The position numbers were made by a program, and so were the translations under genes. DNA of 64,000 nt from Pelagibacteraceae bacterium AG-325-J13 (lineage in GTDB: Bacteria; Pseudomonadota; Alphaproteobacteria; Pelagibacterales; Pelagibacteraceae). Positions 1-64,000 of this stretch are shown piece after piece; position 1 is the stretch's first letter, and every line of letters starts with the position of its first letter. The DNA lies in NCBI GenBank assembly GCA_003282835.1, contig QBYL01000001.1:248001-312000 (forward strand). The letters are read 5' to 3'. The notes under the pieces are model-generated. The model saw only the letters and a program-made list of their open reading frames with translations, was not told where the DNA came from and did no database searches.

Positions 1-1
1 T

Positions 2-373
2 GAACCGACAAGAAAAGTTATCAAAGAAAAAAAGTTTTATTATAAAAGATACACAAAATTTAAATGTGAAAATCCTCAACCAAGATCTGTGAAAAAAGAT
101 AACAAATCTTCATCTGTAGCTGTATCGAATAATACTTTATCAAGAACTTTCAATTGTTCTTATTCAGGTGGAACATCAAAAATAAAAATAAGAGGAGCCA
201 CTGCTGCCGAAACTACCTCAGCAGGCGTTCTGATAACTTATTCTAATGTGAACTTGAGTGATAAAGGTGCATTTTCTTTAAGTGGATCTTCTAAAGATAC
301 ACGGGCATGGTTTATTGGTGCAGCATCCTTTCTATTATTAGATATTCAAACAATACCAGCTCGGTGTGATTAA
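2..373 (+). CDS. Hypothetical protein, 5'-truncated by window edge (frame open to base 2)
   Basis: The listed ORF 89..373 starts at an internal GTG; the same frame has no stop back to position 2 (EPTRKVIKEKKFYYKRYTKFKCENPQPRS...), so the real gene probably begins upstream of the window. Confidence 0.55.
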   Translation, partial: EPTRKVIKEKKFYYKRYTKFKCENPQPRSVKKDNKSSSVAVSNNTLSRTFNCSYSGGTSKIKIRGATAAETTSAGVLITYSNVNLSDKGAFSLSGSSKDTRAWFIGAASFLLLDIQTIPARCD

Positions 374-450
374 TTTTCTTTTCTCACTGTGCCCTATGTG
401 TGCCCAAAATAAAAAAAATTGTGAATTAATAAGTGTTAACGCCAATACGC

Positions 451-475
451 AGGGGCGTTCTGTTGCCAGGTGCCC
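451..475. repeat. 25-bp direct repeat of the tmRNA 3'-terminal segment (AGGGGCGTTCTGTTGCCAGGTGCCC), candidate att site
   Basis: Identical to 1736-1760, which lies inside the coding piece of the tmRNA gene. Confidence 0.85.
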
Positions 476-528
476 TTAACCTTATAACGTTATACAACAA
501 TTCTAGATCATAAAAAACCGCTATTTCT

Positions 529-1119
529 TTGCTGGGTGAGTCCGTATTGTGTCCAACAATATTGCGAGTTATGATGAGTCCAATGAATGAAGAATTTTAT
601 CCTTTTATAGCTTTTTTTTTAATTATTTTAGGTTGGATATTTTATTTAAATTTGGGAAATAAATATACTAATAATCAAAAGTTTTTTAAAAAGGGTCAAA
701 ACTTTAAAGATGATTTTGGTGAATACTTTGTTGAAGATATAAAAAAACTAGTCAAGCACGTTGAAATGTTACCAAAAAAAAACCAGATTAATATTTATGA
801 ATATGTATTAGCAGAACTAGGTAGGTATACAAAAGAAACAGCTAAGCTAAGTTCAGCTAGAAAAGCTGACAAAGTCTATAAAAAGTATCTTTTAGATGCA
901 GGAAAATTAAGAAGAAAAAATACAGATTTTGATTTAACGTATAAAAATCCAAAATGGCTATCCGTCACCATTTTTGAAAGTTTGTTAAGATCAGAGTCAA
1001 ACAAAATGTCATTTAATAATGGAGCTAAAATAAGAAAATATCTATTTTTAAAAATGAAAAACCTAATTCCTAATAATCATAACTTAAAAATTTTTTTAAG
1101 AATCAACAATATTAAATAA
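529..1119 (+). CDS. Hypothetical protein with N-terminal transmembrane segment (probable start ATG at 571 or 574 rather than TTG 529)
   Basis: 196-aa ORF; hydrophobic FYPFIAFFLIILGWIFYLNL followed by a Lys-rich soluble part; no family recognised. Confidence 0.6.
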   Translation: MLGESVLCPTILRVMMSPMNEEFYPFIAFFLIILGWIFYLNLGNKYTNNQKFFKKGQNFKDDFGEYFVEDIKKLVKHVEMLPKKNQINIYEYVLAELGRYTKETAKLSSARKADKVYKKYLLDAGKLRRKNTDFDLTYKNPKWLSVTIFESLLRSESNKMSFNNGAKIRKYLFLKMKNLIPNNHNLKIFLRINNIK

Positions 1120-1208
1120 AAAAACTTTTAGTGAAAGTTAAAAATTTAAACTAAATTGTGCCACTAACGTGCCATGAAATAGACCCTAATAAATTCAATG
1201 ATAGATGA

Positions 1209-1580
1209 GTGAAAAGAATCCTCTTATTAATTTTAATATTATTTCCATCAATAGTTTATGCAGATTTGGGATTAAATATTTATTGTCTTAATATTAAAAC
1301 AGTTTTAGGAGAAAAGCATGAACCGCTTCATTTTAAACTTGATGTGGTTTCTTTCCAGTATTTTGATAAAAATAAGAATAAATTTCAAACAATAGGCGTG
1401 GATAAATTAGAAGTTGGCAAAGATTATTTTTTTGCAAGACTTCCAGATTATGAATTAGGTTTTCAAACTACCAAGTTTGATGGAGTAGACGCTAGAATGA
1501 TGATGTCTAAATATGATTATAAGAATGATAAATTTTTAGATCATTATGCGTGCACTCCTCAAAAAGGCTATATAGATTAA
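1209..1580 (+). CDS. Small exported hypothetical protein
   Basis: GTG start; signal peptide-like N-terminus MKRILLLILILFPSIVYADLG; no recognised family. Confidence 0.6.
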   Translation: MKRILLLILILFPSIVYADLGLNIYCLNIKTVLGEKHEPLHFKLDVVSFQYFDKNKNKFQTIGVDKLEVGKDYFFARLPDYELGFQTTKFDGVDARMMMSKYDYKNDKFLDHYACTPQKGYID

Positions 1581-1714
1581 AAACAACCAGTGATAAAATT
1601 AATTAAAAGCTTTTTCTTATCAATTTTTCTCTCAATTTTTATTGGATTTATTTTAGCTTTTATCCTCTTCACTGTGACACCAGTGTGACCACTTTTTTAA
1701 AAATTATTGTTTAA

Positions 1715-1985
1715 CCGGAGTTTTGAGTCTTTTGAAGGGGCGTTCTGTTGCCAGGTGCCCCAAACCCCGTTACTTAATTAACAAAGTTAATTAAGCTGCA
1801 AGTGCATAACTTTCGTTAGCATTTGTGAATTGGCCCGTTACGTCGGAACCATCTCGTACGAAAGAATAGCTTTTAGACACCCGTCGATCCTAATTCACCC
1901 CCAAAAATTTTAATGGTGGAGGTGGTGGGTACTGCCCCCACGTCCGTGATGTTTATTACGAAATTCGTTTATCGTCATAGCTGGT
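1715..1985 (-). ncRNA. ssrA: Circularly permuted two-piece tmRNA (alphaproteobacterial type); acceptor piece ~1914-1985, coding piece ~1715-1902
   Basis: Minus strand reads ...GGACGTGGGGGCAGTACCCACCACCTCCACCA (T-arm plus acceptor 3' end with encoded CCA), an 11-nt spacer, then GGGGGTGAATTAGGATCGACGGG (tmRNA 5' end) and the tag GCT AAC GAA AGT TAT GCA CTT GCA GCT TAA = ANESYALAA* at 1791-1820. GGGGGUG can pair with CACCUCC. Outer boundaries are approximate. Confidence 0.93.
1736..1760. repeat. tmRNA-internal copy of the 25-bp direct repeat
   Basis: Exact match to 451-475. Confidence 0.85.
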
Positions 1986-2031
1986 AAAACCAACAATTCA
2001 TTATACTAAATTGATAGAGATTAATAAATAG

Positions 2032-3609
2032 CTATATTATTTTTAAAAGGTAAAGATGGTCGTTAATTTTTTTAACTAATTGTAGACTTTTATTTTGTAA
2101 ATTGTATTTTGAAATTACGTAATCAACACCTAATTTTTTAGCTTGATTAAATTTTATCTTATTTTTATTTGGGTCCTCATTTGATTTGAAATAAATCATC
2201 ATTCTATTTCCCCAACTATCGTAATTATTTTTCAAAAAATAGTTATTTTCGACTTCATCCTCAATTATATTTCTATATCTTTCTTTGTGTGACAATGGAT
2301 ATACATTGTAATAGCCGTCAATTATTTTAATACCATTCATTGCAGCTATCATTGGATTCAACCCTATAGATATTGTTCTTTTATTTTCTACTATTTGTTT
2401 AATTTCTGAGTATTCATCGTAAGAATAATAACCCTTAAAAGTGTATATATTTTTATAATTTGGTTCAGTTTTATATATATAGGTCTTTGCAAAAGGGACT
2501 AGCGAGGTGTCTATTTGAAAAAAAATTAATGAAGCAAATAAAGGGATAATTAATAATTTGAAGATATTTTTTTTAATACAGATATGTAATAAAAAAAGCA
2601 TGTACAATAGAGGCAAACAAATATTTATATAATGAAAATTTGTTGATTTAATTAAACCTACGGAAGAATTTTGAAAGTTTACGAACACTTCAGTTCTAAA
2701 TATGAATAAAAATACTATGACCAATAATATTAAGAATAAGAATTTAAAAGATAAACTATCTCTCCAGATGAAGCTCATTATAATTGAAGGAATGAGAAAT
2801 ATTGCTAATTGAATATGATAAAATATTTGATGGTCAAAAGTAAAAGGTATTCGAAATAAATCTTTTAAAGCTACCACAAAATTTTTAAGGAAAGGAAGTC
2901 CCGTCCTAAAATATTCTTCTCTATGCAAAGTCTCTCCAAAAATAGAAGTGAAAATCAAATTTGCACTTGCAATTAATAAAAAAAGATTAAAAAGAGTTAA
3001 AATTTTTATTAATTCTTTTTTTCTGTGATGCAAAATTTTATTATTTAAAAAGTACGAAATAAGAAGAATAAAAGGCATTATCCAAATTGTTGTCATCAAA
3101 TCTGAATTTAAGGCGAAAAATATTATAATAAAATAATGTTTAAATTTAATATTATTTTTAAAAGTAATTAGATAAATAAGATAGGGGGCAATTGCAATTC
3201 CGAAACCAAACTGCGTTTGATCAGTCATAGACGCGTATAGACATGCCAAAATTCCAATTAAAATATTATTTTTACTGATCTTTTTTGCGAGAATGAAGAA
3301 AGATATATAAGCTGTTAATTTTAAAATGATATCAACTAACCAATACGCAAACTCATTGTTAAAAGTGTAAAGATAAAAAATAGGACTAAAAAGTCTTCTT
3401 AGATAATCCCACTTCATATAACCAGTTAATAATTCAATACTGTTAAAATTTCCTTTTGCAAATTCACCGATAAATGAATTAATTACTACCTCTGACTCCA
3501 GAGCGTCGGGATAAAATAGAGTTATATTACCAAAAATTATTAGTGGAATTATATAATTCAAAGATAATATGAATAAAAAAAGAAAGTGTAATTTAGAAGA
3601 TTTATTCAT
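2032..3609 (-). CDS. Polytopic membrane protein (many TM helices; possible glycosyltransferase/oligosaccharide-type integral membrane protein)
   Basis: 525 aa with repeated long hydrophobic segments and a soluble C-terminal domain; adjacent to a methyltransferase. Specific function not assignable by eye. Confidence 0.7.
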   Translation of the reverse strand: MNKSSKLHFLFLFILSLNYIIPLIIFGNITLFYPDALESEVVINSFIGEFAKGNFNSIELLTGYMKWDYLRRLFSPIFYLYTFNNEFAYWLVDIILKLTAYISFFILAKKISKNNILIGILACLYASMTDQTQFGFGIAIAPYLIYLITFKNNIKFKHYFIIIFFALNSDLMTTIWIMPFILLISYFLNNKILHHRKKELIKILTLFNLFLLIASANLIFTSIFGETLHREEYFRTGLPFLKNFVVALKDLFRIPFTFDHQIFYHIQLAIFLIPSIIMSFIWRDSLSFKFLFLILLVIVFLFIFRTEVFVNFQNSSVGLIKSTNFHYINICLPLLYMLFLLHICIKKNIFKLLIIPLFASLIFFQIDTSLVPFAKTYIYKTEPNYKNIYTFKGYYSYDEYSEIKQIVENKRTISIGLNPMIAAMNGIKIIDGYYNVYPLSHKERYRNIIEDEVENNYFLKNNYDSWGNRMMIYFKSNEDPNKNKIKFNQAKKLGVDYVISKYNLQNKSLQLVKKINDHLYLLKII

Positions 3610-3614
3610 TCTAA

Positions 3615-4298
3615 TTACTTCTTATAAACACATAGAAGACTTTTTCCCACCGAGTTATTTAAAAGAATATCTAGTATTTTTGAAAGAGGAATTAAAAAAT
3701 TCCATAACAATGTACCAAATTTTACACTATTCTTATTTTTGGAGTTTAGAATTTTACTCATTAAACCAAATAAAAAACCTATTGAGTCGAAATATTCGAT
3801 TTTTTCAATTTTCCATTTGTTTTTTTTAGCTAAATCTTTAAATCTTTTTTTTTGATATCTCCTAAAATGACCTATAGATTTATCATATTCAGAATATAAG
3901 CATTGGAAAGCAGGAGCCATGATAATTAAATGTCCATTTTTTTTTAATTTTGAGTAAGCTGACTCAACTTCTTTTATGTCTTCTTGCATATGCTCAATAA
4001 CATCTGAGTAAATTATTGAATTAAATTTACCTTTAAAATTTCTAATTCTTTTTTTGTATATTTTTACATTTTTAGAGTTTTTAAATTTTCGAATTAATTT
4101 TCTATTTAGTTTAGGGTCTAATTCGGACAAAGATATATTTGAATAATATTTTTGCAAATATGTCTCAGCCAGCACTCCGTTACCTGGACCAATTTCGAGT
4201 ATTTTATCTTTTAAAAATTTCTTAATAAGCGAATATTGATAGTATCTAAAATTCTTAGATTTATCGAAAAAACCTAGCTCCCAACCAGAATAATTCAT
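3615..4298 (-). CDS. Class I SAM-dependent methyltransferase
   Basis: Motif I ILEIGPGNGVLAE; SDVIEHMQE; typical Rossmann methyltransferase layout. Confidence 0.85.
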   Translation of the reverse strand: MNYSGWELGFFDKSKNFRYYQYSLIKKFLKDKILEIGPGNGVLAETYLQKYYSNISLSELDPKLNRKLIRKFKNSKNVKIYKKRIRNFKGKFNSIIYSDVIEHMQEDIKEVESAYSKLKKNGHLIIMAPAFQCLYSEYDKSIGHFRRYQKKRFKDLAKKNKWKIEKIEYFDSIGFLFGLMSKILNSKNKNSVKFGTLLWNFLIPLSKILDILLNNSVGKSLLCVYKK

Positions 4299-4422
4299 TT
4301 CTCATTATCTCATTTTTGATTTTTCAAATTTTTATCAACACTATTAGAAGTTGTAAATAAAAATTATGTTCAATTTTTATTTAAGCATTTATACATAACT
4401 ATTATTAATTCAAATTATTTTA

Positions 4423-5370
4423 ATGAAACTTACTACAGAGCAAAAAAAAGAAATAGCTGATCAACAATCACAAAAAAATGTAACAAAAAGGGTAACGTCA
4501 CCCGAATTAGAAAAGATTCTTTTTGAAGCACTACCTGTTTTAGATCATGGATTTGTGAGAGTTATTGATTACATGGGGGATGATACTTCAATTGTACAAT
4601 CAGCTCGAGTTTCTTACGGCAAGGGAACAAAAAAAGTTTCGACGGATGAAGGATTAATTAAATATTTAATGAGACACTGGCATTCTACTCCTTTTGAAAT
4701 GTGCGAAATTAAATATCATGTAAAACTTCCAATTTTTATAGCACGTCAATGGATACGACACCGAACAGCAAACGTAAACGAGTATTCAGCTAGATACTCT
4801 ATTTTGGATAAAGAATTTTATATACCAAATAAAGATCAGCTATCAGCTCAGTCAACCTCAAACAGACAGGGTAGAGGTGATTTAATTACAGGTGAGCAAG
4901 CTAATGAAGTTCTAAAAATTCTTAAAGATGACGCAACAAGAACTTACGATAATTATGAAAAAATGCTTAATGAAAGATTTGATGGAACAACAATTGATGA
5001 AAATAAAGCTGGCTTAGCTAGAGAACTAGCTAGAATGAATCTAACATTAAATTCATATACGCAATGGTATTGGAAAACAGATTTATTAAATTTGTTAAAT
5101 TTTCTTTTTCTTAGAGCTGACACTCATGCTCAGTACGAAATAAGAGTTTATGCAGAAGCAATGTTGGATACGGTTAAAAAATGGGTGCCAATTACTCATG
5201 CTGCATTTCTTGATTATAGAGTAGGTGCAGTTCATGTATCATCTAAAGGAAAGAAAGTGATCCAGCAAATGATTAAAGGTGAAAAAATAGATTTTGAGAA
5301 TTCAAATCTTTCTAAAAGAGAATGGAATGAATTAATGTCTTCCTTTGGTTTTAATGAAAGGATGATTTAA
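4423..5370 (+). CDS. thyX: FAD-dependent thymidylate synthase ThyX
   Basis: ThyX signature [15 protein letters not shown]; flanking [12 protein letters not shown] and [18 protein letters not shown]. Confidence 0.96.
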
Positions 5371-6178
5371 TTTTTTTAGCGATATCTAAGAAAATTTTTG
5401 AAACTTCATGCTCTGGCTGTGAATGTGTCAGAGGATCACCATTGTCTGAGGAATTTCGTAAGTCTTGATGCAAAGGTATGTGACCTAAAAAATCCTTATT
5501 AAATTCTTTAGCAGTTTTTTCAACTCCTCCTTCACCAAATATTTTATAAATTTTATTATCGTCGCCTTTAAAAAAACTCATATTGTCGATTAGTCCTAAA
5601 ATTTTTACCCCAGTTTTATCGAACATTTGAATTCCTCTTTTAACATCCAATAATGCTAAATCTTGTGGAGTAGATACAATTACTGCTCCATCAACTTTAA
5701 TTTCTTGAGCAAAAGTTAATTGAGTATCACCTGTGCCTGGTGGCATATCAATTATTAAAACATCTCTATCTTTCCACAAAACTTTTTGTGTCATTGTTCT
5801 CAAAGCGCTTATAACCATAGGGCCACGCCAAATCATTGGTGTCTGTTCATCTACCAAAAGACCCATAGACATACATTGAGCATCGTATTGGATCGTAGGG
5901 ATCATTGCTTTGCCGTCTTCGCTCTTAGGTTTGTCTTTTAAGTTTAGAAGTTTAGGTAGAGAAGGTCCGTAAACATCTGCATCGAGAATACCAACTTTTA
6001 AACCTAATTTTTGAAGAGCGAAAGCTAAGTTGACAGACACTGTAGACTTGCCAACTCCGCCTTTTGCACTAGAAACTAATAAAGTATATTTAACCCCATT
6101 AATTGGATTTTTAACAAATTGCTTTGGCTTTAGCTTTTCTTTAAGTGTTTTGCCTATTTCTTCTTTTTTTTCGGTCAT
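5351..6178 (-). CDS. mrp: Mrp/NBP35 family Fe-S cluster carrier P-loop ATPase
   Basis: [20 protein letters not shown] deviant Walker [25 protein letters not shown]. Confidence 0.95.
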
Positions 6179-6232
6179 AATACCGCTCCTTCTTAACTTG
6201 TTTTTGTATAAAAAGTCACTATATAAAGTGTC

Positions 6233-7336
6233 ATGAGTTTCAAAGATAAAATCCTCAACAACCAGTCACCATGGGGAACTCCTCCTGGAGGCGGATCTAG
6301 TGGAAATGGTTCGGGAACTAGAAGAGAACCACCAAATTTAGATGATGTTATTAAAAATGTTCAAAATACAATCAACAAATTTTCTGGAGGTAAGTCAGGT
6401 GGAAAAAAACCAATTATTCTCGGGCTGTTAATCATATTAGGTTTATATATTGCAAGCGGTCTTTATAGAGTTTTACCAGACGAGCAAGGAGTTGTGTTAA
6501 GGTTTGGAAAATTTGTAAACACAACACAGCCAGGTTTGCATTACCATTTTCCAATGCCGTTCGAGCGAGTTTTGACACCTAAAGTTACTAAAGTTAATAG
6601 AGTTGATGTTGGATTTAGACCAGCCAGTGACTCAGGTAGGTCTTCTGGAGTTGGGAACGTACCAGAGGAAAGTTTAATGTTAACTGGAGATGAGAATATA
6701 GTTGATATTAACTACTCAGTCTTTTGGGTAATCAAGGACGCTGGAAAGTTTTTATTTAATATACAAAGCCCAATTGAAACAGTTAAAGCAACATCAGAAA
6801 CAGCTATGAGGGAAGTAATCGCAAAAAATGAAATTCAAACCATTTTAACAGAAGGAAGATCAAATATTGAAGTCGAAGTTCAAGAAATTACACAACAGAT
6901 TTTAGACGAATATAATTCAGGTATTCAGATAACACAAGTTCAGACACAACAAGCCGACCCGCCTGCTCAAGTAATTGATGCTTTTAGAGATGTTCAAGCA
7001 GCTAGAGCAGATAGAGAGAGATCTAAAAATGAAGCGGAAGCTTATGCTAACGATGTAATACCAAGAGCTCGAGGTGAAGCTGAACAAGTTCTACAACAAG
7101 CGGAAGCTTACAAAAAAGAGGTAGTAGCAAAAGCTGAAGGTGAAGCAAGTAGATTTTTAGCGATTTACAACGAATATAAAGTCGCGAAACAAGTTACTCA
7201 AGAAAGAATGTATCTTGAGACAATGGAAAAAGTATTAGCAGATATAGACAAAGTGATTATTGATAAAGAATCAGGATCTGGTGTCGTTCCTTATTTACCT
7301 TTACCAGAACTAAAAAAATCTGGAGGCACTAATTAA
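6233..7336 (+). CDS. hflK: FtsH protease modulator HflK
   Basis: Gly-rich N-terminus, single TM, SPFH/band-7 domain; followed directly by hflC. Confidence 0.95.
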   Translation: MSFKDKILNNQSPWGTPPGGGSSGNGSGTRREPPNLDDVIKNVQNTINKFSGGKSGGKKPIILGLLIILGLYIASGLYRVLPDEQGVVLRFGKFVNTTQPGLHYHFPMPFERVLTPKVTKVNRVDVGFRPASDSGRSSGVGNVPEESLMLTGDENIVDINYSVFWVIKDAGKFLFNIQSPIETVKATSETAMREVIAKNEIQTILTEGRSNIEVEVQEITQQILDEYNSGIQITQVQTQQADPPAQVIDAFRDVQAARADRERSKNEAEAYANDVIPRARGEAEQVLQQAEAYKKEVVAKAEGEASRFLAIYNEYKVAKQVTQERMYLETMEKVLADIDKVIIDKESGSGVVPYLPLPELKKSGGTN

Positions 7337-8214
7337 TGAGAGCAGGTAAATTTATAATTCCCGGACTAATAGTAATTGCTGTAGTAATATTTCAATCATT
7401 GTTTGTTGTTCAAGAAATAAGCCAAGCAATAGTTTTACAATTTGGTGATCCAAAGAAAATAGTTACTAAAGCAGGTTTAAATTTTAAATTACCATTTATT
7501 CAAAACGTAGTTTATTTAGATAGAAGAATTTTAAATTTAGATAATGCGCCCGAAGAAGTAATTGCTGCTGATCAAAAAAGACTGATAGTAGATGCGATAG
7601 CAAGATTTAAAATAGTAGATCCTCTTAAATTCTATATTTCAGTTGGCAATGAAAGAGTTGCTAGATCTAGATTATCAACAATTATAAATTCAAGAATAAG
7701 AGGTGTTCTTGGTAAACAGGAATTAGCAACTTTATTATCTACAGACAGAGCTAAACAAATGGCAATTATACAGAATGATGTAAACACTGAAGCTAAAAAT
7801 TTTGGTATTGAAATAGTTGATGTGAGAATTAAACGTGCTGACCTTCCTCCAGCTAACAGTGAAGCCATTTATAAAAGAATGCAAACAGAGAGGGAAAGAG
7901 AAGCAAAAGAGTTTAGAGCCCAAGGTGCGGAAATTGCCCAAAAAATAAGATCAACTGCTGATAAAGATGTTACAGTAATATTAGCTGAGGCAAATAAAAA
8001 ATCCGAGATTATGAAAGGTGAAGGAGATGGCCAAAGAAATAAAATTTTTGCTAGTGCATTTGGAAGAGACCCCCAGTTTTTTGCATTCTATAGAGCTATG
8101 CAAGCTTATGAGAAAGCTTTGATTGGTGGTGAAACATCTTTAGTTTTGTCTCCAGATAGTGAATTCTTTAAATTCTTTGGAAAGTCTGCTTCTCCTGCAA
8201 TTAAAAAGAGATAA
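7336..8214 (+). CDS. hflC: FtsH protease modulator HflC
   Basis: Band-7 domain, ADLPPANSEAIYKRMQTEREREAKEFRAQG motif; overlaps the hflK stop. Confidence 0.95.
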   Translation: MRAGKFIIPGLIVIAVVIFQSLFVVQEISQAIVLQFGDPKKIVTKAGLNFKLPFIQNVVYLDRRILNLDNAPEEVIAADQKRLIVDAIARFKIVDPLKFYISVGNERVARSRLSTIINSRIRGVLGKQELATLLSTDRAKQMAIIQNDVNTEAKNFGIEIVDVRIKRADLPPANSEAIYKRMQTEREREAKEFRAQGAEIAQKIRSTADKDVTVILAEANKKSEIMKGEGDGQRNKIFASAFGRDPQFFAFYRAMQAYEKALIGGETSLVLSPDSEFFKFFGKSASPAIKKR

Positions 8215-8225
8215 TAAAGCTCAGT

Positions 8226-8414
8226 ATGAGCGAATTATTAACAGCTTTAGGTCTAATATTTTTTATCGAGGGCTTCTTGCTTGCCATTTTCCCGTCAAGA
8301 ATCAAAAGTATTCTTGAACTAATCAAAAATTATCCAGAAAATAAATTAAGGTTGTTCGGAATTTTATTTTTGTCTCTAGGTTTTTTGATAATTTGGTTTA
8401 TAAAAAAGAATTAG
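8226..8414 (+). CDS. DUF2065 family small membrane protein
   Basis: 62 aa, two TM segments, EGFLLAIFPSRIKSIL; between hflC and degP as is common for this family. Confidence 0.8.
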   Translation: MSELLTALGLIFFIEGFLLAIFPSRIKSILELIKNYPENKLRLFGILFLSLGFLIIWFIKKN

Positions 8415-9824
8415 ATGAAAATATTAAAACACATTTTTTTAGTACTTATCTTTTTTAATATTAGTAGTTATTTAACTGCTAAACCCGTGCCGAACTCTTT
8501 TGCTGACCTCGCAGAAAAGCTAATGCCATCAGTAGTTAATATTTCAACAACACAAACTGTTAAAACAAGCTCAAATCAATTTCCTTTTCAATTTCCTCCA
8601 GGATCTCCTTTTGAGGAAATGTTTAAAGATTTTCAAAGACCAACTGAGAGAAAAGCATCATCTTTGGGATCTGGTTTCATTATTAAAGAAACAGGAATTG
8701 TAATAACAAATAATCACGTTATTGCTAATGCAGATGATATTTTAGTGAAAGTAAACTCTAAAGAATATAAGGCAGATGTAATAGGAGCAGATCCGTATAT
8801 GGATATTGCAGTTTTAAGAATGAAAACTAGCGACAAGTTTAATACTGTTAAATTTGGCGACTCGGATAAAGCTAGAGTCGGAGATTGGGTTGTTGCGATA
8901 GGAAATCCTTTTGGTTTGGGTGGAACAGTTACTTCAGGAATTGTTTCTGCGAGAAATAGAGATATAGGCATGACTAGATATGATGATTTTATTCAAACTG
9001 ATGCATCAATTAACCAAGGTAATTCTGGAGGACCTCTATTTAATTTAAGTGGAGAAGTAGTTGGAATTAATACAGCTATAATAGCTCCAGGACAATCAGG
9101 TTCGATAGGAATTGGTTTTGCTATTCCATCTAATGCAGCGTCTAAAGTAATTGATCAATTAATTAGTTATGGAGAAACAAGAAGAGGATGGCTAGGTGTT
9201 AGAATTCAAGAAGTTACAAAAGAAATAGCTGAAGCAGTTGAGCTTAAAAAAGCTGAAGGCGCGCTCATTGCTAGTGTGGGTGAAAAAAGCCCAGCAGACA
9301 AAGCTGGCATTAAAGCAGGTGATATTGTTTTAGAATTTGATGGCAAAAAAATTGATACAATGAGAACTCTGCCTAGAGTTGTAGCTAACACAAAAGTTGG
9401 CAAAGACGTAGTTGTTAAGATTTGGAGAAATAAAAAACTTATTTCAAAAAATCTTAAGTTAGGAAGATTAGAGTCGTCCGAAGAATTTAAAGAAAAAAAA
9501 CCAAAGACAAAAAAAGTTGAGGATTTAGAAATAGAAAAACTCAAAATTTCCGTCAGAGATTTGACTAAAGAGGATATAAATTCAAAAAAACTTACAAGAA
9601 TTACTGGCGGTGCGGTCATTACAGAAATATCAAAAAATAGTCCGTTGTCAGGACTATTAAGTGTTAACGATATAATAATTGAAGCTCAAAAAACACCAAT
9701 TAGAAAGTCTTCTGATCTTAAAAATATAATTGATAGAATTACTAAGAAAGGTGAGAAGAACTTGCTTCTATCTATAATAGATAGTGATAATCGAAGAAGA
9801 TACCTTGGTGTAAAATTAAAATAA
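8415..9824 (+). CDS. Do/DegP-family periplasmic serine protease with PDZ domains
   Basis: Signal peptide; catalytic ITNNHVI, DIAVLRM, QGNSGGPLFN; two C-terminal PDZ-like regions. Confidence 0.95.
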   Translation: MKILKHIFLVLIFFNISSYLTAKPVPNSFADLAEKLMPSVVNISTTQTVKTSSNQFPFQFPPGSPFEEMFKDFQRPTERKASSLGSGFIIKETGIVITNNHVIANADDILVKVNSKEYKADVIGADPYMDIAVLRMKTSDKFNTVKFGDSDKARVGDWVVAIGNPFGLGGTVTSGIVSARNRDIGMTRYDDFIQTDASINQGNSGGPLFNLSGEVVGINTAIIAPGQSGSIGIGFAIPSNAASKVIDQLISYGETRRGWLGVRIQEVTKEIAEAVELKKAEGALIASVGEKSPADKAGIKAGDIVLEFDGKKIDTMRTLPRVVANTKVGKDVVVKIWRNKKLISKNLKLGRLESSEEFKEKKPKTKKVEDLEIEKLKISVRDLTKEDINSKKLTRITGGAVITEISKNSPLSGLLSVNDIIIEAQKTPIRKSSDLKNIIDRITKKGEKNLLLSIIDSDNRRRYLGVKLK

Positions 9825-9825
9825 T

Positions 9826-10743
9826 TTGTCAAAAAAAATAATTCTATTAGCAGGTCCTACAGCGTCAGGTAAATCAAGTATAGCAATTAAGTTAGCCAAA
9901 AAGATAAATGGTGAAATAATTAATGCTGATAGCATGCAAGTATACAAAGAATTTTTAGTTTTATCTTCAAGACCGAGACCAAGCGAATTTAAAGATGTCA
10001 AACATCACTTATATGGATTTATATCCATAAAAGATTATTTTTCAGCAGGCGATTGGTTAAAGCATGCAAAAAATCAAATCAGAAAGTGTCATAAAAGAAA
10101 CAAGACTCCTATTGTGGTAGGTGGAACTGGATTATACTTTAATACAATTACAAAAGGAATAAGCAAAATACCTAACATAGACTTAAAAACCAGAAATAAA
10201 GTAAGAAAAATTTACGCTAAATCAGGAAAGGATAATTTTTATAAAAAATTGTTAAAAGCAGATCCTCTTATAAAAAATAAAATTCTACCAACAGACTCCC
10301 AGAGAGCACAAAGAGCTTACGAGGTAATTCTTAAAACTAAAAGATCTTTATACGAGTGGATTAAGGAGACTAAACCAGAATTTATTGATTATGAAATTAA
10401 AAAGATTTATCTCAATATCCCACGAGAAAAATTACTTAAAAATATTTGTTTAAGAACTGAGAAAATGTTCAAAGACAATTGTAAGGAAGAAGTAAAAAAA
10501 TTTAACTTACTTAAACTTAAAAAGTCTTATTCAGGAAATAAGTTAATAGGTATAGAGGAAATTAATGATTTTTTAAAAAAAAATATCTCTTTAGATCAGT
10601 GTAAAAGTCTTATTAATATAAGAACAAGGCAATACGCCAAAAGACAGAATACTTGGGCTAGAGGTCATATGAAGAACTGGAACAAGCTTTATACTGAAGA
10701 TTTTAGTGATCTTTTAAAAAAAATTTTAAAAGTTGTAAGCTAA
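9826..10743 (+). CDS. miaA: tRNA dimethylallyltransferase MiaA (TTG start)
   Basis: LAGPTASGKSSIAIKLAK, NADSMQVYK, DSQRAQRAYEV, TRQYAKRQNTW. Confidence 0.95.
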   Translation: MSKKIILLAGPTASGKSSIAIKLAKKINGEIINADSMQVYKEFLVLSSRPRPSEFKDVKHHLYGFISIKDYFSAGDWLKHAKNQIRKCHKRNKTPIVVGGTGLYFNTITKGISKIPNIDLKTRNKVRKIYAKSGKDNFYKKLLKADPLIKNKILPTDSQRAQRAYEVILKTKRSLYEWIKETKPEFIDYEIKKIYLNIPREKLLKNICLRTEKMFKDNCKEEVKKFNLLKLKKSYSGNKLIGIEEINDFLKKNISLDQCKSLINIRTRQYAKRQNTWARGHMKNWNKLYTEDFSDLLKKILKVVS

Positions 10744-10780
10744 AACTTGACGGAAAGTATTTCTACGCTAGATTGTATCT

Positions 10781-12547
10781 ATGCCTAAATTATTAAGCGG
10801 TGCAGAAATTGTTTTTAAAGCTTTAGAGGATCAAAATGTTGAATATATTTTTGGTTACCCGGGAGGAGCAGTTTTACCTATTTATGATGAATTAAAAAAT
10901 CATAAAACTATTAAACATATTCTTGCTAGACATGAACAAGGTGCGGGTCATGCCGCAGAAGGTTATGCTAGATCCTCTGGCAAACCAGGAGTGTTATTAG
11001 TAACATCAGGACCAGGGGCGACAAATGCAGTTACAGCTTTAACAGATGCTTACATGGATTCAGTTCCACTTGTTTGTATTTCTGGTCAAGTTCCAACTCA
11101 CCTCATTGGAACAGATGCTTTTCAAGAATGTGATACAACAGGTATAACCCGACCATGCACAAAACATAATTGGTTAGTAAAAGATGTAAATGATCTGTCT
11201 AAAATTTTACATTTGGCTTTCGAAGTTGCTACAACTGGAAGACCTGGACCAGTTTTAGTCGATATTCCAAAAGATATACAATTTAAAAAAGGTAATTATA
11301 AATTTACTAAAAATAATCTTAAGAAAAAACTTAATGGCAAAAAAACTTATAAAATTTCTAATTCAGAGATTGATAAATTCATCGCGCTAATAAAAGAGTC
11401 ATCAAAACCAATTTTTTATACAGGTGGAGGTGTAATTAATTCTGGTCCTGCTGCCAGCAAATATTTAAGAGAGTTAATTTCTTTAACTGGTTTTCCGATA
11501 ACTTCAACGCTACAGGGTCTTGGTGCTTACCCTGGAGATGACCCGCAATTTTTAGGAATGTTAGGTATGCATGGAACTTATGAAGCTAATAATGCAATGC
11601 ACGATTGCGACTTGATGATAAACATAGGCGCAAGGTTCGATGATAGAATAACTGGGAAAGTAGATGAATTTTCACCAAAGTCAAAAAAAATTCATGTAGA
11701 TATTGATCCATCATCTATAGGAAAAAATATTAAAGTAGACCTTGCTATCATAAGTGATGTTGGGGAACTTTTGAAAAACTTAATTAAAAGATTTAAAGAA
11801 AAAAACAAAAATTTTGTAAATTCTAATAAACAAAAAACATCTAAATGGTGGGAAAAAATTGACAAATGGAGAGAAAAAAAGTCCTTAAACTTTATTAATA
11901 GTGATAAAATTATAAAACCTCAACATGCAGTCCAAAGATTATATGAATTAACAAAAGACAGAGATACTTTTATCACAACAGAGGTAGGTCAGCATCAAAT
12001 GTGGGCAGCCCAACACTACAAGTTTAATAAACCTAATCGCTGGATGACTTCAGGAGGACTTGGAACGATGGGATACGGCCTACCTGCAGCAATTGGTGTT
12101 CAAATCGCACATCCTAAAAAACTCGTAGTAGATATCGCTGGTGAGGCATCTGTCTTAATGACTATGCAAGAAATGTCGACAGCTGTTCAGTATAAATTAC
12201 CAATTAAAATCTTTATTTTGAATAATGAGTACATGGGAATGGTTAGACAATGGCAAGAACTCCTTCATGAAAAAAATTATTCTGAGAGCTACACAGCTGC
12301 TTTACCTGACTTTGTTAAATTAGCAGAATCTTACGGTTGCGTAGGAATAAGAGCTAAAACTCCTAGTGAGTTGGACGGCAAAATAAAAGAAATGATCGAT
12401 GTGCAAAGACCGGTAATATTTGATTGTGTAGTAGATAAAGCTGAAAACTGTTTTCCGATGATACCTTCTGGTAAACCACATAATCAAATGATTCTAGGTC
12501 CTGAAGAAGAAGAGGAGATTTCAGATGAAGGAAAGATTTTAGTTTAA
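10781..12547 (+). CDS. ilvB: Acetolactate synthase large subunit
   Basis: ThDP enzyme: YPGGAVLPIYDEL, ARHEQGAGHAAEGYARSSGKPGVLLVTSGPGATN; C-terminal ThDP domain. Confidence 0.95.
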   Translation: MPKLLSGAEIVFKALEDQNVEYIFGYPGGAVLPIYDELKNHKTIKHILARHEQGAGHAAEGYARSSGKPGVLLVTSGPGATNAVTALTDAYMDSVPLVCISGQVPTHLIGTDAFQECDTTGITRPCTKHNWLVKDVNDLSKILHLAFEVATTGRPGPVLVDIPKDIQFKKGNYKFTKNNLKKKLNGKKTYKISNSEIDKFIALIKESSKPIFYTGGGVINSGPAASKYLRELISLTGFPITSTLQGLGAYPGDDPQFLGMLGMHGTYEANNAMHDCDLMINIGARFDDRITGKVDEFSPKSKKIHVDIDPSSIGKNIKVDLAIISDVGELLKNLIKRFKEKNKNFVNSNKQKTSKWWEKIDKWREKKSLNFINSDKIIKPQHAVQRLYELTKDRDTFITTEVGQHQMWAAQHYKFNKPNRWMTSGGLGTMGYGLPAAIGVQIAHPKKLVVDIAGEASVLMTMQEMSTAVQYKLPIKIFILNNEYMGMVRQWQELLHEKNYSESYTAALPDFVKLAESYGCVGIRAKTPSELDGKIKEMIDVQRPVIFDCVVDKAENCFPMIPSGKPHNQMILGPEEEEEISDEGKILV

Positions 12548-13095
12548 TGTCTAAATCAAAATCAGCATATAGCATACCAGGAAAAATTGGTAAAATTGAA
12601 CGTCACATCATTGTTGTATGGGTAGATAACGAAGCTGGTGTGCTTGCAAGGATAGCAGGACTTTTTTCTGGGAGAGGTTATAACATAGAATCTTTAGCTG
12701 TTGCTGAGGTTGATAAAAAAAAACATATTTCAAGAATTACAATTGTAACTGAAGGAACACCTCAAGTCATTGAACAAATTAAATTACAACTTAAAAAATT
12801 AGTTCCTGTACATAAAGTAGCTGATTTCAAAAGTAATGACAGAGATATATTATTTAGAGAACTTGCATTGTTTAAAATTCTCGCAAACACAAAAAAACAA
12901 GAGAAAATTAAAAAGATATGTAAAAAATTTAATCCGGTGATTTTAGATAAATCAAAAAAATCTTTTGTAATACAAGTAACTGCTTTAAGAGCTGAAATAG
13001 ATAAATTAACTCTTGATTTAAAAGGATTAGGCCTTATAAGCACATCTAGAACTGGCGCAGTAGCAATGACAAAAGGTGCTCAAATATTTAGTTAA
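12547..13095 (+). CDS. ilvN: Acetolactate synthase small subunit
   Basis: ACT domain (VVWVDNEAGVLARIAGLFSGRGYNIESLAV) and C-terminal small-subunit domain; overlaps the large-subunit stop. Confidence 0.94.
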   Translation: MSKSKSAYSIPGKIGKIERHIIVVWVDNEAGVLARIAGLFSGRGYNIESLAVAEVDKKKHISRITIVTEGTPQVIEQIKLQLKKLVPVHKVADFKSNDRDILFRELALFKILANTKKQEKIKKICKKFNPVILDKSKKSFVIQVTALRAEIDKLTLDLKGLGLISTSRTGAVAMTKGAQIFS

Positions 13096-13101
13096 GGATA
13101 A

Positions 13102-14124
<1,023 letters not shown>

Positions 14125-14206
14125 CCCAATCTGATCAAAAAAATAAAGTACTTTCATTTTAAATATTTGCATATTCTCGTTTTACTTGTAATATACCTTT
14201 TCGACT

Positions 14207-15763
14207 ATGAGCGATAAAAACAGAATTATAATTTTTGACACTACAATGCGTGATGGAGAACAATCTCCAGGCGCTTCAATGAGCTTAGAGGAAAAATTAC
14301 AAATCGCCAGAGTGTTTGATGAACTTGGAGTTGATATAATAGAAGCTGGATTTCCAATTGCTTCTCCAGGTGACTACGAAGCTGTGACAGAAATAAGCAA
14401 AACTTTAAAAAGATCAATACCAGCAGGTTTGGCAAGAGCTACCAAAAAAGACATTGATGCCTGTCACGACACATTAAAACATGCAAAAAATTTTAGAATA
14501 CATACTTTTATTTCTACTAGCCCATTACACATGAAACATAAATTAAACAAAACTCCTGAAGAAGTAATGGAAGCTATTAAAGACAGCGTCACTTATGCTC
14601 GAAAGTTTACAGATGATGTTGAATGGTCTTGTGAAGACGGTACTCGAACAGATATGGATTACATGTGCAAAACTGTTGAACTTGCAATTAAATCAGGTGC
14701 AAAAACAATCAATATACCTGACACAGTTGGTTACACAGTCCCATCAGAATTTAAAAAAATTATTGAAACATTAATTAATAAAGTTCCTAACATAGACAAA
14801 GCAATTTTATCTACACATTGTCATAACGATTTAGGTTTAGCAGTAGCGAATTCTTTAGCTGGGGTAATGGCTGGCGCAAGACAAATAGAATGTACTATAA
14901 ATGGAATTGGTGAAAGAGCAGGTAACGCAGCATTAGAGGAAGTGGTAATGGCAATGAAAACCAGACATGACTTGATGCCATATACTACAAATATAAATAC
15001 GAAACTATTAAGCAAAGCCTCAAAAGTTGTTTCTAACGCAACAGGTTTCCCTGTCCAGTTTAATAAAGCTGTTGTAGGTAAAAATGCATTTGCTCATGAG
15101 TCAGGTATACATCAAGATGGAATGTTAAAAAATAGAAATACTTATGAAATTATGACTCCTGAAAGCGTAGGTGTTCATAAAACTTCTTTAGTGATGGGTA
15201 AACATTCTGGCAGACATGCTTTTAAAGATAAATTAAACGACTTAGGTTATGTCGGAGTCACAGACGATGTAATTCAAACAGCTTTTGGTAAATTTAAAAT
15301 TTTAGCGGATAAAAAGAAACATATTTATGATGAAGATATCGCAGCTATTGTTGATGATAGTTTAGTAACTGAAGATAATGTATTAAAATTAAAATCATTA
15401 AAAGTATTTGCAGGGACAGGAGAGCCGCAAAAAGCTGAAATGACTTTAGAAGTATTGGGTAAAATTAAAAGTGCAACTGAGACTGGTGATGGTCCAGTTG
15501 ATGCTATCTTTAAATGTATAAAAAAACTTTATCCTCACGATGTTAAACTTCTTCTATATAACGTCCATGCAGTGACAGAAGGAACAGACGCCCAAGCTAC
15601 TGTGAGTGTTAGAATTGAAGAAGAAGGAAAAACTACTGTAGGTCAAGCTGCCGATACAGATACACTTGTTGCTTCAGCGAATGCTTACTTAAGTGCGTTA
15701 AATAAATTAATTATTAAAAGAGAAAAAACAGCGCCGGACCCAAGTCTGAGCGTACAAATATAA
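14207..15763 (+). CDS. leuA: 2-isopropylmalate synthase
   Basis: FDTTMRDGEQSPGASM, STHCHNDLGLAVANSLAGV, HESGIHQDGMLKN; C-terminal LeuA dimer domain. Confidence 0.96.
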   Translation: MSDKNRIIIFDTTMRDGEQSPGASMSLEEKLQIARVFDELGVDIIEAGFPIASPGDYEAVTEISKTLKRSIPAGLARATKKDIDACHDTLKHAKNFRIHTFISTSPLHMKHKLNKTPEEVMEAIKDSVTYARKFTDDVEWSCEDGTRTDMDYMCKTVELAIKSGAKTINIPDTVGYTVPSEFKKIIETLINKVPNIDKAILSTHCHNDLGLAVANSLAGVMAGARQIECTINGIGERAGNAALEEVVMAMKTRHDLMPYTTNINTKLLSKASKVVSNATGFPVQFNKAVVGKNAFAHESGIHQDGMLKNRNTYEIMTPESVGVHKTSLVMGKHSGRHAFKDKLNDLGYVGVTDDVIQTAFGKFKILADKKKHIYDEDIAAIVDDSLVTEDNVLKLKSLKVFAGTGEPQKAEMTLEVLGKIKSATETGDGPVDAIFKCIKKLYPHDVKLLLYNVHAVTEGTDAQATVSVRIEEEGKTTVGQAADTDTLVASANAYLSALNKLIIKREKTAPDPSLSVQI

Positions 15764-15776
15764 AAGGAGAAAATAG

Positions 15777-16814
<1,038 letters not shown>

Positions 16815-16830
16815 TTTATCTAAAAGATAA

Positions 16831-17679
16831 ATGTCTTCAAGTAGAGATGATTTTGGTATAGCATTTCGTTCGGCACTTCTACAAAGAGGGGCTGCGCAAA
16901 AATTTTCCTTATTCTTTTTAATTATTTTAGCAGTAATTATTTTTTTCCTAGATAATTATGACTTTAGGTTTATGAAACCCATAAGATCAGTAATTAATGA
17001 TGGAGTTTACAGAGTTTCACTAGTCGCTTCTTCACCAACTAGAATTTTTCCTCAAATTACAGGAGGTTTTACAAATTTAATCAATATTAAAGAAGAAAAT
17101 GAAAGACTAAAAAAAGAATTAGAAAATTATAGATTAAAAGAATTAAACGTTGAATACCTAGAAAATCAAAATAAAAACTTAAAGAAAATTATAGAGTCGG
17201 AAGATACATATTTAGGTAAAGAAAATATTATATTATCAAAGGTGCTTATTGACAAAAGTAGTCCTTATTTAAGATCAATAATTATTAATAGAGGATCAAA
17301 ATCTGGAATTAAAAAAGGGATGCCAGTTTTAGATAAAGATTTTTTAGTAGGGAGAGTTGTTGAAACTAATTATTTATCATCAAGAGTACTTCTATTAACT
17401 GACCTTAACAGCAGAATACCAGTAACTTTTGGCGAGGAATCTACTCAAGCTATTCTAAAAGGAAATGGTGCAGCTAGACCAGTATTAGAATATTTACCTG
17501 AGGGATATGAAGTTCAAAATGGTTTAGACGTCTTTACTTCTGGAAAAGATGGAATATTTTTTTCAGGTTCGCCGATAGGCATAACTACTTCTGAGGGAGA
17601 AGTAAAACTTTTTTCAGAGTCTAGTCAACTCTCATTTGTTAAGATTGATATTTCAAAATATAAAGAGGGAGGTTTTTAA
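16831..17679 (+). CDS. mreC: Rod shape-determining protein MreC
   Basis: N-terminal TM, coiled coil, IINRGSKSGIKKGMPVLDKDFLVGRVVE. Confidence 0.94.
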   Translation: MSSSRDDFGIAFRSALLQRGAAQKFSLFFLIILAVIIFFLDNYDFRFMKPIRSVINDGVYRVSLVASSPTRIFPQITGGFTNLINIKEENERLKKELENYRLKELNVEYLENQNKNLKKIIESEDTYLGKENIILSKVLIDKSSPYLRSIIINRGSKSGIKKGMPVLDKDFLVGRVVETNYLSSRVLLLTDLNSRIPVTFGEESTQAILKGNGAARPVLEYLPEGYEVQNGLDVFTSGKDGIFFSGSPIGITTSEGEVKLFSESSQLSFVKIDISKYKEGGF

Positions 17680-18192
17680 ATGTTAATACTAAAAACTACA
17701 AAAAAATTAGTAAATCTTGGACCTCTAATCTTGCTTTACTATTTGTCAATAAGTGAAATCGACTCTCATTTTGAAAATTACTTTGAAATTTTATCTTTTA
17801 ACTTACAACTAATAATAATTTATTTTTGGAGTTTAAAAAGACCAGAAGTACTTGGCAATGGACACGTATTTTTTGCTGGAATAATCAATGATGTAGTTAT
17901 GGGGTTGCCATTGGGGTTAAGTTCTTTAACATACCTAATTACATCTCTAGTTTCAACGTATGTAAAAAATATGACAGTTAACACAAGTATAACAACAGAT
18001 TGGTTTACTTTTTTTATTGCATTATTATTTTCTAATTTAACCTTTTTGATGCTTGTAATAAATTTTTCCAATTTATCAATACAATATATAGATGTTTCAT
18101 ATAATACTTTTTTTACAGTAATTTTTTTTCCATTTTTTTGGTACTTTTTTAATTTTTATAACTCATTAATTTCGGTAGGAAAAAATGTTTAG
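17680..18192 (+). CDS. mreD: Rod shape-determining protein MreD
   Basis: Polytopic 170-aa protein (FFAGIINDVVMGLPLGLSSLTYL) between mreC and mrdA. Confidence 0.88.
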   Translation: MLILKTTKKLVNLGPLILLYYLSISEIDSHFENYFEILSFNLQLIIIYFWSLKRPEVLGNGHVFFAGIINDVVMGLPLGLSSLTYLITSLVSTYVKNMTVNTSITTDWFTFFIALLFSNLTFLMLVINFSNLSIQYIDVSYNTFFTVIFFPFFWYFFNFYNSLISVGKNV

Positions 18193-20119
18193 TTCTAATT
18201 CGGGAAACACTGTAATTAAATCAAAATTAATCAGTAGAAGAATGTTTTTGCTTTCAATAAGTAAAGCTGTTGTTGTTGTCGGCGTGTTAGGAAGATTAAT
18301 TTCTCTACAAATCAACGAGAGTAAAAAATATAAGACATTGTCTGATAAAAATAGGTTTAGAGAATGGAAATTAGCACCAGAGAGAGGATTAATTAAAGAT
18401 TACTTTAATAATGAGATTGCATCAAATAAACAAGTTTATCAGATACATTTGATACCAGAAAATACACAAAGTATTGAAGAAGTTTTTTTCAGACTAAAGT
18501 CAATTTTGAATCTTACTGACAAAAAGATATTCTCTTTGAAAAGGAAAATTGCCAAACAAAAACCTTGGGAACCAATAATAATATCAGATAATTTAAATTG
18601 GTCGGAGTTTTCAAGAATAAATCTGTTTCTTCACGAACTTCAAGGAATCGAACCTATTGTTTCAGTAGCCAGAGTTTATAAGGATCACTCATCTGCACAT
18701 GTTTTAGGTTATGTGTCTCAAGTAAGTCAAAAAGATTTAAAAACTAAAAAATACTTAAAAGATATGGCTGTCCCTGGAATAGCAGTTGGTAAAACTGGAT
18801 TAGAACGTAAACTTGATGAAAAAATTATTGGAACAGTAGGTTTTCAAAGATATGAAGTAAATGCTTATGGCAAAAGAATAAAACAAATTAAAGTTGACCC
18901 TGGTCAATCGGGACAAAACTTCAAAACAACACTGGACTTAGAGGTTCAAAAATTTACAACTGAAATAATAAAAGATGTTGCAGCATCTGTTTGCGTTATG
19001 GATATATATAATGGTGATATAGTGTCATTAGTTTCTTCTCCAGTGTATGACCCAAACGCATTTGTTCATGGTATAGACAAAACTTATTGGGACACTTTAA
19101 TTAATAATAGTAAAAAACCATTAATTAACAAAGCAGTAGCAGGTCTTTATCCACCAGGATCAACAATAAAAACATTAGTAGCTCTAAGCGCTTTAGAAAA
19201 TAAAATTACAAGACCCCTGAATACTGTCAAATGTACTGGCAAAATAGAATTGTTTGGAGAAAAATTCCATTGTTGGAAAAAGAAGGGCCATGGCATTGTT
19301 AATATGAGATCAGCGATAAAAAGATCTTGTGATGTTTACTTTTATGAAATTGCAAGGCGGCTTGGAGTTGATAGACTTTCTGAAACAGCAAAAAAATTTG
19401 GATTGGGTAAAAAAGTTCTGAATAACTTTGCTGAAGAAAGATCTGGAGTTGTTCCAAGTACTGCATGGAAGAAAAAATTTATAGGTCAAAATTGGTATTT
19501 AGGTGAAACACTACACTCTGGAATTGGACAAGGATATTTTCAAAGCACACCAATTCAATTGTGTTTGATGACAGCGCAAATTGCTAATGGAGGTTTTGAA
19601 ATAAAACCTAGAATTATTTTTGACAAGGAAAAGAATAATTTGAAAGAATATTTAAAATTCAAAAATGAAAATCCAGGGCAACCTTTGCCAACAGATTTAT
19701 TAGTTTCAAATTTTGATTTAAAACCATTGTTCAAAAATCAAGAAAATATTAAAATTATTAAAGATGCAATGTACTCTTCATCTAATGAACCAGGGGGTAC
19801 ATCTTATAGATCGAGATTGGAGGATAAAAGATTTACATTTGCAGGAAAAACTGGGTCTTCACAAATTAAAAAGTTTACAGAGGCGCAACGAGAAGCAGAG
19901 GTGAAACAAGAAAGTCTTAAATATAAAGACCGAGATCATGCTTTATTTATTGCGTTTGCTCCATTTAGTGATCCAAAATATGCTATTAGTGTTGTTGTTG
20001 AACATGGTGGATCTGGAAGTAAGGCAGCTGCTCCGATTGCTAAAAAAATTATAAAAAAAGTGCTAGAGCGACATAGTTTGAGAGAGTCTATATATAATTT
20101 ACCTGGAGATAGCATATAA
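18185..20119 (+). CDS. mrdA: Penicillin-binding protein 2
   Basis: Transpeptidase motifs SxxK (PPGSTIKTL), SCDVYFYEIA, KTGSSQ; PBP dimer domain. Confidence 0.95.
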   Translation: MFSSNSGNTVIKSKLISRRMFLLSISKAVVVVGVLGRLISLQINESKKYKTLSDKNRFREWKLAPERGLIKDYFNNEIASNKQVYQIHLIPENTQSIEEVFFRLKSILNLTDKKIFSLKRKIAKQKPWEPIIISDNLNWSEFSRINLFLHELQGIEPIVSVARVYKDHSSAHVLGYVSQVSQKDLKTKKYLKDMAVPGIAVGKTGLERKLDEKIIGTVGFQRYEVNAYGKRIKQIKVDPGQSGQNFKTTLDLEVQKFTTEIIKDVAASVCVMDIYNGDIVSLVSSPVYDPNAFVHGIDKTYWDTLINNSKKPLINKAVAGLYPPGSTIKTLVALSALENKITRPLNTVKCTGKIELFGEKFHCWKKKGHGIVNMRSAIKRSCDVYFYEIARRLGVDRLSETAKKFGLGKKVLNNFAEERSGVVPSTAWKKKFIGQNWYLGETLHSGIGQGYFQSTPIQLCLMTAQIANGGFEIKPRIIFDKEKNNLKEYLKFKNENPGQPLPTDLLVSNFDLKPLFKNQENIKIIKDAMYSSSNEPGGTSYRSRLEDKRFTFAGKTGSSQIKKFTEAQREAEVKQESLKYKDRDHALFIAFAPFSDPKYAISVVVEHGGSGSKAAAPIAKKIIKKVLERHSLRESIYNLPGDSI

Positions 20120-21243
20120 TGTTTCAACCTCGTTCGATACAATCGTCATTAAGTTTTAGAGATAAAATTTTCTCTATAGATTATATTTTGGTATTTTCAA
20201 TATTGATTTTAGGAATTGTCAGTATGTTTGCAATGTATTCTACCGATGGAGGAGAATTTAAATATCATACAGAAAGTCACATCTTAAGATTTTTTGTTTT
20301 TTTTATTATGTTTTTTATTTTATCCTTTGTTCAAATAAGATTTTGGCATAGCACTAGTTATTTAATTTACACAATTTTCTTTTTTCTTTTAATAGGTGTA
20401 AAATATTTTGGACTCACTTCATCTGGCTCTCAGAGATGGTTGTATTTATATTTTATGAATCTTCAGCCATCTGAATTAATGAAGGTAGGATTGATATTAT
20501 TTTTAGCAAAGTATTATCATCGTGTTTCTATAGAGAATATCAACAAGTTAAGATTTTTATTTCTTCCAATAGTTGTTTTAATAGCACCTGTTTTGCTGGT
20601 TATCATGCAGCCCGATTTAGGTACTGCATTATTAATAGCATCAGGCGGTGTAATTGTTGCCTGGTTAGCAGGGGTAAGGGTAAAATTTTTTGCTTATGCA
20701 TCTCTGGTGTTTTTAACCTTCCTTCCAATTGCAATTTCTTTTTTAAAACCTTACCAAAAAGCAAGAATTCTAACTTTTTTAAATCCTGAAAAAGATCCTT
20801 TAGGTGCAGGATATCAAATTATACAATCTAAAATTGCTATAGGTTCTGGAGGTCTTTTTGGTAAAGGTTTTTTAAATGGTTCTCAAAGCTATCTTGATTA
20901 TCTACCAGAAAAACATACCGACTTCATTTTTACCTTATTTTCTGAAGAATTTGGATTTGCAGGATCAATATTTATCTTAGTTTTATACGGAATTATAATT
21001 TCCAGAATTATAAAAATTGGCAATATTACAAGAAGTAATTTTGGTAAACTGTATTGCTATAGTTTTGCAACAGCTTTTTTTATTTACGTGGTTGTAAATA
21101 TGGGCATGGTTCTTGGTTTATTGCCAATTGTAGGATCTCCTCTACCTATAATGTCTTATGGTGGATCCTCAATGATGGCAATTATGTTCGGACTAGGTGT
21201 AGTAATGTCTTGCAAAGTCTATAAAGATGCTCCAGTAAACTAA
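20119..21243 (+). CDS. rodA: Rod shape-determining protein RodA (SEDS glycosyltransferase)
   Basis: GSQRWLYLYFMNLQPSELMKVGLILFLAKYYH, MQPDLGTALLIASGG, LPEKHTDFIFTLFSEEFGF, MSYGGSSM. Confidence 0.96.
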   Translation: MFQPRSIQSSLSFRDKIFSIDYILVFSILILGIVSMFAMYSTDGGEFKYHTESHILRFFVFFIMFFILSFVQIRFWHSTSYLIYTIFFFLLIGVKYFGLTSSGSQRWLYLYFMNLQPSELMKVGLILFLAKYYHRVSIENINKLRFLFLPIVVLIAPVLLVIMQPDLGTALLIASGGVIVAWLAGVRVKFFAYASLVFLTFLPIAISFLKPYQKARILTFLNPEKDPLGAGYQIIQSKIAIGSGGLFGKGFLNGSQSYLDYLPEKHTDFIFTLFSEEFGFAGSIFILVLYGIIISRIIKIGNITRSNFGKLYCYSFATAFFIYVVVNMGMVLGLLPIVGSPLPIMSYGGSSMMAIMFGLGVVMSCKVYKDAPVN

Positions 21244-21326
21244 AAAAAAGGACCTATATTGGTCAAAGTTTTTTCATAAAAAGACTTGTTAATATTACTG
21301 ATAGGTGATTAGATTATAAATAATAT

Positions 21327-21785
21327 ATGTTTGGTGATAAGAAAAAAATTAAAGATACTGAAAGATCACTTATAAGTGAAACCGTAAGCATTGAGGGAAC
21401 AATCAATAGTTCAGGAGCTATCGACGTTGCAGGTCTCATTAAAGGCCCTGTTTATTCTAAAGAAGTTGTTGTGAGAGAAACTGGATCAATAACTGGTTCT
21501 ATAGAAGCAGATAGAATTGAAATTCACGGTCATTTAGATGGAAAAATATCTGGTGCAGATGTAGTAGTCGGAAGCACAGGAACTGTTAAAGGCGATATTG
21601 AATTTGGAAACAATTTAAAAACTGAAAACGGTGCTGATATTGATGGTTACATTAAAAAAACTCATGGTACAAAATCCAAACTAGCTCCAGATTTCTTATT
21701 TAGTAAAACTAAAGAAGAAAAGAAATCAAAAGAAAACGGTGGATCTGAGACAGTTGTAAACAAAGACAGCGAAGTATTAGCATAA
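21327..21785 (+). CDS. Bactofilin family polymer-forming cytoskeletal protein
   Basis: SETVSIEGTINSSGAIDVAGLIKGPVYSKEVVVRETGSITGSIEADRIEIHGHLDGKI beta-helix repeats. Confidence 0.93.
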   Translation: MFGDKKKIKDTERSLISETVSIEGTINSSGAIDVAGLIKGPVYSKEVVVRETGSITGSIEADRIEIHGHLDGKISGADVVVGSTGTVKGDIEFGNNLKTENGADIDGYIKKTHGTKSKLAPDFLFSKTKEEKKSKENGGSETVVNKDSEVLA

Positions 21786-21806
21786 TCTACCGCACTATAA
21801 TTATCA

Positions 21807-23090
21807 TTGAGATTGGATTATAACTTTCCCATGGAAAATTATAAATGCAAGTCTGTTGGGATTATTGGTTCAGGCATACAAGGCGTGTGTATAGGATACC
21901 AACTAATTAAAAAAGGGGTACCTGTAACAATTTTTGATAGACATGATCCGTTGTCTTCAAATTTTAAACCAGCATCTTATGGAAATGCCGGACACTTTTC
22001 TCCATATGCTGTACTTAAATTTAATAGACCTGATGTTTTAAAAGATGTTCCAAAAATGCTTTTTAGTTCTTACGGACCATTAGCTCTTAAATGGAATTAC
22101 GTGTTAAAATTGATTCCATGGATTAAACATTATCTTAAAAATTGCAATACAAGATCAATGCTTCATACAGCTAAATATATGAATCAAATTGCAAGATCTG
22201 CTGACGAAGCTTATGAAGAAATATTTAAAGAAATTGACATCACAAACTTAGTTGATAAAAAAGGTATAATTTACGTTTGGTCAAATAAAAATCTTAAAAG
22301 TAGAGAGCTTGAAATAAAAGTAAGAAATGATTTAGGTATAAAACAAAAAATTTTATCAAAAAAAGAGATTTTGAAATTAGAACCTAATTTAAGTCCAATT
22401 TTTGATGCCGGAGTCCTTTATGAGAATAGCATGTTTGCCAGAGATCCTCATGCAATTTTAAAAAAAATATTTAAGTTATTCGTGGATAAAGGAGGTAAAT
22501 TTATTCAAGAAAATGTAAAACAAGTTTTACAATTAGAAAAAGATCAAACATTAATAAAGTCTGAAAGCAATGATTATAATTTCGAAAAAGCAATTATTGC
22601 TGCAGGTGCCTTCTCAAAAAGATTAACTGATCAACTGGGAGAAAATATTCCCTTAGATACCGAAAGAGGATATCACGTACATTTTAAAAATATGGAACAT
22701 TTAATTTCAAGACCAATAATTTGTTTAGATAGGGGATTTAGTTTATCTCCTATGAACCAAGGTTTAAGAGCTGTAGGTACGGTTGAATTAGGCGGATTGA
22801 ATAATCCTCCTAACAAAAAAAGGATAGATTACATTGTAAAAAGCGCTAAAGAATATCTACCACAATTAGGCAGTCATTATGATGAATGGTTAGGTTTCAG
22901 ACCTTCGCTTCCAGATTTTTTACCAATATTGGGACCTTCAAAAAAAAACAAAAATATAATATATGCTTTTGGACACGATCATTTAGGATGGACATTGGGT
23001 GCAGTTACAGGAAAAATTGTTTCTGGAATGGTTACTGGTGAAAAGACTAATTTAGACCTTGATCCCTACAGTTCAAAAAGATTTAATTAA
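21807..23090 (+). CDS. FAD-dependent oxidoreductase, D-amino-acid dehydrogenase-like (DadA type); probable start ATG 21831
   Basis: GIIGSGIQGVCIGYQLIKKGVPVTIFDRHDPLSS; AIIAAGAFSKRL; FRPSLPDFLPILGPS. Confidence 0.85.
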   Translation: MRLDYNFPMENYKCKSVGIIGSGIQGVCIGYQLIKKGVPVTIFDRHDPLSSNFKPASYGNAGHFSPYAVLKFNRPDVLKDVPKMLFSSYGPLALKWNYVLKLIPWIKHYLKNCNTRSMLHTAKYMNQIARSADEAYEEIFKEIDITNLVDKKGIIYVWSNKNLKSRELEIKVRNDLGIKQKILSKKEILKLEPNLSPIFDAGVLYENSMFARDPHAILKKIFKLFVDKGGKFIQENVKQVLQLEKDQTLIKSESNDYNFEKAIIAAGAFSKRLTDQLGENIPLDTERGYHVHFKNMEHLISRPIICLDRGFSLSPMNQGLRAVGTVELGGLNNPPNKKRIDYIVKSAKEYLPQLGSHYDEWLGFRPSLPDFLPILGPSKKNKNIIYAFGHDHLGWTLGAVTGKIVSGMVTGEKTNLDLDPYSSKRFN

Positions 23091-23093
23091 AAA

Positions 23094-23987
23094 TTGTCAA
23101 AAAAATATTTAGCTTATTTGTTTTTAATATTAGCCGCTTTATTTTGGTCTGGTAACTTTATTGTTGGAAAATTTGCTACCCTATTTGAAATTCCTCCTTT
23201 AACTCTAAATGTTTTTAGATGGATATCAGTTTGGTTTATTTTAATCCCCTTCACCTATAAAGAAATCTATAATAATACTCACTATATTAAAAAAAATTGG
23301 CTTGTAATTAGTTTTATGGGAGTAATTACAATTAGCACTTTTAACTCAGTTGTCTATTACGCACTTAATTACACTCAGGTAGTAAATGCTGTTCTAATGT
23401 TAGCTGCTATACCAGCAGCTACTATTGTTCTTACATCATTAATGAAGATTGAGAAAACAAATATTTTCCAATTACTCGGACTGTTTTTATCAATAATCGG
23501 AATCGGTTCAATAATTTCTAACGGAGAAATTCAAAATATAATCTCCTTAAGTTTTAATAAAGGTGATGTTTGGATGTTAGTTTGTGTAATTACTTGGTCT
23601 CTCTATTCAACTTTACTCAAAAAACATAAGTTTAAATTTTCACAATTTACTCTAATTCAGCTTATGGTTACTGTAGGGATACTTTTTTTAATACCACAAT
23701 TTTTTTATGAGAAATCTATAGGCGCAGAAGTGAATTTTAATCAAGCTTTTTTCCTAATTCTTTTTTATGTTGTAGTTTTTCCTGCTATAGCAGCTTATTA
23801 TTGTTGGCAAAAAGGGATTGAAATAATTGGTCCTAATCGAGCTACGATGTTTGTGCAATTGATGCCATTATTCAGTGCTATTCTGGCAATAATTATTTTC
23901 AAAGAAAAATTTGAATTATATCATTTTGTAGGAGCTTCTTTCATTTTAACTGGCATTTATCTATCAAATAGGAAAACTTATGATTAA
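23094..23987 (+). CDS. EamA/DMT-family transporter (TTG start)
   Basis: 10-TM DMT pattern, LFWSGNFIVGKF, C-terminal EamA repeat. Confidence 0.9.
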   Translation: MSKKYLAYLFLILAALFWSGNFIVGKFATLFEIPPLTLNVFRWISVWFILIPFTYKEIYNNTHYIKKNWLVISFMGVITISTFNSVVYYALNYTQVVNAVLMLAAIPAATIVLTSLMKIEKTNIFQLLGLFLSIIGIGSIISNGEIQNIISLSFNKGDVWMLVCVITWSLYSTLLKKHKFKFSQFTLIQLMVTVGILFLIPQFFYEKSIGAEVNFNQAFFLILFYVVVFPAIAAYYCWQKGIEIIGPNRATMFVQLMPLFSAILAIIIFKEKFELYHFVGASFILTGIYLSNRKTYD

Positions 23988-24930
23988 GGTAGCAATTTTA
24001 GATGATTATCAAAATGCATTTAAGCAAATAGTAGATATTCAGAAATATCGAGAAAAGTATGATTTTGAAATATTTAATGATCCATTTTTAAATGAAAGTG
24101 ATGCAATTGTTGCATTAGAATCATTCGAAGCAATTTTTATTATGAGAGAAAGAACCCCAATTACTAAATCTTTAGTAGATGCTTTACCAAAACTAAAATA
24201 TATTATGACTTCTGGAATGCGAAATAATTCAATTGATTTAGAAGAGACAAAAAAGAGAGGAATCATAGTTTGCGGAACAGATATCAATTCTAATCCAGCT
24301 GCAGAAATTACCTGGGCATTAATATTAGGTTTAATGAAGAATCTGAAAGTTGAAATTGACAATATGTTCCAAGGTTATTGGCAGTCATCAATAGGACTTG
24401 AGTTAAAAGGAAAATTTTTAGGATTAATAGGATTAGGAAAAATTGGAACACAAGTCGCTCAAGTAGCTAAAGCTTTTGGGATGGAGGTATGCGCTTGGAG
24501 TGAAAATTTAAATCTATCTCATGCTAATAAAATTGGTGTTTTACCTATGAATAAAGAAGATTTACTAAAAAACTCAGACATTATCTCAATACATGTTGTG
24601 CTTGGAGAAAAGTACAAAAACTTAATCACTAAAAAAGAACTAAAAACTATGAAAAAAACTGCTTTTTTAATTAATACCTCCAGAGGTCAAATAATTAATG
24701 AAAATGATTTGGTTCAGGCATTGGAAGATGAAACGATAGCTGGAGCAGGCCTAGATGTTTTCAACGAGGAACCCTTACCGCAAGATCATAAATTGAGATT
24801 TTTACCTAACGCACTACTATTGCCCCATATTGGATATGTTACAGCAGAAAATTATTCAAAATTTTATACTCAAATGATCGAAAACCTTGAAGGATGCATG
24901 AACAGCAAGCCTATAAGGATAATTACATAA
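23980..24930 (+). CDS. D-isomer specific 2-hydroxyacid dehydrogenase family protein
   Basis: GLIGLGKIGTQVAQVAKAFGMEV NAD motif; INTSRGQIINENDLVQALEDETIAGAGLDVFNEEPLP; LLPHIGYVT. Confidence 0.92.
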   Translation: MIKVAILDDYQNAFKQIVDIQKYREKYDFEIFNDPFLNESDAIVALESFEAIFIMRERTPITKSLVDALPKLKYIMTSGMRNNSIDLEETKKRGIIVCGTDINSNPAAEITWALILGLMKNLKVEIDNMFQGYWQSSIGLELKGKFLGLIGLGKIGTQVAQVAKAFGMEVCAWSENLNLSHANKIGVLPMNKEDLLKNSDIISIHVVLGEKYKNLITKKELKTMKKTAFLINTSRGQIINENDLVQALEDETIAGAGLDVFNEEPLPQDHKLRFLPNALLLPHIGYVTAENYSKFYTQMIENLEGCMNSKPIRIIT

Positions 24931-24980
24931 TATAAGCACTTCCATTGTAGGTTGTATTTGATATACTCATAATGAACGGA

Positions 24981-25014
24981 GTTATTGTATTTTAGTTTGT
25001 ATAAATTCAATAAC
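24981..25014. repeat. Inverted repeat GTTATTG-T-ATTT / AAAT-T-CAATAAC
   Basis: 7 bp + single T/T mismatch + 4 bp with a 10-nt loop, between the hydroxyacid dehydrogenase and the first lipoprotein gene. Confidence 0.7.
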
Positions 25015-25037
25015 CTAAGATTAATTTAGAAGGAAGT

Positions 25038-25361
25038 ATGGGGAGAATTTTAGTCTTATTTATAACTATGTTAATGCTTAACGGCTGCGCCGAGTCAGTT
25101 GCATTACTTGGTACTTCAATTGGCGGAGCTTCAAATGGAAAAATACTTCAATCCTCTTTAAATTCTGCAATAAGCTATGGAGTTAAAAAACAAACAGGTA
25201 AAGCTCCGTTAGAACACGTTAAAGCTTATGCCGAAAAAGTAAGTCCTGAGAAAAAAAAAGAACCATGTGTATCTTTTCTTGAAAAAACAAATTCAGAACT
25301 TTGTTTAATTGTAAAAAAACAATTAATTTTATCAAAATCTAAAATTAAATTCTTAGATTAA
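25038..25361 (+). CDS. Small lipoprotein, paralogue 1
   Basis: Lipobox MLNGC; strongly similar to the ORF at 25491-25976 (NGCAESVALLG.S..GAS.GKILQSS.NS.ISYGVK). Confidence 0.85.
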   Translation: MGRILVLFITMLMLNGCAESVALLGTSIGGASNGKILQSSLNSAISYGVKKQTGKAPLEHVKAYAEKVSPEKKKEPCVSFLEKTNSELCLIVKKQLILSKSKIKFLD

Positions 25362-25490
25362 TATCTCTTTAGAAAATAAACTGCAGTAAACAACGATGAA
25401 ATCAACTACCATGAGTTGTGTTAATAAAAATAATTACTATCACAATTAGCTTTTATTTAAAAAAGAAGCAGATATACGGAAGCAATTAAA

Positions 25491-25976
25491 GTGAACCTTA
25501 AAATTATGAAAAAAGTATTTACCATACTAATAGCTCTATTTTTTTTAAATGGATGTGCAGAGTCCGTTGCTTTGCTCGGTAGTTCAGTTAGTGGAGCGTC
25601 TAGTGGAAAAATACTTCAATCTTCTGTAAATTCTGTAATTAGCTACGGAGTCAAACAAAAAACAGGTAAAACACCTTTGGGCCATGCTCTGGCGTATGTA
25701 GAAGAAAAAAATCCTGAGAAAAGGAAAGAAACGTGTTTTTCTTTTATTGAAAGTACAAGATCAGAAATTTGTACAATAGCTAAAAAACAAATATCTTTGA
25801 CTAACACTGCTGTAAAAGAGAAAGCGTTAAAAATTGCTAAAAAGTATCCTAAAAAAATTAAAATTAAAGATGTAGCTCTAAAGAAAGAAAATGATTTGAT
25901 AAATAGTTTTTTTCAAACAAAAAAGTCCCCCCGAAAACTTGCGATAGCTTTTCAATCTAAAATAAAAAAAAAGTGA
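25491..25976 (+). CDS. Small lipoprotein, paralogue 2 with Lys-rich C-terminal extension (probable start ATG 25506)
   Basis: Lipobox FLNGC; tandem paralogue of 25038-25361. Confidence 0.85.
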   Translation: MNLKIMKKVFTILIALFFLNGCAESVALLGSSVSGASSGKILQSSVNSVISYGVKQKTGKTPLGHALAYVEEKNPEKRKETCFSFIESTRSEICTIAKKQISLTNTAVKEKALKIAKKYPKKIKIKDVALKKENDLINSFFQTKKSPRKLAIAFQSKIKKK

Positions 25977-25984
25977 AAAGTTTA

Positions 25985-26009
25985 GGCCCCAATTAATAAA
26001 ATTGAGGCC
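25985..26009. terminator. Candidate bidirectional terminator hairpin GGCCcCAATTaataaAATTGaGGCC
   Basis: Near-perfect 10-position inverted repeat between convergent genes; no strong T-tract. Confidence 0.5.
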
Positions 26010-26020
26010 ATAATTTAGAT

Positions 26021-27313
26021 TTAAGCAGCTAATGCTTGTTTAATATCCGCAATTATATCATCTGGATGTTCTATACCAATAGAAAGTCGTACATATCCAG
26101 GTGTAACACCAGCGGCTAATAACTCTTTATCATTTAATTGACTATGAGTAGTTGTAGCTGGATGTATCGCTAAACTTCTAGCATCACCAATATTTGCAAC
26201 GTGATAAAGCATCTTCAAGTTGTCAATGAATTTTGCACCATTCTCTTTTGTTCCAACATCCATTCCGACTAAGGACCCGTATCCACCTTCCATATATCTC
26301 TTAGCTCTTTCTTTAATCTCACCTTGATGATTTGTAGGATAAATTACATTCGTAACTTTCTTTTGTGTTTCTAAAAACGTCACAACTTTTTCTGCATTAG
26401 CACAGTGTTGTTTCATTCTTAGCGCAACTGTTTCTAGACCTTGTATAATTTGCCAAGCATTGAATGGACTTAGAGGAGCACCTAAATCTCGAAGTAAAAC
26501 TACTCTTGCTCTTATTGCAAAAGGAATATTAGCTCCAGTTAATTGAGGCACTGCGTCTGCCCAAATAGCTCCATTATAACTTTGGTCAGGTTCGTTCATT
26601 AACGGTTGTCTTTTTCTATCTTTTGTCCAGTCAAAGTTACCTCCATCTACAATTATGCCTCCAATAGAAGTTCCGTGACCTCCAATATATTTTGTCAAAG
26701 AATGCATTACTACTGCAGCTCCATGAGCTAGAGGTTTACAGATAACTGGAGAAGCTGTGTTGTCGATGATTAAAGGTATTCCTTTTTTTCTACCGATATC
26801 TGCGACTTCTTTGATTGGAAAAACTCTAAGATAAGGATTAGGGCAAGACTCACCATAATAAGCTCTAGTTTTATCATCTGTCAATTTTTCAAAGTTTTTT
26901 GGATCTGCAGGATCTGCAAACCTTACTTCGATACCCTCTAATCTTAGTTGGTTTTTAAATAAGTTCACTGTTCCTCCGTATAGATCAGTTGAAGCAACAA
27001 TGTTATCGCCAGCTTGAGCAACATTTTTAACACAAAATGCTGAAGCAGCTTGACCAGAACCTACAGCTACAGCTGCTAAACCACCTTCAAGAGCGGCAAC
27101 TCTTTTTTCCAATACATCACATGTTGGATTCATTATCCTCGTGTAAATGTTACCAAATTCTTTAAGTCCAAATAAATTTGCAGCTGTTTCTGCATTTTTA
27201 AATTGGTAAGATGTAGTTTGATAAATCGGCACTGCTACTGAAGTGGTTGTAGGATCACTCCTATACTCTCCACCGTGTAACCCAATTGTTTCCGGATGTT
27301 TAAAACTTGCCAT
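26021..27313 (-). CDS. metY: O-acetylhomoserine sulfhydrylase / Cys-Met metabolism PLP enzyme
   Basis: NIYTRIMNPTCDVLEKRVAALEGG, VMHSLTKYIGGHG PLP-Lys motif, GDARSLAIHPATTTHSQL; preceded by SAM riboswitch sequences. Confidence 0.94.
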   Translation of the reverse strand: MASFKHPETIGLHGGEYRSDPTTTSVAVPIYQTTSYQFKNAETAANLFGLKEFGNIYTRIMNPTCDVLEKRVAALEGGLAAVAVGSGQAASAFCVKNVAQAGDNIVASTDLYGGTVNLFKNQLRLEGIEVRFADPADPKNFEKLTDDKTRAYYGESCPNPYLRVFPIKEVADIGRKKGIPLIIDNTASPVICKPLAHGAAVVMHSLTKYIGGHGTSIGGIIVDGGNFDWTKDRKRQPLMNEPDQSYNGAIWADAVPQLTGANIPFAIRARVVLLRDLGAPLSPFNAWQIIQGLETVALRMKQHCANAEKVVTFLETQKKVTNVIYPTNHQGEIKERAKRYMEGGYGSLVGMDVGTKENGAKFIDNLKMLYHVANIGDARSLAIHPATTTHSQLNDKELLAAGVTPGYVRLSIGIEHPDDIIADIKQALAA

Positions 27314-27318
27314 TTTTT

Positions 27319-27378
27319 TTCTCCTTTTTTAGTACTTCGACGATATGTCAGGCGTACAATATAGTTCAAATGCCCGAT
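27319..27378 (-). promoter_or_regulatory. SAM-V-like riboswitch overlapping the metY ribosome-binding site
   Basis: Minus strand CGGGCATTTGAACTATATTGTACGCCTGACATATCGTCGAAGTACTAAAAAAGGAG immediately before ATG. Position and core resemble the SAM-V class described in marine bacteria downstream of SAM-II; recalled consensus, not searched. Confidence 0.75.
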
Positions 27379-27396
27379 TTTAATTTGAAAGATTTC

Positions 27397-27425
27397 AAAA
27401 AAAAACCACCGGCTAAAGCGGTGGT
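27397..27425 (-). terminator. Intrinsic terminator in metY leader
   Basis: Minus strand ACCACCGCTTTAGCCGGTGGTTTTTTTTT; its CGCTTTAGC segment is perfectly complementary to GCTAAAGCG at the 3' end of the upstream SAM-II aptamer. Confidence 0.88.
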
Positions 27426-27434
27426 CTTAAGACT

Positions 27435-27492
27435 TAATCGCTTTAGCTGGATTTTTAAAGCGCTCAGCAATTTGACTTAAATCAGCGCTATA
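27435..27492 (-). promoter_or_regulatory. SAM-II riboswitch aptamer
   Basis: Minus strand AGCGCTGATTTAAGTCAAATTGCTGAGCGCTTTAAAAATCCAGCTAAAGCG matches the SAM-II pattern (P1 AGCGCU/AGCGCU, GAUUUAA, UUGC, terminal GCUAAA pseudoknot strand). Confidence 0.93.
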
Positions 27493-27595
27493 AATGGATT
27501 ATGGACCATTCCATTAGATTGTCAAGTTGTATAAAAACCTTAATTTAGTGGATTAATTATACTAAATCCTGATACCTTTTTGCCTTGGATTTCTT

Positions 27596-28879
27596 TTGTT
27601 ATTTTCTACTTATTTGCTAATTTGCATTATGAGAAAAAAATATTCATTCTTAAGCCTTATCAAAAATGCTTTTACCAATAATGAAAATTGGGAAAAGATG
27701 TGGGAAAGTCCTGATCCTAAAAAAGGTTATGACGTAATAATTGTTGGTGGCGGAGGACATGGTCTTGGGACAGCTTATTACTTAGCAAAAGAACATGGAA
27801 TTAAAAATATAGCTGTTATCGAGAAGGGTTGGCTAGGTGGAGGTAATACTGGAAGAAATACTACCATTATTAGATCAAACTATCTTTGGAATGAAAGTGC
27901 ACACCTTTACGATCATTCAGTTAAATTATGGGAAAATTTATCAGAAGAGTTAAATTTTAACATGATGTTTAGCCAAAGAGGTGTAATGAACTTAGCTCAC
28001 AATGAGCATGACATAAAAGAAATGAAAAGAAGAATTAGTGCAAATAGATTAAATGGGCTAGACACTCAATGGTTAGATACTAAAGAGATTGAAGAGTTGG
28101 TTCCAATTATGAATACTAAAAATTTAAGATACCCAGTATTGGGTGCTGCATTTCAACCAAGAGGCGGAGTAGCTAGACACGATGCAGTTGCTTGGGGCTA
28201 TGCTTTAAGATCAAACGAGATGGGAGTTGATATTATTCAAAATTGTGAAGTAAAAGATATTCAAACCGATAATCACAAAGTAAAAGGAGTTAACACCTCT
28301 AAAGGTTTTATAAAAGCAGACAAAGTTGCAGTTGTTGCTTCTGGGCATACTAGTGTGCTTGCGCAAACAGCAGGTGTAAAGTTACCGTTGCAAAGTAGAC
28401 CTTTGCAAGCTTTGGTATCAGAACCAATTAAACCAGTAATAAATACTGTCGTGATGTCTAACGCAGTTCATGCATACGTAAGTCAATCTGATAAAGGTGA
28501 ACTGGTCATTGGAGCTGGAACAGATGGTTATAACTCATTTACACAAAGAGGTGGATATGATGTCATAGAAGAAACTGTTCGTGCAATTGTAGAACTCTAT
28601 CCAATTTTTGGAAAAATGAAAATGTTACGTCAGTGGGGTGGTATAGTAGATATCTGTCCAGACGCCAGTCCAATTATAAGCAAATGTGATGTTAAAGGTT
28701 TATATTTTAATTGTGGTTGGGGAACAGGTGGATTTAAAGCTACACCAGGAAGTGCAAATGTTTTTGCTCATACAGTTGCTAATGATCAACCACATAAAAT
28801 AAATGAAGCATTTAATCTAGAAAGATTTTCTGACGGAAGATTAATAGATGAACATGGCGCAGCTGCTGTAGCTCATTAA
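27596..28879 (+). CDS. soxB: Sarcosine oxidase subunit beta (probable start ATG 27630)
   Basis: [55 protein letters not shown]; operon with soxDAG. Confidence 0.95.
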
Positions 28880-28881
28880 TT

Positions 28882-29232
28882 ATGATTTTAATTAATTGCC
28901 CATATTGTGGAGAGAGAGAGCAATCAGAATTTTCTAATGGAGGAGAAGCTCACGTAGCTAGACCAAAAAATCCAGAAGCTTTAAGCGATAAGGACTGGGG
29001 ACAATATGTATTTTACCGATCAAATCCAAAAGGAATTTTCTACGAAAGATGGGTTCATACTCATGGTTGTAGAAAATGGTTTAATGCTGTGCGGGATACG
29101 TCTACAGATACTTTTTTGAAAATTTATAAATTAGATGATAATAGGCCAGATATAAGTGAATTTAAAAGTACTCTAAAATCACCGTCTGGAGAACCATCAG
29201 TTGGCTCAGGAAATTTTGCTGTAAAAAAATAG
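28882..29232 (+). CDS. soxD: Sarcosine oxidase subunit delta
   Basis: CPYCGEREQSEFSNGGEAHVARP; GRK-type HTHGCRKWFNAVRDT. Confidence 0.95.
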   Translation: MILINCPYCGEREQSEFSNGGEAHVARPKNPEALSDKDWGQYVFYRSNPKGIFYERWVHTHGCRKWFNAVRDTSTDTFLKIYKLDDNRPDISEFKSTLKSPSGEPSVGSGNFAVKK

Positions 29233-32220
29233 ATGTCAGCTATTAATAATAAAAACTGTAAGTATATTTCTCAGGTAGAGATTAAAATAACTTTCGACGG
29301 AAAATCTTATTCCGCATTTGATGGAGATACTGTTGCATCTGCTTTATTAAGAAATAATATTAGATTGATTGGTAGAAGTTTTAAATATCATAGGCCTAGA
29401 GGTATTTATACTTGCGGGATTGAAGAACCAAATGCACTTGTACAAATTTTAAATGAACATAATGAACCCAATACTAGGGCAACTATTAAAAGAACATATG
29501 ACGGCATCAATATAAGCAGCCAAAATCGATGGCCATCACTCTCTTTCGATATAGGATCAATAAACAATATTTTATCACCCATCTTCTCAGCAGGATTTTA
29601 TTATAAAACTTTTATGGGACCTAAAGGATTTTGGAAAAAAATTTATGAGCCTTTAATAAGACGAACAGCGGGTTTAGGAAAACCTCCAAAAAATTTCAGA
29701 TCAAAAAGCATCCATCAAAATCACAACGTTGATATCTTAATTGTTGGAGGGGGACTAAGTGGCTTGATTGCAGCAAGAAAATTAATAGATACTAACAATG
29801 AAGTTCTTATTGTTGAGCAAGATTGTTTCCTAGGAGGAATTTTAAAAAATTCAAATAAAGTAAAAAGTATTGATGGTAAAAATGTTTTTGAATGGGTTAA
29901 TGAAACTGAAAAATTAATTTTAGGATCAAAAAATATAAAAATTTTAAAAAATACTCTTGTTACTACATATAATTTTACAAATCATTTAATTGCACTAGAA
30001 GATAAATTTGTAGGAAAAAAAATAGACACCAATAAATCTGAACTTACTTTACACAAGATTAGAACAACTCACACAATTTTAGCAAATGGCCATATAGAAA
30101 GATTTATCTCTTTCAGAAATAATGATTTACCTGGAGTAATGCTAGCATCTTCTTTTGAAAAATATATTGAAAGATATGGAGTTGCACCTGATGAAAATCC
30201 TGTTATTTTTACAAATAATTCGTCCACAATAAGTTTGGTTAAGTCGTTAATTAATTTAGGGTGTAAGCCTTCTGCATACATAGACTCAAGGAACAAAAAT
30301 GATATTGAAGATGAAACTAAAGATTATCTTTCAAAAAACAATATACCATTTTATCCTGAATCCGAAGTAGAAGGCTGTGAGGGAAATAAAAAAGTAGAAA
30401 AAGTTTATATAAGAAGCAGCAACAAAGAAATATCATCTATCAAAGCTTCAATGTTATGTCCTTCAGGTGGATTTAATCCTGACATACATCTATTCACACA
30501 GTCAAAAGGCCTAGTAAAATGGGATGATAAAATTATTTCATTTAAGCCAGATACAGCTTTTCAAAATACAATCACATTGGGGTCAGTAAGTGGTAACTAT
30601 AAATTTAAAGATCTTTGTAGTGAAATTAATAAAAAATTATCATTTTTAAAAACTAATGAGCTTAATCTAGAAATAGAGACAAATATAAGAGATGATTTTT
30701 CAATTAAAGAATTGTGGGAAACAAAAACAAATAAGAAGTCCAAATGGTCTAAATCTTTTATCGATCTTCATAACGATGTGACAACAAAAGACTTACAACA
30801 AGCGATTAACGAGGGGTATGACCGAATAGAACATCTTAAGAGATATACAACTAATAGCATGGGAACAGATCAAGGTAAAATAAGTAGTATTAACTCTCTA
30901 GGAATAGTTTCAAAAATTTTAAAAAAAAAAATTTCAGAAGTAGGAACTACTACCTATAGACCCCCTTATGCTCCTTTAAGTTTTGCCGCTATAGCTGGAA
31001 GAAGTACCTATGAATATTATGACCCAGAGAGAAAAACACCAATTCACAATTGGCACATAAAAAATAACGCAGTTTTTGAGGACGTAGGGCAATGGAAACG
31101 ACCTTGGTATTTTAAAAAATATAAAACAGAAACTATGCATCAAGCAGTTCAAAGAGAGTCAAAACAAACAAGACAATCAGCAGGAATTTTAGATGGAAGC
31201 ACACTTGGAAAAATAGAAATTAAAGGTAAAGACGCTTTAGAATTTATGAACTTAATGTACACAAATGCTTTTACAAAAATGAAACCTATGACATCGAGAT
31301 ACGCGCTGATGCTAGGAGAAGATGGAATGATTATGGACGATGGAATAATTTGTAAAATTAATGACAAACATTTTATAGCAACAACAACTTCAGGCGGAGC
31401 TCCAAAAGTTTTTGCTCATATGGAAGAATTTCTTCAAACAGAGTGGCCACATTTACAAGTTTATCTAAATTCAATTACAGAGCAATTCACTACTTTTAAT
31501 ATTAGTGGTCCTAAAGCACGAGAAATAGTTAGTAAAGTATTTTCTGATATCGACTTTAGTAATGAAAAGTTTCCATTCATGACTTTCAAAACATTTAATT
31601 ACAAGAACACCCAGGCAAGAATAATGAGAGCAAGTTTTACAGGTGAATTAGGTTATGAGATATATATCAGCCCTCAGCATGCGTTAGAACTTTGGGAATT
31701 AATATTTAAACACGGAAAAGATTTTGATTTAGTCCCATATGGAACTGAAACCATGCATTTATTAAGAGCTGAAAAAGGATATGTTGTAATTGGACAAGAG
31801 ACTGATGGAACAGTAACCCCAATAGATATAAATTTCAATTGGATGATAGGTAAAAAGAAAAAAGATTTTATTGGAAAAAGATCTTTAACTAGAAGCGATA
31901 CTGCCAGGGAAGATAGAAAACAGTTGGTAGGTATTGTACCTTTGGATAAATCTCAATTTATTGAAGAAGGGCAGCACATTGTTGAATGTGAAAATTTACC
32001 TAGTAAAATTAAAATGCCTATAGAATATCTTGGACATATTTCTTCCAGTTACCACAGCCCTAACTTAAATCATTGTATCTCTATGGCCATGATTAAAAGT
32101 GGAAATAAATTAATGGGTAAGAAGTTATTTGTTTCAACTCCCAAAGGAACTAAAAACATTCCTGTTGAAATAGTTAGCCCAGTATTCATTGATCCAGAAA
32201 ATAAAAGGTTAACATCATGA
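29233..32220 (+). CDS. soxA: Sarcosine oxidase subunit alpha
   Basis: 995 aa: 2Fe-2S-like N-terminus FKYHRPRGIYTCGIEEPNALV, FAD/NAD domains, C-terminal GcvT domain. Confidence 0.95.
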   Translation: MSAINNKNCKYISQVEIKITFDGKSYSAFDGDTVASALLRNNIRLIGRSFKYHRPRGIYTCGIEEPNALVQILNEHNEPNTRATIKRTYDGINISSQNRWPSLSFDIGSINNILSPIFSAGFYYKTFMGPKGFWKKIYEPLIRRTAGLGKPPKNFRSKSIHQNHNVDILIVGGGLSGLIAARKLIDTNNEVLIVEQDCFLGGILKNSNKVKSIDGKNVFEWVNETEKLILGSKNIKILKNTLVTTYNFTNHLIALEDKFVGKKIDTNKSELTLHKIRTTHTILANGHIERFISFRNNDLPGVMLASSFEKYIERYGVAPDENPVIFTNNSSTISLVKSLINLGCKPSAYIDSRNKNDIEDETKDYLSKNNIPFYPESEVEGCEGNKKVEKVYIRSSNKEISSIKASMLCPSGGFNPDIHLFTQSKGLVKWDDKIISFKPDTAFQNTITLGSVSGNYKFKDLCSEINKKLSFLKTNELNLEIETNIRDDFSIKELWETKTNKKSKWSKSFIDLHNDVTTKDLQQAINEGYDRIEHLKRYTTNSMGTDQGKISSINSLGIVSKILKKKISEVGTTTYRPPYAPLSFAAIAGRSTYEYYDPERKTPIHNWHIKNNAVFEDVGQWKRPWYFKKYKTETMHQAVQRESKQTRQSAGILDGSTLGKIEIKGKDALEFMNLMYTNAFTKMKPMTSRYALMLGEDGMIMDDGIICKINDKHFIATTTSGGAPKVFAHMEEFLQTEWPHLQVYLNSITEQFTTFNISGPKAREIVSKVFSDIDFSNEKFPFMTFKTFNYKNTQARIMRASFTGELGYEIYISPQHALELWELIFKHGKDFDLVPYGTETMHLLRAEKGYVVIGQETDGTVTPIDINFNWMIGKKKKDFIGKRSLTRSDTAREDRKQLVGIVPLDKSQFIEEGQHIVECENLPSKIKMPIEYLGHISSSYHSPNLNHCISMAMIKSGNKLMGKKLFVSTPKGTKNIPVEIVSPVFIDPENKRLTS

Positions 32221-32738
32221 CCACATTAATTTCAACGGATAGAGTACATATTACTCAAAGGAATTTTCAACAGATTTTGATAAGAGGTGATGGAAAGGAT
32301 CGATTTAATCAAATAATTACCAAAGAGACATCTTTGCAACCCCCGTCTAAAAACCTTGAAATAAAAACTAGTGATCAATATATTTTTGCAAAAAATTCTT
32401 TTGACCAATGGACTTTAGTTTATTTAGTTGAACGGGATTATAAGGAAATTATAAAGACTATCTCTAACTTAAACTCAAATGATGAAATTCTTGCCTCTGA
32501 CTACTCATATGGCCAAGTTTATTTTGAAGTATCAGGTGAAAATAAAGATGAGTTTTTAAACAAATTAACTCAATTTGATCTTCGTAATAAAAAGTTTCCA
32601 GATCTTTCAATGGCACAAACTTTGATAGCAAGAATAGATTGTTATATATACAAATTAAATAACAAATATATTATAACTTGCAACAAGTCATATGAGGACT
32701 ATTTTAAAGAGAGATTGACTGATTTAATTAATTTGTAG
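32217..32738 (+). CDS. soxG: Sarcosine oxidase subunit gamma
   Basis: Position after soxA with ATGA overlap; SoxG-like ALIARIDCYIYKL. Confidence 0.8.
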   Translation: MTTLISTDRVHITQRNFQQILIRGDGKDRFNQIITKETSLQPPSKNLEIKTSDQYIFAKNSFDQWTLVYLVERDYKEIIKTISNLNSNDEILASDYSYGQVYFEVSGENKDEFLNKLTQFDLRNKKFPDLSMAQTLIARIDCYIYKLNNKYIITCNKSYEDYFKERLTDLINL

Positions 32739-32742
32739 AGTA

Positions 32743-33648
32743 TTATTTTTTTACCCACACATATCTCGATGATAAAGGGCGTCTTGCGTTAAAGGCATAA
32801 AATATTATTGCAGATGTAATAATTCCACCACCAATTAAAGTTTTTACAGTTGGAACTTCGTTAATTCCAAATATTGGTAACCAAACCCAGAAAATTCCAC
32901 CTAAGACCTCTGTCAGAGAAAGAAGAGTTAAATCTGTGGCTGGTAAATCTTTTGATTTTATAGAAAATAATATAAGTCCAGAACAAACTAAAAATCCATG
33001 CAATGCAGAAAGAGAAGAGTTTTTAACTGAAATAAAAATATTATTATCGTTAAATATAAGAACCAAGATTGCTACAGCTGCACAGAAAATTCCCGCTATA
33101 GCTACTGTAGTGAATTTTGGAGTTTTCTTTCTCCATCTTAGTGAAACTGTAAATCCTGCAAACCCTAAAGAGGATAACAAACCATTAATTAGACCAAATA
33201 AAGAACCTTCTCCTTTGCTATCTAAGGACATAAATATTATACCTCCAGCAGCAATTATTATTGATATTAATGTTGTCTTTGAAATTTTTTCTCTCAAAAA
33301 AATATATGCTAAAATTGCAGCTACAAATGGTTGAGTTGCTAGCATCATCATGGTTACAGCAGCAGTAGTAGTTGTGATAGAAAGAATAAAAGATATATTA
33401 GCAATACCAAGACTCACTCCACCTATTAATCCAGACAAACCAATCTTCTTATAATTTTTGGTAAATTTAAGACCTTCAGCTAAAAATAAATAAATATTTA
33501 AGACTAAAAAAATTACCGAACCCCTAAAAAAAAGATATTGCCAAGGAATTAATTGTGCATCATCTATATATCTTACGACTAAAGGTCCGAAAGACCAGAA
33601 CAGTCCTGCGATTAAAACAATTAGTATGGCTGAACTATTTTTTATCAT
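32743..33648 (-). CDS. EamA/DMT-family transporter
   Basis: LFWSFGPLVVRYIDDAQLIPWQYLFFRG; tandem EamA repeats. Confidence 0.9.
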   Translation of the reverse strand: MIKNSSAILIVLIAGLFWSFGPLVVRYIDDAQLIPWQYLFFRGSVIFLVLNIYLFLAEGLKFTKNYKKIGLSGLIGGVSLGIANISFILSITTTTAAVTMMMLATQPFVAAILAYIFLREKISKTTLISIIIAAGGIIFMSLDSKGEGSLFGLINGLLSSLGFAGFTVSLRWRKKTPKFTTVAIAGIFCAAVAILVLIFNDNNIFISVKNSSLSALHGFLVCSGLILFSIKSKDLPATDLTLLSLTEVLGGIFWVWLPIFGINEVPTVKTLIGGGIITSAIIFYAFNARRPLSSRYVWVKK

Positions 33649-34957
33649 TTGAAGTATTAGATAAATCTACTCCTGTGTCAGGATCAAGTTCGATACCTAG
33701 TGGAGTAATGTCTTTTGGCAAAGGAGTAAAAGTTGACTCTGGATTGTCCTCATATTTTCTTCTGTTCATCCTGAAGACACCGAAAATAATAATTATCATG
33801 AAAAAAATAAGCAAATGAACAAAAAATCCATTTGGACCAAAAATACTCATTAAAACTGAACACACGATTGGTCCAGCTATTGCTCCTAAACCAAATATCA
33901 TATTTAAACCAGCTCCAGCCGCAACAAACTTTTCTTTAGGAATATAGTCATTTACAAGTGCTAGGTTTAAGGCAAACAACGGCAGCGTCATCCCAGACAA
34001 AAGAATTATATAAATAAATAATTTTGTTTTATCCATGCTTGTTTCCGTTGAAAAATAATTAAATCTGAACATTTCTTCTACAAAAAGATTTTCAAAAGAA
34101 ATTCCTGATGCCATGATTGAGAGAATAGCAAAAGCAGATGATGCTATACAACATCCGATGATTACAATTCTTCTATCATAATTGTCTGACAAAGAACCTA
34201 TGGGCCATTGAAAAAGTGCGCCTGCTAGGGTTACTGAAAATAACAATATTGAAATCTCCAATACGTTTAAATTCATCGTTACAGCATAAACTGATAACAT
34301 AGTAAACATTGCTGAAAATATGAAACCTGAACAAAACATAGAAAAACTTCCAAAAGGTGAAATTTTAAAAAGCTCTTTAATCTTAATTGAGCTAGTCTTT
34401 TTAAAAGTAGGAGGCTTTCTCTTTGTGAGAAGAATTGGGACTAAGGCTACAGAAAACAATAAAGAAATTAATATAAAAGGCTCATAGTTTTTAGGACTAC
34501 TTACGTTTAACAACAAGTTTCCCAAAGCAAAGGCAAAAAAAGTAACAAACATGTACAGAGATAAAACTTTACCTCTTGTTTTGTTAGTCGCTCTATCATT
34601 TAACCAACTTTCAACAATTATAAGAATTCCAATCATGCTAAAGCCTGTTAAAAATCTTGCTAAAGTCCAAATAATTGGATCTACAAATACTACATGAACT
34701 AAAGAGCTTAAAGAAGCCATAGAGGCAAAAGCTGCAAATACTCTTATATGACCTACTTTACTTACAAGATTTGGAATGATGTTAGCACCAATGAAATATC
34801 CAATAAAATAACCAGACATCATTGTTCCCGTTGCGATAAAATTAAAATTTTCTAATACCGCTCTAATTCCCAAAAGGTTTCCTTGAAAACCATGAGAAAT
34901 CATAATCACTGCAAAGCCAGTGAAAAGAGCCCAAGAATTTTTTATAATTTTATACAT
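33635..34957 (-). CDS. MFS transporter
   Basis: 12-TM pattern; RFLTGFSMIGILIIVESWLNDRATNKTRGKVLSLYM (YcaD-like). Confidence 0.9.
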   Translation of the reverse strand: MYKIIKNSWALFTGFAVIMISHGFQGNLLGIRAVLENFNFIATGTMMSGYFIGYFIGANIIPNLVSKVGHIRVFAAFASMASLSSLVHVVFVDPIIWTLARFLTGFSMIGILIIVESWLNDRATNKTRGKVLSLYMFVTFFAFALGNLLLNVSSPKNYEPFILISLLFSVALVPILLTKRKPPTFKKTSSIKIKELFKISPFGSFSMFCSGFIFSAMFTMLSVYAVTMNLNVLEISILLFSVTLAGALFQWPIGSLSDNYDRRIVIIGCCIASSAFAILSIMASGISFENLFVEEMFRFNYFSTETSMDKTKLFIYIILLSGMTLPLFALNLALVNDYIPKEKFVAAGAGLNMIFGLGAIAGPIVCSVLMSIFGPNGFFVHLLIFFMIIIIFGVFRMNRRKYEDNPESTFTPLPKDITPLGIELDPDTGVDLSNTSNDKK

Positions 34958-35003
34958 GGTGGAAAGCCATTATGCTTTCTCACAGACAAAAGCAATAGTC
35001 TTT

Positions 35004-36611
35004 TTACATGTTACCGTATTTAGGACCGCCACCACCTTCGGGTGCAACCCAAGTGATATTTTGAGAGGGTTCTTTGATATCACAGGTCTTACAGTGGATA
35101 CAATTTTGAGAGTTTATAACGAACTTCTCTTTTTGAATTTCGTATACGCCCACCGGACAGTATCTTTGAGCTGGTTCATCGTACTCTTTTAAAGTGTAAT
35201 TAATCGGTAAATTAGGATCTTTTAACCTTAAATGGACAGGCTGGTTTTCAGCATGATTAGTACCTGTTAGATAAACAGAACTGGTTTTATCAAATGTGAG
35301 CTTACCATCAGGTTTTGGATATTCAATTTTAGGCATTTGGCTAGCTGGTTTTAAAGCCTCGTGATCTGCATGTTTGTGTTTTAGTGTAAAAGGCATCCTT
35401 CCTCTAAACAAAATTTGATCTATACCAGTAAATATTATTCCCAGTATTAAACCCCAACTAAAACTAGGCTTAACATTTCTTGCTGTATACAACTCTTTAT
35501 AAGCCCAGCTTTCCTTAAATTTTTTTTCGTAAATGGATAGATCTGTTTTATTTTTAATATTCTCTACGATCGCTTCAGCAGCAACTAATCCGCTTTTCAT
35601 CGCTGTGTGAGAACCTTTTATCTTCGGCATATTTAAAGTCCCAGCATCACAACCAATTAGTAAAGCTCTCGGCATATACATCTTAGGCAAACTTTGTATT
35701 CCACCTTCAATTAAAGCTCTGGCTCCGAATGAAATTCTTTTACCACCTTCAAACATTTTTCTTATTGAGGGATGCGTTTTAAATCTTTGAAACTCATCAA
35801 AAGGAGAAAGATAAGGATTTTGATAATCCAAACCTATTACATACCCTAGATATATTTGTCTATTTTCAGCATGATAAATGAAACTTCCGCCATAAGTTTT
35901 GCTATCAAGTGGCCAACCAGCTGTATGCATAACTAAACCTTCTTGATGCTGTTCTTCACTAACTTCCCAAATTTCTTTAAGTCCAATACCATATTGTTGA
36001 GGATTTTTTCCTTCATCTAAATTAAATTTTTTAATTAACTGTTTGCCTAAATGACCTCTGCATCCTTCAGAAAAGACAGTTACTTTTGCATGTAATTCCA
36101 TTCCTTCTTGGTAAGTATCTTTTTTATTTCCTTCTTTATCTAAGCCCATATCTAAAGTAGCTACACCTTTTACTGATCCATCATCATTATAAAGAACTTC
36201 ACTGGCAGGAAACCCAGGGAATATTTCAACTCCTAATTTTTCTGCGTGCTCGGCTAACCAACGACAAAGATTAGCAAGGCTAATGATATAGTTCTTATGA
36301 TTTTTTTGTACCGAGGGTAAAAGCCATGTAGGCCAACTTAAAGAAGAATTTTTTCCTAAAAATAAGAATTTTTCTTTTGAAACTTTTGTTTTTACTGGAG
36401 CACCTTCATTTTTCCAATTAGGTATTAATTCATCAAGCGCTTTTGTTTCAAATACATTACCACTTAAAATATGAGCTCCAACTTCAGCGCCTTTCTCAAG
36501 GATACAAACATTTAAATTAGGATCTAATTGTTTAAGTTTTATAGCTGTAGTTAAACCAGCTGGTCCCGCACCAACAATAACCACATCATATTCCATTGTT
36601 TCTCTAGCCAT
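35004..36611 (-). CDS. Electron transfer flavoprotein-ubiquinone oxidoreductase
   Basis: VVIVGAGPAGLTTAIKLKQL; C-terminal 4Fe-4S NSQNCIHCKTCDIKEPSQNITWVAPEGGGGPKY. Confidence 0.96.
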   Translation of the reverse strand: MARETMEYDVVIVGAGPAGLTTAIKLKQLDPNLNVCILEKGAEVGAHILSGNVFETKALDELIPNWKNEGAPVKTKVSKEKFLFLGKNSSLSWPTWLLPSVQKNHKNYIISLANLCRWLAEHAEKLGVEIFPGFPASEVLYNDDGSVKGVATLDMGLDKEGNKKDTYQEGMELHAKVTVFSEGCRGHLGKQLIKKFNLDEGKNPQQYGIGLKEIWEVSEEQHQEGLVMHTAGWPLDSKTYGGSFIYHAENRQIYLGYVIGLDYQNPYLSPFDEFQRFKTHPSIRKMFEGGKRISFGARALIEGGIQSLPKMYMPRALLIGCDAGTLNMPKIKGSHTAMKSGLVAAEAIVENIKNKTDLSIYEKKFKESWAYKELYTARNVKPSFSWGLILGIIFTGIDQILFRGRMPFTLKHKHADHEALKPASQMPKIEYPKPDGKLTFDKTSSVYLTGTNHAENQPVHLRLKDPNLPINYTLKEYDEPAQRYCPVGVYEIQKEKFVINSQNCIHCKTCDIKEPSQNITWVAPEGGGGPKYGNM

Positions 36612-36632
36612 GAAAAGACTATATCAAACTAA

Positions 36633-37586
36633 TTATTTTTGGATAGTATTCAGTTTGTTAAGCTCAGATAAAAGTTCTGGTAGGGCAGTAAATAAATCTG
36701 CCTCTAAACCATAATCTGCAACACTAAAAATTGGAGCTTCACCATCTTTGTTAATTGCGACAATTATTTTACTCTCTTTCATTCCCGCTAAGTGCTGAAT
36801 TGCTCCAGAGATTCCGACAGCAATATACAAATCAGGCACAACTACTTTTCCTGTTTGACCAACTTGGTGGTCGTTACTTATATAACCAGCATCAACCGCT
36901 GCTCTTGATGCTCCAACTGCTGCATTAAGTTTATCAGCTATATCATTTATAAGTTTAAAATTTTCTCCACTCTCTAATCCTCGTCCACCTGACACAACTA
37001 TTCTTGCAGTTCCAAGCTCTGGTCTTTCTGATTTAGTTTCTTCCCTTTTAATAAATTTAGAAGTATTAGGAATGTCTACTGCTTCAACTTTTTCAATTGG
37101 GGCTGAACCGCCTGATTTTTCTGCAGCATCAAAAGAAGTCGGTCTTATTGTTATGCATCTTTTTTTGTCGTTACTTTTTACTGTAGCAAAAGCATTACCT
37201 GCATAAATAGGTCTTACAAAAGTGTCTGGTCCATTTACTTTAATTATATCACTTACTTGAGACACATCTAAAGCAGCTGCTACTCTTGGCATAAAGTTTT
37301 TTCCAAAAGTATTAGCCGAAGCTACGATATGGTCATATTTTTCTGAAACTTTAATTACTAAAGGAGAAAGATTTTCTGGAAGATAATTTTGGTAATTTGG
37401 AGAGTCACACACTAAAACCTTTTTGACTATAGGAATATTTGCAGCTTCTTTTGAAACATTTTCACAACTAGTTCCTGCTACTAAAACATGTACGTCAGAG
37501 TCTATTTTAGATGCTGCAGTAATTGCATTAAATGTAAAAGGTTTTAATTTTGAATTATCATGCTCTGCTATTAACAACACTGACAT
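36633..37586 (-). CDS. etfA: Electron transfer flavoprotein alpha subunit
   Basis: ETF-alpha C-terminal FAD motif [46 protein letters not shown]. Confidence 0.96.
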
Positions 37587-38335
37587 TATATCACCTTAGC
37601 CTCATTTTTAAGTTTACTTACTAATTCCGCTACACTTGTAACTTTAATACCCGCTTTTCTTTTTGGCGGCTCTTCCACTTTTAACTGCTCAATTCTATTT
37701 TTTAGATCAACACCCATATCTTTAGCATTTAACAGCTCCATAGGTTTTTTCTTTGCTTTCATAATGTTTGGAAGTGAAGCAAACCTAGGTTCATTTAATC
37801 TTAAATCGCAAGTTACGATTGCTGGTAAATTAATCTCAAGAGTTTCTAAACCTTCATCAATTTCTCTTACTACCTCTAATGATTTTTCTTTAATATTTAA
37901 TTTTGAAGAAAAAGTTGCTTGAGGCCAATTAAGCATTGATCCCAGCATTTGACCTGTCTGATTACAATCATCATCAATGGCTTGTTTACCTAAGAAAACC
38001 ATATCAGGTTTTTCCTTTTCTACTATTTTTTTTAAAATTTTTGCAATTCCCAAAGGTTCGATATAACTATCTGCCTTAACGTGAATTCCTTTATCTGCGC
38101 CCACTGCTAAAGCTTTTCTGATACTCTCTTGAGCTTTATCTTCTCCAATTGAAATGGCAACTATCTCTTTAACTTTGCCAGATTCTTTAAGTTTAACAGT
38201 TTCCTCCACAGCATTATCATCTGGGGGATTAGTTGACATTTTAACGTTATCAGTATGAACACCTGAGCCATCTTCTTTAACTCTGATTTGAACGTTGTAA
38301 TCAATAACTCTTTTAACAGCTACAAGGATTTTCAT
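37586..38335 (-). CDS. etfB: Electron transfer flavoprotein beta subunit
   Basis: MKILVAVKRVIDYNVQIRV; FLGKQAIDDDCNQTGQMLGSML. Confidence 0.96.
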   Translation of the reverse strand: MKILVAVKRVIDYNVQIRVKEDGSGVHTDNVKMSTNPPDDNAVEETVKLKESGKVKEIVAISIGEDKAQESIRKALAVGADKGIHVKADSYIEPLGIAKILKKIVEKEKPDMVFLGKQAIDDDCNQTGQMLGSMLNWPQATFSSKLNIKEKSLEVVREIDEGLETLEINLPAIVTCDLRLNEPRFASLPNIMKAKKKPMELLNAKDMGVDLKNRIEQLKVEEPPKRKAGIKVTSVAELVSKLKNEAKVI

Positions 38336-40768
38336 TTAAGCTCTCAGTAATTTATTTTCAGAGTCATAAGGCGATTCCTCTACTATAGAAGCTTCATGCA
38401 TTTTACCAAGAATATCTATTTTTAATTTTTGACCAACTTTTGCTAATTCTGGTTTAACCATACCTAAAGCAATAGATTTATTTAATCTAAATCCAAAGTC
38501 ACCACTTGTAGCTCTACCAACAATGGAACCATTATCATATATAGGATTATTTCCTAAAACGTCTGCATCGGTAACACCATGAATTTCCATTGTGACTAAT
38601 TTATTTGAAAAGCCTTTCGCTCTCCATTTGTCTAATGCCGCACGTCCTATAAAATCTCCTTTATTTGGGTGAACAAATCTATCAAGGCCTGACTCATACG
38701 GTGAATATTCAATTGATAATTCAGTCCCTACCAATTTATAAGATTTTTCTACTCTTAAACTATTCATAGCTCTTATTCCGTAAGGTTTTAAACCAAACTC
38801 CTTGCCGGCTTTCATAAGTTGATCAAAAATATGATTTTGATATTCAATTGGGTGGTGAAGTTCCCAGCCCAATTCTCCTACGAAGTTTACTCTCATTGCA
38901 CTGCAAGGAGCCAAACCTATATTAATATTTTGTGCACTTAACCATTTAAATCTTTCGTTAGAAAAGTCTGATCTAGATACTTTTTGCATAAGTTGTCTGG
39001 CTTTAGGTCCAGAGACTACTAAAACACCCATACTATTAGTTAAATTTTCATATTGAACTGTACCATCTTTTGGCATCCATTTATGGATCCAATCGTGATC
39101 AAGTCTTTGATAAGCTCCAGCCGAAACCAAATAAAAACTATCTTCAGCTTCTCGCATGATAGTAAATTCAGAGTGAACGCCACCTTTAGTATTTAAAGCA
39201 TGACAAAGATTAATTCTTCCAATTTTTTTAGGAAGTTTATTTGCAACAAGTTTATCTAAAAATTCTTCAGCTCCTGGCCCTTTAATTCTACATTTCCCAA
39301 ATGCAGACATATCTAATAGCCCAACATTTTCTTTAACATTTTTACATTCTTGTTCTACATTTTTAAACCACTTCGACCTTCTAAATGACCAATCATCTTC
39401 TGGCTTCTCTCCCTCTTTTGCAAAAAAGTTAGCTCTTTCCCATCCAAATTTTGCACCAAAAACTGCTCCTAATTTTTTTAAACGATCGTAGCATGGAGCC
39501 TGTCTCAAAGGTCTACCTGCTTCTCTTTCTTCATCAGGATAATGAACTGTAAATACATTTGCATATGCTTCTTCATTTTTGGCTTTTAAATAAGATTTAG
39601 TTGCGTATGAACCATATCTTCTTGGTTCAACGCCAAGCATATCAATTGTTGGTTCACCATCAATTATCCATTCAGCTAGTTGCCATCCAGCACCTCCTGC
39701 TGCAGTAATTCCAAAACTATGTCCTTCATTTATCCAAAAGTTTTTTAATCCCCATGCAGGACCAACTATGGGATTTCCATCTGGCGTGTAAGCAATTGCA
39801 CCGTTATAAACTTTTTTTACTCCAACTTCTCCAAATGCAGGAACTCTTTTTATTGCACCCTCAATGTGTGGAGCTAATCGATCTAAATCTTCTTGAAATA
39901 ATTCGTACTCACTATCTTTTGAAGGACCATCAACATAACAACATGGCGCTCCTTTTTCATAAGGACCAAGCAATAATCCACCAGCTTCTTCTCTCATGTA
40001 CCAAGAGTTGTCACTATCTCTAAGCACTCCCATTTCAGGTTTTCCTTCTTTCTTTCTTTTTTGAATTTCTGGATGAGGCTCAGTAACTATGTATTGATGT
40101 TCAACTGGAATTACAGGAATATCTAAACCAACCATACGTCCTGTTTGTCTTGCAAAGTTTCCACTGCAAGATACAACATGCTCACACTCTATATCTCCTT
40201 TATCAGTTTTAACAATCCAACCACCTTTAGTTTGTTTAATTTCTGTAACTGTTGTGTTTCTATAAATTTCTGCTCCATGATTTCTTGCGCCTGTTGCTAA
40301 TGCCTGTGTTAAATCTGCCGGCTGAATATAACCATCTTCAGGATGTTGTATTGCACCAACTAATCCTTCAGTATTTATTAATGGCCAAATTTCTTTTACT
40401 TGTTCAGGTTTTAAAAATTTTACGTCTACCCCAATAGTTTTAGCAACACCTGCGTATTGATGATATTCATCCATACGATCTTGAGTTTGCGCTAAGCGAA
40501 TATTTGATACAACACTAAAACCAACATTCTTACCTGTTTCTTTTTCTAAAGATTTATAAAGTTGAACAGCATATCTATGAAGTTGACCAACTGAGTAACT
40601 CATATTAAACAAAGGCAATAATCCTGCAGCATGCCAAGTTGATCCTGAAGTTAATTCTTTTCTTTCAACTAATGCTACGTCCGACCAACCTTTTTTAGCT
40701 AAGTGATAAAGCACGCTTACACCGACTACACCACCACCGACTACCACTACTTTTGTTTTTGATTTCAT
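38336..40768 (-). CDS. Dimethylglycine/sarcosine dehydrogenase family flavoprotein with C-terminal GcvT domain
   Basis: VVVVGGGVVGVSVLYHLAKKGWSDVALVERKELTSGSTWHAAGLLP; C-terminal folate-binding aminomethyltransferase domain. Confidence 0.93.
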   Translation of the reverse strand: MKSKTKVVVVGGGVVGVSVLYHLAKKGWSDVALVERKELTSGSTWHAAGLLPLFNMSYSVGQLHRYAVQLYKSLEKETGKNVGFSVVSNIRLAQTQDRMDEYHQYAGVAKTIGVDVKFLKPEQVKEIWPLINTEGLVGAIQHPEDGYIQPADLTQALATGARNHGAEIYRNTTVTEIKQTKGGWIVKTDKGDIECEHVVSCSGNFARQTGRMVGLDIPVIPVEHQYIVTEPHPEIQKRKKEGKPEMGVLRDSDNSWYMREEAGGLLLGPYEKGAPCCYVDGPSKDSEYELFQEDLDRLAPHIEGAIKRVPAFGEVGVKKVYNGAIAYTPDGNPIVGPAWGLKNFWINEGHSFGITAAGGAGWQLAEWIIDGEPTIDMLGVEPRRYGSYATKSYLKAKNEEAYANVFTVHYPDEEREAGRPLRQAPCYDRLKKLGAVFGAKFGWERANFFAKEGEKPEDDWSFRRSKWFKNVEQECKNVKENVGLLDMSAFGKCRIKGPGAEEFLDKLVANKLPKKIGRINLCHALNTKGGVHSEFTIMREAEDSFYLVSAGAYQRLDHDWIHKWMPKDGTVQYENLTNSMGVLVVSGPKARQLMQKVSRSDFSNERFKWLSAQNINIGLAPCSAMRVNFVGELGWELHHPIEYQNHIFDQLMKAGKEFGLKPYGIRAMNSLRVEKSYKLVGTELSIEYSPYESGLDRFVHPNKGDFIGRAALDKWRAKGFSNKLVTMEIHGVTDADVLGNNPIYDNGSIVGRATSGDFGFRLNKSIALGMVKPELAKVGQKLKIDILGKMHEASIVEESPYDSENKLLRA

Positions 40769-40843
40769 AGATTGTTTATTTTTAATAGAAGGTAATGATA
40801 CGTCAAGATAATCTGACTTGTAAATAGTGGAAAAGTTGTGATT

Positions 40844-41236
40844 TTATTCGAATGTTTTTAGCTCTAATACGTTGCCATTAGGATCTTCAATAAAAAATGT
40901 ATTTTGCTCAAATTTTGAGCCTTTAAACCTAGTATAAGGCTTATCAATATAACTTATACTCTTTGATTTTAGATTAGATTTTATTTGTTCAAAAACTTCT
41001 TTTTCTAAATGAACACCAAAATGAGGAACTGGGACATTTCCCATTTCTACATCGTGCCTTTCTCTAGGCAATTTCATTTTAGTTTGATGAAGAGTTAACT
41101 CATTTCCCCAAAAATCTATGTCAACCCATTTCCCTTTTTCTCTGTTACCAATTTTACAACCCAAAATTTCGGTATAAAACTTTTCTGTTATTTCGATGTC
41201 TCCAGCTGGCAGTGCTAAATGAAAAGAATTGCTCAT
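40844..41236 (-). CDS. Glyoxalase/VOC superfamily protein
   Basis: HLALPAGDIEITEKFYTEILGCKIG and FFIEDPNGNVLELKTF. Confidence 0.9.
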   Translation of the reverse strand: MSNSFHLALPAGDIEITEKFYTEILGCKIGNREKGKWVDIDFWGNELTLHQTKMKLPRERHDVEMGNVPVPHFGVHLEKEVFEQIKSNLKSKSISYIDKPYTRFKGSKFEQNTFFIEDPNGNVLELKTFE

Positions 41237-41298
41237 ATTGATTTTATATATTTAATTCTTTAAATTTTTCAAGTAGGCATTATATATAGTCTTTAGAT

Positions 41299-41874
41299 AT
41301 GAATGATTTTATTGAATCTATAAAAGAAAGAGACCCTGCGGCTAAATCAACATTAAGTATAGTTTTGACTTACCCGGGAGTAAAATCTGTTTTTTTACAT
41401 CAGATAGCTAACTTTTTTCATGTGGCCGGATTTGATTTAATCGCAAGAATAATTTCTCAAACAAGTAGATTTTTTACAGGAATAGAAATTCATCCTGGTG
41501 CTAAAATTGGAAAAAATCTTTTTATTGACCATGGTATGGGAGTTGTAATTGGAGAAACATCTGAAATAGGAAATAACGTAACAATTTATCACGCAGTAAC
41601 TCTTGGAGGTATTTCTCCGAGTATTGATAGCGAGAGACAAAGACATGAAAAAAGACATCCAACAATTGGAAATGATGTTGTCATTGGATCTGGCGCTCAG
41701 ATTATAGGCCCTATTAAAGTTGGAAATGGATCTAGAATTGCTGCAAACGCAGTCGTCGTTAACGATGTTCCAGAAGGAGCTACTATGATTGGAGTTCCAG
41801 CCAAAGTGATCAAAACTGGAAATAAAGGAAATTTCAGACCATATGGAGTTGATCAAGAAGTAAAAGATGAGTAA
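41299..41874 (+). CDS. cysE: Serine O-acetyltransferase
   Basis: Hexapeptide repeats; [44 protein letters not shown]. Confidence 0.94.
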
Positions 41875-42244
41875 AAAAAATTGGGATCCTAATCTAACTC
41901 CAGAACAAAATTATATTTTAAAACAAGAGGGAACTGAACCTCCAGGCTCAAGTATACTTAACAATGAAAAAAGAGAAGGAAGTTATCATTGTGTGGGTTG
42001 CGGAACAAAACTTTTTGAGTCTAATACTAAATATGAAAGTGGTTCAGGCTGGCCTTCATTTTTCGAATCTATCCCTAATGTCTTCGAAGAAAAAAAAGAT
42101 ATGCACATTGGCTATGAAAGAACAGAATATCATTGTAAAAAATGTGGCGGACATCATGGTCATATTTTTGAGGATGGTCCGAAACCTACAGGAAAACGAT
42201 ATTGCAACAATGGAGTGTGTTTAGTATTTAAGCCTAAAAGTTGA
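41867..42244 (+). CDS. msrB: Peptide-methionine (R)-S-oxide reductase MsrB (cytosolic)
   Basis: [24 protein letters not shown]...[17 protein letters not shown]...RYCNNGVCL; overlaps the cysE end. Confidence 0.95.
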
Positions 42245-42310
42245 AAAGTTATACACGCACCTTATAAGTGTTTTGAATACAACTAAGCAAAACAATACAA
42301 TTTATTTGCC

Positions 42311-42367
42311 ATGTCCACTAGACCTAGGCGACATAAATTTGTAAAACTTTCTTTTCATCCACCATGA
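42311..42367 (+). CDS. Candidate 18-codon leader ORF MSTRPRRHKFVKLSFHPP*
   Basis: ATG...TGA with the stop overlapping the next gene's start (ATGA at 42364). Confidence 0.35.
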   Translation: MSTRPRRHKFVKLSFHPP

Positions 42368-42924
42368 TAAGAAATAATGTTCCCCATACCTTTTTTCTAA
42401 CATTTCTATTCTTAATCTTAAATATCTCGTCTACTTTGGCTGACTGGAAACCAGCACAAGAAGGTAATAAAGTTATTCTAATTAGACACTCAATAGCGCC
42501 AGGAAGTGGAGACCCTTCCGGCTTTCAAATTAAAGATTGCAAGACTCAGAGAAATCTTAGTAAGGAGGGAATAGATCAATCAAAAAAAATTGGAAAATTA
42601 TTTAAAATAAACCAAATTAAGATTGATCAAGTCCTAAGCAGTCAATGGTGCAGGTGTAAAGACACTGCTAAATATGCATTTAAAAACTATAAAGAATTTT
42701 CAGCTCTCAATTCTACTTTTCAGCCTCCCTATGATAAAAACGCAAGGAAACAAATTAGAGAATTGAAAAATTACATTAAAAATTGGAAAGGGAATGGTAG
42801 CAACTTAGTATTAGTAACTCATTATGTAATCATAACTTCAATAACAGATGTAGCACCAAGGTCTGGTGAAATTGTTATTATAGATAAAAATTTTAATACA
42901 CTTTCGACTATATTGACTAATTAG
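42364..42924 (+). CDS. Exported histidine phosphatase family protein
   Basis: Signal peptide, VILIRHSIAPG (RHG-like) and a later LVTHYVII. Confidence 0.8.
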   Translation: MIRNNVPHTFFLTFLFLILNISSTLADWKPAQEGNKVILIRHSIAPGSGDPSGFQIKDCKTQRNLSKEGIDQSKKIGKLFKINQIKIDQVLSSQWCRCKDTAKYAFKNYKEFSALNSTFQPPYDKNARKQIRELKNYIKNWKGNGSNLVLVTHYVIITSITDVAPRSGEIVIIDKNFNTLSTILTN

Positions 42925-43265
42925 AAAAAAATATAATAGACAAAAATTGCAATAATCAAATATTCAATACCTGCTTTAACTATCATTAAATATTTTTTAT
43001 TACTAAATTTTGAATTAATATAAAGACTTATTCTTACGAAAGCTAAGTGAACCAAAATTATACTTAATACAATTCCAAGTAATGTTTGATAAAATGAGAA
43101 GTTCTTGAACCCATAAAAGCATGCAGCAATAAATGTTAACCAAGAAATGTTAGATACGAATAGGGTTATTAAAATGCCTGATCCTTTTTTAAAAATACTC
43201 TGAGATTTAATAAAAGTATAAGACCACAACAGAGTAAACAAAAAACCAATGTATTTTAATATCAT
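42921..43265 (-). CDS. Small integral membrane protein, unknown
   Basis: 114 aa, about four hydrophobic segments; convergent 4-bp overlap with the previous gene. Confidence 0.65.
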   Translation of the reverse strand: MILKYIGFLFTLLWSYTFIKSQSIFKKGSGILITLFVSNISWLTFIAACFYGFKNFSFYQTLLGIVLSIILVHLAFVRISLYINSKFSNKKYLMIVKAGIEYLIIAIFVYYIFF

Positions 43266-43315
43266 GAGCTAATATTGTAATTGCGAGAGATATCAAAGGC
43301 AAATATAAAGAAAGT

Positions 43316-44029
43316 ATGATTATTAAGCTAGCTTTTGCTTTTGGCGCTGGATTTATAAGTTTTTTAACACCTTGTGTATTGCCAATTATACCAGGGTATA
43401 TTTCTTACATAACTGGTAAAAATTTAAGTGAGATAGAAAAAGACAAATCTATTGTACTAAATAAAACGATTTTATTTTCTTTAGGATTTTCACTAGTATT
43501 CATAACACTTGGAGCCACAGCATCTGCAGTTGGAAATATTTTATTATTTTTATCTAACGAACTAAGAATAGCTGCTGGAATGATTATTATTTTATTTTCT
43601 TTACAAATGTTAGGTATCTTAAATTTTCAATTTTTAAACCAAGAAAAGAGAATCGAAACAAAAGGATATAAAGATAATTATATTTTCCCTTTTGTTGTCG
43701 GAGCAGCTTTTGCTTTTGGCTGGACTCCGTGCATAGGTCCTGTCCTAGGATCTATTTTAGCTTTATCTGCTACAGAGGCATCTATAAGCTCAGGAGTTCT
43801 TTTACTATCATTTTATTCTTTGGGATTAGCTATACCTTTTATTTTATCGGGATATTTTATGAATAGTTTTTTAACTTCTAAAAAAGGTTTTGGTAAATAT
43901 TATAATAGAGTAACTAAAATAGGCGGGGCTGTATTATTAATTACTGGAATTTTAATAGCTACTAATCAAATTCAAGTAATTAGTTATTATATTTTGACAA
44001 CGTTTCCTTTCCTAACTAGTCTAGGTTAA
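43316..44029 (+). CDS. ccdA: Cytochrome c biogenesis/thiol reductant exporter, CcdA (DsbD TM domain) family
   Basis: GFISFLTPCVLPIIPGYISYITG and FGWTPCIGPVLGSILALSA conserved Cys motifs. Confidence 0.93.
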   Translation: MIIKLAFAFGAGFISFLTPCVLPIIPGYISYITGKNLSEIEKDKSIVLNKTILFSLGFSLVFITLGATASAVGNILLFLSNELRIAAGMIIILFSLQMLGILNFQFLNQEKRIETKGYKDNYIFPFVVGAAFAFGWTPCIGPVLGSILALSATEASISSGVLLLSFYSLGLAIPFILSGYFMNSFLTSKKGFGKYYNRVTKIGGAVLLITGILIATNQIQVISYYILTTFPFLTSLG

Positions 44030-44934
44030 TGAGCGATATAACTGTTCTTGGAATATTTGTTGCAGATATAAGTTTTTCAGGAAATAAACTTCCAAGTATG
44101 GGAGAAACAATACTTGGCGACAGTTACAATGTAGGACCGGGAGGAAAAGGGTGCAATCAAGCTATAGCAATCTCAAGATTGGGTGGAAAAGTAAACTTTA
44201 TATCTAAGTTAGGTGATGATGAATATGGAAAACTTGCAATTAATAAACTTAAAAAAGATAATATTGATACTTCAAATATAATCATTTCTAATAAACATAA
44301 AACAGGCGTTGCTGGCATCCACGTAGACAAAAATACTGGAAAAAATGCAATTACAGTTGTTAGAGGAGCTCCTTCAAGCTTAACTACAAAAGAAATTGAC
44401 ACCAATTTATTTAAACAGTCGAAAATATTTTTAACACAATTAGAAATTCCAATACAGGTTACTCTGCACTGCTTAAAAGCTGCAAAAGAATATGGCTTAA
44501 TAAATATATTAAATCCTGCACCAGCATGTGAACTAAGTAATGATTTTTTTAAGTTGGTTGACTATTTTACACCTAATGAAACTGAAGCGGAGTTTTATAC
44601 TGGGGTTAAGATTAATAATGCAAATGATGCTAAAGTTAGTGCAAAAAAACTAATAGAGATGGGAATTAAAAAGGTGATAATAACATTAGGTGAAAAAGGA
44701 TTACTTTACTCAGATGGTAAGGAGGAAATTTACATGAAAGCTACTGCAGATAAAGCAGTTGATACTACGGGTGCAGGAGATGCTTTTAATGGAGGATTCT
44801 CATTTGCATTATTAAAAGGAAAAAAAATAAAAGAATGTTTGGAAATAGCTAATAAAGTAGCTGGCTTTTCAACTACAAAATTAGGAGCTGGTGACTCAAT
44901 GCCAATTCCAAAAGATATTAATTTGACGGTTTAA
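44029..44934 (+). CDS. PfkB-family carbohydrate kinase, ribokinase-like
   Basis: NVGPGGKGCNQAIAISRLGG and VDTTGAGDAFNGGFSFAL. Confidence 0.92.
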   Translation: MSDITVLGIFVADISFSGNKLPSMGETILGDSYNVGPGGKGCNQAIAISRLGGKVNFISKLGDDEYGKLAINKLKKDNIDTSNIIISNKHKTGVAGIHVDKNTGKNAITVVRGAPSSLTTKEIDTNLFKQSKIFLTQLEIPIQVTLHCLKAAKEYGLINILNPAPACELSNDFFKLVDYFTPNETEAEFYTGVKINNANDAKVSAKKLIEMGIKKVIITLGEKGLLYSDGKEEIYMKATADKAVDTTGAGDAFNGGFSFALLKGKKIKECLEIANKVAGFSTTKLGAGDSMPIPKDINLTV

Positions 44935-45373
44935 AAATCAAGCAAAGGCCATTGTTGCAAAATCTTTTTCCGGTTGTTTTTGGCCCATCATTAAAAACAT
45001 GGCCATGATGAACTCCACACTTAGCGCAATGATATTCAGTTCTTACCATTCCAAATTTACGATCAACTTTTGTTTTAAAAGCTCCCGGTAAAGCCTCTGA
45101 AAATGAAGGCCATCCGGTTCCACTATCAAATTTTGAGGTAGAAGCAAAAAGTTTTGCCCCACAATTAGCACAATGATAAAACCCTTTTCTTTTCTCTTTG
45201 TTTAGTTCACTTGAAAAGGGTCTTTCGGTTCCTTCATTGAACATAATATTTTTTTGTTCGTCAGTTAAGGCTTTATTAAAAAGTTTTTTCGTTGCTGCTT
45301 TGATAAGGTTATAGGGTAGAAATAAAGTTGAAATTAAAGATAATCCTAATATTTTTAAAAAAATTCTTCGCAT
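44918..45373 (-). CDS. Exported MsrB-type methionine sulfoxide reductase
   Basis: N-terminal MRRIFLKILGLSLISTLFLPYNLIKA export signal; HCANCGAKLFASTSKFDSGTGWPSF...RFCNNGLCL. Confidence 0.93.
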   Translation of the reverse strand: MRRIFLKILGLSLISTLFLPYNLIKAATKKLFNKALTDEQKNIMFNEGTERPFSSELNKEKRKGFYHCANCGAKLFASTSKFDSGTGWPSFSEALPGAFKTKVDRKFGMVRTEYHCAKCGVHHGHVFNDGPKTTGKRFCNNGLCLIFKPSN

Positions 45374-45630
45374 TATGAGTTTAAAATTTTATCTAATTCG
45401 CCAGTTCTATTAGCTTCTTGGAGTTTATCGTTCCCTCCAATGTAATGATCACCAACAAATATTTGAGGAATGGTTCTTGCTCCATTAGTTCTTTGTAGCA
45501 TTTCTTTTGCTTTAGCTGGATTTTTCCAAATGTCTAATTCTTCAATTTCCACATTTTTTGTTTTTAATAAAGCTTTTGCGGCCTCACAAAACGAGCAAGG
45601 ATCTCCAGTATAAATTGTGACCTTTTTCAT
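45373..45630 (-). CDS. grxC: Glutaredoxin 3
   Basis: YTGDPCSFCEAAKALL; ARTIPQIFVGDHYIGGNDKL. Confidence 0.94.
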   Translation of the reverse strand: MKKVTIYTGDPCSFCEAAKALLKTKNVEIEELDIWKNPAKAKEMLQRTNGARTIPQIFVGDHYIGGNDKLQEANRTGELDKILNS

Positions 45631-45632
45631 AA

Positions 45633-45929
45633 TTAATATATATCAGTAATTTTAATCTTTTCCCTGAGTTTTTTTCGCCCAAGTTTAAATTTTTTTCTAT
45701 GTTTAATACTTGTGTTATGCACTCTTTTTCTCCAAAGCCTGAAAGAACCTGGCCTTAAGGTCTTTCTCATTAGTTTTATTACATCCGACTCCGTCTTTCC
45801 AGTTTTCTCTTTTATTTCTTCAAACGTTATACGGTCAGCCCAAGCTGCCCAGATAACCCAGTTATCATCTTTTTCTTTTGGTTCTGGATTTTTAACTTTT
45901 GTTTGGGGAATTAAACTTCTTTTTTTCAT
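45633..45929 (-). CDS. Small conserved protein, DUF2805/TIGR03643-like
   Basis: DNWVIWAAWADRITFEEIKEKTGKTESDVIKLMRKTLRPGSFRLWRKRV. Confidence 0.8.
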   Translation of the reverse strand: MKKRSLIPQTKVKNPEPKEKDDNWVIWAAWADRITFEEIKEKTGKTESDVIKLMRKTLRPGSFRLWRKRVHNTSIKHRKKFKLGRKKLREKIKITDIY

Positions 45930-45955
45930 TAGTTTTCTATATAGTCCCTTTTGTT

Positions 45956-46570
45956 ATGTTTCCAACTGATTTTTTAATTTTTTTACAAATAATATTATTT
46001 TTATTTATTACTCCAGGGCCGCCGCGTATTGTAATTGTTTCTCATACATTAAATTATGGAATTAAAAAGTCAATTTGGACAGCATTTGGAGATATATCAG
46101 CAAATTTATGCCAAGGGATCTTAGTAGTATTTTTTATTGGAACTTTTTTAAGTGATAACACAAATATTCTCCAGGCTTTAAAGTGGGCTGGAATTTTATA
46201 CATTATTTACTTAGCTTATGACACTTACACATCAAGGATTAAAATAATTAAATCAAAAAATAAAAATTTAAAGTCAGTTTTTTCTTTTTACAGAGACGGG
46301 TTTTTGGTTGCTGGACTAAGTCCAAAATCAATTATCTTTTTTGGAACAATTTTTACTTCGTTTATAGATTTTACTTCTAATTACACTATTCAATTTTTCA
46401 TATTAATAATTACATATATATCTTTAGATTTCTTGACTTTGATGATTTATGCTTTTGCAGCTAACAAAGTATCAATATGGCTAAAAGATAATCCAAAAGT
46501 TTTAAATACAATCTCTGCGTGTGTATTAATTATTATAGCAATATATGTCGCGGTCTCAAAAAGCTATTAA
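45956..46570 (+). CDS. LysE/RhtB-family exporter (start ATG 45956; listed ORF begins at 45899)
   Basis: LFITPGPPRIVIVSHTLNYGIKKSIW; six-TM LysE layout. Confidence 0.88.
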   Translation: MFPTDFLIFLQIILFLFITPGPPRIVIVSHTLNYGIKKSIWTAFGDISANLCQGILVVFFIGTFLSDNTNILQALKWAGILYIIYLAYDTYTSRIKIIKSKNKNLKSVFSFYRDGFLVAGLSPKSIIFFGTIFTSFIDFTSNYTIQFFILIITYISLDFLTLMIYAFAANKVSIWLKDNPKVLNTISACVLIIIAIYVAVSKSY

Positions 46571-46649
46571 TTAATTCTTACTATTGTTTTCATCTTGATT
46601 TCTTGCTTAAATATTTAAAATTAATTAATTAATTAACAAAGGGGAACTA

Positions 46650-47891
46650 ATGAATAAATTAACAAAATTATTTGTTACATTTATTTCAGCAATTACTTTA
46701 GCACTTGTTTCTTTCTCTTCTTCTTTTGCAAAAGTTGAAGGTGAGTACATAGTGTTAGGTTCTGCAATATCTCTTACAGGAAAATACTCTTCAAATGGTG
46801 TTCATACTCAAAATGGTTATAACATGGCCGTTGACAGAATTAATAAAATGGGTGGAGTAGAAGTACAAGGTAAGAAATATAAGTTTGAAATCATTTATTA
46901 CGATGATGAGTCAAACCCAAAAAGAGCCGCTCAATTAGCTGAAAGACTTATAAAACAAGATGGCGTTCATTACATGCTTGGACCATACAGTTCAGGTTTA
47001 ACGAAAGCCATTGCACCAGTAACCGAGAAATATAAAATTCCTATGGTTGAAGCGAATGGTGCATCAAGATCTTTATTTACAAAAGGATATAAATATTTGT
47101 TTGCGGTGTTATCACCAGCTAACCAATACCTTGAAGTAGCAATCGATCTTGCTGTTGAAAAAAATGGTGGAAAGCCAGTTAGAATTGCACAAGCATTTGA
47201 ACAAGATGCATTCTCGCAAGACGTGAGACTTGGTATCTTAGATGCAGCAAAACGAACTGGATCTGAAATCATTATTGATGACAAATTACCAAAAGAGTTA
47301 AATGATATGGCCGCTACATTAGCTAAAGTTAAAGCAACTAAACCTGATGTACTTGTTGTATCTGGCCACACTAAAGGTGCATTAACTGCAATCAGACAAA
47401 TTTCTGAGATGAAAGTTGATGTTCCAATGTTAGCGATGACACATTGCGATGCTGCAAAACTTTCTAAACAACACGGAAAGAATTCAGAATATGCATTATG
47501 TGCTTCTCAGTGGCATAAAAACTTGAGTTACAAAGATAAGTTTTTTGGTGGTGGAAAAAAGTATGACAAAGACTTTAAAAAAGAATTTGGTTATGCACCA
47601 CCGTACCAATCAGCTGAATCATCTGCTGCTTTACTAGTATTTAAAGATGCGTTCGAAAGAGCGAATTCTTTTGATAGAGATAAAGTAAGAGATGCTTTGA
47701 AAACTACTGACATGCAAACTTTCTATGGAAACATTAAATTTGGTCCTGGCGGTCAAAACGTTGCTAAGCCAATGATCTTATTCCAAGTTAGATGTAAAGG
47801 TGATACGTGTGAGAATAAAGTTGTTGCTCCAACTAAATGGGCATCAGACAAGTTCTACCACCCAATACCTAAGTGGTCTGAAAGAAGTTAG
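46650..47891 (+). CDS. Branched-chain amino acid-type ABC transporter substrate-binding protein (Peripla_BP_6 family)
   Basis: Signal peptide; VLGSAISLTGKYSSNGVHTQNGYNMAVDRIN; YYDDESNPKRAAQLAERLI. Confidence 0.94.
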   Translation: MNKLTKLFVTFISAITLALVSFSSSFAKVEGEYIVLGSAISLTGKYSSNGVHTQNGYNMAVDRINKMGGVEVQGKKYKFEIIYYDDESNPKRAAQLAERLIKQDGVHYMLGPYSSGLTKAIAPVTEKYKIPMVEANGASRSLFTKGYKYLFAVLSPANQYLEVAIDLAVEKNGGKPVRIAQAFEQDAFSQDVRLGILDAAKRTGSEIIIDDKLPKELNDMAATLAKVKATKPDVLVVSGHTKGALTAIRQISEMKVDVPMLAMTHCDAAKLSKQHGKNSEYALCASQWHKNLSYKDKFFGGGKKYDKDFKKEFGYAPPYQSAESSAALLVFKDAFERANSFDRDKVRDALKTTDMQTFYGNIKFGPGGQNVAKPMILFQVRCKGDTCENKVVAPTKWASDKFYHPIPKWSERS

Positions 47892-47910
47892 TATCTTTTA
47901 AATAATTTGA

Positions 47911-47944
47911 AAAAGCCCCTAGTTTTCTAGGGGCTTTTCTTTTA
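47911..47944 (+). terminator. Intrinsic terminator between substrate-binding protein and livH-type permease
   Basis: AAAAAGCCCCTAGTTTTCTAGGGGCTTTTCTTTT: 10-bp perfect stem, 4-nt loop, T-rich tail. Confidence 0.93.
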
Positions 47945-47961
47945 AAAGGTTATAATCTTTT

Positions 47962-48855
47962 ATGGATTTATTAATATTTCAGGCACCGATCTTAATGGTC
48001 CAGGCTTCTTTGGATGGAATTCTTCTAGGAATTTTATTTGCTTTGATAGCTTACGGCATGGCTCTTCAGTGGGGAGTGATGAACATAATTAATATTGCAC
48101 AAGGAGATTTAGTAATTCTTGGTGGCTATATTGCATACACCATGTATCTAGCTGGAATTCATCCAGCTTGGGGAGTGATTGTTTCTCCAATTATAATGTA
48201 TTTTGTTGGCTGGGCACTTTATAAGTTAGTAATTAATAAAGTTGTAGATCGAGATTTATTTATTTCAATTTTAGCAACTTTTGGAATTGCAATTGTATTT
48301 CAGCAATTAATGAATTTTGTTTTTGGAGCAGATGTAGTTGTAGCTCAGTCAGAGTACGGGACAACAATGTTATTTGATAATTCAGTAACCTTACCAAATT
48401 CAAAAATATTTGCTGCTGCTATAAGTGTTTTATATGCAATTGGTTTAGTTATTTACATGAAAAAATCTAGGCTAGGTCGAGCAATAAGAGCTACTGCTCA
48501 AAACGCAAGAGCAGCAAAAATTTTAGGCGTAGATACAGAAAAAGTTTATGCTGCAACTTTTGGTATTAACGCTGCGTTATGCGGAGTTGCAGGAGCTTTA
48601 ATTTCAATTACTCTTACCCTTCATCCTTATGTGGGTCTTCCTTATACAGTTAGATCTTTCATGATAGTTATTGTAGCAGGTCTTGGAAACTTACCAGCGG
48701 TAGCAATTTCAGGGATGGGGCTAGGACTTTTTGAAGAATTTGCAGATTATATTTTAGGAACAGAATTTAGAATTGGAGCAGTATTTATGCTGCTTGTTTT
48801 CATATTAGTTTATAGAAGATTCAAATTATCAAAAAAAAGGGAGTATTTAAAATGA
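47962..48855 (+). CDS. Branched-chain amino acid-type ABC transporter permease, LivH-like
   Basis: GILFALIAYGMALQWGVMNIINIAQGDLVILGGY; AATFGINAALCGVAGALI. Confidence 0.95.
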   Translation: MDLLIFQAPILMVQASLDGILLGILFALIAYGMALQWGVMNIINIAQGDLVILGGYIAYTMYLAGIHPAWGVIVSPIIMYFVGWALYKLVINKVVDRDLFISILATFGIAIVFQQLMNFVFGADVVVAQSEYGTTMLFDNSVTLPNSKIFAAAISVLYAIGLVIYMKKSRLGRAIRATAQNARAAKILGVDTEKVYAATFGINAALCGVAGALISITLTLHPYVGLPYTVRSFMIVIVAGLGNLPAVAISGMGLGLFEEFADYILGTEFRIGAVFMLLVFILVYRRFKLSKKREYLK

Positions 48856-49982
48856 AGAAATGTATTCTTATCTTATTTGCAATTTTATTTTCAACTAGCT
48901 TATTAGCTCATTCATCTCCAAATTTTGACTCTAAAAAAAACTGTAGGAAAAAACATTCAATGCTTCAAGGCATTGCTAAATTGAAAGGTTATTCAGGTGG
49001 CGAAATAATAAAATTTAATTCATACACTGGATTTGACCAAAGAACAGTTTTGATAGATGGTCATTTGAATAATCCTATTGAAATTACTGGATATCTACGA
49101 TTACCAGAGGGAACAGGCAAAGTTCCTATAGTTATTTATACTCACAGTAGTGGAGGACCTGGAGATTATGTTTGGGATGACTTTGTGTATCATGCTGCTC
49201 AGAATCTTTTAAAAGAAGGTATAGGTGTAATGTATATAGATAATTTTTGTCCAAGAGGTGCCAGATCTACTTGGAGGGATCAATCTAAAGTTCCTCTAAT
49301 AAATGGAGCAATAGATGCGCTCATGGCTTTAAAAGTTTTACAATCTCATCCAAGATCTAATGGGAAATTTGGAACAACCGGTCATTCAAGAGGTGGAACT
49401 AATTCTTTTTTCTTAGCAGATGTTAAACTTACATCTCAATTTCTAGGAGGAACCAAAGGTTTTGATGCAATTCTTCCAGAAGCAGCAGAATGTAGGATGG
49501 CTGGCTTTTTTGCAGAACCAGAATTAACTTCTAATACCACAATGCTTGTAGTGCACGGTGGTGCAGATGATTACACTTTGGCCAAGTTTTGTAAGGAACA
49601 CGCAGAGAGAATTAAATCTCCTCCAGGAAAAATACAAGTTGATATTAAAGAAGGTTGGTACCATGCATGGGCCGCTGGTAAAAAACCTTGGAGAGAAAAA
49701 ATGGCAATGACACTTCATGATTGTCCTGATTTTTATGTTGATAATGAAGGTCGGTTTACTAACTCGACTTGGGTAGAGTGGATGGTCAATAAACACAAAG
49801 TTTATCCTTCAGTAGAAGCATTTTATGAAACTGCGCAAAAAGACCCCAGAAAAGCTTGGAAAACAGGTTTTAAAATTATGAAAAAAGAAAAATGTATTTC
49901 TAAAGGAGTTACAATAGGCGGAGATAATGCGGACGTTTATATGCCTCAATTTATAAATTTCTTTAAGGAAAATTTATTATGA
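48852..49982 (+). CDS. Exported alpha/beta-hydrolase (dienelactone hydrolase/prolyl oligopeptidase-like)
   Basis: Signal peptide; YTHSSGGPGDYVWDDF, nucleophile elbow GHSRGG, ADDYT acid, GWYHAW His; ATGA-type overlap with livH. Confidence 0.85.
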   Translation: MKKCILILFAILFSTSLLAHSSPNFDSKKNCRKKHSMLQGIAKLKGYSGGEIIKFNSYTGFDQRTVLIDGHLNNPIEITGYLRLPEGTGKVPIVIYTHSSGGPGDYVWDDFVYHAAQNLLKEGIGVMYIDNFCPRGARSTWRDQSKVPLINGAIDALMALKVLQSHPRSNGKFGTTGHSRGGTNSFFLADVKLTSQFLGGTKGFDAILPEAAECRMAGFFAEPELTSNTTMLVVHGGADDYTLAKFCKEHAERIKSPPGKIQVDIKEGWYHAWAAGKKPWREKMAMTLHDCPDFYVDNEGRFTNSTWVEWMVNKHKVYPSVEAFYETAQKDPRKAWKTGFKIMKKEKCISKGVTIGGDNADVYMPQFINFFKENLL

Positions 49983-50851
49983 TGAAAATGCAAAAAATAT
50001 TATTAACTTTACTCTTAACCCTTTTTACCTTTTCTTTACTAGCAGACGAAAAACCTGGAAGATTTTTTAAAGATCAACCAGACGCTAACAATGATTATCA
50101 GATACATTTCATTTATTTTTTAGCTAAAAAAACAAAAGATCAAGAAAGAGATATTAATGGCTGGATAGAGAAAGAGGTCAAAAAAATAGATGATTTATTT
50201 TTTAAAATGACAGGTAATAAACAGAGATTAAAATTTGATTACAGAAAAGATGGCAACCTAGATATTTCATTTGCAAGAATGGATCGTCAAGCAAGAAAAG
50301 GTGGCTGGAATGTAAATTATCCAGATTATTATTTACAGAAACAAGGATTTAATAATCCAAAAAAATTGTATTTCTCATTTACGGATGCATCTAGTGGAGA
50401 CGGTGGTCAAATGGGACCACATCATGGATATTTGTTTATAAAAAGAGCCTCAGGTCAAATTACTAAAATTTCAATTCACGAATTACTTCATGGTAATGGT
50501 TTTGCAATGCCCTGCACTAAAGGAGTTAGAAATGGAGCCCACTTAGGTATTGGTATACTTAGTCAAGAACTCTCAAAAAAATTTGGAAAAGCAGTTTATG
50601 ATCATAACGATCCAACTTGTCCAGATTTAAAAGACTCAGTTTATTTAACACCAACATCAGATACACCATTTGATCCATTACAAATTGCTTGTGCTCTAGG
50701 TCAAAAGAAAAGAGGAAACCCTCCTGGAGATTTTAAAATTCCGGCACGCTATACACATAAAAAATTACTCAAAGGTAGAAAAAATGAGTGGTGTACTTAC
50801 AAACTAACTGAGTACGCGGAAGAGGGATGGTTTAAAAAATGGAAAAAATGA
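49979..50851 (+). CDS. Exported protein with HExxH zinc-peptidase-like motif, otherwise unrecognised
   Basis: Signal peptide (ILLTLLLTLFTFSLLA); ISIHELLHGNGFAMPC; overlaps both neighbouring genes in the operon. Confidence 0.8.
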   Translation: MMKMQKILLTLLLTLFTFSLLADEKPGRFFKDQPDANNDYQIHFIYFLAKKTKDQERDINGWIEKEVKKIDDLFFKMTGNKQRLKFDYRKDGNLDISFARMDRQARKGGWNVNYPDYYLQKQGFNNPKKLYFSFTDASSGDGGQMGPHHGYLFIKRASGQITKISIHELLHGNGFAMPCTKGVRNGAHLGIGILSQELSKKFGKAVYDHNDPTCPDLKDSVYLTPTSDTPFDPLQIACALGQKKRGNPPGDFKIPARYTHKKLLKGRKNEWCTYKLTEYAEEGWFKKWKK

Positions 50852-51903
50852 AACAAAAAGATTTAATATTATATTCTGGCTTAATCATCTTAGGTCTAGC
50901 CGCGCCATATTTATTCTCAGCTTTTAAAGTTCAGCTTACGTACCTTTGTGTCTTAATCGTTCTAGCGATGACTTGGAATTTACAAGGTGGAGAGATGGGC
51001 TATAATTCTTTTGGAAATATTCTTTTCTATGGTCTTGGAATGTATCTTACTGCATCAGTTCAAGTGGGAATGTTTTTTCCATTAGCAGAATGGACAGAAA
51101 GTGGTGGAGAAAAAACGTTCGTACATACTACAGCACAATACTTTCAAGGAATAGGTGTTGGATTATTAGTTGCTGCTATTGTCCCCACCATTGTTGCCGG
51201 TGCAATAGGTTATGCTATTTTAGGTTTAAGAGGTCATTACTTTGCGATTTGTACTTTAGGTTTAGGAATTGCAGCTGGTGAAATCGCCGGAGGGATAGAA
51301 ATAATAGGAGCTGGTCAAGGATTTACCACTCCACCTTTTCCTGCAGAGATAGTTGATCCTGAAGCAAGAGGACAATTTTTCTACTTCTTAAGTTTTTTAG
51401 TATTAGTTCTAGCATTTATGTTTGTGAAATATATTTACGGCTCTAGATTTAGATTAATTTTAAATGCGATAAGAGATAATGAAGATAAAGCAGAAGCTAT
51501 GGGCATTCAAACAATGAAATATAAAATTGTTGGTTGGATGTGCTCTGCATTTTTCTGCGGTCTTGCTGGCGGAATTATGGGTGGATTAATTGGATATATA
51601 GACTCCACTGATGTTGCTTTTGATGGAAGAGAGATGGGAGTATTCATGGTTCTTATGGCAATACTTGGCGGTAAAGGAACTTTGTGGGGACCAGTAATTG
51701 GTGCAACTTTATTCCATTTTTTCAAAGAAGGTCTTTGGACATTTATATTGGGTTGGCAATATGTTGCGCTTGGAGTTTTAATTGTTGTGATCGTAGTTTA
51801 TTTCCCAGAGGGATTAATGGGTTGGTTAAGGGAAAAATACCCTGAAAGATTTGGTGAAGTAATTGATGAAAAAGATCGTAAAGCACAGGTGGAAATTAAA
51901 TGA
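50839..51903 (+). CDS. Branched-chain amino acid-type ABC transporter permease, LivM-like
   Basis: 10-TM pattern; NAIRDNEDKAEAMGIQTMKYKIVGWMCSAFFCGLAGG. Confidence 0.95.
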   Translation: MEKMKQKDLILYSGLIILGLAAPYLFSAFKVQLTYLCVLIVLAMTWNLQGGEMGYNSFGNILFYGLGMYLTASVQVGMFFPLAEWTESGGEKTFVHTTAQYFQGIGVGLLVAAIVPTIVAGAIGYAILGLRGHYFAICTLGLGIAAGEIAGGIEIIGAGQGFTTPPFPAEIVDPEARGQFFYFLSFLVLVLAFMFVKYIYGSRFRLILNAIRDNEDKAEAMGIQTMKYKIVGWMCSAFFCGLAGGIMGGLIGYIDSTDVAFDGREMGVFMVLMAILGGKGTLWGPVIGATLFHFFKEGLWTFILGWQYVALGVLIVVIVVYFPEGLMGWLREKYPERFGEVIDEKDRKAQVEIK

Positions 51904-52634
51904 GTATTTTAGAAGTTAAAAGTGTAAGTAAATCTTTTGGTGGTGTGCAAGCCAACGTAGATATTTCTGTTTCAGTAGAACAAGGATCAATTGTTGGTTT
52001 AATTGGACCTAATGGTTCAGGCAAAACTACTTTATTTAATTCCATTGTAGGAACTCATCCAATAGATAAAGGGTCTATAGTTTTTGATAACACAGAGGTA
52101 TCAGAAATGCCTGTTCCAGCAGTAGCTAAACTTGGTTTGTTAAGAACTTTTCAACAAACAAGAATTTATTCAAAGCTTAATTGTGTAGAGAACATGCTGA
52201 TAAGTCACAAAGCTAGCGACTCAGGATTTATTTTCGCAAAAGTACCTGCTGAACTTACAGAGAAAGCAGAAACCCTTTTAAACTTTGTAGGTCTTTACCA
52301 AAAAAGAAATTTGAGAGCAGGAGATCTATCATTTGGACAACAAAAATTACTAGAATTAGCAATGGCTTTAATGAATGAGCCTAAAATGCTTTTATTAGAT
52401 GAGCCTACAGCTGGAATTAACCCAACTTTAATTAATGGGATAATAGATAGATTGATCACAATTAATAAAGATTATGGAATAACTTTATTAGTTATAGAAC
52501 ACAATATGAAAGTGATTATGAGTTTAGCGCAAAGAATATTCTGTTTAGCTCACGGAAAAATGTTAGCAGAGGGATCACCTAATCAAATTAAAAATGATAA
52601 GCGAGTAGTTGATGCTTATTTAGGAGCTCAATAA
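51900..52634 (+). CDS. ABC transporter ATP-binding protein, LivG-like
   Basis: GPNGSGKTTLFNSIVG; LSFGQQKLLELAMAL; LLLDEPTAGINP. Confidence 0.95.
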   Translation: MSILEVKSVSKSFGGVQANVDISVSVEQGSIVGLIGPNGSGKTTLFNSIVGTHPIDKGSIVFDNTEVSEMPVPAVAKLGLLRTFQQTRIYSKLNCVENMLISHKASDSGFIFAKVPAELTEKAETLLNFVGLYQKRNLRAGDLSFGQQKLLELAMALMNEPKMLLLDEPTAGINPTLINGIIDRLITINKDYGITLLVIEHNMKVIMSLAQRIFCLAHGKMLAEGSPNQIKNDKRVVDAYLGAQ

Positions 52635-53419
52635 TGGCAAATCAATATGATGTTTTAGGTAAAGCGCCTGGTTTAGAAGACCTTAATAAACTATCTCCTA
52701 ATGATGTTCATCTAACTATCAGAGGTTTAAATGCTGGATATGGAAAAATGGAAATCCTTCACAACTTTGATTTGACCGTAAGTAAAGCCCAGTCATTATG
52801 TTTAATAGGACCGAATGGAGCAGGGAAATCTACAATACTTCACTCTATTTATGGTTTTACGAATATTTTTGATGGAAAAATTGAATTAGAAGGTGATGAA
52901 ATTACAAAATTAACTCCTGCACAAAAACTAAGCAAAGTTGGTATCGCTTACATCTTACAAGACAATTCAGTGTTTCCTGATATGACAGTAGAGGAAAATC
53001 TTTTGATGGGTGGTTATATCAAAGATAAACAGGACGAAGCTTTTGAAGAAGCTGAAAGAATTTTTCAAAAATATGAAAGATTAAGAAATAGAAGAAATCA
53101 ACCTGCAAAAGTTTTATCAGGTGGTGAGAGAAGATTATTAGAGATCTCTAGAGCCTTAGTTATGAAGCCATCGATATTATTAGTAGACGAACCATCAATA
53201 GGTTTAGAACCAAAGTATATAAATATGGTTTTTGAAATTTTAGAGGATCTTCAAAAAGCTGAAAAGAAAACAATTATTCTTGTAGAGCAAAATGCTAAAA
53301 AAGGTTTAGAGTTCGCTGATATCGGATACGTCTTAGTATCAGGACAAACAGCAATCGCTGGTAAAGGGGACGATCTTCTTAAAAATCCCGACGTAGGAAG
53401 ACTATTCCTTGGTGGATGA
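52634..53419 (+). CDS. ABC transporter ATP-binding protein, LivF-like
   Basis: GPNGAGKSTILHSIYG; LSGGERRLLEISRALV; LLVDEPSIGLEP. Confidence 0.95.
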   Translation: MANQYDVLGKAPGLEDLNKLSPNDVHLTIRGLNAGYGKMEILHNFDLTVSKAQSLCLIGPNGAGKSTILHSIYGFTNIFDGKIELEGDEITKLTPAQKLSKVGIAYILQDNSVFPDMTVEENLLMGGYIKDKQDEAFEEAERIFQKYERLRNRRNQPAKVLSGGERRLLEISRALVMKPSILLVDEPSIGLEPKYINMVFEILEDLQKAEKKTIILVEQNAKKGLEFADIGYVLVSGQTAIAGKGDDLLKNPDVGRLFLGG

Positions 53420-54120
53420 TAAATTCGAAAGTATTCTTTCAAGGTTTAAAATCATTAAAAGGTTCTAGAAGTCCAGCAATCCCACTTGCGGCATGTTTTA
53501 TTGCACTAGGAGCTTTATTAAAAGATGCGGGGTTTAATATTCAACAAAGCGCCGCTTCAAGTTTATTTACTTATGCCTTACCAGGCCAATTAGTAATGGC
53601 TGAGTCATTATTAGTAGGCGCCTCTGTAATTAATATATTCATAGCAGTATGGCTAGTAAATTTTAGACTTTATCCAATGACTGTTTCATTGTTTCCTCTT
53701 TTAAATCATAGGTCCCAACCTAAATGGAAATATTATTTATCCTGTCATTTCTTAGCTGTTTCATCTTGGTTAATCGCAAAAGATAGTTATAAAAAAATTA
53801 ATAAAAAACACAGAATAGATTTTTGGATTGGTATAGGTATCGGCACTTGGTCAACAGCTGTTTTAATGACAGTGATTGGATATTTAGCAGCAGATTATTT
53901 AAACAAAGATATGTTGATAGGGTTAGCAATTGTAAACCCAGTTTATTTTTTTTGTATGATGATAGGTGCAATGAAAAATGTAAGTATATCTTTAGCTGTA
54001 ATTCTTGGAACAGTATTAGGTCCAGTCATTTATTTAGTTTCTACGGAATGGGCTTTATTATTTGCTGGATTAATAGCTGGTACAATTGCTTTTTTATTTG
54101 GAGAAAAAAATGGAAAGTAG
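53416..54120 (+). CDS. azlC: AzlC-family branched-chain amino acid exporter subunit
   Basis: AzlC fold: IQQSAASSLFTYALPGQLVMAESLL; followed by AzlD. Confidence 0.85.
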   Translation: MINSKVFFQGLKSLKGSRSPAIPLAACFIALGALLKDAGFNIQQSAASSLFTYALPGQLVMAESLLVGASVINIFIAVWLVNFRLYPMTVSLFPLLNHRSQPKWKYYLSCHFLAVSSWLIAKDSYKKINKKHRIDFWIGIGIGTWSTAVLMTVIGYLAADYLNKDMLIGLAIVNPVYFFCMMIGAMKNVSISLAVILGTVLGPVIYLVSTEWALLFAGLIAGTIAFLFGEKNGK

Positions 54121-54430
54121 TGAAATCATAATATTAGCGATTATAGCAACATCATTAGCAACATTTATTTCAAGGTTTATGGGAGCACTTACTTCAGAAA
54201 AAGTAAGCATTAAATCAAAAATATTTCAGTGGTTTAATTGCGTAGCCTATTCAACCCTCGCTGCTCTATTGGGCAGAATGATAATATTTCCTGCGGGGGT
54301 TTTAGCAGAGTCAGATGTCATTATTAGAATAGTAGTAGTTTTTATATGTGTAATAATTTTTATAATATCTAAAAAAAATTTAGTAATTCCTACAGTTTTT
54401 TCAGCAATTCTCCTAAGTATATTGAGTTAA
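54110..54430 (+). CDS. azlD: AzlD-family small membrane protein (start ATG 54110)
   Basis: About 106-aa polytopic protein ATFISRFMGALTSEK... directly after and overlapping azlC. Confidence 0.82.
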   Translation: MESSEIIILAIIATSLATFISRFMGALTSEKVSIKSKIFQWFNCVAYSTLAALLGRMIIFPAGVLAESDVIIRIVVVFICVIIFIISKKNLVIPTVFSAILLSILS

Positions 54431-54489
54431 TTTTTGTATTGATCATTTTGGGTCATTTGTTTATAAAAAAAATAACAAAAATAAAAAAA

Positions 54490-55377
54490 ATGATTAGAAT
54501 TTTTATTACATGCTTAATTGCATTATCTCTTGGTGTAAATGCTTACGCTGATGTTAAAAGCTCAGCACTTGAAAAAGTTTCATCAAAAGTATCATCAACC
54601 GTATCTAATTTAATACCTGGAGAAGGGCTAACAGAAGTTGATATTAGTTACAGAGAAAATTTAGACAATAATTTTGAAATTAATATTTTGGGGGTTCGAG
54701 ATATTTTATCAGGAGAAAATTCAAATCTATTTACCCAATTTAGTTTGCATAACCAAGAAATCAATAACAATGATAGAATAATAGGTAATTTAGGTTTTGG
54801 TTATAGATTTTTGAACTCTGATCAATCTATGATGTTTGGAGTAAATACTTTTTATGATCAGGATTTTTTTGAGGACCATAAAAGAGTTGGTTTTGGTTTA
54901 GAAGCTAAAGCTTCTATGTTAAATTTTAATTATAATCAGTACCAAAAAGCGACTAATCAAAAAATAATTAACGCAACAGCTGAACAAATTTTAAGTGGCA
55001 ATGATTACAATATTAACTCACAAATTCCTTATATGCCATGGACGACATTTAACTTTCAAGGATATAGACATGAAAATGAAAAAGCTGCTCAAGATACAAA
55101 GGGTAATATATATTCTTTAGAGATGGCGTTAACTCCTTCATTACAACTTGATATTTTATTAGATGACTCTAGTCTTGGAGGAGTTGAAGATGAATATACT
55201 ACAAGATTAACTTTTACTCATCCACCAAGAAATAATAAGCCAAGTTTGTCAGACGGCGCTATCGATGAAGTAGCTTTTGTTAAACAGAACATGAAAGATA
55301 AATTAAAAGAAAAAGTAAGAAGAAATAATAATTTAGCAGTAGAAATTCAAGGATCGATTATAGTAACTAGTAAATAA
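54490..55377 (+). CDS. Inverse autotransporter-like beta-barrel protein (intimin/invasin barrel homologue, no passenger)
   Basis: Signal peptide MIRIFITCLIALSLGVNAYA; NLFTQFSLHNQEINNNDRIIGNLGFGYRFLNSDQSMMFGVNTFYDQDFFEDHKRVGFGLEA resembles the inverse autotransporter beta domain. Listed ORF starts at 54439. Confidence 0.8.
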   Translation: MIRIFITCLIALSLGVNAYADVKSSALEKVSSKVSSTVSNLIPGEGLTEVDISYRENLDNNFEINILGVRDILSGENSNLFTQFSLHNQEINNNDRIIGNLGFGYRFLNSDQSMMFGVNTFYDQDFFEDHKRVGFGLEAKASMLNFNYNQYQKATNQKIINATAEQILSGNDYNINSQIPYMPWTTFNFQGYRHENEKAAQDTKGNIYSLEMALTPSLQLDILLDDSSLGGVEDEYTTRLTFTHPPRNNKPSLSDGAIDEVAFVKQNMKDKLKEKVRRNNNLAVEIQGSIIVTSK

Positions 55378-55379
55378 TT

Positions 55380-56108
55380 ATGAATATATTTAAGATTTTA
55401 ATAATATTGTTTTTAACAACTTTTTTATCAAGTAAAGCTTTTGCCGCGAAAGGTGAGGCTACGGTTTACAAAGTAACAATTACAAAGATTGAAATGTGTG
55501 ACTCTACTAGTACTGCTAGCTCTTGTAACGGAGCGGCAACGGTTTTTTCTGGTAACTCAGGGCCAATCGATATTGCATCTACGACAGCTGGAGAATCAGC
55601 AGCAGGACTTGGAAATTTGAGTGGGGCTAAAATAGGAGAAACTTATTCTTATGTGCAAGTCACTATGAAAAGAGCAATGACAGTCAAAGGATCAGCTAAA
55701 GATGGGGCAGGAACTACATGTGTTACCGCAGAAGATGGAACAAATGCCCTTGCAGCTGAAGGTGCTGCTAGTTCAGCAACCCCCGCAGAAGTAACTCTTT
55801 TCGCAGCATTCGTTGGAGATGCAAGTGATGGACTACCATTAAACATGAATTCAGTTGATGATGCTACCGGAGCAGGTCCAGACCCAGCAGGAACAATTGC
55901 TAATGAACATGATTTTTTTCAATACAGAAATGAATTAACCGCACCAATTACTCTTAGAGCAGGAAGTTTGCCAAGTGTCAAAATTGCTTTTGGAACTTCA
56001 CAAGCTGTTGAAGCGGTAGGTAACATGGGTAACTGCACTCAAAACATAGCTGCACAAGTAGGTTTTATAGCTGCAGAACCAGATATTACTATTACAATAA
56101 CTAACTAA
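55380..56108 (+). CDS. Exported Ala/Gly/Thr-rich hypothetical protein
   Basis: Signal peptide ILIILFLTTFLSSKAFA; low-complexity Ala/Gly/Ser/Thr-rich mature part with several Cys; directly follows the barrel gene. Confidence 0.75.
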   Translation: MNIFKILIILFLTTFLSSKAFAAKGEATVYKVTITKIEMCDSTSTASSCNGAATVFSGNSGPIDIASTTAGESAAGLGNLSGAKIGETYSYVQVTMKRAMTVKGSAKDGAGTTCVTAEDGTNALAAEGAASSATPAEVTLFAAFVGDASDGLPLNMNSVDDATGAGPDPAGTIANEHDFFQYRNELTAPITLRAGSLPSVKIAFGTSQAVEAVGNMGNCTQNIAAQVGFIAAEPDITITITN

Positions 56109-56175
56109 AATACAACGAGTCCTATTTTTAAGTTTTTTGAATTCAGTATAGAAATATATTATGATAAGTTAATTT

Positions 56176-56232
56176 ATGGAACCAATACTACTTGTATTTA
56201 TAACTTTGTGGATAGCTGGAACAATAGAATAA
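56176..56232 (+). CDS. Candidate 18-aa hydrophobic microprotein MEPILLVFITLWIAGTIE*
   Basis: Short ATG ORF coding for a near-TM-length hydrophobic segment, ending 4 bp before the next gene. Confidence 0.3.
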   Translation: MEPILLVFITLWIAGTIE

Positions 56233-56236
56233 AAAA

Positions 56237-57133
56237 ATGAGTTTTTCAGTAACGGATCATCAAAACTCAAAGAGAGTGCGAGTTATCAAATTTAAAGAAA
56301 GCGATCTAGATAGGTTAGTTTTTCCATTCAAAAAACACACAATAATATCTCTGGAGTACAAACCTTTTTCAAGATTTAGTTTAGCTAAAAGCCTAGATGA
56401 AGTATTTAACAATAGTCTTAGCAAAGAATTAACTAAAATACTTAACGATCGTCAAACTGGAACAGTAGTTGTAGAACCTGAGATGAATAATAAAAAATTT
56501 GATAAAGACTTCTTAGTTAAGCTTTCTACTGGACTTGCTTATTTGGTGGGTAATCCTAATTTCGACTCAATGACAGGAAAATATTATGCAAGATTTTACG
56601 TTAAACATCAGGATAGTAGCGATTCTTATTTAAGGAAAGCTTACACAAATTTAGATCTTCATACTGATGGCACTTATGTAAAAGAAAAAACAGACTGGTT
56701 AATCATGACCAAAATGGAAGAGCAGGGAGTTTCTGGTGGTGAAAGCGTTATTCTACATTTAGATGACTGGGAACATTTAGAAGAATTAAGTAACAACCCT
56801 GTAGGACAACAAAATTTTACCTGGGGATCGCCAAAAAGCAAAAACATTGAATACAAAGTTGAACACCCTGTATTTAGAAAAGATAAGAACGGTAAACCTA
56901 TAATTTCTTATATAGATCAATTCCCAGAGCCAAAAAATATGGAGCAAGGATTATTTTTGCAAAGACTTTCAGATTGTCTGGAAGAAAGTAAAAATAAAAT
57001 CGAATTTCCTTTACCAGTTGGGTCAACTATATTTTCTAATAATTATTTTTGGCTTCATGGAAGAAAGCCATTTAATGAAAACACCAATTTGAGCAGAGAA
57101 TTGCTTAGAATCAGAGGAACTTTTTTCAATTAA
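56237..57133 (+). CDS. glaH: CsiD/GlaH-like Fe(II)/2-oxoglutarate-dependent glutarate hydroxylase
   Basis: [65 protein letters not shown] closely resembles E. coli CsiD ([57 protein letters not shown]), as recalled. Confidence 0.93.
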   Translation: [298 protein letters not shown]

Positions 57134-57205
57134 GACTAGTTGACTCTGCTCTCCCATTCATTTTTAATATCACCTTTAATTAATTAATTAACAGAGGAAA
57201 ATAAT

Positions 57206-58186
57206 ATGTTTAATAATTTGAAAAAATTAATTAGCTTAGTTTTTGCTACTGTTCTTTTAACTTCAATCTCATCAACTAGTTTTGCAATCGATAAGTTACA
57301 CTTCATTATCGGTGGTGGTGCTGGTGGTGGTTGGGATGGAACTGCTAGAGGAACTGGAGAGGCTTTAACAAAAGCTGGTTTTCTAAAAAGTGCTTCATTT
57401 GAAAATATGTCAGGTGGTGGTGGAGGAAAAGCTCTATCTTACATAATTAATTCTAAGCCAGAGGGAACTGTATTAGTTCAATCAACACCTCTAGTATTAA
57501 GATCAATCACAAGACACAAAGGCTACGTAGCTGGATCAGGTGTTTTATCTTATAAAGATGTTAAGCCAATCGCTGGTGTAATTGGTGACTACGGTGCAAT
57601 CGCAGTTGCTAAAAACTCACCGTATAAAAACTTCAAAGATGTAGTAGATGCTTATAAAGCAAATCCTAAGTCAATTAAAATGGCTGGTGGTTCTGTAAGA
57701 GGAAGCATGGACCATTTAATTGGCGCACTTGCATTTCAAGAAGCTGGCGCAAACCCCAACAAAGTAGTGTACGTACCTTACGATGCTGGTGGTAAAGCTT
57801 TAGCTGGACTTTTATCAGGAGAAACTCAAATTCTTTCAACTGGTTTGGGAGAAGTAATGGGTGCTAGAGACCAAGTAAGAATTATTGGAATTACGGCTCC
57901 TAAAAGAGTAGGTGATGCTCCAGAAGTTCCAACTTTAAAAGAACAAGGATACGATGTTCAGTTTGTTAACTGGAGAGGTTTCTTTGCACCTAAGAGCATG
58001 AGTTCAGGAGACGTTAAGAAGATTGCTAAAATGTTAGGTGATGTTCAAAAAACTCCAGAATGGGAGACAGTTAGAAAAAGAAATGCTTGGGTAAATATTT
58101 ATAATCCAGGTAAAAAATTCGACAGTTTCTTAAAAACTCAAACAAAAGAAATGACAAAGTTAATGAAAAAACTAGGCGTTATCTAG
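57206..58186 (+). CDS. tctC: Tripartite tricarboxylate transporter substrate-binding protein (TctC/Bug family)
   Basis: Signal peptide; IIGGGAGGGWDGTARGTGEALTKAGF; VYVPYDAGGKALAGLLSGE. Confidence 0.93.
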   Translation: MFNNLKKLISLVFATVLLTSISSTSFAIDKLHFIIGGGAGGGWDGTARGTGEALTKAGFLKSASFENMSGGGGGKALSYIINSKPEGTVLVQSTPLVLRSITRHKGYVAGSGVLSYKDVKPIAGVIGDYGAIAVAKNSPYKNFKDVVDAYKANPKSIKMAGGSVRGSMDHLIGALAFQEAGANPNKVVYVPYDAGGKALAGLLSGETQILSTGLGEVMGARDQVRIIGITAPKRVGDAPEVPTLKEQGYDVQFVNWRGFFAPKSMSSGDVKKIAKMLGDVQKTPEWETVRKRNAWVNIYNPGKKFDSFLKTQTKEMTKLMKKLGVI

Positions 58187-58198
58187 TTTAATCTATTG

Positions 58199-58245
58199 GA
58201 AGAGCAGTGAAAATTAATTCAGTAAAAATAATCTCACTGCTCTTC
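58199..58245 (+). promoter_or_regulatory. 12-bp inverted repeat hairpin enclosing the tctB ribosome-binding site and start codon
   Basis: GAAGAGCAGTGA (58199-58210) / TCACTGCTCTTC (58234-58245), 23-nt loop, followed by TTTGTTTTAT; tctB GTG at 58207. Confidence 0.8.
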
Positions 58246-58677
58246 TTTGTTTTATCTACATTTTATTTATATACAGCTCATCAAATACAAGTATTTTCTT
58301 TCGATGAGAATGCCCCGTTTAATGCAAAAACCTTCCCTATTTACTTAGGTTATGCAGGAATGTTTTTTTCTGGCTTAAAATTAGTTTTACCAGATCAAAA
58401 ACCTGTAGAGGTTGACGCTAAGTATCTTGAATTTAAAAAAACAATTCTTTTAGTCTTAGCAGTAATTTTTTATGGAATTACTATTCTAAAAGTTGGTTTC
58501 TTTTTATCTACTTCATTATTTCTAGTTTTTTCTTATTACTTTTTAGGCGAAAGAAGATGGAAATTAATTTTGATTTTTTCTTTTCCTTTCGTAGCAATAT
58601 TTATGTATTTACTTCATAGCGTATTGCAAGTTTACCTTAGAGATCCATTACTAAAATACATAGGAATTATGGGATGA
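58207..58677 (+). CDS. tctB: Tripartite tricarboxylate transporter small membrane subunit TctB
   Basis: 4-TM 156-aa protein between tctC and tctA. Confidence 0.88.
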   Translation: MKINSVKIISLLFFVLSTFYLYTAHQIQVFSFDENAPFNAKTFPIYLGYAGMFFSGLKLVLPDQKPVEVDAKYLEFKKTILLVLAVIFYGITILKVGFFLSTSLFLVFSYYFLGERRWKLILIFSFPFVAIFMYLLHSVLQVYLRDPLLKYIGIMG

Positions 58678-60182
58678 TAGAAGGAATTTTAATTGGAATT
58701 AAAACTGCTTTATCTTTTCAAAACCTACTAATGGTAATGATTGGTTGTTTTGCAGGAACTATTATTGGAATGCTTCCAGGTTTAGGCCCAATGACGGCGA
58801 TAGCACTCATGATACCAATTACTTATGGTTTTGATCCAGCTACAGGTTTAATTTTAATGGCAGGTGTTTATTATGGAGCAGTCTTTGGTGGATCAACTTC
58901 ATCAATTTTAATAAATGCTCCTGGTGTTCCCGGAACAGTCGCAACTTCATTTGATGGTTATCCTATGGCTCAACAAGGTAAAGCTGGTAAAGCTTTAGCT
59001 ATAGCAGCTTACAGTTCTTTTGCAGGAGGTACTATTGCAGCAATATTTTTATTAATTGCTGCTCCAAGTTTATCTAAAGTAAGTTTATCTTTTAGATCTC
59101 CAGACTATTTTGGTTTGATGATTTTGGGTTTAACTGCAGTTGCTGCGTTCTCATCTAAAGGGAACTTTTTAAAAGCCATGATGATGTGTGTATTTGGTTT
59201 GATGTTAGCATCTGTAGGGCAAGACACTTTATCAGATATCCCAAGATTTACTTTTAATACTATGAATTTATCAGATGGTATTAGTTTCGTTTTAGTTGTG
59301 ATGGCCACTTTTGCCATGAGTGAAGCTTTAACAATTATTCTTAAAGGAAATGATCCTACAAAAGCAGCAAAACAAATTTCTTTAACAGAACTAGGCTCCA
59401 TAAAACTTAATACTGATGAGACTAAAAAAATGGCTAAAACAATTCCAAGATCTTCAATTCTAGGATTTATTGTAGGAGTTTTGCCTGGTGCTGGAGCCAC
59501 AATCGCATCTTTTTTGGCTTATGGAATGGAAAGAAATTTTGTTGATGAGGAAGAAAAACAAAAATTTGGAAAAGGTAGTGTTCAAGGACTTTCAGCTCCA
59601 GAGACTGCTAATAATGCAGCATGTTCAGGAGCTTTTGTGCCTTTACTAACTTTAGGGATACCAGGAAGTGGAACTACAGCTGTTATGCTGGGAGCTTTAT
59701 TAGGATTTGGTATTCAACCTGGCCCAAGACTCTATGAAACTAATCCTGAAATTTTTTGGTCCGTAATTATGTCGATGTATATTGGAATGGTAGTGCTGCT
59801 TATTCTTAACTTGCCATTAATTCCTTACATAGCAAGAATTCTAGCAGTTCCTAGAACTTTTTTAATACCAATGATTTTATTTTTTTCAGTTACAGGAATT
59901 TATTTAATGTCTTTTAACAATTTTGATATCTTTTTAATGATCGGAATCGCTGTAGTTGCAACTATTCTAAGACTTTATGATTTTCCTATGCCACCCTTAA
60001 TTTTAGCTTTTGTTCTTGGAGGATTAATGGAGGAAAACTTAAGAAGGTCACTTCTAATAAGTGATGGCTCTTGGACATTTCTTTGGGATAGACCTTTAAC
60101 TCTTTGTATAATGATAACTATCTTTTTAATTGTTGTTTGGCAAATATATAATAGTTATTTGAAAAAGAAAAAAACTTTATAA
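58674..60182 (+). CDS. tctA: Tripartite tricarboxylate transporter large membrane subunit TctA
   Basis: GTIIGMLPGLGPMTAIALMIPITYGFDPATGLILMAGVYYGAVFGGSTSSILINAPG. Confidence 0.96.
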   Translation: MIEGILIGIKTALSFQNLLMVMIGCFAGTIIGMLPGLGPMTAIALMIPITYGFDPATGLILMAGVYYGAVFGGSTSSILINAPGVPGTVATSFDGYPMAQQGKAGKALAIAAYSSFAGGTIAAIFLLIAAPSLSKVSLSFRSPDYFGLMILGLTAVAAFSSKGNFLKAMMMCVFGLMLASVGQDTLSDIPRFTFNTMNLSDGISFVLVVMATFAMSEALTIILKGNDPTKAAKQISLTELGSIKLNTDETKKMAKTIPRSSILGFIVGVLPGAGATIASFLAYGMERNFVDEEEKQKFGKGSVQGLSAPETANNAACSGAFVPLLTLGIPGSGTTAVMLGALLGFGIQPGPRLYETNPEIFWSVIMSMYIGMVVLLILNLPLIPYIARILAVPRTFLIPMILFFSVTGIYLMSFNNFDIFLMIGIAVVATILRLYDFPMPPLILAFVLGGLMEENLRRSLLISDGSWTFLWDRPLTLCIMITIFLIVVWQIYNSYLKKKKTL

Positions 60183-60563
60183 TCTTACGTATTTCTTTTT
60201 ACGATCCATTGAAAATTCTTTTGGTCCATGTAAAGCAATTAATAAGAAGCCACCAGCTAAGCCAAAGTTTTTTAATAAAGCTACTATTTGCATTTGGTTT
60301 GAAAAATCAAAATGAAAGATAAGCGCTGTTGCAATACAAAATACTGCTAATAGAATTGTAGCAATTTGAGTCTTATATCCAATAATTACTAGTATAGGCA
60401 ATACGATCTCGAAAACTATAGTTGGCCATAACAAAAGACCTGGAATTCCAAATCCCTCCATGAAATTTACAGTACTTTCGTAATTCATAATTTTGTTATA
60501 TCCAGAAACTAAAAAAACTGAGGAAATAAATATCCTAGCTAGTAAGTCGATAAAATGAGTCAT
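60177..60563 (-). CDS. DoxX family membrane protein
   Basis: RIFISSVFLVSGYNKIMNYESTVNFMEGFGIPG; LLKNFGLAGGFLLIALHGP. Confidence 0.88.
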   Translation of the reverse strand: MTHFIDLLARIFISSVFLVSGYNKIMNYESTVNFMEGFGIPGLLLWPTIVFEIVLPILVIIGYKTQIATILLAVFCIATALIFHFDFSNQMQIVALLKNFGLAGGFLLIALHGPKEFSMDRKKKYVRL

Positions 60564-60614
60564 GCTTAATTAAAACTTATTGGTAAGCGAGAGTCAAAAA
60601 ATAGAATGATTAAA

Positions 60615-61691
60615 TTAGGTCCTTTTTATTATTTTCAATATAAATGGCACAATAAACAGTATCATTAAAAGCCTTATGATATGATGAAAAGATACAAATT
60701 CTGGATCTAAATCAAAAAAAATCGCAATTACGGCTACTTCGTAAATTCCTCCAGGACAATAAGAGAGAAGCAGAGTGAAGAAATTTTTATCAATTACTAA
60801 GCTCGCGATCAATGCAGCGCATACCCCCAAAATCACTAATAACAAGGTAGCAACAAAACTATGCAAAGCATTTCTAGCAATTTCACCAAAAGTTTTGTTG
60901 GCAAATCTGCACCCAACTGATGCACCTAAAATTAACAAACAGTAATCAATTATATTCGAAGGCAATTTATATGTAGCCAACTCACTTATTTGCAATAATC
61001 CACTAGCAACTAATGTGCCAGATAATAATGCGGCTGGAATTCTAATTTTATCAAACATCAAAATTAAAATTATAGATGAAGTCAACAATATAATTAGATT
61101 TAAAAAATTTTGATCAATTATTTTTTCTTCTACATTTTTTATCACATCATGATCATAAAAACTATTAACTATAAACGGGAAAACAGTAATGATGATTATT
61201 AATCTTATTAGATGTGAAGTAGCGACTTGACTTAAATCAGTTTTTTTTTCATCTTCAGCTAAGATCATCAATGGACCTAAAGCACCCGGCGCAGCTGAAA
61301 AGATAGAAGTTTTTGTTTCATATCTTGAAAATTTCTGGAGATATTTTGAAACGATTAAAACACTTAAAATTATGTAGATTAACATTATCAAAGATGTCAT
61401 CGCCCATTGGTGAATCTGAGCAAATAAACTTTTATCAATATAATTACCAATATAAAGACCAAGTAGAATTAATGTAAAAGAAAGCATTAATTTTGGCATT
61501 TTTGTTTTTAACCCTGTTAGTGTTGCCAACGAAGTGATCACCATTGGACCTAAAAACCAAGCTAAAGGAATTTTTAAGAATTCAGCTACGATTGCAGCAG
61601 GAATAGATATTATTATTACTAATGCGAAGCTTTTAGAAAATATTTGTTTAAAATTTTCTTTATTAAAAGGTATAGCTTGGTTATTCTGCAT
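60615..61691 (-). CDS. AbrB-family (duplicated domain) integral membrane protein
   Basis: IPLAWFLGPMVITSLATLTG and SYCPGGIYEVAVIAIFFDLDPEFVSFHHIIRLL. Confidence 0.85.
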   Translation of the reverse strand: MQNNQAIPFNKENFKQIFSKSFALVIIISIPAAIVAEFLKIPLAWFLGPMVITSLATLTGLKTKMPKLMLSFTLILLGLYIGNYIDKSLFAQIHQWAMTSLIMLIYIILSVLIVSKYLQKFSRYETKTSIFSAAPGALGPLMILAEDEKKTDLSQVATSHLIRLIIIITVFPFIVNSFYDHDVIKNVEEKIIDQNFLNLIILLTSSIILILMFDKIRIPAALLSGTLVASGLLQISELATYKLPSNIIDYCLLILGASVGCRFANKTFGEIARNALHSFVATLLLVILGVCAALIASLVIDKNFFTLLLSYCPGGIYEVAVIAIFFDLDPEFVSFHHIIRLLMILFIVPFILKIIKRT

Positions 61692-61696
61692 AATTC

Positions 61697-62455
61697 ATGA
61701 TTTTAGGATTTCTAGGAACCGGTCATATTACCACTTCTGTTATAGAGGGTATTTTTAAATCTAAGCTTAAATTTAAAAAAATTTATATTTCTCCTCGCAA
61801 CAATATGATAGCAAAAAAATTAAGCAAAAGATTTAAAAAAGTTTATATATCGAAAAACAATCAACAATTGATAGACAACTCAGACTGGGTTTTTTTAGCG
61901 ATAACACCTCAGGTAGCGAATAAGATTTTAAAATTACTCAAATTTAAAAAAAGAAAAAAAATAATTAGTTTTATTTCAACTTTTAAAATAAAAGACTTAA
62001 AATTTATCACTAAAAATAAGAATATAACTAGAGTTATACCGTTGCCATTTATAGGTATGAAAAAAGGCCCAGTTATCATTTCACCAAAAGACAGAAGTGC
62101 AAAAAGTTTTTTTAAACATTTGGGTAAAGTTATTGAAATAAAAAGTGAGAAACTCTCAAAAGGTTTTTGGACGACTTCTTCTTTTATGGCGTCATTTTAC
62201 AATTTAATTTTTGTTACGAGTAGTTGGCTTATTTCTAAGGGTATTAAACAAAAAGAAGCAGATCAATATGTTAAAGAACTTTTTTTAGCTTTATCAGAAG
62301 ACGCAGTTCAGAAAAAAAATATTAATTTAAAACGACTTGTTTCAGAGTCACAAACTCCGGGGGGCACTAATGCATCGGTTCTTAAAAATTTAAAAAAGAA
62401 TAAATTTTACAAAATACAAATAAAAGTTTTAAATGAAATATTCAAAAAATTTTAA
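61697..62455 (+). CDS. proC: Pyrroline-5-carboxylate reductase family protein
   Basis: ILGFLGTGHITTSVIEGI; IPLPFIGMKKGPVII; ESQTPGGTNASVLKNL. Confidence 0.85.
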   Translation: MILGFLGTGHITTSVIEGIFKSKLKFKKIYISPRNNMIAKKLSKRFKKVYISKNNQQLIDNSDWVFLAITPQVANKILKLLKFKKRKKIISFISTFKIKDLKFITKNKNITRVIPLPFIGMKKGPVIISPKDRSAKSFFKHLGKVIEIKSEKLSKGFWTTSSFMASFYNLIFVTSSWLISKGIKQKEADQYVKELFLALSEDAVQKKNINLKRLVSESQTPGGTNASVLKNLKKNKFYKIQIKVLNEIFKKF

Positions 62456-62479
62456 AAGATTATGAATGGAGGTAATTAA

Positions 62480-62815
62480 ATGGAAATAAGTTATGACGAC
62501 TTTAAAAAAATTAGTCTTAAGATAGGAACTGTAATAGACGTAAAAAAAAATGAAAAAGCTCGAAAACCTTCCTTAGTTATGAAAGTAGATTTCGGTAATG
62601 AAATTGGTGTAAAACAATCTTCAGCGCAGATTACTCATTATTACAACGCAGATAATTTAGTCGGCAAACAAGTCATTGGCGTTTGTAATTTTCCTAGAAA
62701 AAATATAGCTGGCGTTATTTCAGAAGTTCTAATACTTGGTGCTATAGAAAAGGATGGTAAGGTTGTTTTGGTCCATCCGTCTCAAAAAACTGAGAATGGA
62801 TTAGATATAGCATAA
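62480..62815 (+). CDS. csaA: CsaA-like tRNA-binding domain protein
   Basis: YDDFKKISLKIGTVIDVKKNEKARKPSLVMKVDFGNEIGVKQSSAQIT...VIGVCNFPRKNIAGVISEVLILGA. Confidence 0.92.
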   Translation: MEISYDDFKKISLKIGTVIDVKKNEKARKPSLVMKVDFGNEIGVKQSSAQITHYYNADNLVGKQVIGVCNFPRKNIAGVISEVLILGAIEKDGKVVLVHPSQKTENGLDIA

Positions 62816-62816
62816 A

Positions 62817-63407
62817 ATGTCTTCACAACTAATTTCTTTAATATTATTTAGCACAGTTGCTTCTCTAACACCTGGACCCAATAATATTATGACTTCGTAC
62901 ACAGCTTTTAACTTTGGTTTTCAAAAAACTATTCCGACCATGCTAGGAGTCATTACTGGTTGGACTATACTGGTTGTAATTTTGTTAATTGGCTCGTCAA
63001 TCGCCTTTCAAAAATTTGAGCAATTACAAGTCATTATAAAAATTTTAGGATCAATTTACCTTATTTACATAGCTTATAAAATTTCATTTATTAAATTAAC
63101 AAGTGATAAAAATTCACCTAAACCAGTAACTTTTTTAAACACTTTTTTTTTTCAATTTGTAAATCCAAAAAGTATAATTATCGCCCTGACTGCGATTTCA
63201 ATGTTTGTAGACACTAAAAACAATTTTTATGAAGACTCGATGGTACTTGTGCTCATCTTTTTTATTATGGCGATAGGAAGCCAAGCTGCGTGGTGTTTAA
63301 TGGGAAAATATTTGAGAAAATTTGCCACAAGTGAGCAATTTATTCAAAATTTTAACTATACTATGTCTTTTTTACTTATCGTTTGTGTGATTATGTTTTA
63401 TGTATAG
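62817..63407 (+). CDS. LysE/RhtB-family exporter
   Basis: VASLTPGPNNIMTSYTAFNFGFQKTIPTMLGVITGW. Confidence 0.93.
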   Translation: MSSQLISLILFSTVASLTPGPNNIMTSYTAFNFGFQKTIPTMLGVITGWTILVVILLIGSSIAFQKFEQLQVIIKILGSIYLIYIAYKISFIKLTSDKNSPKPVTFLNTFFFQFVNPKSIIIALTAISMFVDTKNNFYEDSMVLVLIFFIMAIGSQAAWCLMGKYLRKFATSEQFIQNFNYTMSFLLIVCVIMFYV

Positions 63408-63410
63408 CGC

Positions 63411-64000
63411 ATGAAATTTAACAGCAAAGATTCATTTAAATCATTAGATAAAATCAACTCATCCGGAAAAGATTATAAATTTTTTAATCTTAATAAAGCT
63501 GAAAAAAACGGTTTAGATGGCATTTCTCGTTTGCCTAAATCATTAAAAGTATTACTAGAAAATTTACTTAGGTTTGAGGATGACATTACTGTAGACAAAA
63601 AACAAATCTTAGCAATAAAAGATTGGGTAAAAAATAAAAAATCTACCACTGAGATTGCATATAGACCTGCCAGAGTTTTAATGCAGGATTATACTGGAAT
63701 ACCAGCAGTGGCAGATCTAGCAGCAATGCGAGATGCAGTAAAGAATAAGAATAAAAATCCTGAAAAAATTAACCCCTTATCAACTGTTGATTTAGTAATT
63801 GATCATTCTGTAATGGTTGATGAATATGCTTCAGGAAAATCTTTTAAACAAAACGTCGAGAGAGAATTTTCTAGAAATGGTGAAAGATACTCTTTTTTAA
63901 AATGGGGACAAAAAGCTTTTAATAATTTTAGAGTGGTTCCACCTGGCACAGGGATATGTCATCAGGTTAATTTAGAATATCTATCAAAAGTAGTTTGGTC
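63411..64000 (+). CDS. acnA: Aconitate hydratase A, N-terminal part (runs off window)
   Basis: ATG at 63411; open frame to the window end: FFNLNKAEKNGLDGISRLPKSLKVLLENLLR...VLMQDYTGIPAVADLAAMRDA...WGQKAFNNFRVVPPGTGICHQVNLEYL. Absent from the ORF track because it has no stop in the window. Confidence 0.95.
   Translation, partial: MKFNSKDSFKSLDKINSSGKDYKFFNLNKAEKNGLDGISRLPKSLKVLLENLLRFEDDITVDKKQILAIKDWVKNKKSTTEIAYRPARVLMQDYTGIPAVADLAAMRDAVKNKNKNPEKINPLSTVDLVIDHSVMVDEYASGKSFKQNVEREFSRNGERYSFLKWGQKAFNNFRVVPPGTGICHQVNLEYLSKVVW

Follow-up and report, generated by a model that had tools for sequence, protein, structure and literature searches.

The islands that integrate at the ssrA gene of Dehalococcoides are larger than the cassettes described here and bear a recombinase. 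Site-specific islands at the single-copy ssrA of this genus, among them the vcrABC island, have been described (PMC3146451). Streamlined aquatic bacteria have additive flexible genomic islands in which tRNA fragments recur, and the passages on fGI-2 of ‘Ca. Methylopumilus’ and Methylophilaceae (PMC10872708) and on fGI1 of ‘Ca. Actinomarinales’ (PMC7771536) describe gene cassettes added at tRNA-Lys or other tRNA genes, the cargo of fGI-2 being mostly uncharacterised proteins. Tycheposons, as summarised in PMC10872708, are cargo-carrying marine elements of 4-200 kb that use tRNA genes and have their own tyrosine recombinase, and CALIN are tandem integrase-less cassettes with integron attC sites that are moved in trans (PMC11389934). 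As regards SAR11, a comparison of Pelagibacterales with Actinomarinales describes both as entirely devoid of identifiable mobile genetic elements (PMC7771536), and a literature search that covered few subscription journals and preprints found no paper on cassettes at the SAR11 ssrA.

The window, the whole 64-kb stretch of DNA analysed (G000:C1:248001-312000), cuts with its left edge a tandem array at ssrA. What remains inside is likely the ssrA-proximal end of an array of small non-autonomous integrative cassettes that would each carry a complete attP and be inserted by trans-acting integrases. Locus L006 (C1:236001-252000) overlaps the window and extends to its left, window positions being L006 positions minus 12000.

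Tandem cassettes at the 3′ end of ssrA

The window carries a permuted alphaproteobacterial ssrA on the minus strand (Table 1; RF01849 match at 2032-1733, E 1.2e-58), and the copy of the repeat at 1736-1760 is the 3′-terminal hairpin of its coding piece. The exact 25-bp repeat of this piece at 451-475, reported in the initial annotation, was confirmed and belongs to a longer alignment of 31 nt with 94% identity (451-481 versus 1736-1766). The paired TGTGnC motifs placed there 63 bp to the left of each copy were likewise recovered, at 388-405 and 1673-1690, and they are the only two matches to TGTGNCN5TGTGNC in the window, against a mean of 0.05 in shuffled sequences. Elsewhere in the window, a SAM-V riboswitch aptamer lies at 27318-27384 on the minus strand. 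Assignment of the genomes to SAR11 is based on this riboswitch together with the permuted tmRNA, the size of the genomes and what genes they contain.

A third repeat left of base 1, and with it the edge of a larger element on that side, had also been suggested, and extension of the sequence revealed three extra cores beyond the window (G000:C1 246933, 243822 and a diverged one at ~243400, L006:7399). The genome has five copies of the 24-bp ssrA 3′ end, all in one orientation with ssrA at the right end, which enclose three clear cassettes (3.1, 1.5 and 1.3 kb) and a decayed one of 0.4 kb; about 130 bp to the right of each distal core are conserved as well. The 3.1-kb cassette encodes a protein with a weak alpha/beta hydrolase match and one that reads as autotransporter-like, with no Pfam match, and the cargo of the other two consists of small and secreted-looking, uncharacterised proteins. 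The last ORF of cassette 2 begins with the 5′ coding sequence ATGAAAAAACTTTTAGCGATCGTGGTTCTGGG, common to an ORF of cassette 1. The signal-peptide-like start MKKLLAIVVLG is shared in this way by unrelated cassette proteins (L006:7942 and L006:11687) and also stands behind several end types in other genomes. No integrase lies in the 1.3 kb between the repeats, as had been noted, and no recombinase was found in the cassettes examined, which makes them non-autonomous at best. The earlier description of a decayed or cargo-only remnant is right about the missing recombinase and wrong about the remnant, the elements being complete two-ended cassettes. The internal doublet of cassette 3 is possibly a relic of two fused cassettes.

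Table 1. Features at the left edge of the window (positions are those of the window).
Feature	Position	Strand	Basis and remarks
3′ part of last cassette 2 ORF (whole ORF 228 aa, start at L006:11687)	1..373	+	ORF list
ssrA-side doublet (probably arm-type) of cassette 2, TGTGCCC-TATG-TGTGCCC, period 11	388..405	+	pattern search
Core copy separating cassettes 2 and 3, duplicate of ssrA 3′ end	451..475	+	exact repeat
Type A end module at the distal end of cassette 3	476..582	+	94% identity over 137 nt of module query; conserved in dozens of genomes
Distal-end doublet, TGAGTCC-GTAT-TGTGTCC	537..554	+	further TGAGTCC at 575-581
Predicted promoter TTGTGT-N17-TATGAT, overlapping doublets	547..575	+	start codon 7 nt after -10; transcript predicted to be leaderless
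Cassette 3 ORF 1, 178 aa	583..1119	+	no Pfam family above cut-off
Internal doublet of cassette 3, before ORF 2, TGTGCCA-CTAA-CGTGCCA (TGTGCCACTAACGTGCCA), YGTGCC-type	1157..1174	+	no core near
Cassette 3 ORF 2, 123 aa, looks secreted (hydrophobic start)	1209..1580	+	no Pfam family above cut-off
Doublet of cassette 3 on the ssrA side, TGTGACA-CCAG-TGTGACC	1673..1690	+	pattern search
ssrA, permuted two-piece tmRNA, tag ANESYALAA	1733..2032	-	RF01849 match
Core at ssrA, intact gene 3′ end, presumed attachment site	1736..1760	+	exact repeat; single core at G026 empty site

Across the family, 121 loci contain 296 cores, up to eight per array and none of them reversed. Half of the 158 genomes sampled (79) have two or more cores at ≤2 mismatches, some of these away from ssrA; the sample, mostly drafts and one per species, comprises 157 genomes chosen at ≥85% completeness and the window’s own (81%). 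The median cassette length was 976 bp in a first set of 98, and the core-adjacent end module accompanies the core in dozens of related genomes, with only weak matches elsewhere. The island is bordered by a mazG-like gene on one side and by ssrA on the other, and thyX lies past ssrA. In the complete genome G026 the site is empty, with only one core 9 bp after the mazG stop, and in G003 and G073 the same junction leads to a core, one cassette, another core and ssrA. The proposal of tandem integration sites in ssrA is therefore supported both by the further cores to the left and by the empty site in a relative, which had been predicted. Neither of the two patterns named beforehand as contrary to it turned up: related genomes do not carry the window’s repeats and ORFs in conserved synteny, and in two of them integrase genes do occur at ssrA (see below). 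Cores carry more mismatches the higher their rank from ssrA (Spearman 0.29, p 0.003, with the copy at ssrA itself left out), a gradient of wear suggesting that most new cassettes come in beside ssrA. In G194, G198 and G268 (L182, L183, L184) ssrA stands beside tRNA-Leu(gag), not mazG, and the ssrA-core arrays occupy other parts of the chromosome or contigs, which looks like relocation of ssrA or use of a second site.

Twelve cassette families recur in different genomes, at differing ranks and with differing neighbours. The 148 cassette proteins scanned matched 69 Pfam families, of which the 25 commonest included restriction systems, DUF805, superoxide dismutase, plastocyanin and inverse autotransporter, and no recombinase; defence models also recovered restriction-modification components in the cargo. 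An integrase profile that recovered its positive controls likewise found no recombinase in 41 array loci.

Doublets with matching words at the two cassette ends

The paired motifs of the window belong to a class of doublets made of ~8-bp units with a period of 11, one helical turn, that occur at both cassette ends. They were found at the left end of 60 of 152 cassettes and at the right end of 64, where about two would be expected from shuffled flanks; the doublet of cassette 2 occupies the commonest left-end position of other arrays, -64 from the core. At the threshold used, 92 cassettes have none at the left end and 88 none at the right, and some short cassettes are devoid of modules; hence a fraction of the arrays may have decayed or may represent a different type. 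The words vary between cassettes (TGTGCCC, TGTGATC, TGAGTCC, TGCGTCC, CCCGTACA, GTGCGGAC, TGCCGACC, GACGAGT, TTCCGAA and others) in a conserved backbone, and the cassettes of a single genome have several different words.

The words at the two ends of one cassette agree with each other. In the 41 cassettes with both doublets (those below 300 bp were dropped because their two end windows overlap), agreement averaged 7.20 of 8 positions, versus 5.05 between different cassettes, and 30 of the 41 reached seven or eight matching positions, versus 10% for different cassettes. None of 50,000 permutations was as high, a count that serves only as a guide since related cassettes are not independent. Because pooling of all end types is a confounder, the permutation was also run within backbone type only, with a mean of 5.95 and again 0 of 50,000. 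Cassette 3 matches weakly, with TGAGTCC/TGTGTCC at its distal end and TGTGACA/TGTGACC on the ssrA side.

The agreement between ends bears on an alternative that we regard as unlikely though tenable, in which integrases inserted the cassettes long ago and these now spread by homologous recombination alone, through the conserved flanks (mazG, ssrA, thyX) and the cores. It would account for the presence of mazG and thyX around the island in most genomes and for cassettes that relatives have in common at up to 99% identity. However, the same cargo appears at different ranks and behind different end types (an endonuclease/phosphatase-type gene in L037, L053, L061 and L065, superoxide dismutase in L048 and L060), and homologous exchange alone does not require that the words of two ends be kept matched. 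Insertion by integrases and homologous recombination may both operate.

Most type A modules also contain TTGnGn-N17-TATGAT at a fixed place that overlaps the doublets, with an ATG usually 5-7 nt past the -10, a spacing from which leaderless transcripts are predicted. A general promoter scan of all modules was discarded as a guide, its scores being barely above those of shuffles (8.37 versus 8.15); only the fixed type A position stands out.

Integrases, recombinases and the proposed mechanism

Similar doublets accompany integrase genes. A search of 396 genomes yielded 12 arm-domain integrases of this bacterial family. Nine of them have a doublet at the start codon or shortly before it, in most cases with its own word, whereas 42 kb of other sequence gave three doublet windows. 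Of 17 integrases in a second set, which overlaps the first in part, 10 have one 31-36 bp upstream of the start (two windows elsewhere), and several of the others show, by eye, repeats of this kind with different spacing. In G092 (tRNA-Asn) and G215 (tRNA-Glu) an identical or closely similar word returns at the far end of the element, beside the tRNA gene. In Acinetobacter phage TRS1 (KX268652), TACGCCAA doublets stand on both sides of the annotated attP, one of them just upstream of int; the cultured pelagiphages HTVC131P, HTVC022P, HTVC109P, Ran and Hroenn have no doublets at int. Because of their presence at arm-domain integrase genes and around the TRS1 attP, the doublets of the cassettes are read as arm-type sites, and they are probably bound by integrases. 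The initial annotation had offered arm-type integrase or excisionase sites, of which the second fits less well.

Two integrases were found at ssrA itself. In G224 the doublet TTGGCGTCATGGTGGCGTCA stands ~56 bp past the ssrA core and precedes an integrase gene (330 aa, PF00589, phrog_1); the geometry is that of the cassettes, and the word, TGGCGTCA, differs from those of the window. The integrase of G616 is 52% identical to that of G224 and starts ~110 bp from the ssrA core, with no clean doublet (5/8). The readable sequence of both stops before the far border of the element. No integrase with the words of the window’s cassettes (TGTGCCC, TGTGACC) was found, and searches of IMG/VR and phage records, module patterns included, gave no attP form, phage or satellite with cassette ends. 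Eight IMG/VR contigs with the core (L077-L084), phage-like and T4-like by reading of their gene content, were rejected as attP carriers, as each has a complete two-piece tmRNA gene of its own, with a tag ending in ADENLALAA and a 3′ end equal to the bacterial core. These tmRNA genes could be alternative landing sites.

A different source of activity would be the host’s single Xer-like core tyrosine recombinase, moving cassettes in the manner of an integron with a distant chromosomal integrase gene. Of 296 genomes, 238 have a PF00589 recombinase, in most cases just one, and the eight inspected closely (L144-L151; 304-334 aa) have partly conserved neighbourhoods with glycosyltransferase-like and transporter-like genes. 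Their scores are far below the NCBIfam XerC/XerD cut-offs, and P. ubique has been reported to be without dif/Xer (PMC2731167), both of which leave room for another function. Nevertheless, judged by length and Pfam, these proteins have no arm-binding domain, yet there are several arm words per genome; integrases with that domain do occur at ssrA (G224, G616), and no Xer-like recombinase was detected in the window’s genome (81% complete), so we consider this source improbable. It is very improbable that duplication of an RNA hairpin or terminator for the sake of expression gave rise to the cores and that the doublets are a regulator’s operators, as the GC-rich hairpin of the core and the overlap of distal doublets with a predicted promoter might suggest, since this predicts neither the empty site nor doublets at the ssrA end, at integrase genes or around attP, although regulation may be an added role of the doublets.

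Under insertion by integrases in trans, which we prefer, each cassette would run from a core through a distal end module (arm-type doublets and promoter) and the cargo ORFs to an ssrA-side doublet and the next core. Once excised and circularised, it would present one complete attP (doublet, core, doublet), which a phage-type tyrosine integrase supplied in trans could recombine with the 3′ end of ssrA. Such an insertion would rebuild the ssrA 3′ end, so that the next cassette could land there. Different integrases sharing one core and differing in arm words would account for each cassette bearing, at both ends, the word of its own integrase; the promoter would be used to express transferred cargo.

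A broader reading, which we hold to be about evenly balanced, is that the 3′ end of ssrA serves the whole SAR11 family as a public docking site, in a role like that of an integron platform. Many integrases would use its one core and read fast-changing private arm words, and integrase-less, promoter-ended cassettes would swap cargo and be carried by any integrase able to read their word. SAR11-like genomes are very small, and docking at ssrA would show a way in which compact ocean bacteria still acquire and shed genes. Given extra cores in roughly half of the sampled genomes and a cargo that includes restriction systems and surface or secreted proteins, the site would be a concrete route of gene gain. 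The matched arm words may serve as a tag that points from a cassette to the integrase that moved it, which could allow hitch-hiker and helper to be paired on sequence evidence alone.

Comparison with described systems

The arrays have direct repeats of a gene end at both borders and an empty site in a relative, as integrative elements do, with probable arm-type sites on both sides of the core for ~40% of cassettes per end and no integrase gene of their own. They also have the variable cassettes, conserved flanks and repeated RNA-gene end of the additive islands of streamlined aquatic bacteria. The target differs, being ssrA here and tRNA genes in the passages on those islands, and these mention no arm sites, two-ended address, promoter module or integrase assignment. 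With the tycheposons, as far as they are outlined in PMC10872708, the cassettes share a marine setting, cargo, insertion at RNA genes and a presumed dependence on tyrosine recombinases; they differ in size (median 0.98 kb in the first 98), in using ssrA and in that no recombinase was found in them. Like the Dehalococcoides islands (PMC3146451), they occupy ssrA, here as ~1-kb units in which no recombinase was found. The modules of phrog_1 or Rci-like integrases, such as that of TRS1, have the same period-11 doublets flanking attP, one just upstream of int, but they encode the integrase, whereas the ssrA cassettes do not. CALIN are also tandem, with no recombinase in the array, and are moved in trans, as we propose for the ssrA cassettes; CALIN have attC, folded single-strand recombination sites, and the recurring sites observed here are ssrA cores with probable arm doublets, which would together form attP sites of the phage type.
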